Source: an uncultured Clostridia bacterium
GTDB lineage: Bacteria > Bacillota > Clostridia > Oscillospirales > Ruminococcaceae
NCBI GenBank assembly: GCA_947389015.1
Contig: CANDVA010000001.1
Location: 156,872 to 220,871, forward strand
DNA: 64,000 nt
Direction of reading: 5' to 3'
The notes below the pieces were generated by a model. That model did no database searches. It had not been told where the DNA came from and was given only the letters and a program-made list of their open reading frames with translations. Below are positions 1-64,000 of this stretch, piece by piece; the first letter of the stretch is position 1, and every line of letters begins with the position of its first letter. Made by a program: the position numbers and the translations under genes.

Positions 1-24
1 CTTTGGTATACTTTTGTCAAGGGG

Positions 25-243
25 GTGATAAAAATTTTCAGATTAAAGGAGCTGCGCGAGAAACGGAAGATCTCGCAGGTGCGGCTGGCGATCGAACTCG
101 ACCTCAACCAAAACTCGGTCTCACGCTATGAAAGCGAAGCGCGCGAGGCGGATTATCGCACGCTTCTCGCCATTGCGGACTACTTCAATGTATCGCTTGA
201 CTATCTGTTCGGAAGGACGGATAACCCCGAAATAAACAGATAA
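25..243 (+). CDS. XRE-family HTH transcriptional regulator, small
   Basis: This 72-aa protein is almost entirely one Cro/C1-type helix-turn-helix. The pattern LKELREKRKISQVRLA, then QNSVSRYESEAREAD, then LLAIADYFNVSLDYLFGRTD is the classical five-helix XRE fold with the usual DYLFG ending. It should bind an operator as a dimer; its target is not shown. The start is uncertain. The GTG at 25 is itself part of a very strong Shine-Dalgarno-like stretch (AAGGGGGTGAT), so translation may instead begin a few codons downstream at an ATA or ATT codon. The gene sits at the window edge, so its upstream neighbour is unknown. No terminator separates it from the rplM promoter. Confidence 0.85.
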   Translation: MIKIFRLKELREKRKISQVRLAIELDLNQNSVSRYESEAREADYRTLLAIADYFNVSLDYLFGRTDNPEINR

Positions 244-404
244 CCCTTAAATTCTCCAATATTTTATCTATAACTCGCGTATACTCCCAATTTTAACCCC
301 TGACATTAAAATGAAACAAACTTCAAGATAATGAGAAAAACAGAGAGATTTGCAGAGAAATTGAAAGAAATCAGAATATATTTTAAATTTAAGCCGAAAA
401 AGTC

Positions 405-433
405 TTGACAAAAGCGGAAAAGCGTGGTAAAAT
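405..433 (+). promoter_or_regulatory. sigma-A promoter of rplM-rpsI
   Basis: TTGACA at 405-410 and TAAAAT at 428-433 are separated by 17 nt. The leader to the rplM start is only about 40 nt, too short to hold an autoregulatory L13 leader RNA. Confidence 0.8.
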
Positions 434-479
434 AACTAATGTTGTGAATTATATCTACTGAAATTAAGGAGGAAAAGAT

Positions 480-908
480 ATGTCAACTTATATGGCTAAG
501 CCCGCAGAAGTTGAGCGCACATGGTATGTTATCGACGCGGCAGACAAGCCCCTCGGTCGTGTAGCAGCAACCGCGGCTCACCTGCTCAGAGGCAAGCATA
601 AGCCCACGTTCACTCCTCATGTGGACTGCGGCGATCACGTGATCATCATCAACTGCTCCAAGGCAGTGCTCACAGGCAAGAAGCTGGAGAACAAGGTTTA
701 CAGATGGCACACCGGTTGGATCGGTCACCTCAAAGAGGTGGGCTACGACAAGCTGATGGCAGAGAAGCCTGAGAAGGCTATGACCCTCGCTGTAAACGGT
801 ATGCTGCCGAATAACACTCTCGGAAGAAAAGCTCTCACAAGGCTTCGCTGCTATGCGGGTGCAGAGCATAAAAACGCGGCTCAGAAGCCCGTTGACTACA
901 AGTTTTAA
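480..908 (+). CDS. rplM: 50S ribosomal protein L13
   Basis: The 142-aa product matches L13 over its whole length: [15 protein letters not shown] near the N-terminus, [18 protein letters not shown] in the middle, and the conserved [20 protein letters not shown] at about 107-126. It binds 23S rRNA early in assembly of the large subunit. The ATG at 480 has an ideal AAGGAGG at 466-472. It is followed after 12 nt by rpsI, the universal rplM-rpsI operon arrangement. Expression is from the promoter at 405-433. Confidence 0.98.
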
Positions 909-920
909 GGAGGGCTTTTT

Positions 921-1319
921 ATGTACGAATCTAAACCTTATTACTATGGAACAGGCAGAAGAAAGCACTCCGTCGCTCGCGTAAGAGTGTACCCCGGAAG
1001 CGGTTCCATTACCATTAACGGAAGAAATATCGACGATTATTTCGGTCTCGATACGCTGAAGCTTATCGTGCGTCAACCCCTCGCGCTTACCGATCTGGTT
1101 GACAAGTTCGATATCATCTGCACAGTCGCAGGCGGCGGCGTTACGGGTCAGGCGGGCGCTATCCGTCACGGTCTGTCAAGGGCGTTGCTCCAGTACTCCG
1201 ACGAGCTCCGTCCCGTCCTCAAGAAAGCAGGATTCCTCACTCGTGACCCGAGAATGAAGGAAAGAAAGAAGTACGGTCTCAAGGCTGCACGTCGTGCTCC
1301 GCAGTTCTCGAAGCGTTAA
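921..1319 (+). CDS. rpsI: 30S ribosomal protein S9
   Basis: The 132-aa protein carries the S9 signatures [19 protein letters not shown] at the N-terminus, [19 protein letters not shown] in the middle, and the basic tail ending in QFSKR, whose C-terminal Lys-Arg contacts the P-site tRNA in the ribosome. Its AAGGAGGG (907-914) overlaps the rplM stop codon, so the two genes are likely translationally linked. A strong hairpin follows directly and ends the operon. Confidence 0.98.
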
Positions 1320-1340
1320 TTATTTCTTTATGCATTATGA

Positions 1341-1371
1341 AATCCCGTTCCTTACGAAACGGGATTTTTAT
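1341..1371. terminator. bidirectional terminator between rpsI and glmM
   Basis: AATCCCGTT (1341-1349) pairs with AACGGGATT (1358-1366) and is followed by T-rich sequence on the plus strand. It separates two convergent genes and can serve both. Confidence 0.8.
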
Positions 1372-1388
1372 ATTGCAGCGTTATCCAA

Positions 1389-2735
1389 TTACTCGACCGC
1401 ATACCCTTTATCGCGGACGACCTTTTCTATATCAGCGATGTGCTTTGCGCATATATCCTTAGTCTTCGCCTCGGTCATTATGCGGAGCAGTGGTTCTGTT
1501 CCCGAGGGACGGACAAGCACTCTGCCGTCCGCGCCGAGGGCATCCTCCGCCGCCTTTACCGCCGACTGTATGTCGGGATCATTCAGCACGCTGTTCTTAT
1601 CGGTGACACGTACGTTCTTCAATATCTGCGGATATACCGTCATTCCCTTGGTAAGCTCGGATAACGTGGTCTTTTTCGCGCATATGACCTGCATAATTTT
1701 CAGCGCGGTGAGTATACCGTCGCCTGTGTTGGCGTACTTGCTGAAAATGATGTGTCCGCTGTTCTCGCCGCCGAGAATATAGCCCTTTTCATTCATGCAC
1801 TCATAGACGTATTTATCACCAACCGCCGTTTTTTCATAGGCGATACCAAGCTCGTCAAACGCCTTGTACAGCCCGAGATTTGACATTACGGTGGTGACTA
1901 CGGTGTTGCCCTCGAGCTTTCCGCGCTCCTTTAGGTAACTGCCGTATATGTACAGTATCTTATCGCCGTCGACAAGCTGCGCTTTTTCGTCTACCGCAAG
2001 GCAGCGGTCGGCGTCACCGTCGAACGCGAAGCCGCAGTCGAGCTGCTCCTCCTCGACAAGCTTTATCAGGTTCTCGATATGCGTAGAGCCGCAGTTCGTG
2101 TTTATATTGAAACCGTCGGGCTTATTGCTTACGACATAGGTTTTCGCTCCGAGAGCGTCGAAAACGCTCTTCGCTATCGTAAACGCCGAGCCGTTCGCGC
2201 AGTCGAGACCGATGCGCTTGCCCTTGAACGAATGTGTCGCCAATGATATCAGGTAGCCGATATAACGGTTGCGCCCTGCGGAATAGTCGGAGGCTCTGCC
2301 TATCTCGCTGCCCTGCGAAAGGGGGAGCTCACCAAGCTCGCCGTCGAGGTATTTTTCAATCTCGTCAATGAAGTCCTCGTCCATTTTCTCGCCCTTGGAG
2401 TTGAACAGCTTGATACCGTTATCGTAATAGGGGTTGTGCGAGGCGGAGATCATTATCCCGCAATCGAAATCGTCCGTGCGCACTACGTAGGAAACGCTCG
2501 GGGTAGTCGTGACATGGAGCAGATACGCGTCCGCTCCCGAAGCGGTAAGCCCCGCGGTAAGCGCGTACTCAAACATATACGAGCTGCGGCGCGTGTCCTT
2601 GCCGATAACTACCTGACTGCGGTGATCCCTGCCGTAATAATAGCCTATAAAACGTCCTATCTTGTAGGCGTGCTCGACGGTAAGCCCGACGTTCGCCTCG
2701 CCGCGAAAACCGTCCGTGCCGAAATATTTTGCCAT
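1389..2735 (-). CDS. glmM: phosphoglucosamine mutase
   Basis: GlmM converts glucosamine-6-phosphate to glucosamine-1-phosphate for UDP-GlcNAc and peptidoglycan synthesis. The 448-aa protein begins MAKYFGTDGFRGEAN, has the phosphoserine loop ISASHNPYYDNGIK near residue 100, the metal loop DGDADR near 240, the sugar-binding GGENSGH, and the C-terminal phosphate loop RPSGTEPLLRIM. I place the start at 2735 rather than at an upstream in-frame ATG, because the AAGAGGC ribosome site lies just before it and the family starts at this residue. The gene stands alone and faces rpsI. murA, another step of the same pathway, is encoded near the far end of the window. Confidence 0.95.
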   Translation of the reverse strand: MAKYFGTDGFRGEANVGLTVEHAYKIGRFIGYYYGRDHRSQVVIGKDTRRSSYMFEYALTAGLTASGADAYLLHVTTTPSVSYVVRTDDFDCGIMISASHNPYYDNGIKLFNSKGEKMDEDFIDEIEKYLDGELGELPLSQGSEIGRASDYSAGRNRYIGYLISLATHSFKGKRIGLDCANGSAFTIAKSVFDALGAKTYVVSNKPDGFNINTNCGSTHIENLIKLVEEEQLDCGFAFDGDADRCLAVDEKAQLVDGDKILYIYGSYLKERGKLEGNTVVTTVMSNLGLYKAFDELGIAYEKTAVGDKYVYECMNEKGYILGGENSGHIIFSKYANTGDGILTALKIMQVICAKKTTLSELTKGMTVYPQILKNVRVTDKNSVLNDPDIQSAVKAAEDALGADGRVLVRPSGTEPLLRIMTEAKTKDICAKHIADIEKVVRDKGYAVE

Positions 2736-2812
2736 AACAAAGCCTCTTTTCATAAATTGCATACTTTTATATTATAGCATATTCGGCGCGGGGTTGTCAA
2801 TATTCTTTAACG

Positions 2813-3745
2813 CTATTGCCATAAGTTTGTCAGCGCTTTTTCAAATGTCAGGTCAGTGCGCTCAGAATTACTGCGTCTGTCAACGAGCGAGTATCCGCAT
2901 TTTTCGTACAACATTCGCGCGGGAGCGTTATCCTCGGTCGTGTGAATTTTGATGTGTTTTTTCCCTTTGTCCGAAAGATACCTTTCGGCAAAATCGACCG
3001 CAAATTCTCCAATACCCCGCCGACGGAAAGACGGTGTAACGGCAAGCATCGACAGCCAGCCCGCGTCATCGGCAAAGCCGTTCAGCTTTAGCCACGCGCA
3101 GGGGAACGCTCCGCGGTATATCAAGAAATTTTTCTCGTCGGTATCATTCAGCATTTGCACAATCTCATTATAAAAGTCGGAGTATACTATCTCCCCGATA
3201 TGCAAAGGCTCGGAACATTGTTCGCATAGTTCGCAGATATAGAGCGCTGTTTCCTCCGACGCGGGAAGGATCGTATACGCTTGCAGATCTCTTTCAAACA
3301 TAAGCTCTCCTTCATTCAACAGATCGTCAAACTGCTCGTAGGGGACTTCCTTAAATCCAAACTTTTTCTGTAAACCGAGCGACGGAATATTTTCGTGTTC
3401 TACATAGGCGCGGACGACACGACAGCCCCTGTCGCAAAGCGCCTTGAAAGCCGCGTTCAACATTTGAGACGCGATATGACGGCGGCGGTATTCGGGAGCG
3501 ACAAACATACCCCCGTAATACCACACTCTCGAGTTTGTCACGCTGCGCAAGCACTGAATACGCCCTATAACCCTATCTCCAGAGCTTGCGATAACATTAA
3601 AGCAGTCGCTTTGGGACTTGTAGTCATACATCATACGTATGACCCTATCCCGCTGATCGGGTCTGCGCCACTGCGCCGCGGCGATCTTCTCGGCAAGCTC
3701 AAAACCCAGATAGTCGCTTACTGTGATCGAAATAATTTCCTGCAT
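2813..3745 (-). CDS. tandem-GNAT acetyltransferase behind an attenuator
   Basis: The 310-aa protein has two GNAT acetyltransferase domains. The first carries the acetyl-CoA loop VAPEYRRRHIASQML near residue 85, and the second carries VTPSFRRRGIGEFAVDFA near residue 240. Each is followed by the usual ENxPxxxLYxKxGF-type segment (IPSLGLQKKFGF and APARMLYEKCGY). The substrate cannot be told from sequence; double-GNAT proteins include antibiotic- and thiol-modifying enzymes. The start at 3745 has GAGGAG upstream. An alternative ATG at 3832 is in the same frame and overlaps the stop of a leader peptide, so an N-terminally extended form made by re-initiation is possible. The promoter, leader peptide and terminator upstream suggest inducible expression. 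Confidence 0.8.
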   Translation of the reverse strand: MQEIISITVSDYLGFELAEKIAAAQWRRPDQRDRVIRMMYDYKSQSDCFNVIASSGDRVIGRIQCLRSVTNSRVWYYGGMFVAPEYRRRHIASQMLNAAFKALCDRGCRVVRAYVEHENIPSLGLQKKFGFKEVPYEQFDDLLNEGELMFERDLQAYTILPASEETALYICELCEQCSEPLHIGEIVYSDFYNEIVQMLNDTDEKNFLIYRGAFPCAWLKLNGFADDAGWLSMLAVTPSFRRRGIGEFAVDFAERYLSDKGKKHIKIHTTEDNAPARMLYEKCGYSLVDRRSNSERTDLTFEKALTNLWQ

Positions 3746-3766
3746 ATAATTCTCCTCAACGCGGTC

Positions 3767-3798
3767 AAAAAATGGCGTTCTCCCAAACGAGAACGCCA
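3767..3798 (-). terminator. attenuator terminator upstream of the GNAT gene
   Basis: A perfect 10-bp stem (3773-3782 with 3789-3798, 6-nt loop) is followed on the minus strand by six U (3767-3772). It lies between the leader peptide and the GNAT start. Flanking segments 3825-3834 and 3757-3766 can form an outer 10-bp helix with two G-U pairs that includes the leader stop codon. Confidence 0.75.
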
Positions 3799-3831
3799 AA
3801 ATTTCCGTATCACACAGCAGACCCGACCGCA

Positions 3832-3888
3832 TTAAGCCGCAGATGTGAATGACAGATATTCCCGAACAGGACGAAAATATTTCTTCAT
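3832..3888 (-). CDS. 18-aa leader peptide
   Basis: This short frame encodes MKKYFRPVREYLSFTSAA. It has its own strong ribosome site (GAGAGGTGA, about 6 nt before the ATG) and lies just downstream of a perfect sigma-A promoter. Its stop codon overlaps a second ATG (TAATG) that is in frame with the GNAT gene. A perfect 10-bp inverted repeat places the leader's ribosome site (3888-3897) opposite its coding end (3845-3854). The arrangement is that of a ribosome-sensing attenuation leader. The peptide shows no run of a single amino acid, so ribosome stalling by a drug is more plausible than amino-acid starvation. This is inference from architecture. Confidence 0.65.
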   Translation of the reverse strand: MKKYFRPVREYLSFTSAA

Positions 3889-3918
3889 GTCATTCACCTC
3901 TCTTTCGTTATTGACTAC

Positions 3919-3947
3919 ATTATATCATATTACAATACAAGTGTCAA
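3919..3947 (-). promoter_or_regulatory. sigma-A promoter of the leader peptide/GNAT unit
   Basis: On the minus strand TTGACA (3942-3947) and TATAAT (3919-3924) are both exact consensus with a 17-nt spacer. Such a strong promoter fits control by attenuation rather than by initiation. Confidence 0.85.
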
Positions 3948-3966
3948 GAGGCTGGATCATAAATAT

Positions 3967-4596
3967 TCATACCTCTAGCACATATCTGCTCAACACCTCT
4001 TTGAGCGAGACCTCGCTGACCGCCGCGTCAAGCGCGCCTTTGCCCGACGCGCCGACAAAGTAGCCGCCGAATTCTATCGCGGTGGTGTCAGGCAGCTCCA
4101 ACGAGTTCACGCCGCGAAGGTCGCGCGTTATGCCGATACCGAGACGCTTCAGGAACGCTTCTTTCTGCACCCAAAACCGCAGGAAATCGCCGTTTGAGGT
4201 GAGGTGAAACGTTTCCTCGTCCGACAGCACGCGCTTGTACATTGCCTCGTTTACGCGCCTGTCCTTGCGCTCGATATCAACGCCGATCTCTTCCTTATCC
4301 GAGAACGCCGCGCAAATCGCGCCGTGAGTGTGCGATAACGAAAACTGCACTCCGCCTGTTTTGAGATACGGCTTGCCGTGAGTTCCGAGCTCGAATTTGA
4401 GCTTTTTCAGCGGCAGCTTTGTCCGCTTTGACAGCTCCGACAGTATCAGCAGCTGCGAAAGCAGCGCGTTTATTCTGACGCCGTCGCCCTTTTTCTTCAT
4501 TATGCCGCGCTGCCGCGATCCCGAAAGACAGCCCATGTATCCCTCAAGCTCGCGCCATGTTAAATTTTCGTTGACTTGTAATAATAAAATATCCAA
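3967..4596 (-). CDS. 4'-phosphopantetheinyl transferase, Sfp type
   Basis: The enzyme transfers phosphopantetheine from CoA to a serine of acyl or peptidyl carrier proteins. The sequence shows the family's FSLSHTHGAICAAFS segment, the Mg-binding GVDIERKDRR, and the catalytic WVQKEAFLKRLGIG block. At about 209 aa it has the size of Sfp/EntD rather than of AcpS. I prefer a TTG start at 4596, since GGAGG lies 8 nt upstream of it; the upstream ATG at 4611 has the GGAGG inside its own codons. No carrier-protein synthase is in the window, although a condensation-like acyltransferase lies at 38.8 kb. It follows the Rsm22-like gene by 17 nt, probably in one transcript. Confidence 0.85.
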   Translation of the reverse strand: MDILLLQVNENLTWRELEGYMGCLSGSRQRGIMKKKGDGVRINALLSQLLILSELSKRTKLPLKKLKFELGTHGKPYLKTGGVQFSLSHTHGAICAAFSDKEEIGVDIERKDRRVNEAMYKRVLSDEETFHLTSNGDFLRFWVQKEAFLKRLGIGITRDLRGVNSLELPDTTAIEFGGYFVGASGKGALDAAVSEVSLKEVLSRYVLEV

Positions 4597-4613
4597 AATA
4601 ATAGCCTCCATTG

Positions 4614-5555
4614 TTAAAATTTATCACCCGTATTTGATTTTCTTGCCGCTTTGAAGCGCGGGTCCTTTTTCGTGACCAATCGTGTTGAAACCGCGCTTTC
4701 CGAGCATACGGTCAGCGTGATCTTTCCGGTTTCTATGAACGGGCGGCGGAGTATCCTGCCGGTGCAGGGTCGGGCGTTCTCTCTTGCCGCGGCGAGAAAG
4801 CAGAATTTTTCGTCCTCGTATGGAACGTCCGCTCCCTTTAGCTGCTTATGTATCCGAGAACGCGCCGCCCGCGCCGTAAAGTGACACCAATCGCTTTCGG
4901 GCAAGGGACAGTCTCCCGTATTCGGGCAGGGTGCGGCGATAGTCAGTCCGCTCTCCGCAAGCTGCCCGCGCATTTGCTTAATATTTGAAAACGCGTTCGG
5001 AGTGCCGGGCTCTACGATAAGCAGCAGCTTATTTGCGGCGTTGGCAAGCTCCGCGACTGCAATCGCTCTCCGCGCCGCAGAGAGCTCGTTCATACAGTAC
5101 GAGCAGATCACCAGATCCGCTTTTTCGGGTATGCCTTGCGAGATATCGTGCCTTATCCACTTGCCTTGAATGTCCATACAGGCGAAAAAATCTTGTCCGA
5201 GCGCTATCATATTCGGCTCGCGCTCAACACATTTGACATCGGCACAGTCAGTCGTCAGCACCGCCGCGATAGCTCCCGCTCCTGTGCCCGCGCCTACATC
5301 AAGTATCGATCGTATTTCTCCGTCAAAGCACTCGAGAGCAAGCTCAAGCGCGCGGCTCACGGCTGCGAACGTAGCGGGCATTCTCACCGCCGCGTATGCG
5401 AGTATATCGCGTCGCTCCGAAACGGAACGCTTGCCGTCGCCGCGTTCGTCGCGGTAACGTTCGGAAAGCGTTTCCGCGGATTTTGCGAGCGCACGTATAT
5501 CCTCGCTCTCCATAAGAGAGTTTATTTTATTGCGGAGCTGAACGGGAAATTCCAT
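4614..5555 (-). CDS. Rsm22-family methyltransferase (ribosome-associated)
   Basis: The 313-aa protein has a SAM-binding motif ILDVGAGTGAGAIAA near residue 85, followed by the Rsm22-type cysteine block CPNTGDCPLPESDWCHFTAR in the C-terminal third, which in homologues may bind metal or Fe-S. Relatives act on or assemble with the mitochondrial or bacterial small ribosomal subunit. The start at 5555 has GAAGGTGAG upstream. A longer in-frame extension to a TTG at 5717 has no family similarity that I can see and a poor ribosome site. The promoter at 5772-5800 leaves a leader of about 210 nt whose content I do not recognise. It is followed by the Sfp-type gene. Confidence 0.8.
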   Translation of the reverse strand: MEFPVQLRNKINSLMESEDIRALAKSAETLSERYRDERGDGKRSVSERRDILAYAAVRMPATFAAVSRALELALECFDGEIRSILDVGAGTGAGAIAAVLTTDCADVKCVEREPNMIALGQDFFACMDIQGKWIRHDISQGIPEKADLVICSYCMNELSAARRAIAVAELANAANKLLLIVEPGTPNAFSNIKQMRGQLAESGLTIAAPCPNTGDCPLPESDWCHFTARAARSRIHKQLKGADVPYEDEKFCFLAAARENARPCTGRILRRPFIETGKITLTVCSESAVSTRLVTKKDPRFKAARKSNTGDKF

Positions 5556-5771
5556 TTTCTCACCTTCATTTATAAGCAAAATACGCCGAACGCTGCGCTG
5601 TCTGTAAAATTCAAAATTGTTTTTCGGTTTGGCTGTCCGAGCGTTAAACCACCCGCTTGACTTCGCGGAGTTATAAGCCGTATCGTAAGGCAAACGACAA
5701 CAGGCTTCTCTCTTCAAAGTCTTTTCCCAACGAATATTTGCTGTTGCAAATAATTAACTGTTTATAGATAC

Positions 5772-5800
5772 ATTATACTAAAACGCAAAAGCCTTGTCAA
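5772..5800 (-). promoter_or_regulatory. sigma-A promoter of the Rsm22-like gene
   Basis: On the minus strand TTGACA (5795-5800) and TATAAT (5772-5777) have a 17-nt spacer. The resulting leader is unusually long (about 210 nt). Confidence 0.8.
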
Positions 5801-5889
5801 GGTGTTATCGCCGTTTTTTGACAATTTTCGGCTTTCATTCACAATGGGCTGAACAATATTTATCCATGTGAAAAAAATTCAAAAAGTGC

Positions 5890-5918
5890 TTGACAAATTT
5901 AAAGCGGTATGATATAAT
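5890..5918 (+). promoter_or_regulatory. sigma-A promoter of tRNA-Ser
   Basis: TTGACA (5890-5895) and TATAAT (5913-5918) with a 17-nt spacer lie about 33 nt before the tRNA 5' end. Confidence 0.85.
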
Positions 5919-5951
5919 ATTATATGCGATTGATATTTCAAGGCAGCATTT

Positions 5952-6041
5952 GGAGAACTACCCAAGTGGTGAAGGGGCTCCCCTGCTAAGGGAGTAGGTC
6001 GGGTGACCGGCGCGAGGGTTCAAATCCCTCGTTCTCCGCCA
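5952..6041 (+). tRNA. tRNA-Ser (GCU anticodon)
   Basis: The 90-nt cloverleaf has a 7-bp acceptor stem (GGAGAAC with GTTCTCC), a serine-type long variable arm, a T-arm with loop TTCAAAT, and an encoded CCA end. The 7-nt anticodon loop at 5983-5989 has GCT at 5985-5987, reading AGC/AGU serine codons. It is transcribed alone from its own promoter. Confidence 0.96.
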
Positions 6042-6060
6042 ACGGCAAGTTGCCGCTCAC

Positions 6061-6087
6061 AATTCCCAATGAAATACTATTAGGAAT
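6061..6087 (+). terminator. probable terminator after tRNA-Ser
   Basis: AATTCC and GGAATT at the ends of this segment pair, continued by AAT/ATT after one mismatch, and are followed by a T-rich stretch. The sequence resembles the terminator of the next small gene (6397-6429). Confidence 0.5.
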
Positions 6088-6165
6088 TCTTTGTTTTCAC
6101 TGTAAGATTGATATATAAATCTTTTAGCAGTGAATCGCTTTTTTCGACCGCGGGAGATGTACAAA

Positions 6166-6387
6166 ATGCAGAAAATGGTTTATCTGAGTAACAGCAGAGA
6201 TTATACCGAAAAGGGCGATGTTAACGAAAACAAGTACTTCGTTCGACTTAATGAGATGCTTGAACATGGGTGGAAAGTATCACATATCACGCCCAATACA
6301 GTCGCGATTGAAAATGCCAACGACCCGTCACGCAAAGAGAGTTTCAGCGCACTTATTCTGCTTGAAAAAGACGACAAGGACAAGTAA
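6166..6387 (+). CDS. hypothetical small cytosolic protein
   Basis: The 73-aa protein starts MQKMVYLSNSRDY and ends in a charged KDDKDK tail. The middle (VNENKYFVRLNEMLEHGWKVSHITPN) resembles the short 'W-K-V' domains of unknown function common in Firmicutes small proteins. I cannot assign a function. The start at 6166 has a GGGAG 8 nt upstream; an in-frame ATG 36 nt earlier has none. The leader carries an inverted repeat (6096-6102 with 6128-6134, with an inner AAGATT/AATCTT stem). A 15-bp hairpin follows the gene. Confidence 0.6.
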   Translation: MQKMVYLSNSRDYTEKGDVNENKYFVRLNEMLEHGWKVSHITPNTVAIENANDPSRKESFSALILLEKDDKDK

Positions 6388-6396
6388 AACTATGAA

Positions 6397-6429
6397 AAAA
6401 TTCCCAATGAAACGTTCATTGGGAATTTT
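6397..6429. terminator. terminator after the 73-aa gene
   Basis: A perfect 15-bp stem (6397-6411 with 6415-6429) with a 3-nt loop; A-rich on one side and T-rich on the other, so usable in both directions. Confidence 0.75.
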
Positions 6430-6488
6430 CAGTTCTCGCTATAAAGTTATTGCTAAAATTATATTGCTCACGATATCACAGTTCAACA

Positions 6489-6524
6489 AAACACCCCTCT
6501 TGTGTTTGTGCAGGAGGGGTGTTT
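6489..6524 (-). terminator. terminator after the 116-aa lipoprotein gene
   Basis: An 11-bp stem (6489-6499 with 6514-6524) ends in a T-rich tail on the minus strand. Confidence 0.7.
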
Positions 6525-6541
6525 GTCCACGGCGGATATCG

Positions 6542-6892
6542 TCATAAAACGGGCGCGGGCTGATGTGTCTCGGTCTCGTCCTCGTCGTGTATAAGGATAT
6601 CTGATATCCTCTCAACGTTTTCAAGCGTCGCCGAGATACCGCCGTTTCCACACGATATCAAGAACTTGGGCTCGCCCTGCGGGGCGGTAGGTGTACGGTC
6701 AGCGGGAGAATTCTCCTCTGAGCTCTGCGGAGCGCTTTCGTTATCCGATCTTGGTGTGCTGTCCGAGCTCTCGGGTGTTGACGGCGTACTCGTCGGCAGG
6801 ATAATCGTCGAGCTTGAATTGTTCGTATCGCCGCAAGCGGTGAGCGTTGTCAAAAGTGCGGTGATGATAATAACAGATGTGATCTTTTTCAT
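6542..6892 (-). CDS. small lipoprotein of unknown function
   Basis: The 116-aa precursor has a lysine start, a hydrophobic segment and the lipobox LTAC near residue 20, so it should be lipidated on Cys20 and anchored outside the membrane. A Ser/Thr/Pro-rich linker (about 22-70) leads to a short C-terminal segment, KFLISCGNGGISATLENVERIS, followed by an acidic tail. No enzyme domain is evident. It has an AGGAGG-type ribosome site and lies downstream of a 42-aa exported peptide gene on the same strand. Lipoproteins of the same plan occur at 7434, 9615 (decayed) and 58542. Confidence 0.75.
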   Translation of the reverse strand: MKKITSVIIITALLTTLTACGDTNNSSSTIILPTSTPSTPESSDSTPRSDNESAPQSSEENSPADRTPTAPQGEPKFLISCGNGGISATLENVERISDILIHDEDETETHQPAPVL

Positions 6893-6935
6893 AGTATTGT
6901 CCTCCTGAAATCGTTTTAAATAGTGTGGAATAGCT

Positions 6936-7064
6936 TTATATTGCCGTTTGAGAGTATGAAACGTCCGCGGTCTCCTCGGGAATTTCGGGCGTTGCCCGTC
7001 CCATACAGACGGCGGCGACGGCGGTGATCAGACAGAAAACGGTGAGCGCTATGTATTTTTTCAT
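6936..7064 (-). CDS. 42-aa single-pass or exported small protein
   Basis: This short frame begins MKKYIALTVFCLITAVAAV, one hydrophobic helix that could be a signal peptide or a membrane anchor, and ends with an acidic polar tail. A canonical AAGGAG lies 7-8 nt before the ATG. Codon use matches neighbouring genes. Upstream is a long near-perfect inverted repeat (7088-7177) that would sit in its leader RNA. Function unknown; the downstream lipoprotein gene (24 nt between starts of intergenic sequence and its ribosome site) may be in the same transcript. Confidence 0.55.
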   Translation of the reverse strand: MKKYIALTVFCLITAVAAVCMGRATPEIPEETADVSYSQTAI

Positions 7065-7087
7065 ATAAAAATCTCCTTTTTGGCAAA

Positions 7088-7177
7088 GCGCAAAGGTCTG
7101 AGGGCGGCGCTATCGGGAGAAATATACAAAAGGAGAAAAGGAACAACACTATTCTTCCGCCCTCACACCTTTTGCGC
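7088..7177 (-). promoter_or_regulatory. long leader inverted repeat upstream of the 42-aa gene
   Basis: Arms 7088-7107 and 7157-7177 are inverted copies differing by one mismatch and one extra base, enclosing about 49 nt. On the minus strand the hairpin ends about 24 nt before the ATG at 7064 and just before its ribosome site. There is no U-run, so it is not an ordinary terminator. The rest of the 7065-7433 gap contains only the divergent promoter at 7325 and A/T-rich sequence. Confidence 0.5.
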
Positions 7178-7324
7178 TCCTATATATTAAGTTTCCGTTT
7201 CGAGGATTTTCTGACAAGATTTTTTCATTTTTGGCGAAATGAATAAAAAATCAAAACATTGTTTGTATAATAAGGTAAAAACCTGCACACGAAAAAGAAT
7301 TATAACATTATGCGTTGAATAATA

Positions 7325-7353
7325 TTGACAAATATTGCCAAAAAGTTTATAAT
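7325..7353 (+). promoter_or_regulatory. sigma-A promoter of the 289-aa lipoprotein gene
   Basis: TTGACA (7325-7330) and TATAAT (7348-7353), 17-nt spacer; about 75 nt leader. Confidence 0.8.
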
Positions 7354-7433
7354 AAAAGTATCAATTAAATACGGTCGCAGACAAACAATGGATTATGCCT
7401 GCCGAAATCTTACAAATATGAAAGGCAACGATT

Positions 7434-8303
7434 ATGTTTAAAAAAAACACAGCAGCAGTCTCGGCAATGCTTCTTTTGACGGCGCTCACCGCATGCAGTC
7501 CGGCAGACGATAAAGGTTCCGATACGAGTTCTCCCGACGGTGCGAACATCGGGAGCGTGCAAAGCATGTCGGAAAGCGCGCCCGTTTCCTCGGAAACATC
7601 CGGCGAAAGCAGTACGGAAAACGTTCCCGAGATATCCGAACCGTCAATAATAGATCTTAACGGGAAGGGCGGCAAGCTTTTCGGAATGCCGCGCTCCTCG
7701 GATACGCTTATCGAATTCACCTACGACAGCCTTTACAAAAGGATAAAAGACAATCTTAACGCGGACGCGGCGCTAATGGAAACATTGAACGAGATCGGAA
7801 ACGATGATATCTCCGAAACGTTTTACAGAGCCGTTTCTCTGACAAACGCCTTTGTAAACCGCAATCTCACCGAATGGGATATCGACGGACCCGCGCAGAT
7901 CAAGACCGACAACGGAACATTCTACGAAAAGAGCGTAACTTACGACAGCTTTTGCAACGCGCTGTGCGGAGTATTTGCCGAGAAGTACGTTCCTCAAATG
8001 ACGGTATATCCTTTTTTCCTCTCGTATAACGGCGGAGTATGGCTCCAAAGCATCGGTATCTCAATAGATACCTCTATAATCCACACCGAGTATGAGATAA
8101 TCGAAAATACTCCTTCCGCGGTAGAATTCGACACCGTGCATTACTGTCTCGGAGAAAACGATACGGCGGCGGAATACGACGAAACAAAAAAGAATGAATA
8201 CATTCAAAAAAGACTTCGCAACCGATTTGTGATGATGGAAAACGGTTGGAGAGCCGTTGAAGTCGCCGGTTTTTTCGGAGACCGCTCGTCGCTCGGACAA
8301 TAA
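7434..8303 (+). CDS. lipoprotein of unknown function
   Basis: The 289-aa precursor has a signal peptide with lipobox LTAC (Cys about 21), a Ser/Glu-rich linker to about residue 65, and then a globular domain of about 220 aa. Visible segments include TYDSLYKRIKDNLNADAALMETLNE and YPFFLSYNGGVWLQSIGISID. I do not recognise the family. It should sit on the outer face of the membrane. It has its own promoter and terminator and is therefore a single-gene unit. The ribosome site (GAAAGG, about 9 nt from the ATG) is moderate. Confidence 0.75.
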   Translation: MFKKNTAAVSAMLLLTALTACSPADDKGSDTSSPDGANIGSVQSMSESAPVSSETSGESSTENVPEISEPSIIDLNGKGGKLFGMPRSSDTLIEFTYDSLYKRIKDNLNADAALMETLNEIGNDDISETFYRAVSLTNAFVNRNLTEWDIDGPAQIKTDNGTFYEKSVTYDSFCNALCGVFAEKYVPQMTVYPFFLSYNGGVWLQSIGISIDTSIIHTEYEIIENTPSAVEFDTVHYCLGENDTAAEYDETKKNEYIQKRLRNRFVMMENGWRAVEVAGFFGDRSSLGQ

Positions 8304-8310
8304 AAAGACA

Positions 8311-8340
8311 AAACGCGAAGGAACTTCCTCCGCGTTTTTT
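8311..8340 (+). terminator. terminator after the 289-aa lipoprotein gene
   Basis: AAACGCG (8311-8317) pairs with CGCGTTT (8331-8337) with further inner pairing, followed by T residues. It overlaps the end of the convergent kinase gene. Confidence 0.7.
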
Positions 8341-8341
8341 G

Positions 8342-8908
8342 TTAATTTCCGGTGTCCAGTAAACAGTCGCATCTCTCCGCGATATTCAGCGCGGCAAAGT
8401 ATTTTTCCTCCAGCGGTATCCAACGCTCGCGGAACACGGTCAGCGCGTCCGCGCCGTTACGCCGCTCTATCCGTTTAAGTTGCTCCTCGGGGTCGACCGT
8501 GACGAAAACGCGCAGTCCGTAGAATTCCCACAGTGCGGGGTGACAGCTGTACGAGCCCTCCACTATCGTAAGAGCATTTGGCTCTACGCGTATACCGTCG
8601 GAAAATCCCATAGTTTTGCAGTTGAAAGGACGATAAAAGAACGCTTCGCCGTTCTTTAACGGCAGCAGCACTTCATTGGCAAGCCGCTCGTAATCAATAT
8701 TTCCGCCCGCAGTGTTCAGCCGCTCCTCGGTACGCTGTTCTGGGCGTAAAAAGAAACTGTCGGCGTGTATCAGATTACAGCCCGTAAGCCCTCTCAGACG
8801 TTCCGCGAGAGTTGTCTTCCCCGCGGCACAGCGCCCGTCTATCGCAACGATCAGCGGCTTTTCGCGAAGCTTTATCAGTTCCGTGATAACGGAAAAGGCA
8901 TTGTTCAT
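8342..8908 (-). CDS. uridine kinase-like P-loop kinase
   Basis: The 188-aa protein has a Walker A loop AIDGRCAAGKTTLAERL near residues 22-38, then LIHADSFFLRP and a central FNCKTMGFSDGI segment, as in the uridine kinase/phosphoribulokinase-like NTPase family. It should phosphorylate a small hydroxyl substrate such as a nucleoside or vitamin. It starts 2 nt after the stop of an ECF-transporter S component, so the two are translated together. The pairing suggests uptake followed by phosphorylation of the same compound. The identity of the substrate is not shown. Confidence 0.75.
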   Translation of the reverse strand: MNNAFSVITELIKLREKPLIVAIDGRCAAGKTTLAERLRGLTGCNLIHADSFFLRPEQRTEERLNTAGGNIDYERLANEVLLPLKNGEAFFYRPFNCKTMGFSDGIRVEPNALTIVEGSYSCHPALWEFYGLRVFVTVDPEEQLKRIERRNGADALTVFRERWIPLEEKYFAALNIAERCDCLLDTGN

Positions 8909-8910
8909 AA

Positions 8911-9513
8911 TCAGCCCTCCGTGTTGTCGGCGGTCTTTTTATGGTGCTTCGAGAATTTAACAAGCCCCGTTTTATTGAGAACAAGCATCATCGCGGGAAT
9001 AAAAACGAGCTGCAAAATTATTCCCGGGAACGCGTTTAAAAACGCACCTGTAAAAAATATCTCCCATGTGAAGCCATTTTCACCGAGACCGAGCAGGAAA
9101 ATCTCCGCGACACCCCAAACGATCCGTCCCGCGATCATCGCAATCAACATACTGCGGTACAGCGAGATAATGCACTTCCAGCGTGACCGCGAATACAACA
9201 GCCCGACCACCAGCCCATAGGTCGCCAACTCAAACGCCATAGCGATAGCGTCGGGATACATCGCGGGTCTGGTGAACATAAGAGAACGCAGCAGCGGCAT
9301 TACAAATCCCACACCCAGTCCGTACTTCCAGCCGCAGATCAGTCCGCACATTATGACCGGAATGTGCATTAGCAGCAGCATATTTCCTATCTGCTGTATC
9401 TGTCCCGTCAGAAACGGCAGCAGCAAACCCACTGCAAGGAACATTGCCGCAAGCGTCAAATTCAGCACGGGCCTTATTTTTGTTATCTTATCCGTTTTAT
9501 CCATTTTGTTCAT
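8911..9513 (-). CDS. ECF transporter S component-like membrane protein
   Basis: The 200-aa protein has about six hydrophobic segments. The opening NLTLAAMFLAVGLLLPFLTGQ and the GWKYGLGVGFVMPLLRSLMF block are typical of substrate-binding S components that partner with a shared EcfA-A'-T energy module. Substrates of this family are vitamins and related micronutrients. No energizing module lies in the window, so a group II (shared) system is implied. Its AGGAGAG ribosome site is strong. It is co-transcribed with the kinase downstream. Confidence 0.75.
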   Translation of the reverse strand: MNKMDKTDKITKIRPVLNLTLAAMFLAVGLLLPFLTGQIQQIGNMLLLMHIPVIMCGLICGWKYGLGVGFVMPLLRSLMFTRPAMYPDAIAMAFELATYGLVVGLLYSRSRWKCIISLYRSMLIAMIAGRIVWGVAEIFLLGLGENGFTWEIFFTGAFLNAFPGIILQLVFIPAMMLVLNKTGLVKFSKHHKKTADNTEG

Positions 9514-9614
9514 TTATATCTCTCCTTATTGATCCACCGATACCGGGCTGTATTGTCTGCCGCCGAGCCCTATCCCGGCGACGTGCTCGAGAGCGTGCAG
9601 TCCATTGCGCGATT

Positions 9615-9770
9615 CTATGCGTTTGACAAACGAGCCGCCGTTTCGGACGCGGAGGAACTTTCGGAACGGCTTGACGTGTTTACTTGCCCGCCGCCCGAAA
9701 TCGTTATCGAGCTGCCGCTCTGTCCGTTAGCAGTATTATCGCCGTAAGCAGTACCGATATTTTTTTCTTG
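9615..9770 (-). pseudogene. decayed lipoprotein gene
   Basis: On the minus strand, after a GGGGGAG ribosome site, the codons AAG AAA AAA ATA TCG begin what looks like a lipoprotein signal peptide (KKKISVLLTA), with AAG where ATG is expected. The reading then has to change frame to continue as TAYGDNTANGQSGSS and a Ser-rich linker ending at a TAG (9615-9617). The lipobox position reads Tyr instead of Cys. By comparison with the 6542 lipoprotein (LTACGDTNNSSS) this looks like a relative that has lost its start codon, frame and lipid-accepting cysteine. The open frame on the plus strand over this segment is its antisense shadow. Confidence 0.45.
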
Positions 9771-9867
9771 CTCTCCCCCATTTCGATAATGACTTTATAA
9801 TACTTATTATAATGGAAACAGGATTTTTTTGGAAGAAACTTTTAGTTAATAGCTCTGCACTTAAAGG

Positions 9868-10569
9868 TTAATACGCTGCATCGCCACTATCCTCTTTGTT
9901 CTGCCGTTTGTATATTCTTGACCAATTCACATAGCCGTATAGGTCATTAACCAAAAAGATAACAAAGCATACTATTACGGAGATGTACGAGATGTTCTCC
10001 GCTGCCGCGAGCGTCCACAGCACTATCAGCACAAGATCGTTGGCGGCGTATGCAAGCGCGAAGAACGCGCACCGGCGGAACGTCAGGTACACGGCGAGAA
10101 AACTCGTCGTGACGGAGATCGTGCTCGGAAGCAGATTTGCCGTACCGAACGCTTTCAGAATAAAGTAAAACCCCACCGTCACAACTGCCGACAGCGCGAA
10201 CATCAAAACGGCCTCGCGGCGGCGGATACGGTTCACCTTTACCTCCGAGCGATCCCCTCCGTAGGGATTTCTCAGCCACGATATCAGCGCGAAAACCGAC
10301 ATCGGCGCAGTCATTCCGAGGTATGTTATCATCTCTCCGTAGTACGCGAAATTGAACGAAATTATCCCGTACAGCACGCTGAAAACTACTATCAGCGCTT
10401 GTCCTATCGGATTGCCCTTGGCGTTGAATATCAGCGACGTCACTCCCACCAGCGACGCAGCAAGCGTGAGATAATTTCCCCTGTCGAACAGCAAGAACGC
10501 CGCGGTTATCAGCAAGACCGATACGCACCACAACACCGTCTCCGCTTTTGTAAAATAATGCTTTTTCAT
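9868..10569 (-). CDS. pnuC: PnuC-family nicotinamide riboside/NMN transporter
   Basis: The 233-aa membrane protein has seven or so hydrophobic segments and the PnuC pattern SLVGVTSLIFNAKGNPIGQ early, then VLYGIISFNFAYYGEMITYLG, and ends with the VNDLYGYVNWSR segment, close to the family's C-terminal N-x-x-Y-G-Y-x-x-W motif. PnuC carriers import NAD precursors or, in some subfamilies, thiamine or riboflavin. The start is at 10569, with GGAGG 6 nt upstream; an in-frame upstream ATG lies inside the leader hairpin. The leader (10590-10635 hairpin) suggests RNA-level control. It is divergent from a TIR-domain gene. Confidence 0.9.
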   Translation of the reverse strand: MKKHYFTKAETVLWCVSVLLITAAFLLFDRGNYLTLAASLVGVTSLIFNAKGNPIGQALIVVFSVLYGIISFNFAYYGEMITYLGMTAPMSVFALISWLRNPYGGDRSEVKVNRIRRREAVLMFALSAVVTVGFYFILKAFGTANLLPSTISVTTSFLAVYLTFRRCAFFALAYAANDLVLIVLWTLAAAENISYISVIVCFVIFLVNDLYGYVNWSRIYKRQNKEDSGDAAY

Positions 10570-10589
10570 ATACGACCTCCAAAAGCAAA

Positions 10590-10635
10590 GCGCCATACGC
10601 ACATCTTCAAAGACCTAACGATGTGCGTATGGCGC
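10590..10635 (-). promoter_or_regulatory. pnuC leader hairpin, candidate riboswitch or attenuator
   Basis: A perfect 16-bp inverted repeat (10590-10605 with 10620-10635, 14-nt loop) lies in the pnuC leader, followed on the minus strand by TTTGCTTTT and the ribosome site. Upstream in the leader a second small hairpin (GTTGCC with GGTAAC) can form, and GGCG just before the large stem could compete with its base. I cannot match it to a riboswitch class that I know. Confidence 0.6.
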
Positions 10636-10675
10636 AATTTCGCCGTTACCCGGTGGCAACTTTTTTATCGCGTAT

Positions 10676-10704
10676 ATTATAGCATATTTTACCTTGCTTG
10701 TCAA
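10676..10704 (-). promoter_or_regulatory. sigma-A promoter of pnuC
   Basis: TTGACA (10699-10704) and TATAAT (10676-10681) on the minus strand, 17-nt spacer; about 100-nt structured leader. Confidence 0.85.
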
Positions 10705-10726
10705 GGGGTATGTGAGAAAAAACGTA

Positions 10727-10756
10727 TTGACAAGATATTTGAATATATGGTATAAT
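10727..10756 (+). promoter_or_regulatory. sigma-A promoter of the TIR gene
   Basis: TTGACA (10727-10732) and TATAAT (10751-10756), 18-nt spacer. It lies just 23 nt from the divergent pnuC -35 element. Confidence 0.85.
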
Positions 10757-10783
10757 TGATATATAAACAACTCGGAGGTAGAT

Positions 10784-12814
10784 ATGGCAATTTTCAAATG
10801 CAAAATGTGCAACGGCAACCTTAACGTTATCGAAGGCAATACCGTCTGCGAGTGCGATTACTGCGGAACACAACAGACTGTGCCGTCGGACAGCGGAGAA
10901 AAAAAGGTCAACCTTTTCAACCGCGCGAACCGTCTGAGGAGCGACTGCGAATTCGACAAGGCGGCGGGCATTTACGAGAATATAGTCGCCGAATTCCCAG
11001 AGGAAGCAGAGGCGTTCTGGGGACTGTGTCTGTGCAAATTCGGCATTGAATACGTCGACGACCCCGCAACGGGCAAAAAGGTTCCGACCTGCCGCAGAAC
11101 GGCGTTCGACAGCATATTTGACGACGCCGATTTTGAACGCGCCTGCTCCTGCGCAGACAGCACCGCGCTCACAGTCTACCGTGCCGAGGCAAAGGAGATA
11201 GACCGTCTGCAAAAGGGTATTCTTGAAATAGCGCGGAACGAGGAGCCGTTCGATATCTTCATAAGCTACAAGGAGACCTCAGAGGACGGTCAGCGCACCA
11301 AGGACTCCGTACTGGCGCAGGATATCTACGACGAGCTGACCGCAAAGGGCTACAAAGTCTTTTTTTCAAGGATAACGCTTGAGGATATTCTCGGCAAGGA
11401 TTACGAGCCGTACATATTTGCCGCGCTGAATTCCGCAAAGATCATGCTCGCCGTCGGAACGAGCTTTGAACATTTTAACGCGGTATGGGTCAAGAACGAA
11501 TGGAGCAGATTTCTCGCGCTGATGAAAAACGACAGGAGCAGAACGCTGATACCATGCTACTGCGACATCGATCCCTACGACATGCCGGCCGAATTCAAGC
11601 ACCTCCAAGGACAGGATATGAGCAAGGTCGGGTTTTTGCAGGATCTGGTGCGCGGTATAGGAAAGATCATTCCGAAAGGTAGCGCGCAGGGCGGCGCTCC
11701 GACCGTCGTGCAGGTCAGCGGCAGGCAGGCCGTCGGACCGCTGCTTGAGCGCGCGTTTATGTTCCTGGGCAGCAACGAATGGGAAAATGCCGATCAGTAC
11801 TGCGAAAAGGTTCTCGATCTTGATCCCAAATGCGGCAGGGCATATCTCGGAAAGCTGCTCTCGGAGTTCAACTGCCGCCGCGAGGAGGAGCTCGGCAATT
11901 TAAGCATAGATATAACAGCCTCTTCCAACTACAAAAACGCCGTACATTTCGGTATCGACCTTGAGGAGCAGGGAACCAAAGCCGTCTACAACAGTGCCTG
12001 CAAACTGCTCGCAGAATGCGGCAGCTACGAGAGCCTTGCGCAAGCGAAAAAGTATTTTGAACGCGTAGCCCGTTACGGTGACAGCACCGAAAAACTTGAA
12101 GAGTGCGCCGAAAAGCTTGCCGAGGCCGACGAACTCACCGAGAGCTTCCGCGATATATTCAGGAGCTACGACGCGTCAACGGAGCGCACGAACGCAATGG
12201 CGCTCAACAAAGTTCTTGACGCGTCGGAGGGCATAAAGAAGACCTACCCGAATTTCAGCGGCGACGAGGTGCCGCAGCCGTGGAGACCCACGCTGCTGAA
12301 CGTGTGGCTGATACCGCTCGGTATCGGGCTTATCGCGTTCGGTATATGCGCACTTTTAGCGGAGCGCACCTCCGATAATTTAGTTCTGTCGCTTATCGCG
12401 CTAGCTTCTCCGTTCGTGTCTGCGCTTATCGCGGGTATCGCGAACAGCGTCGCGAGAGACTGCTTTTCCGGCGGATATTTCGGCGGTATAGTGGCTTTGA
12501 GCATAGGCTATACGGTGGGGCTGGGAATATTGATGTCAATAGTCGAGAAAAAAATCGGCGCGGATATGACCTCGTGCTGGTTGATCGCCGCGGGTCTGCT
12601 GCTTATCGCGATAGCGGCGCTGACGATCGCGCTGTACTGCGGAAAATCCTCCAAGATACGTCATTATTTCCGCGACAACAAAAGGCTCAACAAGCTCCTC
12701 GATGAAATGAGGGATGCGCGTGAAAACGATATCTCGGAGGCGTTCGCGAATAAGAAAATGACCAAAGAGCTTATCAATGATTGCCTTTCTATAGCGCAGA
12801 AGTCATATAAATAA
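10784..12814 (+). CDS. zinc-ribbon/TIR-domain membrane protein
   Basis: The 676-aa protein starts with a zinc ribbon (Cys6-x2-Cys9 and Cys24-x2-Cys27), then a TPR-like helical segment (about 40-150). A TIR domain spans about 155-290, opening with FDIFISYKE. Glu208 in GKDYEPYIFAAL aligns with the catalytic glutamate of NADase TIR domains such as SARM1. More TPR-like helices (about 315-450) and four hydrophobic helices (about 505-620) precede a charged tail. A TIR with this glutamate may cleave NAD+ or bind NAD-derived signals; the membrane anchor and TPRs suggest a sensor or scaffold. It stands alone between its own promoter and a strong terminator, divergent from the NAD-precursor importer pnuC. 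NADase activity is inferred, not shown. Confidence 0.85.
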   Translation: MAIFKCKMCNGNLNVIEGNTVCECDYCGTQQTVPSDSGEKKVNLFNRANRLRSDCEFDKAAGIYENIVAEFPEEAEAFWGLCLCKFGIEYVDDPATGKKVPTCRRTAFDSIFDDADFERACSCADSTALTVYRAEAKEIDRLQKGILEIARNEEPFDIFISYKETSEDGQRTKDSVLAQDIYDELTAKGYKVFFSRITLEDILGKDYEPYIFAALNSAKIMLAVGTSFEHFNAVWVKNEWSRFLALMKNDRSRTLIPCYCDIDPYDMPAEFKHLQGQDMSKVGFLQDLVRGIGKIIPKGSAQGGAPTVVQVSGRQAVGPLLERAFMFLGSNEWENADQYCEKVLDLDPKCGRAYLGKLLSEFNCRREEELGNLSIDITASSNYKNAVHFGIDLEEQGTKAVYNSACKLLAECGSYESLAQAKKYFERVARYGDSTEKLEECAEKLAEADELTESFRDIFRSYDASTERTNAMALNKVLDASEGIKKTYPNFSGDEVPQPWRPTLLNVWLIPLGIGLIAFGICALLAERTSDNLVLSLIALASPFVSALIAGIANSVARDCFSGGYFGGIVALSIGYTVGLGILMSIVEKKIGADMTSCWLIAAGLLLIAIAALTIALYCGKSSKIRHYFRDNKRLNKLLDEMRDARENDISEAFANKKMTKELINDCLSIAQKSYK

Positions 12815-12853
12815 TTAAAACAAGAGCGGATCAATGTCCGCTCTTGTTTTAAT
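12814..12853. terminator. bidirectional terminator between the TIR gene and MATE gene
   Basis: A 17-bp stem (12814-12830 with 12837-12853), A-rich at one end and T-rich at the other, covers the stop codon of the convergent MATE gene. Confidence 0.85.
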
Positions 12854-14183
12854 AACCGTACTTTTTCCTTTTTGCGGCGATAAAAATTATCGTGATGACA
12901 AAGGAGACGAACTCGGCGACAACGACGGAAGCCCAAATGCCGTCAACTTTGAATATGATCGGCAGAAACAGCACCGCCAATATCTGAAAAACCAGCGTCC
13001 GAAGAAACGATATCAGCGCGGATATAAGTCCGTTGTTGAGCGCGGTGAACATCGACGAGCCGAAAATATTCACCCCCGCAAACAGGAACAAAAACGAGAA
13101 TATCCTGAAACCGTGCACCGTCAGATCGAACAGCTCCGCGTCGTAGCCGACGAATATTCCCGCGAGCGGCGCGGCAAGAAGCTGCGAGGCGAAAAGCATC
13201 GCCAGCGAGGCACAGCCGATTATTACAAAGCTCTTTTTGCGCAGACTTTTCAGCTCTTCGGTATTCTTCGCGCCGAAATGAAATCCGATAACGGGCGCGG
13301 TGCCCACGCTGTATCCGATAAATATCGCGAGAAATACCAAATTCACATACATCATAACGCCGTATGCCGCCACGCCGTCGTCTCCCGCGAAGTGCTTCAG
13401 CTGAGAGTTGTACAGCATATTGACAATGGACATTGAGCTTTGTGAGACAAATTCGGAAGAACCGTTCGAGCAAGTCTTGCCGATAGCGCGCAGATCGAAT
13501 TCCGCCTTGCCGAGGCGGAGCAGGCTCGTATTCGGGCGCAAAAAATAAATGATCGGAACAATACCGCCGACCGCCTGACTGAGCGCCGTCGCCAAAGCCG
13601 CACCCGCGATACCCCAATTAAATACCCACATAAACAACGCGTCCAGTATCATATTCATCACGCCCGACGCGACCGTCACGAAAAGCCCGAACTTTGGCTT
13701 TTCGGCGGTGATAAACAGGCTTTGAAACTCCATTTGAAGCATAAACATAGGCATTGCCGAAACAACTATGCGGCCATATATCACACAGTTTTTCAGCAGC
13801 TCGCCGTCTGCTCCGAGCGCCGCGGCAATGACGGGCATAAGCACAAATCCCGCCGCGGCGAGCACAACGCCCAGACCCGCCGAAACGTAGACCAACAGTG
13901 AAAACAGGCTGTTTGCCTTTTCGCGCTTGCCCTCTCCGAGGGTCTTGGACACCAGCGCACTGCCTCCCGCACCGAACATAAATCCCACAGACCCCGTTAT
14001 CATAAGCACGGGCATTATAAAGTTAACGGCGGTGAATTCGGCTTTCCCGACGATATTCGATACGAAAAGCCCGTCGACAACACCGTATATCGACGTAAAT
14101 ATCATCATCGCTATCGACGGCAGCGTAAAGCGAAAAAGCTTGCCGTAGTCGAAATGCTCCGATAATGCTATCTCTTTTTTCAT
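12849..14183 (-). CDS. MATE-family efflux transporter
   Basis: The 444-aa protein has twelve hydrophobic segments and MATE signatures in both halves: FTLPSIAMMIFTSIYGVVDGLFV at the N-terminus, then GAGGSALVSKTLGEGKREKA, and GTAPVIGFHFGAKN in the second half. It probably exports cationic drugs or metabolites using a Na+ or H+ gradient. It follows a MarR-type regulator by 20 nt and shares its promoter, so drug-responsive control by that regulator is likely. A GAGGTGAAA ribosome site supports the start. Confidence 0.9.
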   Translation of the reverse strand: MKKEIALSEHFDYGKLFRFTLPSIAMMIFTSIYGVVDGLFVSNIVGKAEFTAVNFIMPVLMITGSVGFMFGAGGSALVSKTLGEGKREKANSLFSLLVYVSAGLGVVLAAAGFVLMPVIAAALGADGELLKNCVIYGRIVVSAMPMFMLQMEFQSLFITAEKPKFGLFVTVASGVMNMILDALFMWVFNWGIAGAALATALSQAVGGIVPIIYFLRPNTSLLRLGKAEFDLRAIGKTCSNGSSEFVSQSSMSIVNMLYNSQLKHFAGDDGVAAYGVMMYVNLVFLAIFIGYSVGTAPVIGFHFGAKNTEELKSLRKKSFVIIGCASLAMLFASQLLAAPLAGIFVGYDAELFDLTVHGFRIFSFLFLFAGVNIFGSSMFTALNNGLISALISFLRTLVFQILAVLFLPIIFKVDGIWASVVVAEFVSFVITIIFIAAKRKKYGY

Positions 14184-14203
14184 ATTTCACCTCAACAAAC
14201 GGG

Positions 14204-14641
14204 TCAAAGCTCGTCTATCGCTTTTTTCAGCCCGTCGCGGTAGACGCTTGTCAACCGCAGATACTCCGCGCGTTCTTCGTCTGTCCACGCCTCGAACAGA
14301 CGGTTTTCCGCCTCTATCAGCCGCTCGGCGGTCTCTTTTGCAAGACGCTCTCCCTTTTCCGTAAGTTCGACCGCTTTTTGTTTTCCGTTGACCGCCCGCA
14401 GCAATATCACGCCGTCGCCCTCCAGTCTGCGCAGCGCCGAATTTATCGTCTGCTTGCTCACTCCCGTAAGGCGGCAAATATCGCTTATCCGACAGGGCGC
14501 TCCCTCGGCGGAGAGCGTGTACAGCACCGACAGGGCGCTGTCGGTAAGCCCCATCTTGAGCGCAGCGTCGCAGTAAAGTCTGTCTATTTCTCCGATCATA
14601 TAATTGAATTGCCGGAGCTGCTCGTTTAATAAATTTTTCAT
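14204..14641 (-). CDS. MarR-family transcriptional regulator
   Basis: The 145-aa protein shows the winged-helix core CRISDICRLTGVSKQTINSALRRLEGDGVILLRAVNGKQKAVELTEKG in pieces typical of MarR (recognition helix KQTINSALRRLE, wing around RAVNGKQKA). N- and C-terminal helices should form the dimer. It most likely represses itself and the following MATE exporter. The start at 14641 has GAGAGGG upstream; a start four codons earlier lacks spacing. No clear palindromic operator was found by eye in the promoter. Confidence 0.88.
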   Translation of the reverse strand: MKNLLNEQLRQFNYMIGEIDRLYCDAALKMGLTDSALSVLYTLSAEGAPCRISDICRLTGVSKQTINSALRRLEGDGVILLRAVNGKQKAVELTEKGERLAKETAERLIEAENRLFEAWTDEERAEYLRLTSVYRDGLKKAIDEL

Positions 14642-14676
14642 AAGCCCTCTCAAATCGTCCGAAATCGTACCTAATT

Positions 14677-14705
14677 ATTATAGCACAATTTCGGTTGTTT
14701 GTCAA
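14677..14705 (-). promoter_or_regulatory. sigma-A promoter of marR-MATE
   Basis: TTGACA (14700-14705) and TATAAT (14677-14682) on the minus strand, 17-nt spacer. Confidence 0.85.
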
Positions 14706-14742
14706 GGGGAAAAATTTTTTCAGTAAGAGACCCTTTATCAAA

Positions 14743-14770
14743 CAAGAGCCGTTATCGTGAACGGCTCTTG
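14743..14770 (-). terminator. terminator of the long minus-strand cluster
   Basis: An 11-bp stem (14743-14753 with 14760-14770), followed on the minus strand by T residues, overlaps the stop codon of the flippase-like gene. Confidence 0.75.
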
Positions 14771-15693
14771 CTTCTTTTCATAATAACGGTTATCGCGAAG
14801 GCTCCTCCCGCAAGCATCAACTCGGCTATGGTCTGCCACATACGAGAGATAACCGAGATCACCGCCGCGTCGCTTTCCGGCATTATAAGCATAAGTCCCG
14901 CTAAGATTATCCCCTCGCGCACTCCCAGACCCGACGGCGCGAATATCGCCAGTATGCCCATTATCGCCGATATGCCGAAAACGCCCGCGCAGAACAGCAT
15001 TTCATTCCACCCCACCGCGGGATTCACCGACCTGACAAGTATAAAAAAACCGAACCCGACTATCAGCCAATTACCGATAAACATCAGCACGACCTTTAAT
15101 ATCTGCGGATACTTCATCGGTATCTCAAGCTCTTTTTTGAAAATTTTACCTATCACTTTCAACACCGCGTTGATTATTTTCGGGTGAATACAGATGAAAA
15201 AAATCGTGATAAGCAATATTGTCAGCCAACGGTAATTGTCGAGCAGCTCGTTCGGGAAAAATAACAGCGACAGGATAAACAGCATTGCCGCACCGAGCAA
15301 GGTGCAGACGTTCTCGATAAAAAAGCAGACCGTGACCTTCGACAGCGGCGCGTTTTCTTCCTTGTAGTAGGTAAGCCGTGCGGCGAGCATAAACACCTTG
15401 CCCGGGATATACTTCCCGAATATCGAGAGCAGGTACGCCGTAAGCGCCTTGCCGTAAGGTATCGCGCAGCCGTTTATCTTTGTAATGTAATGAAACAGCG
15501 ACGCTAGCGAAAGCTTGTATGCAAAATAAAACAGCAGCGCCGCCGCAAAAACGCCCAAGTCCACGCTCGTTATTTTTTCGGAAAACTCGCTCCAATTCCG
15601 ATAAAAATACCACGCGATAAAGATCACTGCCAGCACTCCGAATGCGGTCTTTACGATTTTCAGGACGGTGCCTTTGTCGATCTTCTTTGTCAT
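14752..15693 (-). CDS. LPG-synthase-TM/YbhN-like membrane protein (flippase-like)
   Basis: The 313-aa protein has about eight hydrophobic segments and resembles the integral domain of lysylphosphatidylglycerol synthases and UPF0104 proteins: SIFGKYIPGKVFMLAAR near 95, and FAPSGLGVREGIILAGLML near 250. These proteins lack the aminoacyl-transferase half and are thought to move lipids or lipid-linked sugars across the membrane. It follows a polysaccharide pyruvyl transferase by 4 nt, suggesting a shared role in envelope glycan assembly. It is the last gene of the cluster. Confidence 0.8.
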   Translation of the reverse strand: MTKKIDKGTVLKIVKTAFGVLAVIFIAWYFYRNWSEFSEKITSVDLGVFAAALLFYFAYKLSLASLFHYITKINGCAIPYGKALTAYLLSIFGKYIPGKVFMLAARLTYYKEENAPLSKVTVCFFIENVCTLLGAAMLFILSLLFFPNELLDNYRWLTILLITIFFICIHPKIINAVLKVIGKIFKKELEIPMKYPQILKVVLMFIGNWLIVGFGFFILVRSVNPAVGWNEMLFCAGVFGISAIMGILAIFAPSGLGVREGIILAGLMLIMPESDAAVISVISRMWQTIAELMLAGGAFAITVIMKRSKSRSR

Positions 15694-15697
15694 AATT

Positions 15698-16966
15698 TCA
15701 CCTTGCGTTCCGCTTGTCGATTTCCTCGGAAATAAGCTTGATATTTCGACGCGAGCTTTCCTTGACGCGCGGAAGATTTTCGACTATCTTAGCGCGTATC
15801 CCCTCGGAGTTTTCGAGCAGTCTATGGAATTCCGACCATAGCTTATCCGAGGTCAGTTCCGAATAGTCCGCCGCGTAGTCGCCCAGCCCGAACATATCCA
15901 GAACCTCTTTATACTTGTGGCTCCAACCGACCAGCAGCACGGGAACGCCCTTTTCAAGCGCTCCTATCATCGCGTGAAAACGGCTCGCGACAAGCACCTT
16001 ACAGCGCGATATAAGCAGCCGCAGCTCCTCGGGGAACATCTCGCGCGGATAATATCGGACGTTGGTCTTATCTTGAATTTCCGCGTACACCTCGCCACAG
16101 ACCGGCAGATCGTTATTGCGCGGCTTGGCGCTGTCCCCGCGCGCGGCGTTGGCGATAATAAGCGCCAAATATCCCTCCGCGGTCAGCCGCTCGATAAACT
16201 CCGTCATGATCCTTTTGTAGTCGATACCGAGCTTTCGGCAGCGTTTTTCAACAACGCTCGATATTGAAACTCCTACTACATATCCGTTGAAAAAGCCGTC
16301 GTTTTCACAGAGCTTGTTCACGTTTTCGGCGTACTCCTCTTTCTCGGGCATGGAAAACGCGCCGTCCGCGCAAAGGCGGACGTTCTCGGTTATCCCGATC
16401 TCGGCAAGATTGTTTTTCGTTATCTCGCCGCGCGCACAGATAAGGCGCATTTTCGGCAGTATCCGCCTCGCAAGAAATCGGTTGTATGGATTTTTAAAGC
16501 TCCCGAGCGCCTGTGAATACTTGCAGACGGGCGCGCCGCACAGTACGGGAACTGCGGCGCAGACGAACGCGTAGGTGTTCATCACAAAGCCGCGGCTGTC
16601 CACGAACGACACCCCCGCCATATCGACGACCATTGTACATTCCGAATACGCGCGGATAATTTCGTTGCGCAGAAACGGCTTGCGGAGCAGCGGAACACGC
16701 CCGAAAAATCCATATAATACCGCGAGCGGAAACGCGAGAAAAAGGAGCTTTTCGGGCTTGGCGTTCACAAAGCTTATAAAATCGTACCGCTCGGGCATAG
16801 CCGCGATTATTTCGCGGTCACGCTCTGGATAGGTCGACATCAGCGTTATCCGCAGGCTCCCGCCGTAACGCTCCCTGAGCTGCTTTATTCCCGATTGCAG
16901 CATAGCCGCCGCGCCCTTGTTCCCGCAAAACGACGCGGCGGTGATAACGATATTTATTGTTCTCAT
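15698..16966 (-). CDS. polysaccharide pyruvyl transferase family protein
   Basis: The 422-aa protein fits the CsaB/WcaK-like pyruvyl transferase family: NIVITAASFCGNKGAAAMLQ at the N-terminus, VVDMAGVSFVDSRG near 115, and the C-terminal CKVLVASRFHAMIGALEKGVPVLLVGWSHKYKE in pieces, with the conserved RFHA segment. The family adds pyruvate ketals to cell-wall polysaccharides, though some members act on other glycans. The ribosome site is weak (ATAAGAA), so expression may depend on coupling to the YcxB-like gene 23 nt upstream. Confidence 0.8.
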   Translation of the reverse strand: MRTINIVITAASFCGNKGAAAMLQSGIKQLRERYGGSLRITLMSTYPERDREIIAAMPERYDFISFVNAKPEKLLFLAFPLAVLYGFFGRVPLLRKPFLRNEIIRAYSECTMVVDMAGVSFVDSRGFVMNTYAFVCAAVPVLCGAPVCKYSQALGSFKNPYNRFLARRILPKMRLICARGEITKNNLAEIGITENVRLCADGAFSMPEKEEYAENVNKLCENDGFFNGYVVGVSISSVVEKRCRKLGIDYKRIMTEFIERLTAEGYLALIIANAARGDSAKPRNNDLPVCGEVYAEIQDKTNVRYYPREMFPEELRLLISRCKVLVASRFHAMIGALEKGVPVLLVGWSHKYKEVLDMFGLGDYAADYSELTSDKLWSEFHRLLENSEGIRAKIVENLPRVKESSRRNIKLISEEIDKRNAR

Positions 16967-16989
16967 TTCTTATAAAACCACCGCTATTG

Positions 16990-17640
16990 TCACGACCTGA
17001 TCTTGGTTTTTATCTTGAACTTTTTGCCGATTTTTCGGGCAAGATGGTCGCGCAGACCCATAGGTGTTCCCGCAAGGAAGAGCGTTTTATCGCAGATTAC
17101 AGTCTCGGCTTTTTCGGGAAACAGATAAAAGCTGTGAGCGCACTCCACCGCGAGCGTAATTTTCTTGTACGGAAACTCGGTCACCTTTTCCGCCTCGCGT
17201 GGAACATTGCTGTCGGGATCCTTGGGCGGCAGCTCGCGCAGTATGATCTTGTCGTCCGCGAACTCCACGTTCTGTATCTTCCCGTAGGACTGCTCCAGCG
17301 AATCGGCGTTTTTGTTGAAGTACCATATCTTCATATTGTGAGGAAGTGTCGCCAGAACGAGAAAAATCACCCCGAAAATTATCGTCAGCACCCACTCGCG
17401 CGTCCATATCGCCGAGCCCGTGAGCAGGAAAAAGAACCCCGCCGCGTAATAGCACACCGTCTGAAGCGGCTTTATCTTCAGCGCGTACAGAAAATCAGAG
17501 TACGCGCGTATCCTCGCCATCGTACATTCCGTTTCAACGATAAGCTTTCCGTTGTCGGGGTGCTTCTCGGCATTCATCTCAACAAAAAGATTGGCAAGCT
17601 TCTCTTCTCGCGTTTGGAGAATTTCCTTTTTATTTTTCAT
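16990..17640 (-). CDS. YcxB-like membrane protein of unknown function
   Basis: The 216-aa protein has a charged N-terminus, two adjacent hydrophobic helices (about 62-100), and a cytosolic C-terminal domain with FADDKIILRELPPKD, FPYKKITLAVECAHSFYLF and GLRDHLARKIGKKF. This two-helix plus PH-like layout is that of YcxB-type proteins. Function unknown. It overlaps the end of the CE2-type gene by 11 nt, so the two are translationally coupled. Confidence 0.6.
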   Translation of the reverse strand: MKNKKEILQTREEKLANLFVEMNAEKHPDNGKLIVETECTMARIRAYSDFLYALKIKPLQTVCYYAAGFFFLLTGSAIWTREWVLTIIFGVIFLVLATLPHNMKIWYFNKNADSLEQSYGKIQNVEFADDKIILRELPPKDPDSNVPREAEKVTEFPYKKITLAVECAHSFYLFPEKAETVICDKTLFLAGTPMGLRDHLARKIGKKFKIKTKIRS

Positions 17641-18697
17641 TTTGAATTCCCTTTATATACGCGTACAGCTCCGCCGCCATTTCCGCCTGCTCGGTAGCGC
17701 GGGGGTGTCCGTCGGTAGCCGCGCCTCCGCGCTCAAATTTAAAGTATCGAACTCGCTTTTCGTTTACCTCCTCGGCGACCTCGCGAACAGCGTCCTCCCA
17801 TGTCGGGTCGTGCTTGAGTACGGTGAGCAGCAGAATAAACGTCGCGTTCGGGTACTTGACCATAAGGTCGCGCAGCATTTCGATATACTTGTCCTTCCAC
17901 ATTCTGCGGTAGTCGGGGCGCTTTATCGCCTCGGGGTCAGGGTTGTGGTCGTTTTGTCCTATCGCGATAATAACGTAATTGGGAATATACTTCGAGAAGT
18001 CCCACTGCTTCAGCTCATCGTATGGGGAGTACTGAATTTTGTCGTAAACGCGCGTCATTCCCCAAAGGTGATCGGAGGTGAAGTAGCCCGTGCCGTCAAG
18101 CAGCGCGATGCCGCCCTGCGCAACATCGTGAACTTCGGCGTTGAGCCGCCGAGCCAGCATTAACGGGTATGAAAAATAGGAGTTATCCGCGGCATTGTTG
18201 CAGTGATGATCCTCAGGGTCGCACTGCCCCTCGTAGTAAATATCCTCTACGACCTCGCCCGCGGAAACGCTGTCGCCGTAGACCTCGAGCTTAAGGTCGT
18301 ACTTGTGGTTCGGGCAGGACACTTCGGCGTTTTCGTCGATAACGATACCTGCAAACACAACGTAGTTATGCGACGCCATAGTCTTGACGAGCTTTAGCGT
18401 GTGCCGTTTATTTTCGAGATTTTCGGCGAGCGTATACAGCTCGTCTTCTCCGCTGTTTTTGAGGAAGAATTTCTGCATTACGCCGTCCACCAGAGCGCCG
18501 AAATGCGTAAGCTCCTGGTGATTTATATTCTTGATGACAAGCGCGCAGGAAGTGCCTGTAAAGTTCACGTCGATCATTGTGCCCGGCCACACCAGAACGG
18601 GGCGCGACGGATCGTCGAAATCAATTCTGCCCATATATTCGAGGGCGGGATCCTCGGGTGGTATCAGCTTTTTGTTCGCGGGTAATTCGTAGCTCAT
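17630..18697 (-). CDS. SGNH/GDSL esterase, carbohydrate esterase family 2-like
   Basis: The 355-aa protein combines an N-terminal beta-rich jelly-roll (about 25-120, RIDFDDPSRPVLVWPGTMIDVNF) with an SGNH hydrolase. The nucleophile is in LEVYGDSVSAGE, the glycine/asparagine block is YVIIAIGQNDHNPD, and the Asp-His pair is in TDGHPRATEQAEMAA. This two-domain order is that of CE2 acetyl-esterases, which deacetylate plant or microbial glycans. There is no signal peptide, so it probably acts on imported oligosaccharides in the cytosol. The start at 18697 has AAAGGAG 8 nt upstream; an earlier in-frame ATG overlaps the previous gene. Confidence 0.85.
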   Translation of the reverse strand: MSYELPANKKLIPPEDPALEYMGRIDFDDPSRPVLVWPGTMIDVNFTGTSCALVIKNINHQELTHFGALVDGVMQKFFLKNSGEDELYTLAENLENKRHTLKLVKTMASHNYVVFAGIVIDENAEVSCPNHKYDLKLEVYGDSVSAGEVVEDIYYEGQCDPEDHHCNNAADNSYFSYPLMLARRLNAEVHDVAQGGIALLDGTGYFTSDHLWGMTRVYDKIQYSPYDELKQWDFSKYIPNYVIIAIGQNDHNPDPEAIKRPDYRRMWKDKYIEMLRDLMVKYPNATFILLLTVLKHDPTWEDAVREVAEEVNEKRVRYFKFERGGAATDGHPRATEQAEMAAELYAYIKGIQNEK

Positions 18698-18710
18698 TGT
18701 TAGTTCTCCT

Positions 18711-19211
18711 TTACTCATCATATAAACCGTTTTTCAGCCTGTCGGCAGTATGCGGGCTTACATAAACGGGAAATTTTCCGGTGCGCTCGATCGTTTGACC
18801 GTTAAGCATTCCCGTGTGGATACTCATATGTCTAAACTGTATAAGAACTAAGTCCATTCGCGTAAAATCGCAGTCGGGAGGACACTCATACAGCTCCTTA
18901 TCCGTCAGTTCGTCAAGATAGCCGAACGTTTTCTTCTTGACTCTTTCGAGGTAATCCAGCAGCTCGGTATCGGAAAGCTCTTTCGCGCACGGATTGTCGG
19001 GATTGTCCATTCCGTCTTCGTGAAACGGCGGCTCGTCAAATGCGAACGGGTTAAAGAACCACTTGTCCGCGGAGTGGATCGTGTGATAAACATACCGCCA
19101 CGCGGGCGCTCCGCACACAAGCGCGTTGCGGTCGTAGGTCTTTATCGCGGTCTCAAGATTGAGATAATTTGCCGAAACCTGCGCCTTGATAATTTCACAT
19201 AATGTATTCAT
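18711..19211 (-). CDS. DinB-like domain protein
   Basis: The 166-aa protein has the four-helix DinB/YfiT pattern: an early aromatic-rich WRYVYHTIHSADKWFFNPF with the first metal-ligand histidine, and FRHMSIHTGMLNGQTIERTG with the His-x3-His pair late in the protein. The family binds a metal and includes thiol-dependent transferases and stress proteins; no reaction can be assigned. The start codon overlaps the hemW stop (ATGA), and a GGAGG ribosome site is within hemW. Confidence 0.75.
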   Translation of the reverse strand: MNTLCEIIKAQVSANYLNLETAIKTYDRNALVCGAPAWRYVYHTIHSADKWFFNPFAFDEPPFHEDGMDNPDNPCAKELSDTELLDYLERVKKKTFGYLDELTDKELYECPPDCDFTRMDLVLIQFRHMSIHTGMLNGQTIERTGKFPVYVSPHTADRLKNGLYDE

Positions 19212-20275
19212 ATATCCTCCAAATGCGCCAGAAGCGTTGAGATTATCCCATTTGATACGAGAAAGCCCTCCGCGGTCAGCGACAGCCGCTCGTTTTCAAT
19301 TTTGTAATACTGCTCGGGAATAAGCGGCAATCCGCCTTGAACGCGCTCCCAAAGCTCTTTGGGAATACCCTCCGACAGCCGCAGACCGAGCATTATCTTC
19401 TCTTCCGTTTCGTCGGGGTAATCGTCGGTAACGGCTTCAATCTGACGCGGACTTTCAATAAATTCGCGCAGATCTCGCGCAATAGCAAAGCGCTTTCCCT
19501 TGTAGAAAGAATGCGCCGCCGCGCCTATTCCAAGGTACTCCTCACGCCGCCAGTATTTGAGATTGTGGCGGCTCGCCATTCCATCTCTCGCGAAATTGCT
19601 TATCTCGTATTGCTCAAAGGCGTTATCCTTAAGCAGTTTCACCGCTGCCAGATATAACTCTGCGCTTTCATCATCGTCAGGGAGCACGGGCGGCTTTTTC
19701 CCGAAAACGGTGTTCGGCTCTATTTTAAGCAGATACGCCGAAATGTGAGTTATCGGCAACGCACACAAGCGCTCTGTCGTATAGATCAGCGAGTTCAAGT
19801 CCTGTTCGGGAATACCGAGCATAATGTCAACGGAAATATCGTCGAAGCCGACCTCGTGAGCGGTAATGACCGCCCGCTCCGCCTGCTTGAAGGTATGCGT
19901 TCTGCCGAGAGTTTTCAGTTCGGTATCGACCGCCGCCTGTACGCCGACCGAGAGACGGTTCACACCTGCTGCGCGTAAGACATTCAGCGTTTCCGCGTCC
20001 ATTTCAAAAGGATTGCACTCGACCGTTATCTCGGCTCTTGCAGATATACGGCACTCGGCAAGTATCCGCGGGATATGCCGCGCAAGCAGTATCGGGGTGC
20101 CGCCGCCGAAATAGACGGTATCGTAAGCCTCGTTATAGAAACGCAGATTTCGTATCACCGCGTCCGCGTATTGTTCTGCCAAGTCCTCGCGGAAACCAAC
20201 GGAATAGAAGTCGCAGTAGGGACATTTTTTTCGGCAGAACGGAACGTGTACATACAGACCGATCAAAGCGATCAC
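19208..20275 (-). CDS. hemW: radical SAM protein HemW (heme chaperone-like)
   Basis: The 355-aa protein has the radical SAM cluster Cys14-x3-Cys18-x2-Cys21 in VPFCRKKCPYCDFYS, the GGGTP motif, and the HemN-like NRLSVGVQAAVDTELKTLGRTH. HemW relatives bind heme and are not coproporphyrinogen oxidases: they lack the extra N-terminal part of HemN, as does this one. The hemW gene next to lepA is a common Firmicutes arrangement. The start may be the GTG at 20275 or the TTG three codons later, which follows AAGGTGATC closely. It overlaps the DinB-like gene by 4 nt. Confidence 0.9.
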   Translation of the reverse strand: MIALIGLYVHVPFCRKKCPYCDFYSVGFREDLAEQYADAVIRNLRFYNEAYDTVYFGGGTPILLARHIPRILAECRISARAEITVECNPFEMDAETLNVLRAAGVNRLSVGVQAAVDTELKTLGRTHTFKQAERAVITAHEVGFDDISVDIMLGIPEQDLNSLIYTTERLCALPITHISAYLLKIEPNTVFGKKPPVLPDDDESAELYLAAVKLLKDNAFEQYEISNFARDGMASRHNLKYWRREEYLGIGAAAHSFYKGKRFAIARDLREFIESPRQIEAVTDDYPDETEEKIMLGLRLSEGIPKELWERVQGGLPLIPEQYYKIENERLSLTAEGFLVSNGIISTLLAHLEDI

Positions 20276-20279
20276 CTTT

Positions 20280-20936
20280 TCAACGTTGCTGTTTCAAACG
20301 CGTTTGCGTCCACTCAAGGAGCTTATCGGATAACGCGTTGAAATCGATCCAGCCTCCGTTTTTCAGCGCCGCATAAGCTCGCGCGATATCGCCGTCCTCG
20401 CCGCCTGCGGCATCGCACAAATCGCTCAGCTTTGAAACGTATCTTCCCGTCTTCTCGAAGTGGACTGCCCGAAGCACAAAGCACGCGGTTTTGTACAGTC
20501 CGACAAGAATTTCCCCGCTTTTTTCATACAACATATTATGCACGCAACCGTGGTAGATATTGCACAGCCCGAGTTTTACAGCGCGGCTTACGGATTGCTT
20601 GTCTATCAGAGGGATCAGGTCGTCAAGGCTGCCCTTGAGCGGCCTTGTGTCAAAGTAAAACTGAAACAGGTCGGACGGTTCCCAGTTTAAAAGCTCGTCT
20701 TTCCCCGAAAGAAATCCGCACGTCAGCTCTCGGTTCGGGAGCGCGTCCAACATTTTGTCATAAGCGCGGACGTCCTCCGCGGAGAGCTCGTCCAAGACCG
20801 CGACGGTATCTATATCGCTTGATTCCGTCGCTTCTCCGCGCGCTCGGCTGCCCTGTATTCCCGCGAACCACACGCGCTCCCCGAACGTTTCTTCCAACGC
20901 GGCAAGGTAGGCTTTGCACCATTTTTCCATATCCAC
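20280..20936 (-). CDS. nucleotidyltransferase-domain protein
   Basis: The 218-aa protein has the pol-beta-type nucleotidyltransferase signature GSRARGEATESSDIDTVAV near residues 29-47 (G-S...SDID), followed by a helical C-terminal part resembling substrate-binding regions of aminoglycoside nucleotidyltransferase-like proteins. It may nucleotidylate a small molecule, RNA or protein. The GTG start at 20936 follows AGGAGG by 11 nt. It sits between lepA (15 nt) and hemW (4 nt) in the cluster. Confidence 0.75.
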   Translation of the reverse strand: MDMEKWCKAYLAALEETFGERVWFAGIQGSRARGEATESSDIDTVAVLDELSAEDVRAYDKMLDALPNRELTCGFLSGKDELLNWEPSDLFQFYFDTRPLKGSLDDLIPLIDKQSVSRAVKLGLCNIYHGCVHNMLYEKSGEILVGLYKTACFVLRAVHFEKTGRYVSKLSDLCDAAGGEDGDIARAYAALKNGGWIDFNALSDKLLEWTQTRLKQQR

Positions 20937-20951
20937 AGCTAAATAATCCTC

Positions 20952-22766
20952 CTATTCGTCGTCAAGCTTGAGCACCGCCATAAACGCCTCCTGCGGCACC
21001 TCTACCGTACCGAATTGACGCATACGCTTTTTGCCCTCCTTCTGCTTTTCAAGCAGCTTTTTCTTGCGCGTGATATCGCCGCCGTAGCACTTCGCCAATA
21101 CGTCCTTGCGAAGCGCCTTTATCGTCTCGCGGGCTATTATCTTGCCGCCGACGCACGCCTGTATCGGTATCTCGAAGAGCTGCCGCGGGATATGCTCCTT
21201 GAGCTTCTCCGCCATTTTTCTCGCACGCTCGTAAGCCTTGTCCGCGTGGACGATAAACGACAGCGCGTCGATAACCTCGCCGTTCAACATTATATCAAGC
21301 TTGACAAGCTTTGACGGCGCAAAGCCCATCATCTCGTAATCGTAGCTCGCGTAGCCGCGAGTGCGCGATTTCAGCGCGTCGAAGAAGTCGTAGACTATCT
21401 CGTTGAGCGGCAATTCATAATGCAGGTCAACGCGCTTTGCGTCAATATATTGCATATCCTTGAACACGCCGCGCCTGTTCTGGCAAAGCTCCATAATGTT
21501 GCCGACGTAATCCGACGGCGCGTACACGTGCGCGTTGACCATAGGCTCCATTGCCTGAGCGATAAGCGTTGTGTCGGGAAAATTGGTGGGGTTGTCTATC
21601 ATCTTGACCGTACCGTCCGTCATCTCTATCTTGTAGACGACCGAGGGCGCGGTGGTGATTATATCGAGATTGTACTCGCGCTCGATACGTTCCTGCACTA
21701 CGTCCATATGGAGCAGCCCCAGAAATCCGCAGCGGAAACCGAAGCCTAGCGCGACGGAGCTTTCGGGCTCGAACGACAGAGACGCGTCGTTCAATTGCAG
21801 CTTGTCCAGAGCGTCGCGGAGATCGGGATATTTCGCGCCGTCCGCGGGATAGATACCGCTGAACACCATCGGGTTCACCTCGCGGTAGCCCGAAAGCGGC
21901 TCGGCGGCGGGCTTTGCCGCGTTGGTGACGGTATCGCCGACCTTGGTATCGCCGATAGACTTTATCGAAGCGGCGATATACCCGACCTCGCCCGCCTTCA
22001 GCTCGGAGCACGGGACAAGCTCGGTCGCGCCCATATAGCCGACCTCGACCGTGGTAAATTCCGCGTTCGACGCCATCATACGTATCCTGTCGCCCGCCTT
22101 TACCGTTCCCTCTTTTACGCGGACATACACGATAACGCCTTTATAGCTGTCGTAGTAGCTGTCGAATATCAGCGCCTTTAACGGCGCGTCCGCGCCGCCC
22201 TTGGGGGCGGGGATCCTACGGACTATCTCCTCCATTACCGCGTGAATGTTGGTGCCCATTTTTGCGGATATCTCGGGCGCGTCCATCGCCTCGATGCCGA
22301 TAACGTTTTCTATCTCCTCCTTGACCTCCTCGGGGTGAGCGCTCGGCAGGTCGATCTTGTTGACGACGGGAACGACCTCCAGATCGTTCTCCACCGCAAG
22401 GTAGGTGTTCGCGAGGGTCTGCGCCTCGATACCCTGCGACGAGTCGACTATCAGAATAGCGCCCTCGCACGCGACAAGCGAGCGCGAGACCTCATAGTTA
22501 AAGTCGACGTGACCGGGCGTGTCTATAAGATTGAAGATGTATTCCTCACCGTCGTCCGCCTTGTATTTAAGCCGCACCGCGCGCGCTTTTATCGTAATGC
22601 CGCGCTCGCGCTCGATATCCATATTGTCGAGCAGCTGCTCCTCCATATCGCGCTTGGCTACGGTCTCCGTCTGCTCGAGAATTCTGTCCGCGAGCGTGGA
22701 TTTTCCGTGGTCGATATGCGCTATTATACAGAAATTGCGTATTTTATCCAGATATTTTTCTTCCAA
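20952..22766 (-). CDS. lepA: elongation factor 4 (LepA)
   Basis: The 604-aa GTPase matches LepA throughout: G1 loop [14 protein letters not shown]2 [11 protein letters not shown]3 DTPGHVDF, G4 NKIDLPSA, and the LepA-specific C-terminus with [19 protein letters not shown] and [23 protein letters not shown] in consecutive blocks. EF4 acts on stalled or mispaused ribosomes and affects initiation. The start is a TTG at 22766 with AAGGAGG 8 nt upstream; an out-of-frame ATG lies in between. Confidence 0.97.
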
Positions 22767-22790
22767 GCCATAAACCTCCTTATTTCCCGG

Positions 22791-23048
22791 CTAAACGTTG
22801 TATATCGTTCGCGCTGATCTGTTCTCCGAAGCGCTTTTATCGGTCTTGTCGCCCGCCCCGCGAAAGCGCCCGAGCTTGCACGAATACCGCCCCGTAGTCA
22901 GCACATACGGCGCAAAGCCCTTGCGATACAGCTCCGCCGCCTTTTCTGGCACCTGCGGATAACTGCCGCCGACCACGACTATCAGATCGACTTTGCAAGG
23001 CTCGTCCGAAACAAAAATGAAGTCGGTAATATCGTTAATTATTCTCAT
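22791..23048 (-). pseudogene. truncated YdcF/DUF218-like gene
   Basis: The first 60 residues (MRIINDITDFIF, VDLIVVVGGSYPQVPEKAAELY, FAPYVLTTGRYS) are the N-terminal half of a YdcF/ElyC-type DUF218 protein, a family of about 200 aa. The remaining residues jump to ASENRSARTIYNV, which resembles the family's later 'E..S..T.EN' motif, and then stop. The simplest reading is an internal deletion of about 60 codons followed by premature termination. The Rossmann-like active site would be lost. The frame is still open and has neighbours on both sides in the same operon. Confidence 0.6.
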
Positions 23049-23050
23049 CT

Positions 23051-23665
23051 CTAATCCTCATATTCCGCGTCGAGATACCACTCTATATGCTCCAGCTTTT
23101 CGTAAAACTCTTCCCTGGTCTCCCATGTCGGGAGATCGAACTCTTTCCAGCGGTCGTTTTTCATCATCTGACGGATAACGTAGAGATCGTTCTTCCGCTT
23201 GGTAGCGCTCTCCTTGTACTCGCGCAGCGGCGCGAACACTCCGTACTCGCCCTCCAGCCTGTATATCACGAATTCGCCGAACTGATACGCGTTCAGTCCG
23301 TTTCCCGTAAAGAGCGTTTTAACGGTGGTGTTATCCATGTTGAGCGGAGTTTCGTTCAGCGTAAATATCGCGAGCGGCTCGTCCGTCATATGCACGCGGT
23401 CGTGCTCCGAGGCTACCTTTTTGTATTTGCTTTGGTCATAGGAGAAGTCGCCCGGAAGCAGATAGTAATGGCTTGCCGGGGTCTGATAGCACTGTATCAC
23501 GGTGAACTTTTCCCCGCCGTGCTCCTTGACGTAAACCGTGTCCTTTGGCTCGTAGAAAATGCCGATAACAAGCTTTATCGCGAACATAAACAGTCCCGTC
23601 GATACCAGTACGATAAGCATCGGCAGGCATTTCAGAAACGCGTTCTTTATCTTTTCCTTTGTCAT
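23051..23665 (-). CDS. hypothetical single-pass membrane protein
   Basis: The 204-aa protein has one hydrophobic helix (about 14-38, MLIVLVSTGLFMFAIKLVIGIF) and a C-terminal domain of about 160 aa outside or inside the membrane, with segments FTVIQCYQTPASHYYLLPGD and FGEFVIYRLEGEYGVFAPL. I do not recognise a family. The start at 23665 has AGAGGAAG upstream and lies 8 nt after the preceding gene's stop. Confidence 0.6.
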   Translation of the reverse strand: MTKEKIKNAFLKCLPMLIVLVSTGLFMFAIKLVIGIFYEPKDTVYVKEHGGEKFTVIQCYQTPASHYYLLPGDFSYDQSKYKKVASEHDRVHMTDEPLAIFTLNETPLNMDNTTVKTLFTGNGLNAYQFGEFVIYRLEGEYGVFAPLREYKESATKRKNDLYVIRQMMKNDRWKEFDLPTWETREEFYEKLEHIEWYLDAEYED

Positions 23666-23673
23666 ATCTTCCT

Positions 23674-24126
23674 CTAATCTTTCTGAAACCAAGCGTCATC
23701 GGTAAATTCGCTCCAACAGAACAATATTTTCTCACAGGATATGGTTACCGTACAAAACGCCGAATCGTTATCCGTATTCCAAGCACTACACGCCAGCGTC
23801 AGAACTCCGTTTTCGTACCCGTCAATGTCGTAGACCTCCAATTCAAGCCGCGAAAGCTCGTTCAGAGCTATGCTCTCGGCGGGAACGGTATTCCCATTTT
23901 CCTCGTAGGACGGGTATTCCGCCGAGATAAAACGCCCGTTTTTCAAGATGACCGCCGCCTTGCCCGTGCGTTTGTGCCGCCCCGTTCCGTTCAGCGGATT
24001 AGACGCGGTAACGTCGAAGCCGTACTCAAAGATAAGCGAGATATCCCCGTCGAAAATAAACTCCGATATATCGCAATCGTGCAGCGAAATGCTGTCTATA
24101 TCGTCCGATACAAATTTCCAATCCAT
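23674..24126 (-). CDS. hypothetical protein, possible beta-rich domain
   Basis: The 150-aa protein begins MDWKFVSDDIDSISLHDCDI; the 'ISLHDC' pattern followed by alternating beta-strand-like stretches (LELEVYDIDGYENGVLTL, CTVTISCEKILFCWSEFTDDAW) resembles small immunity-like or regulatory proteins in Firmicutes. No function can be given. The start at 24126 has AAGGGGC upstream. It is the first gene after the promoter at 24159-24187 and heads the cluster that includes lepA. Confidence 0.55.
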   Translation of the reverse strand: MDWKFVSDDIDSISLHDCDISEFIFDGDISLIFEYGFDVTASNPLNGTGRHKRTGKAAVILKNGRFISAEYPSYEENGNTVPAESIALNELSRLELEVYDIDGYENGVLTLACSAWNTDNDSAFCTVTISCEKILFCWSEFTDDAWFQKD

Positions 24127-24158
24127 ATTTTGCCCCTTGCTATAATACATACTTCTTT

Positions 24159-24187
24159 ATTATAACATATTTTCCCGCTGTTGTTAA
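24159..24187 (-). promoter_or_regulatory. sigma-A promoter at the head of the lepA-hemW cluster
   Basis: TTAACA (24182-24187) and TATAAT (24159-24164) on the minus strand with a 17-nt spacer. Confidence 0.7.
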
Positions 24188-24275
24188 GTACTTTTTAAAA
24201 TTTTTTACATGATTTTCACGGATAAGTTATGAAAACTGACCTATTCGGTAGGCATATTTTGGTTGAAAATGTCTA

Positions 24276-24305
24276 TTGACCTCGGACCAAGTCTTGTGGT
24301 AAAAT
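24276..24305 (+). promoter_or_regulatory. probable promoter of the CAP-domain gene
   Basis: TTGACC (24276-24281) and TAAAAT (24300-24305), 18-nt spacer; about 75-nt leader. Confidence 0.6.
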
Positions 24306-24387
24306 GTAGCAAAAGAGATAAACGGACAAGGTCTCGCTTATGTCCGGAAATAAAACAAACCAAGGCAAGCTAAAAGGGGGAATATTT

Positions 24388-26214
24388 ATGAAACTGAGAC
24401 AGGTATTGGCAGCGGTTATGGGGGCGTCTGTTGCTATCGGTTCTTTCGGGAGCGTCGGCGCTTCGGCGGCGGACGTTTCGTGCGCCGAGGGTATCAAGGT
24501 CGCGTATCACACGCGCGACGAAATACGCAATTACCTGAAAAAACACCCGTTTGACATGAACAGACAGGCGGAATACGCGCAAACTCCTGTTACATGGAAA
24601 CCGTATCGGGAGGGCAAACTCAGCGATACCGATCTGAAAGAGGGTCTGAACGCTCTCAACTCCATGCGCTATATCGCGGGGGTCGGAGTAAAGGACGTAA
24701 TACTCTGCCATTACGGCAACGATTATGCGCAAGCGGGCGCACTGGCGTGCTGTATTAACGGCTCGCTTTCACATAATCCCGGCTATATCCAAGGTATGGA
24801 CAGCACGCTGTGGACGTACGCTAAGTTTGGCTGTCAGCAGTCCAATCTGGCGAGCGGATTCAAAAATGTTGCTCATTCGGTAGTGCTCGGGTACTTGTAC
24901 GACACCAACAAGAAGAATATCTCCGCGCTGGGTCACAGACGGTGGTGCCTGAATCCTCCGATGGACGTTACGGGCTTCGGACAGGTCAACAATTTCAGCG
25001 CCATGTACGCTCTCGCCAACGGTTATAAAAACGCTGACAACTACGGCGTATGCTGGCCCGCGCAGAATATGCCGCTCGAATACTTCCCCGCGGACACCGC
25101 GTGGAGCATATCAATGGGTTATAACGTAAACGCCGCAGACGTTAAGGTAACGCTTACAAGGAAGTCCGACGGCGAGGTCTGGACGTTCTCAAGCGAGAGC
25201 GCTGACGGCTATTTCAACGTAAACAACGAGGAATACGGACAGACGGGCTGTATTATCTTCCGTCCCGACGGAGTGGAAAAATTCAGCCACGGCGACGTAT
25301 ACTCGGTAAAAATAACGGGTCTGAATACTCCCGTATCATATAACGTAAGCTTCTTCGGTCTCGACGGCGACGACAGCATATTTTCCGACGACGAAAGCAA
25401 TAACGATACGGACGCGCCCGACGATTCAAGCACTCCCGACGACGGCTCGGATATCGTCTACGAACCCGAGAGCAAGGATTACATTGACGAAGCGACGGGA
25501 ATCGAGATCACCGCCGAAGCAGGAACGTTCCCCGTAAATACAACGCTCAAAGCAGAACCCGTTGAAAGCGGCTGTACACTCACACGCTACACCTGCGACC
25601 TTTCGTTTATCTGCGGCGGTCGGACATATCAGCCGACGTGCGGGGTAAACGTGAGAATTCCCGTACCCGTACAGTTCGTGAGCTGTTCAAATCTGTATGT
25701 TTATCACATTCGGGATAACTCGTATAATTTCGTGAATTCCTCAATAAGCAACGGCTGCGTATCGTTCCGCGCGGACAGCTTCAGCCCATATGTGATATCG
25801 AGCGAAAGGCTTACCGAAGCAGGCGAGCCCGAAGAGGAAAAAACACCCGATGACGACACAGCCCCGACATCGCCCTCAACACCGACCGCTCCGACAGTGA
25901 CCGTACCCGATATTATCGGAAACGTAAGCGGTGTTGACGATACCGAAAGTGCGCCGACCGACAGCTCCGTTCCCGATGAGGACATACCCGAAAGCTCGGA
26001 TAACACCGTAAGCTCCGAAGGCGATATATCCGACAGCAGCGCAAGCAAGCCCGAAAGCGAAAACAACGCCGAGAGCGAGGCGGTCAAGGAAAGCGTAAAC
26101 AGCTATGTGACCATGACCCCTGCCAAGAACCCCGCAACGGGTATTACGGCAGCGTTTCTGCCTCTTATAGCAGTCGGCGCGGCACTGTTTATCGCGTCGC
26201 ATAAGAAAAAGTAA
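24388..26214 (+). CDS. secreted CAP/SCP-domain protein with NPATG wall anchor
   Basis: The 608-aa precursor has a signal peptide ending near VGASA (about residue 28). A CAP-superfamily domain (about 70-225) shows LNALNSMRYIAGV, a GALACCINGSLSH segment with the first active-site histidine, and ALGHRRWCLNP with the second. A beta-domain region, an acidic linker and a ZU5-like or DUF-type module (about 390-470) follow. After a long Ser/Pro/Thr/Glu-rich stalk come NPATG, a hydrophobic helix and a KKK tail, a sortase-type sorting signal. The start at 24388 has AAAAGGGGG upstream. It has its own promoter and terminator. A second protein with the same anchor type is at 51060. Confidence 0.8.
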   Translation: MKLRQVLAAVMGASVAIGSFGSVGASAADVSCAEGIKVAYHTRDEIRNYLKKHPFDMNRQAEYAQTPVTWKPYREGKLSDTDLKEGLNALNSMRYIAGVGVKDVILCHYGNDYAQAGALACCINGSLSHNPGYIQGMDSTLWTYAKFGCQQSNLASGFKNVAHSVVLGYLYDTNKKNISALGHRRWCLNPPMDVTGFGQVNNFSAMYALANGYKNADNYGVCWPAQNMPLEYFPADTAWSISMGYNVNAADVKVTLTRKSDGEVWTFSSESADGYFNVNNEEYGQTGCIIFRPDGVEKFSHGDVYSVKITGLNTPVSYNVSFFGLDGDDSIFSDDESNNDTDAPDDSSTPDDGSDIVYEPESKDYIDEATGIEITAEAGTFPVNTTLKAEPVESGCTLTRYTCDLSFICGGRTYQPTCGVNVRIPVPVQFVSCSNLYVYHIRDNSYNFVNSSISNGCVSFRADSFSPYVISSERLTEAGEPEEEKTPDDDTAPTSPSTPTAPTVTVPDIIGNVSGVDDTESAPTDSSVPDEDIPESSDNTVSSEGDISDSSASKPESENNAESEAVKESVNSYVTMTPAKNPATGITAAFLPLIAVGAALFIASHKKK

Positions 26215-26221
26215 ATACAGC

Positions 26222-26253
26222 GAAACGCCGTGAGGTTCACGGCGTTTCTTTTT
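26222..26253. terminator. terminator between the CAP gene and the WYL pair
   Basis: A 12-bp stem (26222-26233 with 26237-26248, 3-nt loop) is followed by TTTTT; it includes the stop codon of the convergent WYL gene. Confidence 0.8.
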
Positions 26254-27238
26254 GCTCGCTGTCATTAAAGGTAAACTCCGCCTGCCGCGCGACGCGTTCG
26301 GCGGCTTGACGGCGAAATCCCTCGGGAGAGAGTATCTCGACAGCCGCGCCAAAGCTCAGCAGACGTATCAGCAGCTCGGTCTCGTCGGACTTATCATAGT
26401 GCAGTGTTACGACACAGCCGCCGCTTTCAAGATCGCGCTCGGCTCGTTTTTCGTAGCTCGCGAACGCCATTAGAAATCGCTCCACGGCGTTGCGCTCGGG
26501 CGCAACGTACACCGTCACGCTGTTCCGCGGCTTGGTGAACGGTGCGTTCAGACTGCCCGTGAAAAATCTCCCCGTGCGCTCAATCGTGTCTATCCTGCCG
26601 AGATTTATCACACCGCCGCTCGATATCCTGCCGTTTCGGTGCTTACGGGCAAGTACGCGGAGCTTGTCGTTTTTCTCGGAGTACTCGATATTCAGCGGCA
26701 GACAAGTGAAGCATATCCGCTTATCATGCCCCGAGGTATATGATATTTTCAGCAGCTCGCGCGACTTTATCGCCAAGAGTATAACGCGGAAATTCTCACG
26801 ATACCGCGCGTCGGCGTAATCGTCGCCGTCGGTGAATTTATCAAAGTAACGAAAATGCTCACGTCGGTACAGCGGTTTTATATCGGCAAGCTGTTCCTCC
26901 AGGCGGCGGAGCGTTTCATCGTCGAAAAACAGCCGAGATCGGGGATCGGCGAGTTTGGAGCTGAGCCAGCGTTTCTGCAATAAAGTGAGCACCGCGGGCG
27001 GAGAGCTTTCGATTATCCGCGAAAGCGTGCCGTCTACGTTTCGTCGCAGAAGCCCCCAATCCGAGCCGTCCTTTTGCGGGAGGAGCTTCTGCGGAAGAAA
27101 CAGCGCCGAATCACGGAATCCAAGCGAACGGATTAGCTCGTAAACTTCGTCGTCGGTCACGTCTTTTTCCCGCATTGCCCGCGCGGCTATCCGATAATAC
27201 GCGCCGTAGATCTCACTGAATATCGTCATTTTGTTCAC
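26237..27238 (-). CDS. WYL-domain protein, second of a pair
   Basis: The 333-aa protein carries a WYL-type ligand/nucleic-acid sensing domain: LLKISYTSGHDKRICFTCLPLNIEYSEKNDKLRVLARKHRNGR (in pieces), followed by a C-terminal WCX-like module (NSVTVYVAPERNAVERFLMAFASYEK). The N-terminal part is helical and could hold a degenerate HTH. Such proteins are regulators. It overlaps the end of the upstream WYL gene (26 nt if the GTG at 27238 is used, less from ATG 27229), so the pair is made together and may form a heterodimer, as in PafB/PafC. Confidence 0.75.
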   Translation of the reverse strand: MNKMTIFSEIYGAYYRIAARAMREKDVTDDEVYELIRSLGFRDSALFLPQKLLPQKDGSDWGLLRRNVDGTLSRIIESSPPAVLTLLQKRWLSSKLADPRSRLFFDDETLRRLEEQLADIKPLYRREHFRYFDKFTDGDDYADARYRENFRVILLAIKSRELLKISYTSGHDKRICFTCLPLNIEYSEKNDKLRVLARKHRNGRISSGGVINLGRIDTIERTGRFFTGSLNAPFTKPRNSVTVYVAPERNAVERFLMAFASYEKRAERDLESGGCVVTLHYDKSDETELLIRLLSFGAAVEILSPEGFRRQAAERVARQAEFTFNDSEQKETP

Positions 27239-28484
27239 CGCCGTTTCCGTTGTACATTTCGTTCATTCGCCGAATATCATTCTCAAAAAGCTCGCGCGCG
27301 GCGGCGTTTCCGCCCTCGAGCCTGACTATTCTGCCGATAAAGGTCTTGATCCAATGCATGGGCTCAACGGGATCAAACGCGTCTATCGTGAGCTTATACA
27401 GCTCATCGGAGAGCTTTTCGAGCGTGCCGTTCCGCTTTTCACGTTCAATACGGTTGATTATGAACTCCTCTCCCTCGCCTATACGTATCGTGACCTCAAG
27501 CGGCATTACGTTTCCCGTTTCGCGGCGCTCGCCAAATGAGACGCCGAAGCAGCGACTCTCGTTTTTGAGGTACTTTTCATATATAACGTCGAACTCGGCA
27601 AACGCAGCCCCTGTTTTCACCGTGCGTATATAGTCGAGACGGAACGCATTAAAGCGATTGTACAGCGGAATATATGCGACCAGATATCGCCGCCCCGTCT
27701 GCACCGACGCGGAGATACGCATAGGCACGACAAGGTTTTCGCTCTCCTTTTTGGATCGGCTTTTCGCCGAGAATGTATACAGCAGGAGCGTGCATTTTTG
27801 CTCGATAGCCTCAAGAATTTCGGGCAGTATCGCGTCCTCGAGCGTGTGGACGATATAATTATGCTTCATGAAAAAGAGGTCGTTCTCCATACCGACAGAC
27901 TTTAGAACGCTGTTGCCTACAACACCGAATTCGCCTGCCTCTGAGAAGAATTTCACAGCGTCAGCAAGTCCCTCATATTCGCGGAAATACTTGTCAATTC
28001 TATCGGAAGATAATGAAAAAAAAGCTGTTTTACCGCGTTTTTCGGTAATTATCAGACCCTCGGCGACGTATTCCTTTAACTTGTTGCGGACGGTCTGATC
28101 GTCGAAGAAGATACCGTAACGGCTGTCGATCTCGTCCACAAGCTCGCGCAGGGAAAGTGCCCTCCCGTCACACAGCACGTCCTGTATCAAAAAATGCAGC
28201 CGAATATCGTTGTCGGTGAAGCTCTTGGAGTAGAACGCCTTGTAAAGCGGGTTCTCAGAAACATGACCGCTGTCCACCGAAATGGATATCTGCCGTCCGC
28301 GCACGGAATCATCATAGCGCAGGAACTCGCCGAGCCAGCTCTCGACGCGGCGTTTTTCGTCGTCGTAGGTGCGGGCGCTCTTGCGGTCAAAGTCGCCGCG
28401 GACTTTAAAGCCGTAGATAAAAAAGTCGCTGACATAGTCACGGGTTTTTTCAAAATTTTTAATAAGCTCGGAAAAGCCGCCCAT
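27213..28484 (-). CDS. WYL-domain regulator, first of a pair
   Basis: The 423-aa protein has an N-terminal helical region with a winged-helix-like segment (LHFLIQDVLCDGRALSLRELVDEIDSRYG in pieces, then QTVRNKLKEYVAEGLIITEKRGK, about 80-150). A WYL domain (about 225-305, CTLLLYTFSAKSRSKKESENLVVPMRI and YLVAYIPLYNRFNAFRLDYI in pieces) and a WCX-like C-terminus follow. It is probably a transcription regulator responding to a ligand or nucleic acid. The start at 28484 has AAGGAGG upstream. A palindrome-rich repeat lies directly upstream and replaces any recognisable promoter. Confidence 0.78.
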   Translation of the reverse strand: MGGFSELIKNFEKTRDYVSDFFIYGFKVRGDFDRKSARTYDDEKRRVESWLGEFLRYDDSVRGRQISISVDSGHVSENPLYKAFYSKSFTDNDIRLHFLIQDVLCDGRALSLRELVDEIDSRYGIFFDDQTVRNKLKEYVAEGLIITEKRGKTAFFSLSSDRIDKYFREYEGLADAVKFFSEAGEFGVVGNSVLKSVGMENDLFFMKHNYIVHTLEDAILPEILEAIEQKCTLLLYTFSAKSRSKKESENLVVPMRISASVQTGRRYLVAYIPLYNRFNAFRLDYIRTVKTGAAFAEFDVIYEKYLKNESRCFGVSFGERRETGNVMPLEVTIRIGEGEEFIINRIEREKRNGTLEKLSDELYKLTIDAFDPVEPMHWIKTFIGRIVRLEGGNAAARELFENDIRRMNEMYNGNGGEQNDDIQ

Positions 28485-28507
28485 TGATATTCCTCCTTCT
28501 GCCATTG

Positions 28508-28800
28508 TAAATCAGTAAGGTGTTGCATAGAGCGCGGATCACTTTTTCTGCCACCGGTAGAAAAAGTGATTTATCGGTGATTTTGCCAACAGGCAAAATC
28601 ACCGATTTGGGAAAAAACGTGGCACAGGTGTCCTTGTTTTTCCCCAAACCTTTTTAGCGCTTTTTCATATGCCGCTACGCGGCGTTTTGGGCTGCCGCCC
28701 GAACCCGGCAAGGGCTCTGCCCTTGCATCCCGCCAAAGGGACCAGTCCCTTTGGAATCCCGATTTTTTAGTCATAACATTACTGTGCTAAATTCTGATTT
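28508..28800. repeat. palindrome-rich MITE-like element, copy 1
   Basis: This 293-bp element is about 80-85% identical by eye to 45283-45577 in the same orientation. It consists of a series of hairpins: an ATCACTTTTTCT/AGAAAAAGTGAT stem, a GATTTTGCC/GGCAAAATC stem, a GCCGC/GCGGC stem, a GGCAAGGGC/GCCCTTGC-type stem and a CCAAAGGGAC/GTCCCTTTGG-type stem. Its right end AAATTCTGATTT mirrors the left end of copy 2. Its own left end has lost 12 nt between two short ATCAG repeats. No open frame with coding character and no transposase is present; mobilisation in trans is inferred. Confidence 0.7.
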
Positions 28801-28820
28801 GCACTATCTCCTAAACAAAA

Positions 28821-28846
28821 TCAAGCCCCCAAAACGGGAGGCTTGA
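28821..28846 (-). terminator. terminator after the G5/3D gene
   Basis: TCAAGCC and GGCTTGA with adjacent G/C pairs form a stem followed on the minus strand by T-rich sequence. Confidence 0.7.
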
Positions 28847-28853
28847 TAACTTT

Positions 28854-29921
28854 TTATCCGTTGCCCTCGGAGAGCACATAAACGTCAACATACACAGCGC
28901 CCCAATTGCAGCAATCTTCATACGTGTTCATATAAAGGTCTACAAGCGCGTGTCCGTTCATAAGCGCAGAACCGGTGTCGCCCGCTACCGCGTAGCCGTA
29001 TACCATACTTCCGTCCTGCGATACTATGTAAAGCTCGCTCCCGTAAGGGATAACGTTGGGATTAACAGCTACCACGCCGACCTGCGCGCGCCGTCCGCTG
29101 GCAGTGCCCGCGCCTTCATAGGCGGTGTAGGCGGTTGATCTGCCGGAAAGCACTCTTGTGTAATTTGTGGGAATGCCGTTGACTAACGCGACGTCGCTCG
29201 GGCTGTATATTTCCGACGTGGGGTGAGCCGTCACTGCGCCGCGCTCAATAACCATTGTGACGGGCTCCTTGGTGATTTCCTCGCCGAGCTCCTCGGTCTC
29301 TACATACTCACCGTCAATGTAAGTATCGCGGTAATAAGTAGTTCTTACGCCGTTCTCGCCGTATACCAGCACGTTCTCGTATCCAAGAGTGTGCTCGGTC
29401 GTATCAACGTACTCGACCTCGTATTCGATCTCGGTCTCCTCCTGCCGTTCCTCGTAATCGTAACGGGTGATGTTGATCTCCATATCGGGGAACAGCTCCT
29501 CGGAGAATTCGCGGTCTATGATATCGTCCTCGCCAAGGCTCACATCAAGGGCGCTGAGCGCGTCGGATACGTCGCCGCCGACCGTCGCGTAGGACTGCGT
29601 TTCGCCATCGGCGGTCACGCTGACCTCAAACGCGCGGTATATCGTGATATGTCCCTCGTTGTTTGTACCTCTTGTATAGCTTACGCGGTCATTTGCGCCG
29701 AGTTCATAATTCTCCGTGCGGAGAATGGAATATGCGTCCGACTCGTTGGTCTGCACCGTTCTTGTCTGACCCTCGTCGGTAATGTGAACGCTGTTTTTAG
29801 GGTCGACAGAACCTGTCATAAACACGAGCGACACGAGTATTGCGGATAATATCCCGAGCTTGACGAGCTTGCTCCTGAAAAGCAACCTGTTCATTTTTGC
29901 ATTAACTATCTGTGGTTTCAT
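28854..29921 (-). CDS. G5/3D-domain cell-wall protein (YabE/YocH-like)
   Basis: The 355-aa protein has an N-terminal membrane anchor or signal (about 16-37), DUF348-like repeats (ending SILRTENYELGANDRVSY, about 60-130), a G5 domain (about 150-235, with TEHTLGYENVLVYGENGVRTTYYRD in pieces) and a C-terminal 3D domain. The 3D domain shows YGSELYIVSQDGSMVYGYAVAGDTGSALMNGHALVDLYM (in pieces) with the three aspartates that give the fold its name; relatives are lytic murein enzymes such as MltA-like and YocH. It probably remodels peptidoglycan. The start at 29921 follows ACAGGAGGT. Its leader holds an array of WalR-like half-sites. Confidence 0.85.
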   Translation of the reverse strand: MKPQIVNAKMNRLLFRSKLVKLGILSAILVSLVFMTGSVDPKNSVHITDEGQTRTVQTNESDAYSILRTENYELGANDRVSYTRGTNNEGHITIYRAFEVSVTADGETQSYATVGGDVSDALSALDVSLGEDDIIDREFSEELFPDMEINITRYDYEERQEETEIEYEVEYVDTTEHTLGYENVLVYGENGVRTTYYRDTYIDGEYVETEELGEEITKEPVTMVIERGAVTAHPTSEIYSPSDVALVNGIPTNYTRVLSGRSTAYTAYEGAGTASGRRAQVGVVAVNPNVIPYGSELYIVSQDGSMVYGYAVAGDTGSALMNGHALVDLYMNTYEDCCNWGAVYVDVYVLSEGNG

Positions 29922-29949
29922 AATTACCTCCTGTAACAGCCGTGGACAG

Positions 29950-29988
29950 GTTACCGAAAGGTTACAAAATTGTAACAATTTCTTTACA
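29950..29988 (-). promoter_or_regulatory. array of WalR-like half-sites in the G5/3D leader
   Basis: Read on the minus strand, TGTAAA, TGTTAC, TGTAAC and GGTAAC occur in a row, each separated by exactly 5 nt (11-bp period). The first three fit the WalR (YycF) half-site TGTWAH; the fourth has one mismatch. They lie downstream of the promoter, where binding would block transcription. Confidence 0.6.
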
Positions 29989-30029
29989 AATTGCCGTACC
30001 TATCCATGCCCTTTGCCAAGGTTAACGCC

Positions 30030-30058
30030 ATTATAGCGTTTTTTTTCGTAAATGTCAA
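30030..30058 (-). promoter_or_regulatory. sigma-A promoter of the G5/3D gene
   Basis: TTGACA (30053-30058) and TATAAT (30030-30035) on the minus strand, 17-nt spacer; about 100-nt leader. Confidence 0.85.
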
Positions 30059-30103
30059 ACATAAACAGGCGGTTGATTTTATGCATATTTCACAAAATTG
30101 ATT

Positions 30104-30120
30104 TGTAACCATTTTGTAAC
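30104..30120 (+). promoter_or_regulatory. WalR-like box upstream of the G5/3D promoter
   Basis: TGTAAC, 5 nt, TGTAAC: an exact match to TGTWAH-N5-TGTWAH, on the strand opposite to the gene and about 46 bp beyond its -35. The rest of 30121-30300 is A/T-rich with nothing recognisable. Confidence 0.5.
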
Positions 30121-30311
30121 CTTTTGAAAATTTGAGCAAAAAATCCCAATTTTTGTAAATTCCTAAAAATCTTCTTGTAATATTAACTAAAAAGCGGCAC
30201 TTACGGAGTTTTGGTTAAATGCAACAAAAAATCTTTTCATTTGATCAATTGAATTGTGCAGTTGTTACAGCGGATTGTGTATCCGATTTTTTATACCAAA
30301 ATATATTGTAT

Positions 30312-30340
30312 AAAAAAGCGCCGCCCCCACGGGCAGCGCT
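30312..30340 (-). terminator. terminator after the first HPr-like gene
   Basis: A 10-bp stem (30317-30326 with 30331-30340, one T-G pair) is followed by six T on the minus strand. Confidence 0.8.
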
Positions 30341-30366
30341 TTCTTGCTTGTCAAATGTGAATTACA

Positions 30367-30597
30367 TCAGCCTACAACGTAGTCCTTGACCTCGTCGAGG
30401 AAATCGCCGCAGTCGTCGCTGTGGATCTTCAGCTCGAGATCCTTGGAGAGGTCAAGGCTGAAAATACCCATGATGGATTTTGCGTCGATTGCGTATCTGC
30501 CGCTGATAATGTCTACATCATAATCGCATCTTGTAACGATGGAAACGAAATTCTTTACGTCGTCGATCGTATTTATGCGGATCTTTGCAGTTGTCAT
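30367..30597 (-). CDS. HPr-like protein lacking the PTS histidine (paralogue A)
   Basis: The 76-aa protein has the HPr fold pattern ending in KSIMGIFSLDLSKDLELKIHSDD, and Ser41 in AKSIMGI matches the regulatory serine of HPr/Crh. The segment that should hold the phosphorylated His15 reads NTIDDVKN instead of N-x-x-H-A-R-P-A. It therefore cannot pass phosphate in the sugar PTS but could still be a Crh-like regulator phosphorylated by HPr kinase. It is 60% or so identical to the neighbour at 30752. The ribosome site AAAGGAAG is good. It has its own promoter and terminator. Confidence 0.85.
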   Translation of the reverse strand: MTTAKIRINTIDDVKNFVSIVTRCDYDVDIISGRYAIDAKSIMGIFSLDLSKDLELKIHSDDCGDFLDEVKDYVVG

Positions 30598-30656
30598 AAC
30601 AATTACTTCCTTTCGTCATTTGGGGAAATCCCAATAATTACCTGTGGTCTAATACT

Positions 30657-30686
30657 ACTATAGCATAAACTCTCCCGTTTTGTCAA
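30657..30686 (-). promoter_or_regulatory. promoter of HPr-like gene A
   Basis: TTGACA (30681-30686) and TATAGT (30657-30662) on the minus strand, 18-nt spacer. Confidence 0.7.
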
Positions 30687-30751
30687 GAGGATTTTTGACG
30701 AATTTGGGAGCGGCGCAGAACGATTATCGGTACAAAACGCCGATTATATGC

Positions 30752-30988
30752 TTATTCCGCGATAAATTGTTTGATGTCGTCGAGGAACTCGTCAGCCTTT
30801 TCGCCGTCATCGTGAATTACGAGCGTCAGCGTTTTTGTAAGGTCAAGGCTGAATATGCCCATAATCGACTTCGCGTCCACCGCGTATCTTCCCGAAAGAA
30901 GATCGATGTCGAAAACGCACTTGTTCGCCTGCGCCACAAATTCCTTCACATCATCGATCGAATTCAAAATAACCTTGCTTTCTTTCAT
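30752..30988 (-). CDS. HPr-like protein lacking the PTS histidine (paralogue B)
   Basis: The 78-aa protein is a tandem paralogue of the one at 30367: NSIDDVKEFVAQANKCVFDID, then GRYAVDAKSIMGIFSLDL, with Ser41 kept and no histidine in the position of His15 (Asp12-Asp13 instead). It is expressed from its own promoter with an AAAGGCGG ribosome site. The two differ mainly in the last 20 residues, where this one is more acidic. A duplicated Crh-like regulator pair is the most economical reading; other HPr-fold roles cannot be excluded. Confidence 0.85.
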   Translation of the reverse strand: MKESKVILNSIDDVKEFVAQANKCVFDIDLLSGRYAVDAKSIMGIFSLDLTKTLTLVIHDDGEKADEFLDDIKQFIAE

Positions 30989-31066
30989 AAAATCGCCGCC
31001 TTTCTTTGTTTGCGTGTATTTGTATTATGCGTGCCCGAGGCGAGCCTTTTGCTCCCTCTGTAAAAT

Positions 31067-31095
31067 AATATAGCAATAAACGCAAAAATAGTCAA
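31067..31095 (-). promoter_or_regulatory. promoter of HPr-like gene B
   Basis: TTGACT (31090-31095) and TATATT (31067-31072) on the minus strand, 17-nt spacer, back to back with the macro-gene promoter. Confidence 0.6.
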
Positions 31096-31102
31096 TAGCT
31101 TA

Positions 31103-31131
31103 TTGCAAAATTCGTAAGTTTCAAGTATAAT
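31103..31131 (+). promoter_or_regulatory. promoter of the macro-domain gene
   Basis: TTGCAA (31103-31108) and TATAAT (31126-31131), 17-nt spacer; about 150-nt leader with nothing recognisable. Confidence 0.65.
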
Positions 31132-31286
31132 ATAATAGTAGGGGAAATTTTGTTTGGTGGTTTTGCATAAATTTTGTTTGAAACTTTTTGGCACATTGCC
31201 ATACCTATAACGATATCGGGCAAAAAGCGTTTTCACCGAGCCCTACAAAAACACCATATGCGATATAAATGAAAGGATAGATCCAA

Positions 31287-31775
31287 ATGCCCGTTGAAAT
31301 AGTGAGAAACGACATAACCAAAATGGCGGTCGACGCGATAGTCAACGCCGCAAATTCCTCGCTTCTGGGCGGAGGAGGAGTCGACGGTGCCATACACCGC
31401 GCGGCGGGTCCCGAACTACTCGGCGAGTGCCGTCTGCTCGGCGGCTGTAAAACGGGGCAGGCAAAGATAACCGGGGGATATAAGCTGCCGTGCAGGTACG
31501 TTATCCACACGGTGGGTCCGGTGTGGCGAGGCGGAGAGAACGGCGAAGAGGAGCTGCTGATTTCGTGCTACCGCAGCTCGCTGGAACTGGCGAAAAAGCA
31601 CGGCTGTAAAACCGTCGCGTTTCCGCTGATCTCGTCGGGGATATTCGGCTATCCCAAGGACAAGGCGCTTAAGGTCGCTGTGGATACCGCAAACGAATTC
31701 CTCGCCGACAATGAGATGATCGTATATATAGTCATATTCAACAAGGATGTGCCCGAAACGGGCGTCGGTCCGTGA
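31287..31775 (+). CDS. macro-domain protein, ADP-ribose/O-acetyl-ADP-ribose hydrolase-like
   Basis: The 162-aa protein is one MacroD/YmdB-type macro domain: [26 protein letters not shown] (in pieces, residues 16-41), [23 protein letters not shown], and [16 protein letters not shown] near 110. Members hydrolyse O-acetyl-ADP-ribose or remove ADP-ribose from proteins or nucleic acids. The NAAN and [10 protein letters not shown] residues of the active site are intact. The stop codon lies 17 nt before the mtaB start, so the two genes form an operon. Confidence 0.92.
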
Positions 31776-31792
31776 AAACAAGGAGTGATAAG

Positions 31793-33076
31793 GTGACTTT
31801 TAAAATAATTACGCTCGGCTGCAAGCTGAATTACTGCGAAAGCGCGGCTATCGCCGAGGGATTTCTCGCCGACGGTTTTGAGCGCGTTCCCGACGGCGAA
31901 CGCGCGGACGTGTGCATAATAAACTCCTGCGCGGTCACGGGGACTGCCGTTGCAAAGGTTCGTCACGAGCTGTCAAAATGCAGACGTGATAATCCCGACG
32001 GCGTGGCGGTGCTGTGCGGTTGCTATCCGCAGAGCTATCCCGAGGAGGCGGCGCTGAATTCGGGCGCGGATATCGTTACGGGCAACGCGGGCAAGGGCAG
32101 ACTTGCCGAAACCGTCAGGGCGTTTATGCGCGACAGAGTGAAGACGGTCAAGATAACGCCTTTGGGTCGTGAATTCGACGAAAGCTCCTCCGTCCCCGAC
32201 GAGGATAGAACGCGCGCTTTTATCAAGGCAGAGGACGGCTGCGACAGATTCTGTTCGTACTGCATTATCCCGACGGCAAGGGGAAGAGTACGCTCGCTCG
32301 CTCCCGAGAAAATAACCGAGCAGGCTGTGCGGTGCGTTCGGCACGGTCACAGGGAGATAGTGCTGACGGGTATAAATCTCGGCTGCTACGGTCAGGAGCT
32401 TGGACTTACGCTGTCGGACGCGGTAAAAGCCGTTGAGAGATCGGGCGTTGAACGCATACGGCTGAGCTCGCTCGAACCCGAAATGATCACCGACGAGGAG
32501 ATCGAAAAGCTGAAAACGGTCGGGACGCTTTGTCCGCATTTCCATTTGTCGCTGCAATCGGGCAGCGATACGGTGCTCAAGCGTATGAACCGTAAGTATG
32601 ACACCGAAAGGTACAGGCACGTCGCGGACAGGCTACGCGAAACGTTCCCCAATTGCTCGATCACTACGGATATTATCGTGGGATTTCCCGATGAGACGGA
32701 CGAGGAGTTTTTGCAGACCGTCGATTTCGTGCGGGAAATTGGGTTCGCGAAGGTGCATGTGTTCCCATATTCGCTGAGAAAGGGAACGATAGCGGCGGTC
32801 ATGAATCAGGTTCCGCCTTCTGTGAGAACGGACAGGGCAAAGATGCTGAATGCCGTCGCAAAGGAGCTTGAGGTGAAATTCTGTGATAAGCAGCGCGGCA
32901 CGGTTCAGACCGTGCTTATTGAGAAGCCGCAGTCTGCGCAATATTCGCACGGGTTCACCGAGAACTACACTCCCGTAAGGCTTTACGGCGCGGAGTTTGA
33001 GCGGCATACGCCGGTGAGGACTGAGATATTCGCGAGCCGCGACGGGTACTGTCTTGGGCGGGCGTTCGGCGAATAA
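31793..33076 (+). CDS. mtaB: tRNA N6-threonylcarbamoyladenosine methylthiotransferase
   Basis: The 427-aa enzyme adds a methylthio group to t6A37 of tRNAs. It has the N-terminal MTTase domain with three cluster cysteines (TLGCKLNYCES, INSCAVTG, LCGCYPQ), the radical SAM motif CDRFCSYC near 150, and GRVRSLAPEKI and HLSLQSGSDTVLKRMNRKYD blocks typical of MtaB. The C-terminal TRAM-like part is short. I place the start at a GTG at 31793, 7 nt after AAGGAG; the upstream GTG at 31772 overlaps the macro gene and has no ribosome site. Confidence 0.93.
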   Translation: MTFKIITLGCKLNYCESAAIAEGFLADGFERVPDGERADVCIINSCAVTGTAVAKVRHELSKCRRDNPDGVAVLCGCYPQSYPEEAALNSGADIVTGNAGKGRLAETVRAFMRDRVKTVKITPLGREFDESSSVPDEDRTRAFIKAEDGCDRFCSYCIIPTARGRVRSLAPEKITEQAVRCVRHGHREIVLTGINLGCYGQELGLTLSDAVKAVERSGVERIRLSSLEPEMITDEEIEKLKTVGTLCPHFHLSLQSGSDTVLKRMNRKYDTERYRHVADRLRETFPNCSITTDIIVGFPDETDEEFLQTVDFVREIGFAKVHVFPYSLRKGTIAAVMNQVPPSVRTDRAKMLNAVAKELEVKFCDKQRGTVQTVLIEKPQSAQYSHGFTENYTPVRLYGAEFERHTPVRTEIFASRDGYCLGRAFGE

Positions 33077-33088
33077 GGAGATTTTATT

Positions 33089-33825
33089 ATGGACGATGAA
33101 GAAAAAGCGTTCTCAGAAACGCCGAACGATCCGTATTCGCTGAGGCTGACGGAGTATCTTATCGGCAGGATCGCGGCGCTGGAAAAGCGTATCGAGCTGC
33201 TTGAAAAAAATCGGCAAGTCCCGCCGAAAGCGGTGACGATCTGCTCAAGGAGCTTATATCAAGATCGGACGCGTTGGATAAAAAGCTTGACATACTTATT
33301 GAGCGGACGGCAGACATTTCCGAGTCAAGCGGCGTTGAGGATATCGGCGGAAACTCTGCCGTTCAGAAAAGTGATAAATCCGAGCCTCAGACAAAAAGCA
33401 CAGCCAAGGGAAAACAGGTCGCTGTGTTTATTGACGGCGAGAATATAAGCCATAAAAAGGCGGAAAAAATTATGGAAAAGTCGGCAAATCGCGGACAAAT
33501 CGAGTTTGCGCGCGTTTATGGAGTGCAGAACAACAATTCCGACAAGTGCTGGATAAAGACTTCGGGCGAGCTGAACATCAAGCATATTCGTCTTGCCGGC
33601 GGCAGCAAAAAGAACAAGGTCGACAAGAAGATGTTTGAGGAGATATTTAACGAAGCAAAAAAGAAAGATCATGCCGAAACGATAGTTATCGCTACGAACG
33701 ACGCTGATTTTGTACCTGTTGTTAAAGAAGTTTCGGATATGGGAATACACGTTGTTATAATGGGTCTGAAATCATCGTTATCGGATAAAATGAAAAAAGT
33801 CTGCGATTCGTTTGTTTATCTATAA
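33089..33825 (+). CDS. NYN-domain protein split by a -1 frameshift at an A7 run
   Basis: The first frame (MDDEEKAFSETPNDPYSLRLTEYLIGRIAALEKRIELLEKN) is a short coiled coil; the C-terminal NYN domain (VAVFIDGENISHKKAEK, GQIEFARVYG, ETIVIATNDADFVPVVKEVSDMG in the -1 frame) is a PIN-like nuclease fold with its acidic residues intact. The frames join if the run of seven A at 33204-33210 is read with a -1 shift; the codons there are A AAA AAT, a possible slippery heptamer. The joined product would be about 245 aa. No ribosome site supports an independent second start (the TTG at 33274). It could be programmed frameshifting, polymerase slippage, phase variation, a mutation or a sequencing error. 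It follows mtaB by 12 nt. Confidence 0.7.
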
Positions 33826-33877
33826 CGTTTGGCAGTTAATATAAAATTAATGAAGAACCAAAGAGGAGGACTAAAAA

Positions 33878-36800
33878 ATGGTTTATCGAATTTATGTGGA
33901 AAAGAAGAAGCTGTTCGCCGTTGACGGCGCGGCGGTGCTGGAGGACCTGACCGTCGCTCTGGGCATGAAAGCGGTGGAGGGCGTGCGCGTTATCAACCGC
34001 TACGACGTCGAGGGCTTGACGGAGGAGAATTTCAAAAAGGCGGTGCCGACGGTATTCTCCGAGCCGCCCGTTGACGAGGTGTTCGAGGAGTTGCCCGCGC
34101 TTTCGGAGAACGAACGTATGTTCGCGGTGGAGTTCCTGCCCGGGCAGTTCGACCAGCGTGCGGACTCGGCGGCGCAGTGTATACAAATGCTCTGCAAGGG
34201 CGACCGCCCCGACGTGAAGTACGCCAAGATATACATTATAAAAGGTAAGCTCACCGACGATGAGTTCACGCGTATCAAGCATTATCTGATAAACGCGGTG
34301 GAGTCGCGCGAGTGCGGCTTCGAGAAAAAGGACACGCTCAAGGTAAGCTATACGATGCCGACCGAGGTCGAGACCTTGAACGGATTTATCGATAAGTCCG
34401 ACTCGGAGCTGGCGGATTTCGTGACGAAGTACGGTCTCGCAATGGACAATGACGATATCAAGTTCTGCCAAGACTATTTTAAGAGCGAACGCCGCGACCC
34501 GACCATAACCGAAATACGTATGATCGACACCTATTGGAGCGACCACTGCCGTCATACGACGTTTGGCACGATAATCGACAATGTGGACATTAAGCCCGAA
34601 TATATCGCGAAAACCTACGCCGAGTACAAAGCCGCCCGCGAGGAGCTTGGGCGCGGAAATAAGCCGATCTGTCTTATGGATATCGCGACATTGGCGGCGA
34701 AGAAGCTCAAAAAGGACGGTCTGCTCCCCGATCTCGACGAGAGCGAGGAAATAAACGCCTGCTCCGTCAAGATAACCGTCGACGTTGACGGCAAGGACGA
34801 GGAATGGCTTCTGATGTTCAAGAACGAGACCCACAATCATCCCACTGAGATAGAGCCGTTCGGCGGCGCGGCGACTTGTCTGGGCGGCGCTATCCGCGAC
34901 CCGCTCTCGGGGCGTTCCTACGTTTATCAGGCGATGCGCGTGACGGGCGCGTCCGACCCGCTTCTCCCTGTCGAGAAAACTCTCGCGGGCAAGTTGCCGC
35001 CGCGCAAGATAACGACTACGGCGGCCGCGGGTTATTCGTCCTACGGCAATCAGATAGGTCTTGCGACGGGTCACGTCGCGGAGATATACCACCCGGGCTA
35101 TATGGCTAAGAGAATGGAGATCGGCGCGGTAGTCGGCGCTGCGCCCGTCGAAAACGTCCGCCGCGAGCGCCCCGCACCCGGCGACGTTATAATCCTCCTC
35201 GGCGGCAGAACGGGACGCGATGGCTGCGGAGGCGCTACGGGCTCGTCCAAGGCGCACAGCGTTCAGTCGCTCGACAGCTGCGGCGCTGAGGTCCAAAAGG
35301 GCAACGCTCCCGAGGAGCGCAAGCTGCAAAGGCTGTTCCGCGACCCCGAGGCTACTCGTCTTATCAAGCGCTGCAACGACTTCGGCGCGGGCGGCGTTTC
35401 CGTCGCTATCGGCGAGCTTGCGGACGGTCTTGAAATAGACCTCAATGCCGTTCCCAAGAAATACGACGGACTTGACGGCACGGAGCTTGCCATTTCCGAG
35501 AGCCAGGAGAGAATGGCGGTCGTAGTTGCGGCGGAGGACGTTGACAAATTCCGCGCGCTGGCTTCCAAGGAAAATCTGGAGAGCACTCCCGTTGCGGTAG
35601 TCAAGGCTGAGCCGAGGCTGAAGATGAACTGGAACGGAAAGACGATAGTCGACGTCTCACGCGAGTTCCTTAATTCAAACGGAGCGGAAAAGCACACCGA
35701 CGTTGCCGTTCCCGGGGTCAATGTAAGCTACTCCACGGGCAGAAGAAACACCCCCGAGGATTGGGAAAAGCTCGTCACCGACCTTAACGTATGCTCGCAG
35801 AGGGGATTGGTCCAGCGTTTTGACAGCACTATCGGCGGCAGCACGGTGCTTATGCCGTTCAGCGGCAGAACACAGCAGACCCCCGTTCAGGCTATGGCGG
35901 CGAAGATCCCCGTACTCGGCGGCAATACCACTACGGCTTCGATAATGGGTTGGGGCTTCAATCCGAAAGTTTCCGAGCAGTCGCCGTATCACGGAGCGGT
36001 CTGCGCGGTTGTTGAGAGTATAGCAAAGATAGTCGCGGCGGGCGGTACCTATGAGAAGTGTTGGCTGACGTTCCAGGAGTACTTTGAGCGCACGCAGGGC
36101 AAGGCGGAGCGCTGGGGCAAGCCGTTCTCGGCATTGCTGGGCGCGTACAAGGCTCAGCTTGAGCTTGGCTGCGGCGCTATCGGCGGCAAGGACAGCATGA
36201 GCGGAACGTTCGAGCATATCGATGTGCCGCCGACGCTCGTTTCGTTCGCGGTATCGACGGCTAAAACCGACAACATCATCTCCGCGGAGTTTAAGTGCCC
36301 GTACAGCAGGATCGGCTACATCGCGCCCAGGTACGATGAAAACGGTCTGCCCGATTTCGAGAGCGTAAGGGCGGTATTCGGGATGGTGGAGAAGCTTATC
36401 GCGGATAAGAAAGCTATCTCCGTATGGAGCGTCGCTAACGGAGGCGTTGCCGAGGGCGTGTTCAAAATGGCGCTCGGTAATCACGTCGGCGCTAAGCTGG
36501 ACGGGCTCTCCGACGACGAGCTGTTCACTCCCGTTTACGGCGCGTTTGTCTTGGAGCTTGAGGGCGGGTGTGACGACGTTCGCATGATCGGCGAGACTAT
36601 CCCCGAATACGAGATAATCTGCGGCAATACCAAGCTCGATATTTCCAAGCTCGAGGAGAAGTGGGACGGTGTTCTTGAGCCCGTATTCAAGCAGAAAACG
36701 AGCTTCAAGCCCGCTCCCGAAAAGGTTGAGTATACGGGCGGGTGCGAGCTGCTGTTAAATCACGTTTCCCCGAAGATAGCAAAGCCGCGCGTGCTTATCC

Positions 36801-37579
36801 CGGTATTCCCCGGCACTAACTGCGAGTATGACACGGCGAAGGCGTTTGAGAAATACGGCGCAAGGGCTGAGATATTCGTAATCAAGAACCTTTCCGCCGC
36901 CGATATCGAGGAGAGCGTGAACGCGTTCGCAAAGCTGATCGAGCAGACGCAGATGATTGCTCTTCCCGGTGGCTTCAGCGGCGGCGACGAACCGGAGGGC
37001 TCGGCAAAGTTTATCAACGCATTCTTCCGCAATCCGAAGATCACCGAGGAAGTCGAGAATATGCTCCACAAGCGCGACGGCTTGATGATAGGTATCTGCA
37101 ACGGCTTCCAGGCGCTGATAAAGCTGGGTCTCGTGCCGTTCGGACATATCGTTCCACTCACCGAGGACAGCCCCACGCTCACCTACAACGAGATAGGACG
37201 TCACCAGTCGCAGCTCGTTTACACTAAGATATGCACGGACAAATCCCCGTGGCTCGCGAACTGCAAGGTCGGCGATATTCACGCGATACCTATTTCGCAC
37301 GGCGAGGGCAGATTTGCCGCGCACGGCGACGTTCTCCGCAAACTGATTGATAGCGGTCAGGTGCTCACGCAGTACGTCGACCTCAAGGGCAATCCCACCA
37401 TGGACGCGATGTTCAATCCGAACGGCTCCATGTGCGCGGTCGAGGGTATAATCTCCCCCGACGGACGCGTTCTCGGAAAAATGGGTCACACCGAGAGACT
37501 TACCGACAGCGTTGCAAAGAACGTCGACGGTAACAAGGAGCAGCTGCTGTTCAAGAGCGGCGTTGAGTATTTCAATTGA
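33878..37579 (+). CDS. purL: phosphoribosylformylglycinamidine synthase, single-chain
   Basis: This 1233-aa enzyme makes FGAM from FGAR, ATP and glutamine in purine synthesis. It combines the PurL synthetase halves (ETHNHPTEIEPFGGAATCLGGAIRD near 310-335; SPLL-type GGKDSMSGTFE near 765) with a C-terminal class I glutaminase. The latter begins VLIPVFPGTNCEYDTA near 970, has the nucleophile Cys in IGICNGFQALIKLG near 1070, and the His-Glu pair in ISHGEGRFA. Length fits the Clostridia single-chain type rather than separate PurS/PurL/PurQ. The ribosome site is GAGGAGG. A terminator follows. Confidence 0.97.
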   Translation: MVYRIYVEKKKLFAVDGAAVLEDLTVALGMKAVEGVRVINRYDVEGLTEENFKKAVPTVFSEPPVDEVFEELPALSENERMFAVEFLPGQFDQRADSAAQCIQMLCKGDRPDVKYAKIYIIKGKLTDDEFTRIKHYLINAVESRECGFEKKDTLKVSYTMPTEVETLNGFIDKSDSELADFVTKYGLAMDNDDIKFCQDYFKSERRDPTITEIRMIDTYWSDHCRHTTFGTIIDNVDIKPEYIAKTYAEYKAAREELGRGNKPICLMDIATLAAKKLKKDGLLPDLDESEEINACSVKITVDVDGKDEEWLLMFKNETHNHPTEIEPFGGAATCLGGAIRDPLSGRSYVYQAMRVTGASDPLLPVEKTLAGKLPPRKITTTAAAGYSSYGNQIGLATGHVAEIYHPGYMAKRMEIGAVVGAAPVENVRRERPAPGDVIILLGGRTGRDGCGGATGSSKAHSVQSLDSCGAEVQKGNAPEERKLQRLFRDPEATRLIKRCNDFGAGGVSVAIGELADGLEIDLNAVPKKYDGLDGTELAISESQERMAVVVAAEDVDKFRALASKENLESTPVAVVKAEPRLKMNWNGKTIVDVSREFLNSNGAEKHTDVAVPGVNVSYSTGRRNTPEDWEKLVTDLNVCSQRGLVQRFDSTIGGSTVLMPFSGRTQQTPVQAMAAKIPVLGGNTTTASIMGWGFNPKVSEQSPYHGAVCAVVESIAKIVAAGGTYEKCWLTFQEYFERTQGKAERWGKPFSALLGAYKAQLELGCGAIGGKDSMSGTFEHIDVPPTLVSFAVSTAKTDNIISAEFKCPYSRIGYIAPRYDENGLPDFESVRAVFGMVEKLIADKKAISVWSVANGGVAEGVFKMALGNHVGAKLDGLSDDELFTPVYGAFVLELEGGCDDVRMIGETIPEYEIICGNTKLDISKLEEKWDGVLEPVFKQKTSFKPAPEKVEYTGGCELLLNHVSPKIAKPRVLIPVFPGTNCEYDTAKAFEKYGARAEIFVIKNLSAADIEESVNAFAKLIEQTQMIALPGGFSGGDEPEGSAKFINAFFRNPKITEEVENMLHKRDGLMIGICNGFQALIKLGLVPFGHIVPLTEDSPTLTYNEIGRHQSQLVYTKICTDKSPWLANCKVGDIHAIPISHGEGRFAAHGDVLRKLIDSGQVLTQYVDLKGNPTMDAMFNPNGSMCAVEGIISPDGRVLGKMGHTERLTDSVAKNVDGNKEQLLFKSGVEYFN

Positions 37580-37590
37580 TAAATAAAAAT

Positions 37591-37622
37591 ATCCCTGCCG
37601 TGAATAACGCGGCGGGGATTTT
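37591..37622 (+). terminator. terminator after purL
   Basis: A 10-bp stem (37591-37600 with 37610-37619, one T-G pair) followed by TTTT. Confidence 0.8.
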
Positions 37623-37737
37623 TGCTTAAAATTTTTTAATATTTGAAATTTTTTGCAGCGTTTTTAATTTTTCGTCGTATATATGGATGAGAGGGCAAAA
37701 AACGATTGCTGCGCAGCATTTCGCTTGGAGGACAGAC

Positions 37738-38292
37738 ATGCAAACAAAGGAAAAACAGCTCGCCGCAAAGCTTAAAAAGAGTGATACGGCGGCGCTTAAA
37801 GAGATGATCGACTGCTACACGGGATACGTTCGCACCGTTATCCGCAACTTCTCCCGCGGAACGTTATCCGAACAGGACATTGACGAGATTTGCTCCGATG
37901 TGTTCTTTTCGCTGTGGCAGCATCGGGAAACTCTGGACGCGAACGTCGGCTTTCGCTCCTACCTTTCTGCGGCGGCAAGGAACGCGGTCAAGGATAGGTT
38001 CAAGTCCGCAAAGCCGCCGTGCGACGACATCTCGGAGCTTGAGATACCGAGCGATTTTTCCGTCGAGAACGCCGCCGATATGCGCGAAATGCTGCGATGC
38101 CTTGACAAGGGACTTTCAACGCTGCCCGAAAAGGAAAGCGAGATTTTCGCGAGGTACTACTTCTACGGCGAAAGCACTCCCGAAATAGCGCGGAAGATGA
38201 ACGTTTCCGAAAGCACCGTCCGCTCCGGTCTCTCCCGAACAAGAACGAAACTTAAAGAATATTTGACGAAAAGGGGTTTTGATCATGCTTGA
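37738..38292 (+). CDS. ECF-type RNA polymerase sigma factor
   Basis: The 184-aa protein has sigma region 2 (SEQDIDEICSDVFFSLWQHRETLD, about 40-65) and region 4 (LPEKESEIFARYYFYGESTPEIARKMNVSESTVRSGLSRTRTKLKEYL in pieces, about 125-178), and nothing else: the two-domain ECF layout. It should direct RNA polymerase to a stress regulon. The start at 37738 follows TTGGAGG; an earlier in-frame ATG lacks a ribosome site. It overlaps the next gene by 8 nt, as sigma/anti-sigma pairs do. Confidence 0.88.
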   Translation: MQTKEKQLAAKLKKSDTAALKEMIDCYTGYVRTVIRNFSRGTLSEQDIDEICSDVFFSLWQHRETLDANVGFRSYLSAAARNAVKDRFKSAKPPCDDISELEIPSDFSVENAADMREMLRCLDKGLSTLPEKESEIFARYYFYGESTPEIARKMNVSESTVRSGLSRTRTKLKEYLTKRGFDHA

Positions 38293-38761
38293 AGAATTGC
38301 TGAAAAAATGCTTTGACGAGGAAATGTCTGCGGATAAAAGCGTCGAAAATATCAAGACCGCCGTTTTGTCGCGAATAGAGGAGGAAAAACCTATGAAACA
38401 CTTTACTATAAAGCCCTTGCTTATCGCCGCGGCTATCACCGCAACCGGCGCTGTTACTCTCGCGACCGCAAACGCGGCTACCGACGGCGCGGTAGTTGAC
38501 AAGATGGTAAGAACGTTCACACTCATTTTGAACGGCGAGGAGGTCGAGGGAACGATAACCGAATATTCCGTCGGCGACGACGGGGAAGCTAAAAGAGTTG
38601 AGGTCGAACTGCCCGAGGGCGCGGTTGGCGACAACATGGCTATCTTCATTGATGAAGACGGCGAGGCGGGGATAATTGCCGGCGACGATATCAACTATGC
38701 GCAGGTGCTTGGCGAGGACGTTGATATTATGTCCTTTGACAAGGCATATGATTTAATATAA
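38285..38761 (+). CDS. membrane-anchored partner of the ECF sigma, anti-sigma-like
   Basis: The 158-aa protein has a cytosolic N-terminus of about 40 residues (MLEELLKKCFDEEMSADKSVENIKTAVLSRI in pieces), one transmembrane helix (about 43-64, PLLIAAAITATGAVTLATA) and an acidic extracellular domain of about 90 aa. The layout and the 8-nt overlap with the sigma gene suggest it holds the sigma factor at the membrane, though no zinc-binding ZAS motif is visible. The ATG at 38285 has AAAAGGGG upstream. Confidence 0.65.
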   Translation: MLEELLKKCFDEEMSADKSVENIKTAVLSRIEEEKPMKHFTIKPLLIAAAITATGAVTLATANAATDGAVVDKMVRTFTLILNGEEVEGTITEYSVGDDGEAKRVEVELPEGAVGDNMAIFIDEDGEAGIIAGDDINYAQVLGEDVDIMSFDKAYDLI

Positions 38762-38788
38762 ATTATAAAAGGGAACATTCCCGTAACG

Positions 38789-38821
38789 AATTCCCCCGAA
38801 GATAACTTCGGGGGAATTTTT
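38789..38821. terminator. terminator between the sigma operon and the acyltransferase gene
   Basis: A 13-bp stem (38789-38801 with 38806-38818) followed by T residues; usable by both convergent operons. Confidence 0.85.
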
Positions 38822-40110
38822 TATACGCCAAGCTCCTCGCGGTTATCCTCGATATCCGCGTCAATGCCGAGCGATTTCAGGTTCTCAAAGAACAGGCGCT
38901 CAAGCTCGCTTTCCTTGATATTTCTTATCATATTGATATACAGGCGGTTATGGTAGGAGATGATCCCGCAGTTGTTATGCGAGCGCGACTGCACTCCCAG
39001 CGTGAAGTCAAAGCGCTCAATAAATCTGTCCATTTCCTCGGGGAGCGTTACCCTGCCTAGATTTGACATGGTGATACAAGACTTCTTTTCGCCTATCATC
39101 GAGTATGCCGCTTTCATGCCGAGATTTTTCATGAACAGCGGCATAATTCTCAGAAACTTGTTCTGCTCCGCCTTGACGTTGGCGGTTACGCGCGCTTTCA
39201 TCTGCTTTTCCGTCACCTGTATCTTCATTTGGTGGTGGATTATCTGTATTATCTCCTCGAGAGTATAGTCGCCCATACTCGCGTTTATCCCGGGGGTCAC
39301 GTAAAGCACGAAATTTCTAAATGAGGAGCTTTTGAAGTACTTGCGCAGATTTACTGGGACCAGCACCTTTATCGGCTTTTGCTTCGATTTATCGGGAACG
39401 TTTTTGTTTTGTATCTCCATAATAGAATATATCATCACCGAAACCAAGAGCGTAGTTAAACTTACGCTGCGCACCTTTGACGCGGTAAGCGCGCTGTTCA
39501 GATCGGCCACGCCCGTAATAATATTTCGCAGACCGTCGGGCTCCTTCGTGCCTTGTATACGGTACGCGGTCTCCTCCTGTCTAGAACCCGCGACCTTGCC
39601 GTGGTATTTAAGAAAGCTGTCCTCTGACTCGTTTTTGTCGGGCTTGCCCGCTCTGTCAAGAACGCCTTCGATAAACGGTATTTCGACATTTTCCTTTTGA
39701 AGAAGATACTCGGCGGTCAAGGTTTTTAGGAAGATAAGTCCGCCATTACCATCGGTAATGGAATGGAAAAATTCCGCGGCAATTCGGTTTTTGCCGTAAA
39801 GAACGCGGAAAGCGCAGGTCTTTATCTCGGACAGCGGCATTATGCTGCACGGCGACGGAGTATCGGGGCGAACCTTCGGAACAACGCTTATCTCCTCCAG
39901 ATAATACCAGAAGAAATTTTTGTCGAGCTTCATCGCCATCGACGGAAACCGCTTTATCGTTACCGCAAGCGCCGACTGCAAAATTATCGGGTCGACCGCG
40001 TCCTTAAGCGTTACCGATAATCTGAAAACGTTGCTCCATTTTCTGTTGCGCACCGCGGGATAAATTTTTGCCGCATTGTCAAGCGGCAGACGGAAGCGTT
40101 TATCGCTCAT
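38821..40110 (-). CDS. condensation-domain-like acyltransferase
   Basis: The 429-aa protein resembles the CoA-dependent acyltransferase superfamily (condensation domains, PapA/alcohol acetyltransferase-like). The catalytic HxxxD is His116-Ser-Ile-Thr-Asp120 in EFFHSITDGNGG. The second half has LVPVNLRKYFKSSSFRNFVLYVTPG near 250 and a late SNLGRVTLPEEMDRF. The acyl donor and acceptor are unknown; lipid or sugar acetylation are possible. Its start overlaps the end of the alpha/beta-hydrolase gene by 11 nt, so the two are coupled and may act on and off the same ester. Confidence 0.75.
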   Translation of the reverse strand: MSDKRFRLPLDNAAKIYPAVRNRKWSNVFRLSVTLKDAVDPIILQSALAVTIKRFPSMAMKLDKNFFWYYLEEISVVPKVRPDTPSPCSIMPLSEIKTCAFRVLYGKNRIAAEFFHSITDGNGGLIFLKTLTAEYLLQKENVEIPFIEGVLDRAGKPDKNESEDSFLKYHGKVAGSRQEETAYRIQGTKEPDGLRNIITGVADLNSALTASKVRSVSLTTLLVSVMIYSIMEIQNKNVPDKSKQKPIKVLVPVNLRKYFKSSSFRNFVLYVTPGINASMGDYTLEEIIQIIHHQMKIQVTEKQMKARVTANVKAEQNKFLRIMPLFMKNLGMKAAYSMIGEKKSCITMSNLGRVTLPEEMDRFIERFDFTLGVQSRSHNNCGIISYHNRLYINMIRNIKESELERLFFENLKSLGIDADIEDNREELGV

Positions 40111-40990
40111 TGAAAAGTTCCCCCATAAAGTCGTTTATTTTTTTGAAGCCGTCCTTTGCCTCGGCAATATTGTACATAAGGTAAACATGCCACATCTCGG
40201 GCGCAATATGCAGCGTCGAGACGCACCCGCACGAAAGCAGCTTTTCATGCAGCGACATGGAATCGCTGAGCATTATCTCATGCCCTCCCGCCAGTATCAG
40301 CGACGGCGGCAGTTTCGTCAAATCGCCGAACAGCGGCGAGACATACGGGTCTTTGAGCTGTCCCGAGTAGCTCTCCGCGTAAAAGCGCAGGCGTTTTTCG
40401 GTCATCGACGGGTCGTTTGCACGGTTGAATTCATACGAGCTCCCCGACAGCGTAAGGTCGCTCCACGGCGACAGCGCGATAATTCCGCGCGGCATAGGAC
40501 AACCCTCCGCTTTCAGCTTTAATGACAGCGCGTATATAAGACCGCCTCCCGCGGACTCTCCGCAAAGAACTATTCTTTCGGGCGGAAAGCCGCTTTTGAT
40601 AAGGAAACGGTATGTATAATACGCGTCGTCAAGTGCGGCGGGAACTCTGTGTTCTGGCGCGAGACGGTATTCGAGACAGCACACCTTAACACTCGTTTCC
40701 GCGGCTATAAGCGTACCGAAGCCCCTTGCGTAATCCATGCTCCCCAAAACGTAACCTCCGCCGTGCAGATACAATATCAGCGCGTCATGCCGCAGACTGC
40801 GCGGGATAATGTACTCCGCACGAAGCTCCGCCAAGCAGACGTCCTTATAGCTTACGCATTTCCTGTGACGGAACGTCAGCGCCTTGCCCATTTTATTCAT
40901 AGCGATACGGCTCTTGTCAAGCGGACATATATCCGATATTTTACTTATGGCGGAAAGCTCCGACCTTAATAATTTTGTATATAATTTCAT
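40100..40990 (-). CDS. HSL-type alpha/beta hydrolase (carboxylesterase)
   Basis: The 296-aa protein has the hormone-sensitive-lipase family oxyanion motif LYLHGGGYVLGS near 75, the nucleophile elbow LCGESAGGGL near 145, an Asp in the SPLFGDLTKLPPSLILAGGHE region and a catalytic His in PEMWHVYLM near 265. It probably hydrolyses short-chain or lipid esters inside the cell (no signal peptide). The start at 40990 is chosen since the upstream frame has no ribosome site, although GAAGAACGGA is itself weak. It is followed by the acyltransferase in the same operon. Confidence 0.82.
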   Translation of the reverse strand: MKLYTKLLRSELSAISKISDICPLDKSRIAMNKMGKALTFRHRKCVSYKDVCLAELRAEYIIPRSLRHDALILYLHGGGYVLGSMDYARGFGTLIAAETSVKVCCLEYRLAPEHRVPAALDDAYYTYRFLIKSGFPPERIVLCGESAGGGLIYALSLKLKAEGCPMPRGIIALSPWSDLTLSGSSYEFNRANDPSMTEKRLRFYAESYSGQLKDPYVSPLFGDLTKLPPSLILAGGHEIMLSDSMSLHEKLLSCGCVSTLHIAPEMWHVYLMYNIAEAKDGFKKINDFMGELFNER

Positions 40991-41089
40991 TTTTATCCGT
41001 TCTTCTAAAAACATTTAACACTATATCTATTATAACATATTTTTTTATATAAATCTACACCTTTTGCAAATAATTATCAAATATGAAAA

Positions 41090-41128
41090 AACCGGCTGTG
41101 CGGTTTGCAGAAAACCGCACAGCCGGTT
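41090..41128 (-). terminator. terminator of the rtcB-DUF2828 operon
   Basis: A perfect 17-bp stem (41090-41106 with 41112-41128) is followed on the minus strand by six T. It is the strongest terminator in the region. Confidence 0.9.
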
Positions 41129-41138
41129 ATTTTTGCAA

Positions 41139-42602
41139 TTAACCGACCGCCGCGTAGCGCTCGCTCTCTATCACGCTGTTCATGACGATCTCGGGCGATA
41201 TTTCGCCGCCTATCACCATATCGAAGATCGCGGGAGAAAAGCCCGATACCAGCGCCGCGCCCGTGTCGGACAGCTTTACGGGGAAGTTCTCTTGTATGCT
41301 GTTGACGTTCCAGAAAACCACCTCGGGCAGCTTGTAGCCGTGCTCGGCGTAAAGCGCCTTCATCGTGTCGAAAAGCGTTCTGTCGCTGCCGCCCGTAACG
41401 CAGTAATCAAACTCCATATCGGAGATTATATACATACGCTCGGGCATCTCGCTCTGCTTTACGTTATTGTTGACCGCCGCCGAGAGTATCAGGCAGAACG
41501 TCGCCTCGAGGTTGGTATTCGCCACCTCGTTGAACGTCGCGCAGAAACGGGTCTTTTCAACGATATCCGCGCCCTTTATCTCCACCAGTCTGGGAGTTGC
41601 CGAGAACGTGATGAAGTGGTTTGCGAACGCACCCTTGTTGTGCTCCGCGAAGTAGATACCGAGCGAGAGCGCCGCGTCAAGAGGACGAACGCTCGCGCCG
41701 GGAGCCCAGGTCATCGAGCCCGAGCCGTCCACTACCGCGATAGCGTTGCCGCCCTCGCCGTAAGCGGGGAGATTGCGCCAAGTGGTATCGAGCGCGAGCT
41801 TCTCCTGCTCGGATATCTCCGAACCAAGGCAGGCGCGTACTATGTCGTAGGGGAAAAGCACGCCCGCGTTCAGCTTTGCTTCGCCGCTGTTTACGGCGTT
41901 GAGGTACTCGGTATAGCGCTCGTTGTCGTTGCGCAGGAACGCTTGTCTGTACTTGAACATCGCGCAGGAGGGCTGCTTGCCGTAGTCGAATGTGTAGTCG
42001 CGCTCGCGCAGACGGTTCTCGAGAATGTCCGAGTATCTGCGCAGCTTGGACAGGGTCTGACGGTACTGCTTTTCGGTGAAGCCGAGACGCTTTGCGAGCG
42101 TTCTCGCGTTCGCTCTCGCTGCAGCGGAGGAGGTGTTCACCGAGGGCAGCCACTTCGCGAGCAGCGATACCCGAGCTCCGGATTCCATTGCCGCAGCGTC
42201 GGCGGCGAGCTGACCGCGTATGACCTCGACAGCCTTATTCTCGCATTGAGTTCCGAACAGGGAGATAAGATCGTCGTATCTGCCGTATTCCGCAAACAGG
42301 GGAATATTTCTCTCAACCGCCGCGGGAGCGTAAGCCGCCAGAGCCTTTACCGCCGCGCGGAAGAAACGGCGCTCGCCGAGACCGCCCCTCGCGTCGCGCG
42401 CGAAGAACACTATCTTCATAGTCTTTACGGGATCCTCCGCATAGGCGCGGGTAACCGCCGCCGCGATCTCCTCCTCGGACGCGGAACGCATTGCGCCCGC
42501 GCGGAAGAACAGGTCGAGACAGAATGAACCGGAGGTGCGGTTGGTGAGCGCGCCGTTCTCGGTAAAGGTCATATTCATTTGGTTGTTGATGTGGTTTATC
42601 AT
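41139..42602 (-). CDS. DUF2828 protein (Ro/TROVE-like with vWA domain)
   Basis: The 487-aa protein has the DUF2828 pattern: TENGALTNRTSGSFCLDLFF at the N-terminus, IVFFARDARGGLGERRFFR, LLAKWLPSVNTS, and PSCAMFKYRQAFLRNDNERY, followed by a von Willebrand A domain with the metal site VVDGSGSM near 310 and a late MYIISDMEFD. The helical N-terminal half plus vWA resembles Ro60/TROVE rings that bind misfolded RNAs and Y RNAs. The start at 42602 has GGAG 7 nt upstream. That ribosome site abuts the 3' stem of the last noncoding unit, and rtcB lies upstream, so an RNA quality-control or repair role is likely. Relation to TROVE is from fold-level knowledge. Confidence 0.85.
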   Translation of the reverse strand: MINHINNQMNMTFTENGALTNRTSGSFCLDLFFRAGAMRSASEEEIAAAVTRAYAEDPVKTMKIVFFARDARGGLGERRFFRAAVKALAAYAPAAVERNIPLFAEYGRYDDLISLFGTQCENKAVEVIRGQLAADAAAMESGARVSLLAKWLPSVNTSSAAARANARTLAKRLGFTEKQYRQTLSKLRRYSDILENRLRERDYTFDYGKQPSCAMFKYRQAFLRNDNERYTEYLNAVNSGEAKLNAGVLFPYDIVRACLGSEISEQEKLALDTTWRNLPAYGEGGNAIAVVDGSGSMTWAPGASVRPLDAALSLGIYFAEHNKGAFANHFITFSATPRLVEIKGADIVEKTRFCATFNEVANTNLEATFCLILSAAVNNNVKQSEMPERMYIISDMEFDYCVTGGSDRTLFDTMKALYAEHGYKLPEVVFWNVNSIQENFPVKLSDTGAALVSGFSPAIFDMVIGGEISPEIVMNSVIESERYAAVG

Positions 42603-42617
42603 TTCAATTCTCCTTTC

Positions 42618-42712
42618 AAGACAGCGTTTTTTGCAAGCGCCGCGGCAAAACGCCATGGCGCAGGGCGTGGATTCGAACCCGCATTAGCCGTCATAGCTGC
42701 TGTTGCTGTCTT
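42618..42712 (-). ncRNA. Y-RNA-like unit 8 (T-arm type)
   Basis: An 8-bp closing stem (42705-42712 with 42618-42625; AAGACAGC at the 5' side) is followed by AA-CAGCA. Inside are a T-arm-like hairpin with TTCGAAT loop (42669-42682 and flank), a self-complementary CGCCATGGCG in the acceptor position, and a TTTTGC/GCAAAA stem-loop in the D-arm position. Its 3' stem ends at 42618, directly before the DUF2828 ribosome site (42610-42617). Confidence 0.7.
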
Positions 42713-42736
42713 TCATGCAGTGAACTTAGACTTTAC

Positions 42737-42827
42737 AAGACCGCATTATCCTCACCGAAGCGGAAGCCCCGGAGCGGCGGGATTCGAACCCGCAGTAACC
42801 AATCTTATTTATTGCTGCTGCGGTCTT
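42737..42827 (-). ncRNA. Y-RNA-like unit 7 (T-arm type)
   Basis: A 9-bp closing stem (42819-42827 with 42737-42745) overlaps or abuts CAGCA (42813-42820). It encloses a perfect T-arm (42777-42793, GCGGG/CCCGC with TTCGAAT loop) and a 7-bp acceptor-like stem capped by TTCC. Confidence 0.75.
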
Positions 42828-42831
42828 AAAC

Positions 42832-42902
42832 TCGGCATATTTTTAACGGCGGTAAGCCGAAGCCCCGTCTCCGTTCCCCTGAAGCGATGCTGTTAATGCC
42901 GA
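42832..42902 (-). ncRNA. Y-RNA-like unit 6
   Basis: A 7-bp closing stem (42896-42902 with 42832-42838; TCGGCAT at the 5' side) is followed by TAA-CAGCA. The interior has an AACGG/CCGTT stem with a bulge and a loop containing GGCTTCGGCT. Confidence 0.65.
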
Positions 42903-42922
42903 AAAAAAGCTTGTATCAGCTT
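42902..42922 (-). terminator. weak terminator after Y-RNA-like unit 5
   Basis: AAGCT and AGCTT form a 5-bp stem followed by seven T on the minus strand. It may define the 3' end of unit 5. Confidence 0.5.
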
Positions 42923-42926
42923 GTAC

Positions 42927-43024
42927 ACGGCGCGCTTGGCGATGCTCTACCGACTGAGCTACGGGGCGAACGCCCGGCGGGAGTCGAACCCGCGACACTC
43001 TGTAAGAATTGCTGTGTGCGCCGT
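42927..43024 (-). ncRNA. Y-RNA-like unit 5, circularly permuted tRNA
   Basis: A 7-bp closing stem (43018-43024 with 42927-42933; ACGGCGC at the 5' side) is followed by ACA-CAGCA. Then come a perfect T-arm (42977-42993, TTCGACT loop), acceptor strand CGGGCG, a 3-nt link, acceptor strand GCCCCGT, and a canonical D-arm (42943-42960, AGCTCAGTCGGTAGAGCA). The order T-arm, acceptor, D-arm is the reverse of a tRNA and equals that of bacterial YrlA Y RNAs, where the anticodon arm is replaced by the Ro-binding stem. Confidence 0.85.
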
Positions 43025-43063
43025 TGTCCTTACCGCGGATGTGCGGCTGTCGGAGCCGCTTCC

Positions 43064-43141
43064 TCGGCTCGTTTTTCATACGGGACCCGACCGCGAAGAG
43101 CAGACGGGCGCCCCGCGTCACAAAAATGCTGCGCGAGCCGA
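43064..43141 (-). ncRNA. Y-RNA-like unit 4
   Basis: An 8-bp closing stem (43134-43141 with 43064-43071; TCGGCTCG at the 5' side) is followed by CG-CAGCA. The interior is G/C-rich with an ACGCGGG/CCCGT-type stem; no clear T-loop. Confidence 0.65.
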
Positions 43142-43164
43142 ACCGCGGTTTATTTTTTGATTTC

Positions 43165-43221
43165 AAGGCACCTTTAAATCATTATGGTTATGAAATTTAA
43201 ACTCGCTGCTGCTTGTGCCTT
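43165..43221 (-). ncRNA. Y-RNA-like unit 3 (smallest)
   Basis: A 7-bp closing stem (43215-43221 with 43165-43171; AAGGCAC at the 5' side) is followed by AAG-CAGCA. The interior forms one A/T-rich hairpin (TTTAAAT with ATTTAAA plus CAT/ATG). Confidence 0.65.
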
Positions 43222-43239
43222 AATATTTCGTACGGATAC

Positions 43240-43327
43240 ACGGTGCCGCGGACAGCCCCTCGGTAACGAACCGAAGGAGTTTCCGTTTCGAAGCCGTCCG
43301 CGTTTCCTCTGATGCTGTACGCACCGT
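43240..43327 (-). ncRNA. Y-RNA-like unit 2 (T-loop type)
   Basis: A 7-bp closing stem (43321-43327 with 43240-43246; ACGGTGC at the 5' side) is followed by GTA-CAGCA. It encloses a 10-bp stem (CGCGGACGGC with GCTGTCCGCG) that holds a T-arm-like hairpin with a 7-nt TTCGTTA loop. Confidence 0.7.
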
Positions 43328-43343
43328 ATTGCCGGGTTTGTAC

Positions 43344-43405
43344 ACGGCTCGTCGGGAGACCCGATATTTCGTGACAGGAAATTGATTTGCTGCTGTACGA
43401 GCCGT
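43344..43405 (-). ncRNA. Y-RNA-like unit 1
   Basis: A 9-bp closing stem (43397-43405 with 43344-43352; ACGGCTCGT at the 5' side) is followed by A-CAGCA. The interior holds ATTTC/GAAAT and CGGG/CCCG hairpins. It begins 5 nt after the stop codon of the 143-aa gene. Confidence 0.7.
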
Positions 43406-43410
43406 TATTT

Positions 43411-43842
43411 TCAGCCGTCTAGCTCCTTCAGAAGCCCGGCCGTTATGTACGCGTCCCCCTCGTGAGTGGTGGTGTAGAAAAGCGCCGCGCCGCTGCTGTC
43501 GAGGAACGCGATATCGTCAAGCCCGAAACCCGTTTCGAGGACGCTGTCAATACCGTTTTCGTCAGTCGTGCTGAGAAAGAAACATTCGTAACTTCGCAGA
43601 TGCTTAAAGAACGTCTTATCCGCGCGTACTGTGAATTTTGGAGAACCGCGACCGCCCCGCCTTGTGCCGTGCCATTTGTTGACGAGCTCCTTATTTATAA
43701 GGAACGGTATGGCCGCCTTGATAAGAGGCTCGGTCAGGTCTTCGCCGCATATCTGAACTATCTCGATAGTCCGTGTTCTATTTTCGAGAATGTTAAGCAT
43801 CCGCAGGTGCTGATCATGCGATGTAAGACATATGTTTTCCAT
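43411..43842 (-). CDS. unknown 143-aa protein between rtcB and the RNA array
   Basis: The protein (MENICLTSHDQHLRMLNILENRTR at the N-terminus) has a mixed alpha/beta pattern, a basic central loop (NKWHGTRRGGRGSPKFTVRADKTFFKHLRSYE in pieces, about 57-85) that could touch RNA, and an acidic C-terminal half with FLDSSGAALFYTTTHEGDAYIT. I do not recognise the family. The ribosome site GAAAGGAG lies directly against the 3' stem of noncoding unit 0, so its translation may depend on that RNA. Position inside the rtcB-DUF2828 operon suggests a function in RNA repair or in handling of the Y-like RNAs. Confidence 0.75.
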   Translation of the reverse strand: MENICLTSHDQHLRMLNILENRTRTIEIVQICGEDLTEPLIKAAIPFLINKELVNKWHGTRRGGRGSPKFTVRADKTFFKHLRSYECFFLSTTDENGIDSVLETGFGLDDIAFLDSSGAALFYTTTHEGDAYITAGLLKELDG

Positions 43843-43856
43843 CAGGATCTCCTTTC

Positions 43857-43918
43857 ACGGCTCGCGGAGGGTATCCAACCTTCTCCTTGTGTGGAGGATA
43901 ATTTGCTGTTCGAGCCGT
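43857..43918 (-). ncRNA. Y-RNA-like unit 0 (between rtcB and the 143-aa gene)
   Basis: An 8-bp closing stem (43911-43918 with 43857-43864; ACGGCTCG at the 5' side, nearly the same as unit 1) is followed by AA-CAGCA. The interior has CTCC/GGAG and a T-arm-like GG-TTGGATA-CC hairpin. Its 3' stem ends at 43857, directly before the ribosome site 43849-43856 of the 143-aa gene. Confidence 0.7.
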
Positions 43919-43922
43919 ATCT

Positions 43923-45152
43923 TTAACCCTTGATCACTCCTATCGTGAACAGTTTCTTTACCGCCTCGGTAAGATCGGTTTGATTAGCCATCACCTGATC
44001 TATGTCCTTGTAGGCGAACCGCGATTCCTCGGCGACGTCGGATTTGTTGTGCTTTGCGAGAACGACGTTCTGCGCCTTGAGGTCGCACATAACGCTCTCG
44101 ACGGAGAAATTCGCGACCGCAGCCGTTCTCGAATACGCCCTCCCCGCGCCGTGCGAGCTGGACATAAAGCTCATCGGCTCGCCTTTTCCGCGTACTATGT
44201 AGCTGAACGACCCCATAGCGCCCGGGATAATCGCAAGCTCGCCCTCGCGCGCCCGTATCGCACCCTTGCGGTGAACGTAAACGTTCTTCCCGTAATGGTT
44301 TTCAAGCGCGGCGTAGTTGTGGTGGCAGTTGATTTCGCAGGAGTACTCGGGTTCAATATTAAGATACTTGACCGCGTATTTCGTGAACGTCTCCTTTATC
44401 TTATCAAGCATTACCGACCGGTTCTCGTAGGCGAAATCCATCGAGAGCTGCATCCACTCGAGATAGCGTTTTCCCTCGTCGGTATCGGCGGGCAGGAACG
44501 GCAAATTCCACTCGGGCGGCACCTTGGAGTGCCACTTCTCGTTGAGCGCGTGAGCTATCTTGTTGAAGTACTGCCCGACGATATTTCCGAAGTGACGGCT
44601 TCCCGAGTGCAGCATTATGCAGCACATGCCATTCTCGTCCTCCTGCAATTCGATGAAGTGATTTCCGCCGCCGAGTGTGCCGACCTGAAAATATCCCTCG
44701 TCGATCTGCGGTAATAACTCCTTGTCGAATTCGTATTTCTCGCCCTGCTCCTTAGCCTTGTCGAGTACCGCTGAGGGCTGAGGCTTTTTGTAGTGATTGA
44801 ACCCCGTCGGGATATTACGGAGGATATCGCCGCATATCGCGCGGACAAGATCTCCGCTGCCCGTGACTGTCTCGCGTAGCAGCGACGCGGGAACGTTCGT
44901 CTGTACAAACGCCATTCCGCAGCCGATATCCACGCCCACCGCGTTCGGGATAACAACCCCGTCACAGGCAATTACGCCGCCTATCGGCATACCCTTGCCC
45001 TTATGCGTGTCTGGCATAAGCGAAACCCATTTATATACGAACGGCAAGCGCGAGAGGTTCTCCGCCTGTGCAAGGCAGCCGTCCTCTACTGTTCCCGGTT
45101 CCGACTGCCATATTTTTATCGGCGCGCCGTCGTCGAGCTTATGTATAAACAT
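43923..45152 (-). CDS. rtcB: RNA-splicing/repair ligase RtcB
   Basis: RtcB joins RNA 2',3'-cyclic phosphate or 3'-phosphate ends to 5'-OH ends with GTP and Mn2+. All hallmarks are present: MPDTHKGKGMPIGGV, GVDIGCGMAF with metal cysteine, GGGNHFIELQ, MLHSGSRHFGN, the metal-binding CEINCHHNY, and the HRKGAIRAREGE block with the guanylylated histidine. The length (about 409 aa) is that of the short bacterial type. I choose ATG 45152, about 9 nt after GAAAGGGG; an ATG two codons earlier is possible. No RtcA cyclase is nearby. It heads the operon with the Y-like RNAs and DUF2828. No clear sigma-54 site was seen upstream. Confidence 0.95.
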   Translation of the reverse strand: MFIHKLDDGAPIKIWQSEPGTVEDGCLAQAENLSRLPFVYKWVSLMPDTHKGKGMPIGGVIACDGVVIPNAVGVDIGCGMAFVQTNVPASLLRETVTGSGDLVRAICGDILRNIPTGFNHYKKPQPSAVLDKAKEQGEKYEFDKELLPQIDEGYFQVGTLGGGNHFIELQEDENGMCCIMLHSGSRHFGNIVGQYFNKIAHALNEKWHSKVPPEWNLPFLPADTDEGKRYLEWMQLSMDFAYENRSVMLDKIKETFTKYAVKYLNIEPEYSCEINCHHNYAALENHYGKNVYVHRKGAIRAREGELAIIPGAMGSFSYIVRGKGEPMSFMSSSHGAGRAYSRTAAVANFSVESVMCDLKAQNVVLAKHNKSDVAEESRFAYKDIDQVMANQTDLTEAVKKLFTIGVIKG

Positions 45153-45282
45153 TTTCATTCGCCCCTTTCGTTTTTGGCTGTGACTTAATTCTAACATATA
45201 TTTCCGAAAAAATCATATAAAAAAATCTGCGAACACTAAAAGGGGTTGAAAAAAGCTCTTATTTCTGTTATTATTAAATAGG

Positions 45283-45577
45283 TAAATCAGAATTTATATC
45301 AGTAAGGTGTTGCATAGAGCGCGGATCACTTTTTTCTGCCACCGGCAGAAAAAAGTGATTTATCGGCGATTTTGCCTGTTGGCAAAATCACCGATTTGGG
45401 GAAAAACTCTTGTTTTTCCCCAAGCCCTTTTAGCGCTCTTTATTTTTGCCGCTACGCGGCATTTCGGGCTCCGCCCGAACCCGGCAAGGGCTCTGCCCTT
45501 GCATCCCGCCAAAGGGACCAGTCCCTTTGGAATCCAGATTTTTGGGTCATAGTGTTACTGCGCTAAATTCTGATTTA
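45283..45577. repeat. palindrome-rich MITE-like element, copy 2
   Basis: This 295-bp element has perfect 13-bp terminal inverted repeats (TAAATCAGAATTT at 45283-45295 and its complement at 45565-45577). Compared with copy 1 (28508-28800), both arms of the first hairpin are one base longer (six T and six A instead of five), which preserves pairing. The loop of the second hairpin is TGTT instead of AACA, its reverse complement. Copy 1 has about 15 extra nt in the third loop. It lies between the divergent rtcB and zinc-ribbon genes. The rest of the 45153-45794 gap holds only the promoter at 45697. Confidence 0.75.
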
Positions 45578-45696
45578 TCTCATAAATGCAACCTTTTCCC
45601 ATGATAAATCGTGTTAATAATATAAAGATAATACCCGTTTGTTGCAAATTGCACAAAACAACCTTTTTTTAAGGTCTAAATTTGTTACGCGCGATA

Positions 45697-45725
45697 TTGA
45701 CGAAACGGTCAAAAAAATATATAAT
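45697..45725 (+). promoter_or_regulatory. promoter of the zinc-ribbon membrane protein gene
   Basis: TTGACG (45697-45702) and TATAAT (45720-45725), 17-nt spacer. Confidence 0.7.
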
Positions 45726-45794
45726 AAAAATAGCTAACCATATTTACGGGTTTGCTTGGTCGGGCTGTGTGCCCAATTACGAAAGGATCAGAAT

Positions 45795-48737
45795 ATGAAT
45801 TGTACAAAATGTAACAGCGAAGTACCAAACGGCGCAAAGTTCTGCCCCGTATGCGGAAACGCTTGCGGCACCGCTTCGGATGTGAAACCCGCTGCCGCTC
45901 CGCCCGAGCCCGAAAAGAAGAACTTCTGCGGCAAGTGCGGTCTTGAGCTCAGACAGGGCGCGAAGTTCTGCGCAGTCTGCGGCGCTCCGGCGGCAGGCGT
46001 TGGAGATATCAGACCCAATCAGAACGACGGCGCTACGTTCGGCGGCGGTTCAATGTCTACGGTATCGCTCGATAAGCCGAACGCTTCCGATAACCTTGTA
46101 GCAGCGATGAATGCCGCGTCCGCACCTACCCCTTCCACATTTGTCCCCACTCCCTCCAACGATACGGGTCCGGGCTTTTCGTCGGGATTTGGCGGCTCGG
46201 GTTATTCCTCAGCATCGCCCGCGTTTATCCCCGAGTCTCCCGTAACGCCCGCGACTTCATTCGGCAATGCGAACTATAACCCGTTCGGCGATATGGGCGC
46301 GGCGGCGGTCGTAGCTGCGCCTATCAAGAAGAAGTCGGGCGCGAAGGTCGGCATCATAATCGCGGCGGTCGTCGCGGTCCTTGTTGCTGCGGCGGCGATA
46401 TTCTTCTTCACCAACAAGGCGACGGCGCTCAGCCTTATAATGGGCAAGCCCGGCTACGCGACGATGGTCGAGGGCAGCTCGATAAAGGCGGCGACCGAAA
46501 AGCTTGATCTTCCCGCCGTTTCCAACGGCATAAAATCCGCCTCGAGCGTTATTTCCGCAATGGCGGCTGTCAGCGGCGACTACGACACACTTGATGATAC
46601 TTTCGGCGCTTTGGGCATGAACAGCACAACATCCGCGCGGATGTATCACGCCGCTTCTCCCATGATGTCGATCACTTCGGCGGACGGTGCGGTCGATCTC
46701 GAGGCGATCATTACCTCGTACTATGAGCTGATGATGAATACATACGGTGTAAATTCCGTAAACGCGACGCTCGGTATGAATATCGATCTCTCCGACAGCG
46801 TAAAGAATATGCTCGGCTCGGAGACCGACGAAATTCTCAAGCTTGTCAACGGCATGACGTTCACGACAAGCGTGACCTCCTCCGAGGATAAGCTTGCGGC
46901 TTCTATGGGCGCTGAAAGCGGCTCGTCCGTTATAAACGCAAAAACCGTGTTTACCAAGGACGGCGACGTTTACCTTGTGCTCCCGTTCATTTCCGAGCAG
47001 GGCTTTAAAGTAAAGCTCCCGACAACGACGGTCTCCGCTCCCAGAGAAGAGATCAAGCCGCTTGAGCTTGACGAAAAGGAGATTGAGCGCATTATCGGCG
47101 AGTTGGTTGATATATACCTTGCCGAGTATAAGGAAAGCGCGATCGAAATGGAAAACGGCGAACTTTCCGCGGCGGGTCTCACCGCTACGGGCAAGCTCAT
47201 AACCGCGGAATTCAGCGGCGACGACCTGTCCGATCTCTTCGCCAAGCTTGTCGAGCACTTTGCAAACGACGAGTATTTTACCGAAAAGCTTGTTGATTTC
47301 GCAAACGAGTGCGGCGCGGACACCACCGCGGAGGAGTACAGAAAGTCTCTCCTTGAAGACGCCGACTTTGATATGGACGATTCCGACAAGCTGATAATCA
47401 GCACGATAATCGACAACAACGGCAACGTTCTTGCAAAGTCCTTCAAGGCTGTCGATAACAATGAGAACGTTAAGCTCACCTACGTAGACGGCAAGGAACA
47501 GTTCACTCTTGAAATATCAGAGGACGACAAGACCGTAATTTCCATGGTCTGCGATATCACAAGCGAGAAAGAGGGCACGATCACCGTTAAGTGCACCGAC
47601 GGCGGCGACGGTTCGTTCACGGTAAAGATGACCTACGCCGACGCGGAGACCGCTAAATTCTGCGGCAACGATACTTTTGTCGGCAAGTACACGTTCGGCT
47701 TTGAGCTACCCTCTGACTTTACCGACGAGATTCCCGCGGAGATAGGCAGTCTCTCCAACATAACATTCTCGTTCAGCAACGCGGTTGACGGTCAGAACAC
47801 AATGGAAAGCTCCATTGGCTGTGAGCTCGGTAATCTCGGAAGCATAACCTTTAATTCGACGGTGACCGCCGAGAACAGCGACGCGGGTCTCGCTGTTCCG
47901 TCCGACGTTATCGACCTTGGCGATATGCAGGAGCAGCCCGACGACGCTACAATGAAAAAGCTCGAGGAGTATATAAAGACCGCGTGCGAAAAGCTCACGG
48001 AGCTTGCAGACGGACCTTTCGGCGATATCATCAGGGAAAGCGGTATCCTTGACGAAATAGAAATGCTTGGCGTGGGCTCCGCAAACAAAGTTTCCCTTGA
48101 CGATATTCTCGACCTCACACAAGATATCGTCGAGGTTAAGACCGAAATAGCAATGTGCAGGTCAACCTACGGAACAAGCGACGCCGCGCTCGAAAGCCGC
48201 GCAAACACGCTTATGAACGACCTCGACAAACTGTCCGGCGAGATAGGAGCAAAACTCTCGGATATGGGTACTGAGGAATTCGCGGCGTTTACCAAGCGCT
48301 ATGAGACGCTCCGTTCTCAGGCAGACGCTCTGAAAAGGGATTACGAGGCAAAGGCGCAGTCCTCCTCTACGACTTCTACGACGCCGACAAACCCCGCAGA
48401 TCCTTCGGGCGGCTCAACAGCGGAGAGCTTGAATTACGACAATATGTCGGACGACGATCTTATAGAGGTTCTTACAGAGTATGACGAGCGTTATCTTACG
48501 CTGATCTATAACGACGAGGTATATGCCAAGGTGGAGAGCGATCCTGCTGTCAACGCGCTGTACAATGCCTGTGAGACCGCATACGACAAAGCGTATGACG
48601 ACTTCGGTCAGCTTCTCGACACATACACCTCCGACGGTTTATATAACGTTGCCATCCTGAGAAATTTCAGAAAATCCGTAAAGGCGTATGCCGTTGCGGT
48701 TGAGAAATTTGAAAAGGCAGTTCAGTCTCAGGCATAA
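45795..48737 (+). CDS. zinc-ribbon membrane protein with large extracytoplasmic domain
   Basis: The 980-aa protein begins with two zinc ribbons (CTKCNSEVPNGAKFCPVCG and FCGKCGLELRQGAKFCAVCG), then a Pro/Ser/Gly-rich linker, and one transmembrane helix near 190-215 (VGIIIAAVVAVLVAAAAIFFF in pieces). A large domain of about 750 residues follows, rich in Asp, Ser and Thr, with long beta-like stretches and a coiled-coil end. I know no function; zinc-ribbon plus TM proteins are common sensor-type or regulatory proteins in Clostridia. The start at 45795 has GAAAGGAT upstream. The gene has its own promoter and terminator. Confidence 0.75.
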   Translation: MNCTKCNSEVPNGAKFCPVCGNACGTASDVKPAAAPPEPEKKNFCGKCGLELRQGAKFCAVCGAPAAGVGDIRPNQNDGATFGGGSMSTVSLDKPNASDNLVAAMNAASAPTPSTFVPTPSNDTGPGFSSGFGGSGYSSASPAFIPESPVTPATSFGNANYNPFGDMGAAAVVAAPIKKKSGAKVGIIIAAVVAVLVAAAAIFFFTNKATALSLIMGKPGYATMVEGSSIKAATEKLDLPAVSNGIKSASSVISAMAAVSGDYDTLDDTFGALGMNSTTSARMYHAASPMMSITSADGAVDLEAIITSYYELMMNTYGVNSVNATLGMNIDLSDSVKNMLGSETDEILKLVNGMTFTTSVTSSEDKLAASMGAESGSSVINAKTVFTKDGDVYLVLPFISEQGFKVKLPTTTVSAPREEIKPLELDEKEIERIIGELVDIYLAEYKESAIEMENGELSAAGLTATGKLITAEFSGDDLSDLFAKLVEHFANDEYFTEKLVDFANECGADTTAEEYRKSLLEDADFDMDDSDKLIISTIIDNNGNVLAKSFKAVDNNENVKLTYVDGKEQFTLEISEDDKTVISMVCDITSEKEGTITVKCTDGGDGSFTVKMTYADAETAKFCGNDTFVGKYTFGFELPSDFTDEIPAEIGSLSNITFSFSNAVDGQNTMESSIGCELGNLGSITFNSTVTAENSDAGLAVPSDVIDLGDMQEQPDDATMKKLEEYIKTACEKLTELADGPFGDIIRESGILDEIEMLGVGSANKVSLDDILDLTQDIVEVKTEIAMCRSTYGTSDAALESRANTLMNDLDKLSGEIGAKLSDMGTEEFAAFTKRYETLRSQADALKRDYEAKAQSSSTTSTTPTNPADPSGGSTAESLNYDNMSDDDLIEVLTEYDERYLTLIYNDEVYAKVESDPAVNALYNACETAYDKAYDDFGQLLDTYTSDGLYNVAILRNFRKSVKAYAVAVEKFEKAVQSQA

Positions 48738-48750
48738 TATAATAAACAAA

Positions 48751-48780
48751 AATCCCGCTGTGAGAGCAGCGGGATTTTTT
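48751..48780. terminator. terminator between the zinc-ribbon gene and the antiporter gene
   Basis: AATCCCGCTG (48751-48760) pairs with CAGCGGGATT (48767-48776), followed by T residues. Confidence 0.85.
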
Positions 48781-48784
48781 ATGT

Positions 48785-50488
48785 TTACGCCTTCTGAACA
48801 GCCTCCTCGGTATCCGTCACCACCACGATATCTCCAGTTAGTATCGTAGTCGCGCCCGAGGGGATAATGCTCTCCTCGCCGCGCTTTATCATCACGATAA
48901 GCAGGCGCTTGGGAAGGTTGAGGTCGCGTATCTGCGAGTTGCTCCAGATGTGACGCGAATTTATCGGTATCTCTCGAAGCTTGAGGCTCTTGTCGATACG
49001 ATCGCTCTTGTACGGCGGAACGGAGAGAATAACGCTGTCGTTCACCTCGATGACCGTGTCACCGCGCGGGATTATTGTTTCCTTTCCGCGGCGTATCATA
49101 ACCGCGAGCGAGCCCGTGGGAAGCGTGATCTCGCTCAGCTTTTTGCCCTCCCAGCTGTGTTTTTCGGGAATAAACATTCGCATCATCGTCATAAGATCGT
49201 CCTCGCGGTAGTCGTTGAACGTTTTGAGGACGTCGCTCTCATCGTCGATCAGGTCTAGCTTTTTAGCCGCCGCGGGGAGCAGCGAGCCTTGTATCAGCAT
49301 AGACAGCAGGCATATGCAGAACACTATATTGAAGATATTGTGCTCGGTCTGTACGCCGCTCACGATAGCGAGAATAGCGAAAACGATCGACGACGCGCCG
49401 CGCAGTCCCGCAAGCGAGATGAACAGCCTGTCGGCAACGGGCGACTTACCTCCGAATATTGCCACGGCAACAGGACGCGACAGCAGGGTCAGACAAAGAT
49501 AGATCGGCACGGCGAACATAATACTCTCCCCGAACTGCGAGGGCGTAGAGAGCAGACCCAGCAAAAAGAATACCGCGATCTGACATATACCCGTCACGCC
49601 GTTCAGAAACACGACCGCCTCCGAGGGGGCTATCCCTTTTCCCTTGCCGTTCAGCGTAATGCCGAGGACGTTGTTAAAAAACTTCAGTATCGGCGACTTT
49701 CCGTTATAGTCCTGCTTGGGCGACTTCGCGTTACCGATAATGATACCCGCTATGTACACGCTCAGGTAGCCGTTACCGCCGAGCATTGACGACAGCCCGT
49801 AAGCGAACAGCGCGAACGCGAGGAACAGTATACATTCAAAACCCTCCGTCTGCGCCTTGTATCTCTTGGAGATAAACGCGCCGAAAATTCCCGTCAGCCC
49901 GCCGATGATCACGCCGAAAGCCAGCTGCGAAAGGATAAGCAGCAAAATAGGCTTCGAGCTGTCGTCCGATAAAAGAGACAGCGAAATGACCGTCAGCATA
50001 TACGAAAACGGGTCGTTACTGCCGCTCTCCGCCTCCAGCAGCGGCGCTAGCCCATTCTTGAGGTTCAGCTTTTTTGAACGAAGCACCGAGAACACCGAAG
50101 CTGCGTCCGTAGAGCTTATCACCGAGCCGATCAGCAGGCTCTCCGCGAACCCGAAATTCAGCACAAATCGGCAGAACAGACAAGTGACCCCCGCCGTGAC
50201 CGCCACTCCCAGAGTCGACAGCAGCCCCGCCTTTATCATCACGGGCTTTGCGGACTTCCAGCTCATCGAAAAGCCGCCCGTGAACATAATGACGATCAGC
50301 GCGGTATCGCAGACATACGAGGCAAATTCGTAATTCTCGAAAGGAATTTTAACGGGACCGTCGCACCCGAAGAATATGCCTATACCGATAAAGATCAGCA
50401 GGGCGGGCACGCCGATCTTTCCCGACAGCCTGTCGGAAAACACGCATAATATCAGCACAACCGCCACAAGCAGAATAAAGGCCGTCAT
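48785..50488 (-). CDS. CPA1/NhaP2-type K+/H+ antiporter with two TrkA-C domains
   Basis: The 567-aa protein has an N-terminal Na+/H+-exchanger domain of about 12 helices (IFIGIGIFFGCDGP, GSVISSTDAASVFSVLRSKKL with the conserved ST-D-A-A, EAESGSNDPFSYML with the conserved ND) and two C-terminal RCK_C (TrkA-C) domains (about 420-490 and 500-567). This is the layout of K+/H+ antiporters such as CvrA/NhaP2, whose TrkA-C part often binds cyclic di-AMP in Firmicutes. It exports K+ or Na+ in pH and osmotic balance. It has its own promoter and ends at the shared terminator. Confidence 0.9.
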   Translation of the reverse strand: MTAFILLVAVVLILCVFSDRLSGKIGVPALLIFIGIGIFFGCDGPVKIPFENYEFASYVCDTALIVIMFTGGFSMSWKSAKPVMIKAGLLSTLGVAVTAGVTCLFCRFVLNFGFAESLLIGSVISSTDAASVFSVLRSKKLNLKNGLAPLLEAESGSNDPFSYMLTVISLSLLSDDSSKPILLLILSQLAFGVIIGGLTGIFGAFISKRYKAQTEGFECILFLAFALFAYGLSSMLGGNGYLSVYIAGIIIGNAKSPKQDYNGKSPILKFFNNVLGITLNGKGKGIAPSEAVVFLNGVTGICQIAVFFLLGLLSTPSQFGESIMFAVPIYLCLTLLSRPVAVAIFGGKSPVADRLFISLAGLRGASSIVFAILAIVSGVQTEHNIFNIVFCICLLSMLIQGSLLPAAAKKLDLIDDESDVLKTFNDYREDDLMTMMRMFIPEKHSWEGKKLSEITLPTGSLAVMIRRGKETIIPRGDTVIEVNDSVILSVPPYKSDRIDKSLKLREIPINSRHIWSNSQIRDLNLPKRLLIVMIKRGEESIIPSGATTILTGDIVVVTDTEEAVQKA

Positions 50489-50527
50489 AATATATCCCCA
50501 CTTTAATAATTCTCATTTTATATACTT

Positions 50528-50557
50528 ATTTTAACATACGGCGGCTTGTATTGTCAA
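50528..50557 (-). promoter_or_regulatory. promoter of the K+/H+ antiporter gene
   Basis: TTGACA (50552-50557) and TAAAAT (50528-50533) on the minus strand, 18-nt spacer. Confidence 0.7.
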
Positions 50558-50601
50558 TAGCATAAAACGGTAAACGGCGGTAAAATGCGGACATTGCAAA
50601 A

Positions 50602-50623
50602 AGAGCCTTGTGTGAAAGGCTCT
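50602..50623 (-). terminator. terminator after the XRE gene
   Basis: AGAGCCTT (50602-50609) pairs with AAGGCTCT (50616-50623), followed by T residues on the minus strand. Confidence 0.8.
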
Positions 50624-50629
50624 CTGTTT

Positions 50630-50917
50630 TTACAATATTTTATTGATAAAGTCCGCGAGCGCGGATTGCTGATCGTCCGACAGGCGCTTGACGGCGCTTT
50701 TCAGGAACGGGTTTATCTCTTTGCCATCGCTGAAAAACTCTTCGAGGCTCACGCCCAGTGCGTCGCAAAAGAACGAAAGGGTTTCTACGGTAGGGTTGCG
50801 CTGACCAAGCTCGATCTCGCGCAGGTGGCTTTGCGAAATGCCCGCAAGGTTGGCGAGCTTGTTTGTGGTTATCCCGCGCTTCTCCCGCAGGTAAATAAGT
50901 CTTTTTGCAACATTCAT
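50630..50917 (-). CDS. XRE-family HTH regulator
   Basis: The 95-aa protein is an XRE HTH (RLIYLREKRGITTNKLANLAGISQSHLREIELGQRNPTVETLSFFCDALGVSLEEFF in pieces, 5-62) followed by a short helical tail (LKSAVKRLSDDQQSALADFINKIL) that may be a dimer or sensor part. Its strong ribosome site is AAAGGGGG. It is divergent from a large surface-protein gene. Two near-identical ACTCTTAT-containing sites flank that gene's promoter and are its most likely operators. I expect autoregulation and control of the surface protein. Confidence 0.85.
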   Translation of the reverse strand: MNVAKRLIYLREKRGITTNKLANLAGISQSHLREIELGQRNPTVETLSFFCDALGVSLEEFFSDGKEINPFLKSAVKRLSDDQQSALADFINKIL

Positions 50918-50964
50918 AAATTTAAAGCCCCCTTTACAATATATTATAAATGATATTGTGATAA

Positions 50965-51040
50965 TAAATTACTCTTATACACTTGACAATTTATTCTTAT
51001 TATGATATAATATTATCGTGATAGAGATAACTCTTATCAA
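50965..51040. promoter_or_regulatory. two candidate XRE operators around the surface-gene promoter
   Basis: AAATTACTCTTATACA (50968 region) and AGATAACTCTTATCAA (51026 region) are direct repeats 59 bp apart, bracketing the promoter at 50983-51011; the second is also an imperfect palindrome (GATA-GAG...CTC-TATC). Confidence 0.5.
50983..51011 (+). promoter_or_regulatory. sigma-A promoter of the surface-protein gene
   Basis: TTGACA (50983-50988) and TATAAT (51006-51011), 17-nt spacer. Confidence 0.85.
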
Positions 51041-51059
51041 TAAAATATGGAGGTAAATT

Positions 51060-53123
51060 ATGAACATTAAAAAAATGACCGCCGCGCTTGTGTCGGCGGC
51101 AATGGCGTTTGTCACTGCGGTGAGCGCGGCGGCAACGTCAAGCGCAAAGCTTGTTCCGTCCGAGAATCCCGACCCGGGTCTTTTCAGTGAAGAGCGCATG
51201 TGGTTCTTAACGCTTCGCCAGACGGTTCAACCGAGTATCAGATATGATATTGATTATTCAAAGGTCGCGAAATACTCCGTTACCTTTACGGTTCTGGAAG
51301 AAGACCGCGAGCTTTGGAACGGAGACATCAGCGGCACCATCTTCCAGTGGCTGAAGAGCGATGACATTCCCGATTATGTGACCGACGAAAACGGCAGCCC
51401 CGTGTACGAAACGGACGAGAACGGCGATATAGTTTACGAAACTCGTGATGTTTTAGACGAAAACGGTAATATTATTACAGAATTTGTTACCGATGAAGAG
51501 GGCAATAAAGTTCCGAAGAAAAAGGAGCACCCGTTGCATGCCAAATATTGTTCGCAAGCTACCAGTTATCATGGAGTGAAGGACGAGGAACTCGGGATCG
51601 ATACATCACGGGAGGACGGAGACCACATTTACGCTGAAAAGACAGGGGATTATACATACAAATTAACTTCCGATGATTTTGCCAATCCCATTGCCGCAGG
51701 CGACGCACAAAGCATTGCATATATGCAGCTGGCATTTTGTGAGTGGGGCTTCAGCGAGACCGAGACTCATATATGTATTACGAACGTAGACGTTATGGAC
51801 AGCGACGACAACGTGCTTATCAGCTTTGACGGAAACGGAAAAGTTATCGGCGGAAACGCGCCCGCGCCGGAACCAAACGGAGCATTTGCGGTGGTTGAAA
51901 ACCCCGAACTCCCGTTGGTAGTCACCACCCCCACAGCGTGGTATGCTTTGGGTTACAGCGAGGGAAAAGCTATGAACGGAGAAACGAACGAGCCGTATCC
52001 TTCGCTTGAATTTGATATTGATTACTCAAAAGTCGCAAAGCTGTCCGTCGCTTTTGCGGTTGTTGAAGAGGACAGAGATATTTTTGACGGTCAATGCGGC
52101 GGAGGTCTGTCGCTTTCAATATCTGGCGGAGATATCGCTCCCCAAAACAAAGAACTATGGGATAAATATATCTGGCAGGGGTACGAATGGTGGGGAGTAA
52201 ATGACGACGCTCTCGGATTCAAAGCTGCTGATAAGGACATGATTGCCGAAAAGATTGGCGACTATACGTACAGGATCACGACAAGGGTGCTTGACAACCC
52301 GCTTGCAAACGGCGATACGACAAAGCTCGACCATATGATGTTCGGCGTTCAGGAATGGGGCAGCAATAAGGCAAAAATAAAAGTCTTGCAGCTTGACGTT
52401 ATGGATAACTCAGGAAACGTCCTTTTGAGCTATGACGCAAACGGCAAGGCTACGATCCCCGATACTTCAATTCCCGACACAAGCGTACCGGACACGTCTA
52501 TACCCGACACGAGCAATGATCCAAGCAGCACGCCGTCCACCCCGGATACATCGTCCGCTTTGGATAATACGAGCGAGGATCCCGATAAGGTAATAGAATT
52601 CGTTCCAATACCCGGTGTTGATGAAGCTGCTGACGAAGAAACCGCAAAGGTTATTGCCGAGATAAAGGTTTCCGCTCCGGAGGCAGCGTTTGAAGCGAGC
52701 ACTACGCTCACCGTTAAAAAGATCGATTCCGTCGGCGGCGAGAACGCATTTGCGCTTGACATTATTTTTATGCTCAATGGTACGGCTGTTCAGCCCAAAG
52801 ACGGCACGACGGTTACGGTATCCATTCCCGTGCCGCCCAAGTTCAAGGACGTTAACGAAGACCTGTTAAAGGTTTTTCACTACCTCAACGGTAAATACAC
52901 AAAGATTGAAGCAACCGTAAAGAACGGCACGGTTACCTTTGATACAACGCATTTCAGTACTTATGTAATATCGCCTGATGATCTCACAGCCAACAATCCT
53001 CCCGAGAGCAGTACCGTCGCCCCCGAAACACCCAATCCCTCGACAGGTGTTGCAGCCGTATCGGTTCTTCCGATAGCCGCCATTGTTGGCGCGGTAGTTA
53101 TCATTTCCAAGAAGAAAAAGTAA
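51060..53123 (+). CDS. secreted surface protein with internal duplication and NPSTG anchor
   Basis: The 687-aa precursor has a signal peptide (about 1-24) and two homologous domains. Domain 1 (about 60-265) and domain 2 (about 295-460) share IDYSKVAK, VEEDR-type, GDYTY and NVLLSYDANGK-type segments, the first having a long acidic insertion (DENGSPVYETDENGDIVYE in pieces). A linker of PDTS repeats (about 463-500), a ZU5-like or beta module (about 520-640), then NPSTG, a hydrophobic helix and KKKK form a sortase-type anchor like that of the CAP protein at 24388. The paired domains resemble carbohydrate-binding modules, but the ligand is unknown. ATGGAGG ribosome site; probably controlled by the divergent XRE protein. 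Confidence 0.75.
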   Translation: MNIKKMTAALVSAAMAFVTAVSAAATSSAKLVPSENPDPGLFSEERMWFLTLRQTVQPSIRYDIDYSKVAKYSVTFTVLEEDRELWNGDISGTIFQWLKSDDIPDYVTDENGSPVYETDENGDIVYETRDVLDENGNIITEFVTDEEGNKVPKKKEHPLHAKYCSQATSYHGVKDEELGIDTSREDGDHIYAEKTGDYTYKLTSDDFANPIAAGDAQSIAYMQLAFCEWGFSETETHICITNVDVMDSDDNVLISFDGNGKVIGGNAPAPEPNGAFAVVENPELPLVVTTPTAWYALGYSEGKAMNGETNEPYPSLEFDIDYSKVAKLSVAFAVVEEDRDIFDGQCGGGLSLSISGGDIAPQNKELWDKYIWQGYEWWGVNDDALGFKAADKDMIAEKIGDYTYRITTRVLDNPLANGDTTKLDHMMFGVQEWGSNKAKIKVLQLDVMDNSGNVLLSYDANGKATIPDTSIPDTSVPDTSIPDTSNDPSSTPSTPDTSSALDNTSEDPDKVIEFVPIPGVDEAADEETAKVIAEIKVSAPEAAFEASTTLTVKKIDSVGGENAFALDIIFMLNGTAVQPKDGTTVTVSIPVPPKFKDVNEDLLKVFHYLNGKYTKIEATVKNGTVTFDTTHFSTYVISPDDLTANNPPESSTVAPETPNPSTGVAAVSVLPIAAIVGAVVIISKKKK

Positions 53124-53140
53124 ATTTCTCCAACACTTTC

Positions 53141-53170
53141 TAACGCGCCTTGGGCAACTAGGCGCGTTAT
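53141..53170 (+). terminator. hairpin after the surface-protein gene
   Basis: A 10-bp stem (53141-53150 with 53161-53170) with an 10-nt loop; no strong T-run follows, so it is a weak terminator candidate. Confidence 0.5.
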
Positions 53171-53209
53171 CCTTTGCCGACTTTATAAAAAATTAACAAA
53201 ATTTTTTCT

Positions 53210-53238
53210 TGACATATTGAACAAGATGTCATATAATA
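53210..53238 (+). promoter_or_regulatory. promoter in the duplicated serC 5' region
   Basis: TTGACA (53210-53215) and TATAAT (53233-53238), 17-nt spacer, copy of the serC promoter at 53927. It remains intact and could drive the 127-aa gene downstream. Confidence 0.75.
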
Positions 53239-53298
53239 AAATATAGTAGGATGTTACGCTCTGATACAGATTGATAAAAATTTACATAAGGACATCTA

Positions 53299-53436
53299 AT
53301 GAGAGTTTACAATTTCAGCGTGAGACCCGCTGTCCTGCCCTATGTTGATTATGTTAATATATGGTTTGGAGGGACAAAAAGTGACTACTTTATCGCCTAT
53401 TTGTCCGTCATATCCCGCGCAAGTTTTTTAAATTAA
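53299..53436 (+). pseudogene. serC 5' duplicate fused to a 31-codon tail
   Basis: From about 53209 to 53340 the sequence repeats the promoter, leader and first 14 codons of serC (53926-54058), with roughly one change in six. The frame starts MRVYNFSVRPAVLP, as in SerC (MRVYNFSAGPAVLP), then continues into unrelated sequence and stops after 45 codons. It cannot encode an aminotransferase. The ribosome site has decayed from AGGAGG to AAGGAC. It is best seen as a partial duplication or a scar of recombination; whether the chimeric peptide is made is unknown. Confidence 0.7.
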
Positions 53437-53456
53437 TATCGTTAAAGGGGGATATT

Positions 53457-53840
53457 ATGAGAAAAATTAAAAGGGCAATTATCACAGGAGTATCACTGCT
53501 CGCTTTTATCGGAATTTGTATGGGGATAGCTTATTTTCAGGGTAAGGACGGGATAGGTGTTCCCAAGGAAACGAAAACCCCGCGCTTGCTGACCGACGAG
53601 GAGCACCGACTCTACGAGGAATTGGAAAATGAGAGGAACGGTATAGTTCTTGATACGATGATACTTGAGGAGCTCCAAAAGCAAAGAGATAAGCTCGCAT
53701 CAAAAAGAAATCCCTCGGAGCTTGACACGGAGATGATAAAATCGTATGACGCGAATATCGCCGAGTACACTCAAAGGCTCTCCGAAAACCCGAGCTTTGA
53801 TGATCTGACCTCCCGGATTGACGATCTGCTCTACGAATAA
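53457..53840 (+). CDS. hypothetical membrane-anchored coiled-coil protein
   Basis: The 127-aa protein has an N-terminal hydrophobic helix (about 8-27, AIITGVSLLAFIGICMGIAY) and a charged helical C-terminus (EEHRLYEELENERNG, LEELQKQRDKLASKR) that probably forms a coiled coil. No family is recognised. It has an AAAGGGGG ribosome site and lies between the duplicated serC 5' region and the true serC promoter, so it may have been inserted with the duplication. A terminator follows. Confidence 0.55.
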   Translation: MRKIKRAIITGVSLLAFIGICMGIAYFQGKDGIGVPKETKTPRLLTDEEHRLYEELENERNGIVLDTMILEELQKQRDKLASKRNPSELDTEMIKSYDANIAEYTQRLSENPSFDDLTSRIDDLLYE

Positions 53841-53847
53841 TATTTTT

Positions 53848-53878
53848 AACGCGCTTCAAGCAACCGAAGCGCGTTTTT
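53848..53878 (+). terminator. terminator after the 127-aa gene
   Basis: A 10-bp stem (53848-53857 with 53866-53875) followed by T residues. Confidence 0.8.
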
Positions 53879-53926
53879 GATTGCCAAAAAAATCACAATT
53901 TTTTTTGCATAACCTCTATTTATATC

Positions 53927-53955
53927 TTGACATATCGCGCAAAATGTCATATAAT
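53927..53955 (+). promoter_or_regulatory. sigma-A promoter of serC-serA
   Basis: TTGACA (53927-53932) and TATAAT (53950-53955), 17-nt spacer, about 55-nt leader. Confidence 0.85.
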
Positions 53956-54015
53956 AGAAACAGTGGGCTATTACGCCCTGATACAAATTGGTAAAAATTT
54001 ACAGGAGGAGATCCA

Positions 54016-55095
54016 ATGAGAGTTTACAATTTCAGCGCGGGACCCGCTGTCCTGCCCGAGGAAGTATTGAAAGAAGCGGCGGACGAAATGCTTGATTACA
54101 ACGGCACTGGTATGTCCGTTATGGAGATGTCCCACCGTTCCAAGGCATATGACGATATCATCAAGACTGCGGAAAAGGATATCCGCGAGCTTATGAACAT
54201 TCCCGACAACTACAAGGTGCTGTTCCTGCAGGGCGGCGCGTCGCAGCAGTTCGCGGCTGTTCCGATGAATCTGATGAAGAACAAGAAGGCTGCGTATATT
54301 ATTACGGGTCAGTGGGCTAAGAAGGCATATCAAGAAGCCAAGCTTTACGGCGAGGCTGTTGACGTTGCGTCCTCCGCGGACAAGACCTTCTCGTATATCC
54401 CCGACTGCTCCGATCTGGATATCCCCGAGGACGCGGACTACGTATATATCTGTGAGAACAATACCATTTACGGGACCAAGTTCAAGACGCTCCCCAACAC
54501 CAAGGGCAAGATTCTCGTTGCCGACGTTTCCTCCTGTTTCCTGAGCGAGCCCGTTGACGTTACAAAGTACGGCGTTATCTACGGCGGCGTTCAGAAGAAC
54601 GTAGGTCCCGCGGGTCTGGTGATCTCTATTATCCGCGAGGACCTCATCACCGACGACGTTCTCCCCGGCACTCCCACCATGCTTAAATGGAAAACGCAGG
54701 CGGACAATGATTCGCTTTACAACACTCCCAACTGCTACGCTATCTATATATGCGGCAAGGTGTTCAAGTGGATAAAGAAGATGGGCGGCCTCGAGGCTAT
54801 GAAGGCTCACAACGAGAAAAAGGCGAAGATACTGTACGATTTCCTTGATCAGTCCAAGCTGTTCAAGGGTACGGTACGTCCCGAGGATCGTTCGCTGATG
54901 AACGTGCCTTTCGTTACCGGCAGCGAGGAGCTTGACGCGAAATTTGTCAAGGAGAGCAAGGCTGCGGGTCTTGAGAACCTCAAGGGGCACAGAACCGTCG
55001 GCGGCATGAGAGCCTCTATCTACAACGCTATGCCTGTTGAGGGCGTTGAGAAGCTGGTTGAATTTATGAAGGAATTCGAGAAGAACAACGGCTGA
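54016..55095 (+). CDS. serC: phosphoserine aminotransferase
   Basis: SerC converts 3-phosphohydroxypyruvate and glutamate to phosphoserine (PLP-dependent). The 359-aa protein has MRVYNFSAGPAVLPEEVL, GTGMSVMEMSHRSKAY, LFLQGGASQQFAAVPMNL and the PLP lysine in YGGVQKNVGPAGLVISII. The last segment GHRTVGGMRASIYNAMPVEGVE is the phosphate-binding C-terminus. AGGAGGAG ribosome site. It precedes a 62-aa gene and serA; serB is not in the window. Confidence 0.97.
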   Translation: MRVYNFSAGPAVLPEEVLKEAADEMLDYNGTGMSVMEMSHRSKAYDDIIKTAEKDIRELMNIPDNYKVLFLQGGASQQFAAVPMNLMKNKKAAYIITGQWAKKAYQEAKLYGEAVDVASSADKTFSYIPDCSDLDIPEDADYVYICENNTIYGTKFKTLPNTKGKILVADVSSCFLSEPVDVTKYGVIYGGVQKNVGPAGLVISIIREDLITDDVLPGTPTMLKWKTQADNDSLYNTPNCYAIYICGKVFKWIKKMGGLEAMKAHNEKKAKILYDFLDQSKLFKGTVRPEDRSLMNVPFVTGSEELDAKFVKESKAAGLENLKGHRTVGGMRASIYNAMPVEGVEKLVEFMKEFEKNNG

Positions 55096-55112
55096 TTTTT
55101 CGGAGGTAACAA

Positions 55113-55301
55113 ATGGCTGACGATAGATTTGTAAAGATTTACTCACAGGGGAACGGTCTTACTTCAAGCCAGATCACTGTATTTGTTGATAAGGTAACGG
55201 GCGTGAACTATCTGTTTCATTGTGCCGGCTACGCGGGCGGACTTTCCCCGCTGCTCGACAAGGACGGAAAGCCTGTCGTTACCCTGATAGAAAATAAATA
55301 A
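55113..55301 (+). CDS. DUF6440-like small protein
   Basis: The 62-aa protein (MADDRFVKIYSQG, then ITVFVDKVTGVNYLFHCAGYAGGLSPLLDKDGKPV) matches the short DUF6440-type proteins that carry a 'vDk.TGV.Y' and 'GGL.pLlD..GkP' pattern. It has GGAGG upstream and lies between serC and serA with close spacing, so it is made with serine biosynthesis enzymes. Its role is unknown. Confidence 0.75.
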   Translation: MADDRFVKIYSQGNGLTSSQITVFVDKVTGVNYLFHCAGYAGGLSPLLDKDGKPVVTLIENK

Positions 55302-55314
55302 GGAGATAATCATA

Positions 55315-56478
55315 ATGTACAATATTCAGACTTTGAACAAGATCGCCGCTTGCGGTACGGACTTGCTCGACAAGAGCAAATACACCTTTGGCGACGATAT
55401 CGCAAACCCCGACGCGATTCTCGTGCGCTCGGCGGCTATGCACGATATGGAGCTCGGCTCCAATCTGCTCGCTATCGCAAGAGCAGGAGCAGGCGTAAAC
55501 AATATCCCGATCGATAAGTGCAGCGAAAAGGGTGTTGTGGTATTCAACACCCCCGGCGCAAACGCCAACGCGGTAAAGGAATTGATTATCTGCGCATTGC
55601 TGTTAAGCTCGCGTAAGATACCCGCGTCCATGGAGTGGATCAAGACCCTCAAGGGTAAGGGCGATGAGGTAGGCAAGCTTGTCGAGAAAGGCAAGAGCCA
55701 GTTCGTAGGTCCCGAGATAATGGGCAAAAAGCTCGGAGTTATCGGTCTGGGCGCTATCGGCGTTCTCGTTGCGAACGCTGCCGCTGCTCTCGGCATGGAA
55801 GTGTATGGCGCAGACCCATTCCTGAACGTTGAGCACGCGCTGAAGCTTTCGGGCAAGGTCCACTATGTAAAGTCAAACAAGGAGATTTTCGAGCAGTGCG
55901 ATTATATCACGCTTCACGTTCCCGCGACCGCGGAGACAAAGGGCATGATCAACGCAGAGGCTATCGCTTCCATGAAGAAGTCGGTTCGTCTGCTGAACTT
56001 CTCGCGTGACGCTCTGGTCGACGAGGCAGCTGTTATCAACGCGCTGGAAAACGGCGGAATGGCTTGCTACGTTACCGATTTCGCGACCGACGCTCTTATC
56101 GGTCACGAGAACGTTATCACTCTCCCGCACCTTGGCGCGTCCACTCCCGAGAGCGAAGACAACTGCGCTGTTATGGCGGTCAAGGAAGTTGTCGATTATA
56201 TTGAGAACGGCAACATTATGAACTCCGTAAATCTGCCGAATATGGAAATGGCAATTACGGGCAGCGCGAAGATCTGCGTTATCCACAAGAACGTGGAGGG
56301 CGTTATCAATAACATTACCGCGCCCATCTCCGCGGCTGGCATGAACATCGAGAATATGCAGAGCAAGTCCAAGAAGGACTATGCGTACACCTGCCTTGAC
56401 GTTAAGGGCGATCCCGCAGGTATCGAGGATAAGCTCAAGGCTGTCGAGAACGTTGTGGGCGTTCGCGTTATTAAGTAA
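55315..56478 (+). CDS. serA: D-3-phosphoglycerate dehydrogenase
   Basis: SerA oxidises 3-phosphoglycerate with NAD+, the first step of serine synthesis. The 387-aa protein has GAGVNNIPIDKCSEKGVVVFNTPGANANAVKEL (in pieces), the NAD-binding GVIGLGAIGVLVANAA with a downstream Asp, the catalytic His in LPHLGASTPESEDNCA, and a C-terminal ACT domain (about 315-387) for serine feedback. It lacks the intervening ASB domain of long-type enzymes. It ends the serC-DUF6440-serA operon. Confidence 0.95.
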   Translation: MYNIQTLNKIAACGTDLLDKSKYTFGDDIANPDAILVRSAAMHDMELGSNLLAIARAGAGVNNIPIDKCSEKGVVVFNTPGANANAVKELIICALLLSSRKIPASMEWIKTLKGKGDEVGKLVEKGKSQFVGPEIMGKKLGVIGLGAIGVLVANAAAALGMEVYGADPFLNVEHALKLSGKVHYVKSNKEIFEQCDYITLHVPATAETKGMINAEAIASMKKSVRLLNFSRDALVDEAAVINALENGGMACYVTDFATDALIGHENVITLPHLGASTPESEDNCAVMAVKEVVDYIENGNIMNSVNLPNMEMAITGSAKICVIHKNVEGVINNITAPISAAGMNIENMQSKSKKDYAYTCLDVKGDPAGIEDKLKAVENVVGVRVIK

Positions 56479-56498
56479 GAGGTCAATGCAGCGATAGT

Positions 56499-56530
56499 AT
56501 CTCCCGCCGTTTCGGCGGGAGATTTTTTTT
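56499..56530 (+). terminator. terminator after serA
   Basis: An 11-bp stem (56499-56509 with 56513-56523) followed by a long T-run. Confidence 0.9.
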
Positions 56531-56540
56531 GAAAAAAGCC

Positions 56541-56564
56541 AACCTTTTCTCCACGAAAACCGTC
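56541..56564 (+). promoter_or_regulatory. ECF-type promoter upstream of the sigma-LRR gene
   Basis: AACC (56541-56544) and CGTC (56561-56564) with a 16-nt spacer fit the usual ECF sigma consensus (AAC-N16/17-CGT). It lies about 38 nt before the start codon, suggesting positive autoregulation. Confidence 0.5.
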
Positions 56565-56601
56565 AATACATTATACTAAACTTTTTTAAAGGAGAACATC
56601 T

Positions 56602-58407
56602 ATGCCTGAAATAACAAAAAACGTACATGCCGCACTGAACGGCGATCAAGAGGGCTTTGAGGGATTATACCGGGCGACCTCGCGGGCGGTTTTTTTCACC
56701 TGCCTGAGCCTTTTAAAAAATGAGACCGACGCCGAGGATCTTACGCAGGAGGTCTATATCGCAGCGTTTGAGAAGCTGTCGTCCCTTTCGGAGCCGGAGA
56801 AATTCACTGCATGGATCAAGCGGATAGCCGTGAACAAATGCAAGGACTTCCTCACGAAAAAAGGCGCTCACCCGGAACGTTCGCTTGACGAGGATACCGT
56901 CGAAGAGCCGGTCGACGAGAATATTCTCCCGGAGGAGTACGTTGAAAACAAGGAAAAACGCCGCATTGTAACGGAGATAATGCGAAAAAGTCTTTCCGAC
57001 GCACAGTATCGGACGGTGATAATGTTCTACTTCGACGATATGAGTGTCGCGGAGATCGCCGAGGTCATGAACTGCCCCGAGGGGACCGTAAAATACCGTC
57101 TCAACGCCGCGCGTTCAAAAATCAAAAAGGGCGTACTGGACTACGAGCACCGCACCGACGACAAGCTGTACGCGTTTGTCGGCGCACCGTTCCTCGCGCG
57201 TCTGCTGACTGCCGAGAGCACCGAGATTGCCGTTCCTTTAGTGAATATGGCGGATCTGCTTCCCGCAGCGGGAACTACCACCGTAAAACTCGGAGCAAAA
57301 GCGTTTCTTGGCACATTAAAGGGAAAGCTCATAGCAGGCGCGGCGGCAGCGGCAGTTGTCTGCGGCGCGGCAACTGCCATTGCGGTAACAGTCAGCAGAC
57401 CCGAACTTTCCGATAACATAGACAATGATCTTTCCGTTTCCTCTGCGAAAAACGGCTACGATAATACGGACGACAAATATTTTTCTGACGATTCCCCCGT
57501 ATCCGTGCCAAGCAACAGCTCCGAGGACAGCGGCGAGCCGTTGACGGGAGATTACATTTACGAGGATATCCCCGGCGGAATAAGGATAACCAAATATCTC
57601 GGAAAAGAGGAGTATCTGACCATACCCGCCGAGATAGACGGAAAAAAGGTGCTGGAAATAGACGACGGAGAGGACGGTCTTTTTGTCTTTTACGATTTTG
57701 AAGCGTGGTCGGGTATAAAGGAGATAACGCTTCCCGAGGGTCTGGAGCGTATCGGCTTCTCCGTGTTTTCATATCTCTCGGAGCTTGAGGCGGTCCGCTT
57801 TCCCGAAAGTCTTGAGAGCATAGGACCGCACGCGTTTTTAAGCTGCACGAGCCTTGAAAGGATTGAGCTTCCCGACTGCGAGATAGATTACGATTCCATG
57901 TTTGACGGCTGCACGAGCCTTAAAGAGGTCGTGCTGACGGAGGGCGCGTCGGATTTTTTCAATACCTTTTCCGGTTGTACGTCGCTTGAAAGCATCACGA
58001 TACCCGCGAGCGCGAAAACGCTGGATTACACCTTCGACGGCTGTTCCGCGCTGAAAAACGTGACGTTCGCGGAAGACGGCGATCTTACGGAGATAGGACT
58101 TTTCGCGTTCAAGGACTGCTCGTCTCTTGAAAGCATAACGATTCCCGACGGCGTGGACGAGCTGTACGATCAGGCGTTTATGCGCTGCACGAGCCTTAAA
58201 AGCGTAACGCTGCCCGATTCCCTCGAGGATATCAATAAAGGAGCGTTCGAGAACTGCAGCAGCCTTGAGGAGATTGTGCTCCCGAACAGTATACGATATA
58301 TCCACCCGAAGGCGTTCGAGGGCTGCGACAAGGTTCGGATAATCTTTAAAGGCAGCAGCTTTTCGGCAAAGGAAATCAGCGAATTGCTTACTGACAGCGA
58401 TTTTTGA
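56602..58407 (+). CDS. ECF sigma fact fused to a transmembrane LRR_5 (BspA-like) sensor
   Basis: The 601-aa protein has sigma region 2 (about 20-85, ETDAEDLTQEVYIAAFEKL) and region 4 (about 125-178, DMSVAEIAEVMNCPEGTVKYRLNAARSKIKKG in pieces), then one transmembrane helix (about 242-265), a Ser/Asp-rich linker, and an outside domain (about 315-590) of leucine-rich repeats of the BspA type (CTSLERIELPD, CSALKNVTF, CSSLESITIP units). A sigma factor normally floats in the cytosol; here DNA-directing and sensing parts are one polypeptide. It may be released by proteolysis or act from the membrane. Ribosome site AAAGGAG. It is unrelated in layout to the split sigma/anti-sigma pair at 37.7 kb. Confidence 0.82.
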   Translation: MPEITKNVHAALNGDQEGFEGLYRATSRAVFFTCLSLLKNETDAEDLTQEVYIAAFEKLSSLSEPEKFTAWIKRIAVNKCKDFLTKKGAHPERSLDEDTVEEPVDENILPEEYVENKEKRRIVTEIMRKSLSDAQYRTVIMFYFDDMSVAEIAEVMNCPEGTVKYRLNAARSKIKKGVLDYEHRTDDKLYAFVGAPFLARLLTAESTEIAVPLVNMADLLPAAGTTTVKLGAKAFLGTLKGKLIAGAAAAAVVCGAATAIAVTVSRPELSDNIDNDLSVSSAKNGYDNTDDKYFSDDSPVSVPSNSSEDSGEPLTGDYIYEDIPGGIRITKYLGKEEYLTIPAEIDGKKVLEIDDGEDGLFVFYDFEAWSGIKEITLPEGLERIGFSVFSYLSELEAVRFPESLESIGPHAFLSCTSLERIELPDCEIDYDSMFDGCTSLKEVVLTEGASDFFNTFSGCTSLESITIPASAKTLDYTFDGCSALKNVTFAEDGDLTEIGLFAFKDCSSLESITIPDGVDELYDQAFMRCTSLKSVTLPDSLEDINKGAFENCSSLEEIVLPNSIRYIHPKAFEGCDKVRIIFKGSSFSAKEISELLTDSDF

Positions 58408-58453
58408 CGAAGCGTTTAAAATGAATGCTCTGCAAAATTTTTTAAAAAAGTAC

Positions 58454-58482
58454 TTGACAAATCAAGTATAAAGGCTTATACT
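58454..58482 (+). promoter_or_regulatory. promoter of the 262-aa lipoprotein gene
   Basis: TTGACA (58454-58459) and TATACT (58477-58482), 17-nt spacer. Confidence 0.75.
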
Positions 58483-58541
58483 GTATATGTAGGGTATAAA
58501 CACCTATAAACACTAAAAAACACAGGTGAAAGGAAATTATT

Positions 58542-59330
58542 ATGAAAAAGAAAATATTGACGGTTCTGGTATGCGCGGCGGTAATGCTTACCACCGCGTG
58601 CGACAAAAGCGGTATAAGCTCCACGCCGACGGACAGCTCAAACGAAAGCTCGTCCACATCTTCAAAGGAGAGCTCGTCCACGTCCTCGGAGGAAAACTCG
58701 TCCAAGGAAAGCGAAAGCTCCCCCGAAAGCTCATCTGCACCATCCGAGAGTACCCCCGAAAGCTCTTCCGCTACCTCGGGCGGCGATACCGAAGGCGGAT
58801 TTACCCACGGAACGGTTACCGCAAATTCATACAACTCCGAATTCCTCGGGATCAAGGCGGATTTCGCGGAAGGCTGGATCACAGTCACCGATGACATTCT
58901 CGCACAGAACAACGGAATTACCGATATGTCCGACGAAAACGTAAATAAGGCGCTGAATACAAATGCCATTCTCTATGAGCTGATCGCGGGTACGGAAACC
59001 AACACCAATATGAATATCGTTATTGAAAACCTAAACGTTACAAATAAAGGAAAACAGCTAACCGGCGCGGAGTATATCGAGCTTGCTTTCCCCAATGTCG
59101 AAGCTCAGTTCAAGGCCGCGGGCTTTGAGAGCGTAGAAGCGGAAAAGTCCACAGTAAGCTTTTTGGGCAGCGAAATGGCGTGCATAAACACAAAGCTCAC
59201 AAACGAGGGTCAGGAAGCGGTTCAGAAGATGATCCCGCTGAGCAATGGAACGTATATGGGGATAGTCACCTTTACGGGTGCGAACGAGGAGGAAATAATC
59301 TCCACTATGAGTATGTTCCAAAAAATATAA
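58542..59330 (+). CDS. lipoprotein with Ser-rich stalk
   Basis: The 262-aa precursor has a signal peptide with lipobox LTTAC (Cys about 20), a Ser/Glu-rich stalk (about 22-85) and a compact domain of about 175 aa: YNSEFLGIKADFAEGWITVTDD, then TNMNIVIENLNVTNKGKQLTGAEYIELAF, ending IPLSNGTYMGIVTFTG and EIISTMSMFQKI. The pattern resembles small extracellular proteins of the PsbP/DUF4358-like type but I do not assign a family. It should be anchored outside the membrane. It has its own promoter, GAAAGGAAA ribosome site and terminator. Confidence 0.75.
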   Translation: MKKKILTVLVCAAVMLTTACDKSGISSTPTDSSNESSSTSSKESSSTSSEENSSKESESSPESSSAPSESTPESSSATSGGDTEGGFTHGTVTANSYNSEFLGIKADFAEGWITVTDDILAQNNGITDMSDENVNKALNTNAILYELIAGTETNTNMNIVIENLNVTNKGKQLTGAEYIELAFPNVEAQFKAAGFESVEAEKSTVSFLGSEMACINTKLTNEGQEAVQKMIPLSNGTYMGIVTFTGANEEEIISTMSMFQKI

Positions 59331-59343
59331 AGCAATAAAAAAA

Positions 59344-59367
59344 GAGCCTGTTCACTTGAACAGGCTC
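59344..59367. terminator. terminator between the lipoprotein gene and dapL
   Basis: A perfect 10-bp stem (59344-59353 with 59358-59367), A-rich before and T-rich after, between convergent genes. Confidence 0.8.
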
Positions 59368-59375
59368 AATTATAT

Positions 59376-60584
59376 TTACTTCAAAAGCGCTATAAGTCTC
59401 TCCATAGCCTCTTTGGTAGCCTCGTGAGTGCCGAACGCCGTCAGTCTGAACCAACCGTCGCCGTTCTTACCGAAGCCCGCTCCGGGAGTGCCGACCACCT
59501 GAATTTTCGTCAGCAGCATATCAAAGAAATCCCACGAGCCCATACCGTTCGGACATTTCAGCCAGATGTACGGCGAGTTCACTCCGCCCGTGTACTTGAT
59601 ACCCAACTCGTCGCAGGTCTTGGCGATAACGCGCGCGTTCTCCTGATAATACGCGATATTCTCCCTGCACTGCTTCTGTCCCTCGGGAGTAAACACCGCC
59701 TCCGCGCCGCGCTGAACGGGATAAGAAACGCCGTTGAACTTACTGCCCTGACGTCGCGCCCATATCTCGCAGAGCTTTACGCCATTACCCGCGCTGTCCT
59801 TCTGAACAAGGTCGTTCGGAACTACCGTGTAGCCGCAGCGCGTACCCGTAAATCCCGCGGTCTTTGAAAGCGAGCATATCTCGATAGCGCACCTCTTAGC
59901 GCCCTCAATGCAGTAGATAGAACGCGGGATATCGTCCTCGGTGATGAACGCCTCATAAGCCGCGTCATAAATGATAACAGCGTCGTTAGCCAGCGCGTAG
60001 TCCACCCATTCCTTAAGCTGAGCCGTATTGTAGACCGAGCCCGTAGGATTGTTCGGCGAGCAGAGGTAGATAAGATCTGCCTTGACCGACTTGTCGGGCA
60101 TAGCCGCGAAGCCGTTCTCCTCGGTGGAATCGGCGTAGATAACGTCATTGCCGTTCATGACGTTGGAATCGACATAAACGGGATAAGCGGGATCGGTAAC
60201 GAGCACGACGTTGCCGCTGCCGAATATGTCGATAATATTCCCGCAGTCGGATTTCGCGCCGTCGGAAATACGTATCTCGTCCGCGGAAACGTCCGCACCG
60301 AAGCTCTTATAATAATCGGAGACAGCCTCACGCAGGAATTCATAGCCCGCGCCCGAATCCTCATAGCCGCGGAACGTCTCGCGGATGCACATTTCGTCGG
60401 CAGCCTTCTTCATAGCCTCGACAACAACGGGAGCGAGCGGACGCGTAACATCGCCGATACCCATTCTGATAAGGCGTCCGGCCTCCTCGGGGTGCTCTTC
60501 TGAGTACGCGCGGATACGCTTTGCTATCTCAATAAAGAGGTAGTTCTTTTTTAGCTTTGAAAAATTTTCATTTAATTTTGCCAT
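59376..60584 (-). CDS. dapL: LL-diaminopimelate aminotransferase
   Basis: DapL converts tetrahydrodipicolinate directly to LL-diaminopimelate, a short route to lysine and peptidoglycan found in Clostridia. The 402-aa PLP enzyme has MGIGDVTRPLAPVVVEAMKKA, the GYEDSGAGYEFLREAV block, YLCSPNNPTGSVYN, and the PLP lysine in SLSKTAGFTGTRCGY. Length and motifs fit DapL rather than AspC. The GAAAGGAAAA ribosome site is upstream. It is a single gene facing the lipoprotein gene. Confidence 0.93.
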   Translation of the reverse strand: MAKLNENFSKLKKNYLFIEIAKRIRAYSEEHPEEAGRLIRMGIGDVTRPLAPVVVEAMKKAADEMCIRETFRGYEDSGAGYEFLREAVSDYYKSFGADVSADEIRISDGAKSDCGNIIDIFGSGNVVLVTDPAYPVYVDSNVMNGNDVIYADSTEENGFAAMPDKSVKADLIYLCSPNNPTGSVYNTAQLKEWVDYALANDAVIIYDAAYEAFITEDDIPRSIYCIEGAKRCAIEICSLSKTAGFTGTRCGYTVVPNDLVQKDSAGNGVKLCEIWARRQGSKFNGVSYPVQRGAEAVFTPEGQKQCRENIAYYQENARVIAKTCDELGIKYTGGVNSPYIWLKCPNGMGSWDFFDMLLTKIQVVGTPGAGFGKNGDGWFRLTAFGTHEATKEAMERLIALLK

Positions 60585-60857
60585 TTTCGGATTTTCCTTT
60601 CAGATAAAAATAACCATACACTATAATTAAATCATAATTTTCTTCATTTGTCAAGATTAAAAACGGATTTTCCGAGAATAATATATGTATATTTTCCTGC
60701 CTGAGTTTGCGCCATGAAAGTTTCCGTATAGGTATATAATATGAACTGAGGTGTTTGTATTATATTACCATATATCGGAAAAATTTTAAATTTTTAAGCA
60801 TTTTTTAGTTAAATATCACAAAAAAATCAAAAGAATAGCTTTTTTTCGATTTGGGGC

Positions 60858-60886
60858 TTTAAAAATAAGGTAAAGTATGCTATAAT
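60858..60886 (+). promoter_or_regulatory. possible murA promoter in the 60585-61087 gap
   Basis: An extended -10 (TG then TATAAT at 60881-60886) has only a weak -35 (TTTAAA). It would give a leader of about 195 nt. The remaining 500-nt gap is A/T-rich, holding the dapL promoter region and no gene that I can support. Confidence 0.45.
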
Positions 60887-61087
60887 ATAAAAGTGCGAGT
60901 GTGCGCTTGCTTGTGATTACGTGTGTTCACCGTATGATATTGAATAAACAATACTGATTTAGTTTGATACATATATAAATTTTATTGAATGTCTTAACAT
61001 AGGGAAGCCCGTCGGTTTGCCGCAGCAATAGCTGTGCGCGTTGCCCGAAGGCGAATACTCCCGATCAAGACAGGGGGAAGTGTTTTT

Positions 61088-62383
61088 TTGGAGAAATATG
61101 TTATCCGGGGCGGAGCGAAGCTCTCGGGCGAGGTCGTAGTCAGCGGCGCAAAAAATGCCGTTGTGGCGATCATTCCCGCGACTATCCTCTCAGACGAGCC
61201 CTGCGTTATTGAAAATATACCTAATATCAGCGACGTTACCATTACCTTACAGATAATGCAGGAAATGGGCGCGAAAATACGTATGCTGAATAAAACGACG
61301 GTGGAGATCGATCCCCGTTCGCTGATGAATATGTCTATCCCGTATGAAAAAGCAAAGCTTATGCGGGCGACGACTTATTTCCTCGGCACACTGCTCGGAA
61401 GATTTCACTCGGCGCACGTTTCCATGCCGGGCGGCTGCAATCTCGGCGACCGTCCGATAGATCAGCACCTCAAATGCTTTTCGGCGTTGGGAGCACAATG
61501 CGAGATAGACGGCGGTATGATAAACCTCCGCGCGGATAAGCTTGTGGGAAATCAGATATTCTTTGACAAGAACTCCGTCGGAGCGACAATAAACGGCATT
61601 ATGGCTGCGGTAAAGGCAGAGGGTCTTACCGTTATCGAGAACGCTGCAAAGGAACCTCACGTCGTCGATCTCGCGAACTGTCTGAACTCCATGGGCGCGG
61701 ATATTATCGGCGCGGGCACGGACGTTATAAAAATACGCGGAGTGCGCGAGCTTCACGGCACGACGTACAGCGTTATACCCGACCAGATCGAAGCGGGGAC
61801 GTTTATGGCTGCCGCCGCGGCTACACGCAGCAATATATTGATAAGGAACGTTATTCCCAAGCATCTTGAGCCTATTACAAACAAGCTGCTGAAGATAGGC
61901 GTTCAGGTGGAGCAGTACGACGACGCCGTAAGAGTTATCGGCGGCGATAATTATGTCGGTACGACAATAAAGACCCAGCCGCACCCCGGTTTCCCGACCG
62001 ATATGCAGCCGCAGATGTCGGCGGTGCTGACCTGCGCAAAGGGCGCGTCTATGGTTACGGAGAGCATTTTTGACAACCGCTTCCGCTACGTTGACGAGCT
62101 GCGCAGAATGGGCGCGAATATCTCGGTAGAGGGCAGAGTTGCCGTTATCGAGGGCGTAGAGCGCTTAAAGGGCGCACCCGTAAAATCCACAGATCTGAGA
62201 GCGGGCGCGGCGCTTATCGTTGCGGCGCTGAGCGCGGAGGGCACCTCCGAGATCTACGATATCTTCCACGTTGAACGCGGCTATGAAAATATGGAGATCA
62301 AACTGCGCGGGCTTGGCGCGGATATCCGCAAGATAAACGAGCCCGATCCCGTATCCGATCCCGTTGTGAAAAAGGCGATCTGA
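61088..62383 (+). CDS. murA: UDP-N-acetylglucosamine 1-carboxyvinyltransferase
   Basis: MurA transfers enolpyruvate to UDP-GlcNAc, the first committed step of peptidoglycan synthesis, and is the fosfomycin target. The 431-aa protein starts MEKYVIRGGAKLSGEVVVSGAKN and has the catalytic cysteine in SMPGGCNLGDRPIDQH near 115, so it should be fosfomycin-sensitive. Later ATRSNILIRNVIPKHLEPI and DLRAGAALIVAAL blocks complete the fold. The start is a TTG at 61088, 9 nt after GGGGGA; an upstream in-frame ATG lacks similarity. Its stop is 1 nt before the WalJ-like gene. Confidence 0.95.
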   Translation: MEKYVIRGGAKLSGEVVVSGAKNAVVAIIPATILSDEPCVIENIPNISDVTITLQIMQEMGAKIRMLNKTTVEIDPRSLMNMSIPYEKAKLMRATTYFLGTLLGRFHSAHVSMPGGCNLGDRPIDQHLKCFSALGAQCEIDGGMINLRADKLVGNQIFFDKNSVGATINGIMAAVKAEGLTVIENAAKEPHVVDLANCLNSMGADIIGAGTDVIKIRGVRELHGTTYSVIPDQIEAGTFMAAAAATRSNILIRNVIPKHLEPITNKLLKIGVQVEQYDDAVRVIGGDNYVGTTIKTQPHPGFPTDMQPQMSAVLTCAKGASMVTESIFDNRFRYVDELRRMGANISVEGRVAVIEGVERLKGAPVKSTDLRAGAALIVAALSAEGTSEIYDIFHVERGYENMEIKLRGLGADIRKINEPDPVSDPVVKKAI

Positions 62384-62384
62384 A

Positions 62385-63173
62385 ATGGCAAGAATTTACC
62401 CGATCTGTTCCTCAAGCGAGGGAAACTCAACGTTTATCGGAACCCGCGGTCACGGAATTCTCGTGGACGCGGGCTGTTCGTTTCGCGCGCTGAACAACTC
62501 GCTCGGTCTGACAGACACCGATATGAGCGGCATTGAAGCCGTCTTTATAACGCATGAGCATATTGACCACGTAAAAGGTCTCGATCAGATAATCAAGCAT
62601 ACGAGCGTTCCCGTATTCGCGACCCCCGCGACCGCCGACGCTCTGCGCGAAAACAAAAAAATACCCGAAAACGCGGTGATTTACGACGTTTATGACGGCT
62701 ACCAAAGCGCCTCATTCGATGTGAGCTGCTTCAAGACCTCGCACGACGCGGCTGACAGCGTCGGCTACAAAATACGCTGCGGCGGCGAATACTACGGCGT
62801 ATGCACCGACACGGGATATGTTACCGAGGAGGCGGAGCAGGCACTGAAAGGCTGCCTTGCCGTACTGCTCGAGAGCAACTACGACGAGAATATGCTACGG
62901 AGAAATCCGAATTATCCTCCGCTTTTAAAGTCGCGCATACTCGGAGAACAAGGACACCTGTCCAACGTCCTGTGCGCGGAGTTCGCGGAAAAATTAGTAC
63001 GCGGAGGAACTCGTCATCTGATACTGGGACATCTTTCACGTGAAAACAACACCCCACAGACCGCGAGATCGTACACCAAAAGATTTCTCGAGGAACGCGG
63101 ACTGTCGGAGGAGCGCGATTTCACGCTCAACGTCGCACCTGTGCAGACAACGGGCGAATACATAGCGATTTAA
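62385..63173 (+). CDS. WalJ/YycJ-like metallo-beta-lactamase-fold hydrolase
   Basis: The 262-aa protein has the MBL motif THEHIDHVKGL near 58, further metal ligands in SHDAADSVGYKI and CTDTGYVTEEAE, and the late LGHLSRENNTPQTA. WalJ/YycJ proteins are probable nucleases tied to the WalRK wall-stress system and to DNA replication. The gene starts 1 nt after murA, so wall synthesis and this enzyme are made together. The ribosome site AAAGGCGATC is inside murA. Confidence 0.85.
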   Translation: MARIYPICSSSEGNSTFIGTRGHGILVDAGCSFRALNNSLGLTDTDMSGIEAVFITHEHIDHVKGLDQIIKHTSVPVFATPATADALRENKKIPENAVIYDVYDGYQSASFDVSCFKTSHDAADSVGYKIRCGGEYYGVCTDTGYVTEEAEQALKGCLAVLLESNYDENMLRRNPNYPPLLKSRILGEQGHLSNVLCAEFAEKLVRGGTRHLILGHLSRENNTPQTARSYTKRFLEERGLSEERDFTLNVAPVQTTGEYIAI

Positions 63174-63185
63174 GGCGGTGATAAT

Positions 63186-63944
63186 TTGGGTAAGACAATA
63201 AATCAGGCGCGGTTCAACGGGCTGAAATTCCTGTTTCTGGCGCTGTATTTTGCGATTCTGACGATCGAAAGAGTGATAAGTCTCGTGGTGTGCTTTACCT
63301 CGGATATGTCCACTCTCGACACGCTCGACTATTATATGATAGCGCTTACGATCTTCGCGATCTTCGGCGCGTATGTAATGGCGGTAATGAAGTGTACCGA
63401 CGCGGCAAAACGTCAGGACAACGAGGATTTCAAGCCTAACGAGGACGTTTTCGGCAACCTCGCTATCGCGGCGGGAATACTCCTGCTTGGCGGAATGGTG
63501 CACACACGCGGCTCTATTCCCGTTATGCAGTTCATCTCCTACGGAATGATACTTATCTCCATGGCATTACACACCGTGCAGAATATAAAGCTCCACAAGA
63601 GCGCGGACAAAAAATGGCTGTCGTTCGCGTATATAGTAGCGTATTCGATGTCGATCCCCGTCGTATATCATACCTCGATAGAACTCGCGTACCTGTTCAT
63701 ACCGATAGAGGCCGTGGTCTCCGCAGGCATGGTGGCTCTGTTTACTATAATGCTTTCACGCTTCTACGACGGCGACGGCGAAAGCGATTTCTCCATCCTG
63801 CCGTTTATGGTCGCGCTCTTCGGCGATTTCACGGTGCTCGTCCTGCGCTGGCACGAGGAGGTCAACGTATTCGTGCTGATATTCATCTGCGTGACCTCGG
63901 TGCTGTGGTTTGCGGGAAATATACTTTGTATCAAAAGAAGATAA
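63186..63944 (+). CDS. hypothetical multi-pass membrane protein
   Basis: The 252-aa protein has about seven hydrophobic helices. Helix 1 starts FLFLALYFAILTIERV; the last is VFVLIFICVTSVLWFAGNIL. Loops are short and charged. No transporter motif is recognised. The start is a TTG at 63186 after an ideal AAGGCGGTGA, 12 nt downstream of the WalJ-like gene, so it belongs to the murA operon. Confidence 0.65.
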   Translation: MGKTINQARFNGLKFLFLALYFAILTIERVISLVVCFTSDMSTLDTLDYYMIALTIFAIFGAYVMAVMKCTDAAKRQDNEDFKPNEDVFGNLAIAAGILLLGGMVHTRGSIPVMQFISYGMILISMALHTVQNIKLHKSADKKWLSFAYIVAYSMSIPVVYHTSIELAYLFIPIEAVVSAGMVALFTIMLSRFYDGDGESDFSILPFMVALFGDFTVLVLRWHEEVNVFVLIFICVTSVLWFAGNILCIKRR

Positions 63945-63948
63945 AAAA

Positions 63949-63971
63949 ATGCTCCCGTATAACGGGAGCAT
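63949..63971 (+). terminator. terminator of the murA operon
   Basis: A 10-bp stem (63949-63958 with 63962-63971), A-rich before; no strong T-run after, so direction is uncertain. Confidence 0.6.
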
Positions 63972-64000
63972 CAGACTGTAGAAAAACCCCATTTCCGCAA

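Follow-up and report, generated by a model that had tools for sequence, protein, structure and literature searches.

The DNA analysed here is a stretch of 64,000 nucleotides (the window; positions 156,872-220,871 of contig CANDVA010000001.1, assembly GCA_947389015.1) from an uncultured Clostridia bacterium of the Ruminococcaceae. On the minus strand of this window lie, in this order, the RNA ligase gene rtcB, a short unit with a closing stem and an internal CAGCA (unit 0), a gene for a protein of 143 amino acids, eight further units of this kind (units 1-8) and the gene of a DUF2828 protein (Table 1). This is the order that had been given in an earlier note on this DNA. The end of unit 8 adjoins the ribosome-binding site of the DUF2828 gene. 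For the 143-aa protein no match was obtained in Pfam, NCBIfam or PADLOC. It has 67 homologues at E≤0.01, and its structure model is confident, without a clear fold match in the PDB.

Table 1. Genes, units and sub-parts of the array locus (positions in the window)
Feature	Position	Strand	Evidence and remarks
rtcB, RNA ligase gene	43923..45158 (start codon tentative)	-	Pfam PF01139, E 2.4e-110
Unit 0, short, 5' of the 143-aa gene	43857..43918	-	perfect 8-bp stem, CAGCA 2 nt inside; counterpart in genome G026
143-aa gene within the array	43411..43842	-	
Unit 1, anticodon-arm unit	43344..43405	-	9-bp stem; hairpin ATTTC-CTGTCAC-GAAAT
Anticodon-arm mimic of unit 1	43366..43382; loop 43371-43377	-	loop = tRNA-Asp(GUC) loop
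Unit 2, long structured module	43238..43329	-	stem; folding z-score -4.9
Unit 3, hairpin with loop AACCATA (43183-43189)	43163..43223	-	stem
Unit 4, long structured module	43064..43141	-	stem; counterparts in the genus
Unit 5, YrlA-type, permuted tRNA-like domain	42927..43024	-	Rfam RF02553 match; covariation
T-arm of unit 5	42977-42993	-	
Capped acceptor stem of unit 5		-	
D-arm of unit 5	42944-42962	-	
Unit 6	42832..42902	-	stem
Unit 7, T-arm/elbow unit	42737..42827; T-arm 42777-42793, ATTGGT just before it	-	stem; tmRNA model matches the T-arm
Unit 8, T-arm unit	42618..42712; T-arm 42665-42683	-	stem, sequence
DUF2828/DUF7788 protein gene	41139..42602	-	gene start at 42602; 487 aa; predicted Ro60 fold (HEAT ring + vWA)

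The window was scanned for units in which CAGCA lies 0-3 nt inside the 5' strand of a closing stem with 7 bp or more. All nine units that the earlier note had described were recovered, all of them on the minus strand from position 43918 down to 42618. The closing stems, which had been called perfect and 7-9 bp long, are present in each of the nine units but are 7-10 bp long and contain up to one G-U pair each. The four stem classes and their frequencies were found as given there (ACGG in four units, TCGG in two, AAGG in one and AAGA in two). In the remaining 62.7 kb of the window the same scan yielded 7-bp stems only, with nine matches on the plus strand (at eight places) and one on the minus strand. 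The minimum-energy fold closes the stem in all nine units of the window, with z-scores from -1.6 to -4.9. As the stems had served to find the units, the pairing among the nine is in part circular. Two controls are less open to this objection, namely the relatives and an alignment of seven YrlA-type units.

For the first of these controls, a protein search gave 101 confirmed genome matches, the best 80 of which were used as genome loci together with 12 viral loci. Units were counted in the 700 bp 5' of DUF2828 in the 79 usable genome loci, one locus having too little sequence. This region contains 256 units as compared to 5.7 in shuffled sequences, an enrichment of about 45-fold; at least one unit is present upstream in 75 of the 79 loci and at least two in 65. 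On the reverse strand of the 79 loci 3 units were counted, and six control motifs gave 2-7 matches each. The DUF2828 gene and the downstream sequence of the same loci contain 68 units in 413 kb, a density slightly above that of shuffles. The viral loci carry at least one unit in 5 of 12 cases and at least two in one case. A second sample, assembled without selection by peptide patterns, was obtained by searching 293 genomes of the class with PF11443, which scored above the cut-off in 13 genomes and at E≤0.001 in 16. Among the 12 genomes of this sample besides the window's own, at least one unit was found within 1.5 kb in 11 and at least two in 10, as counted without a shuffle control; a few of these units may be chance matches. 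The single miss concerns a protein that is just 26% identical.

When the 92 loci and the window are taken together, units lie within 1.2 kb in 82 of the 93 sources (median 3.5, maximum 9). The resulting set comprises 296 units, 290 of them with distinct inner parts. In 255 of these 290 units CAGCA is preceded by an A, and this handle is shared across 147 distinct 5' stem strings. The nine units of the window are members of a wider class found 5' of DUF2828, and the presence of units beside DUF2828 in related genomes, which the earlier note had proposed as a check, is borne out in both samples. We regard this architecture, i.e. the units, their handle and their placement, as nearly certain. An origin as chance hairpins or as attenuators in the DUF2828 leader could be argued from the seven terminator-like matches in the array region (shuffle mean 4.5, sd 2.0), but the enrichment over shuffles and the exact tRNA loops described below reduce the probability of this explanation to almost nothing. 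Terminators or promoters between the units were also considered in their own right; the terminator-like count and that of promoter-like matches between units (2 versus a shuffle mean of 2.4) give nothing to build on.

Unit 5 matches the Rfam model of YrlA (RF02553) over the full model length with 50.3 bits and an E value of 5.5e-10, which is below the gathering score of 69 bits. It shares the whole layout of YrlA, the closing stem being combined with a permuted T-arm, the acceptor hairpin (the capped acceptor stem) and a D-arm, and it thereby supports the description of the units as Y-RNA-like. Units 0-4 and 6-8 gave no match to the YrlA model up to E 5. Seven YrlA-type units were aligned with MAFFT; those of loci L056 and L058, the 3' ends of which were misplaced, were left out. 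In this alignment 98% of the cells are paired over 22 pairs. Two-sided changes occur in 8 of the 22 pairs as compared to 3.3 in shuffles, a value of 8 being reached by one of 500 shuffles, and sliding the partners by 1-3 columns lowers the paired fraction to 35-58%. The closing helix has two-sided changes in four of its seven pairs, and the D-arm helix is invariant across the aligned units. The number of further pair types is unexceptional (reached by 92 of 500 shuffles), and the acceptor hairpin of the tested structure leans towards the rows because it was placed after looking at them.

Genes for TROVE-type Ro proteins are present in 5 of the 293 genomes of the class. A single YrlA match at E≤0.1 was obtained for each of the five (42.0-50.9 bits, likewise under the gathering score), and their loci otherwise show only scattered CAGCA-stem matches, 0-3 per strand in 8.5-9 kb. 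Thus, in this sample the expanded arrays go with DUF2828, in agreement with the expanded and diverse set that had been claimed for the locus.

The DUF2828 protein itself is predicted to adopt a full-length Ro60 fold consisting of a HEAT-repeat ring and a vWA domain, which agrees with its earlier designation as Ro-like. It differs from Ro60/Rsr (TROVE, PF05731) in that no TROVE profile match was obtained at E≤1, the only matches being DUF7788, DUF2828 and two non-TROVE matches below the cut-off, and its identity to 2i91 is 12%. A profile search of the window's genome for PF05731 was also negative.

DUF2828 was found in 5 of 43 genomes of the genus. A close RtcB subfamily (85-94% identical) is present in the same 5 genomes, in one of them (G029) on another contig, and 13 further genomes of the genus contain a distant RtcB only. 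This patchy spread suggests an accessory system. With the RtcB of the window as tblastn query (E 1e-5), RtcB was detected in 36 of the best 80 of the 101 genome loci. In the 51 loci that extend for 3 kb to either side, a count that includes genus members, RtcB is present in 30 (16 close, 14 distant) and was not seen in the other 21, although the search may overlook a highly divergent RtcB. DUF2828 thus has RtcB as a frequent but not an obligatory neighbour, and the link to rtcB drawn in the earlier note is supported in part, holding within the genus but loosening in the wider set. Searches of the window's genome, which is 96% complete, for RtcA (PF01137) gave no match, and neither did a search of this genome for archease.

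Operons with RtcB are already known, as are Ro proteins and YrlA. According to PMC7790460, the Salmonella operon rsr-yrlBA-rtcBA brings together a Ro-type protein, a Y RNA and RtcB, as does the window locus. The Ro-type protein there is the TROVE-type Rsr instead of a DUF2828 protein, the operon name holds two units as compared to nine in the window, and the window differs further by the missing RtcA match in its genome and by the additional 143-aa gene. RtcB2-PrfH is likewise an RtcB-family gene of sporadic spread that is paired with a partner and, as stated in PMC9223846, protects against a ribotoxin; unlike in the window locus, the partner there is PrfH, and the damage consists in the cleavage of 16S rRNA.

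The main point that the earlier note had missed is the identity of the variable inner parts. Many of them are pieces of tRNA, namely T-arm/elbow modules, whole tRNA-like cores and isolated anticodon arms, and tRNA parts make up the largest identifiable share. A T-loop hairpin is present in 56 of the 290 units (shuffle mean 1.0, maximum 5) and an anticodon-type hairpin with the loop YUNNNA in 61 (shuffles 6.2, maximum 12). The host reference consists of 31 anticodon loops taken only from the tRNAs of the window's own genome. A hairpin loop identical to one of these host loops occurs in 32 of the 290 units, as compared to 0.49 in dinucleotide shuffles (maximum 3). Of the control loops, 22 with reversed anticodon were found in 1 unit, and 31 that had been reversed over their full length in 3 units. 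The 32 matches represent Phe GAA (9), Lys UUU (6), Met CAU (5), Asn GUU (4), Ser GCU (3), Asp GUC (2) and, with one each, Leu UAA, Ser UGA and Leu UAG. Unit 1 of the window is one example, its loop CTGTCAC being that of tRNA-Asp(GUC) of the same genome.

A similar picture was obtained from an unselected count. Sixteen seven-base hairpin loops occur at least three times, and 13 of them are T-loops (five) or anticodon loops (eight, of which five are in the host list; CTGTCAA, CTGCCAA and CTTCTAA are counted as anticodon loops by our own reading). The others are AACTATA, AACCATA and one unmatched loop. In mononucleotide shuffles no loop was ever present in more than two copies. Several parts may also be combined in one unit: an anticodon hairpin is followed by a T-arm in 13 units and a D-arm by a T-arm in two more, and ARAGORN reports 11 units, which belong to 8 of the 60 loci scanned, as tRNA genes. 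Of the 63 T-arm units that have 10 nt or more before the T stem, 26 contain the sequence TGG[TC] 5' of this stem and 1 contains it 3' of the stem, with 6.6 in shuffles. The D-loop-like motif thus tends to lie where it would be expected in a tRNA elbow.

The sorting of the units was crude. It gave no module type to 169 of the 290 units (90 short, 79 long), a number that is an overcount because a few of the long ones look tRNA-like by eye and to ARAGORN, and several units sorted as having a T-arm only are in fact permuted. In the window, units 2, 4 and 6 carry no assigned module. When 69 units with an anticodon arm were folded, the arm was present in the unconstrained minimum-energy fold of 38 and, with CAGCA held single-stranded, in that of 48.

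The 32 arms with a matched loop share 1.8 of 5 stem positions with the cognate host tRNA, as compared to 1.4 for random host stems. Descent of these arms from host tRNAs is disfavoured by the difference of the stems, as judged against the tRNAs of the window's genome only. The loops appear to be kept as an identity, and the arms are probably not inherited. In matched units of related species, the anticodon can be that of Lys, Ser or Asn within one and the same scaffold: between AACGCTCATA and TATGATAACG, the loop is CTTTTAA in three loci, CTGCTAA in one and CTGTTAA in one. In 27 pairs of units with at least 70% identical flanks, which form ten groups and cannot be treated as independent, the loops differ at position 34 in 11 cases, at 35 in 9, at 36 in 2, at 38 in 5 and at 32 in 2. 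No loop difference was found at positions 33 or 37, and the flanks differ at 0.12 per site. Thus, the anticodon varies more than the rest of the loop in matched units, which is the main support for the interpretation of the units as decoys given below.

These observations also bear on the question whether the units are simply functionless remnants or mobile copies of tRNA genes. Whole tRNA-like cores do exist among them, some called by ARAGORN, but such debris would not readily account for the strand bias (256 versus 3), the constant handle, the compensatory changes, the tie to DUF2828 or the keeping of loops in arms whose stems differ. We therefore consider this origin very improbable.

Loops of rRNA were inspected as well. 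Hairpin loops of 7-9 nt identical to candidate loops of E. coli rRNA are present in 7 of the 290 units (shuffle mean 2.5, maximum 9), so that rRNA mimicry in general is not significant as a whole. Among the individual leads, the loop AACTATA, present in four loci and in one case located inside a T-arm unit (L045), equals E. coli 23S rRNA 1912-1918, which we take to be the loop of helix 69. The loop AACCATA of unit 3, which also occurs in three relatives from the genus, is one base off this sequence. Five sarcin-ricin strings were tried; two are absent, and the matches of three shorter ones are confined to L047 or L059. In the window, the stretch that separates units 4 and 5 might, by eye, mimic the 530 loop of 16S rRNA.

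Overall, the occurrence of different tRNA pieces, including anticodon loops, across related bacteria points to decoys that would shield tRNAs. The array would be transcribed and processed into separate small RNAs, and the neighbouring DUF2828 protein would bind their closing stem and ACAGCA handle. With the tRNA parts that they display, the units would then draw tRNA-cleaving nucleases away from the real tRNAs, and RtcB would reseal cleaved RNA. We assign a probability of roughly 40% to this reading, in which the units are exchangeable tRNA-mimic decoys on a DUF2828 ribonucleoprotein with RtcB as the repair enzyme and in which transcription, binding, nuclease capture and repair are all inferred. 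A related idea is found in Hughes et al. 2020 (PMC7790460), where the tRNA-like domain of YrlA is suggested as a possible competitive inhibitor of an anticodon nuclease and the RNA repair operon is shown to respond to cleaved tRNAs.

Several results count against decoys. The same source states that the nuclease which cuts the tRNAs of Salmonella leaves its YrlA intact. An anticodon nuclease would not be expected to read T-arm/elbow modules, the anticodon arm of unit 1 of the window is absent from its unconstrained minimum-energy fold, and no PADLOC model matches any of the three proteins of the locus. The loci in which RtcB was not seen, the negative RtcA and archease searches, the units to which no module type was given, those whose free fold lacks the anticodon arm and the dependence among the 27 pairs point in the same direction.

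The elbow modules are better explained by an adaptor model, in which the DUF2828 ring would be supplied, through the tRNA-like modules, with cellular enzymes that bind tRNA (the exonuclease PNPase or enzymes of modification or maturation), and the module would set partners and substrates. The T-arm/elbow modules are common, and the frequent TGG[TC] 5' of the T stem makes them elbow-like; moreover, YrlA uses its tRNA-like domain to bind PNPase, and DusA and TruB modify this RNA, according to the review PMC8394870. However, it is not obvious why the recruitment of partners should require many anticodon identities, let alone several within one scaffold, and we consider an adaptor function conceivable but somewhat doubtful. 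The YrlA domain as described in PMC8394870 consists of D, T and acceptor arms, whereas the units analysed here include other modules, among them anticodon arms.

The display of anticodon loops beside an RNA ligase gene could also mean that the units are themselves substrates, which would be cut and religated and, by sensing tRNA cleavage, would gate DUF2828 or induce the operon. The Salmonella operon is indeed switched on under conditions that yield tRNA fragments, but the Salmonella YrlA remains uncut (both from PMC7790460), and no RtcB was seen near 21 of the 51 loci; this explanation appears rather unlikely to us.

Returning to the decoys, a more far-reaching form of this reading would be an evolving library, in which each genome would maintain a small array of handle-tagged anticodon loops, elbows and perhaps the loop of 23S helix 69, switching of the anticodon would re-target the units whenever the threat from nucleases shifts and RtcB would perform the repair. 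Such an RNA-based repertoire immunity against ribotoxins is a tentative proposal, and we would sooner expect it to fail than to hold.

Arrays of Y RNAs or Y RNAs carrying anticodons were not found in the literature, the subscription part of which was thinly covered, so that their absence from print is not established. What appears to be new is that as many as nine units with exchangeable tRNA parts form an array, that anticodon arms occur in isolation and that several anticodons are found within one scaffold. For genome annotation this means that gene finders will mistake some of the units for tRNA genes, as ARAGORN does. The arrays represent a natural experiment, in which one handle is combined with many tRNA parts and anticodon loops differ amid kept surroundings. 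The decoy reading, if true, would explain the co-occurrence of Ro proteins, Y RNAs and RtcB and would add a new kind of protection against tRNA-cutting toxins.

A long variable inner part, or module, of the Y-RNA-like units (e.g. AGGGACAGAGAACGC...GCAGGCACTCTG) was found to be recurrent and is common to several Ruminococcus arrays. Furthermore, eleven units at loci of DUF2828 relatives are called as tRNA genes by ARAGORN, although they are enclosed by the closing stem. Public records probably list these eleven units as tRNAs in error. At one further locus, two array units flank a compact tRNA-Leu-like gene, around which no closing stem was detected. Three viral contigs bearing DUF2828 also contain units or YrlA-like permuted modules, some of which adjoin apparently genuine tRNA genes; the L083 contig has CAGCG as its motif.

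The 143-aa gene is located within the unit array and, among the genus loci examined, occurs only in the window and in one other genome (G026). Its product was modelled with confidence (pLDDT 93.8). Comparison of this predicted model with PDB folds yielded no clear match, and the family search (Pfam, NCBIfam, PADLOC) gave none.

On visual inspection, the stretch ACAGCCGC...CCGCGGTAAGGA, which separates units 4 and 5, looks similar to the 16S 530 loop; the scan for CAGCA plus stem does not score a unit there. The hairpin loop AACTATA is present in units of four relatives (L016, L026, L031, L045) and is identical to loop 1912-1918 of E. coli 23S rRNA (helix 69). A variant, AACCATA, forms the loop of unit 3 and is also present in three genus relatives. 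These loops may represent rRNA mimicry on the closing stem and CAGCA motif common to the other units.

Features in the window and at related loci
Feature	Locus	Position	Strand
143-aa gene	window	43411-43842	-
Unit 3 loop	window	43183-43189	-
530-loop-like stretch	window	about 43030-43062	
Arrays with long modules, including the recurrent one	L007, L009, L011, L016, L021, L038 and others		
ARAGORN-called units	L028, L043, L046, L047, L055, L067, L071, L074		
tRNA-Leu-like gene	L075	4411-4481	
Viral YrlA-like modules/units	L083	about 4480-4600	
Viral YrlA-like modules/units	L092	about 5460-5660	
Viral YrlA-like modules/units	L093
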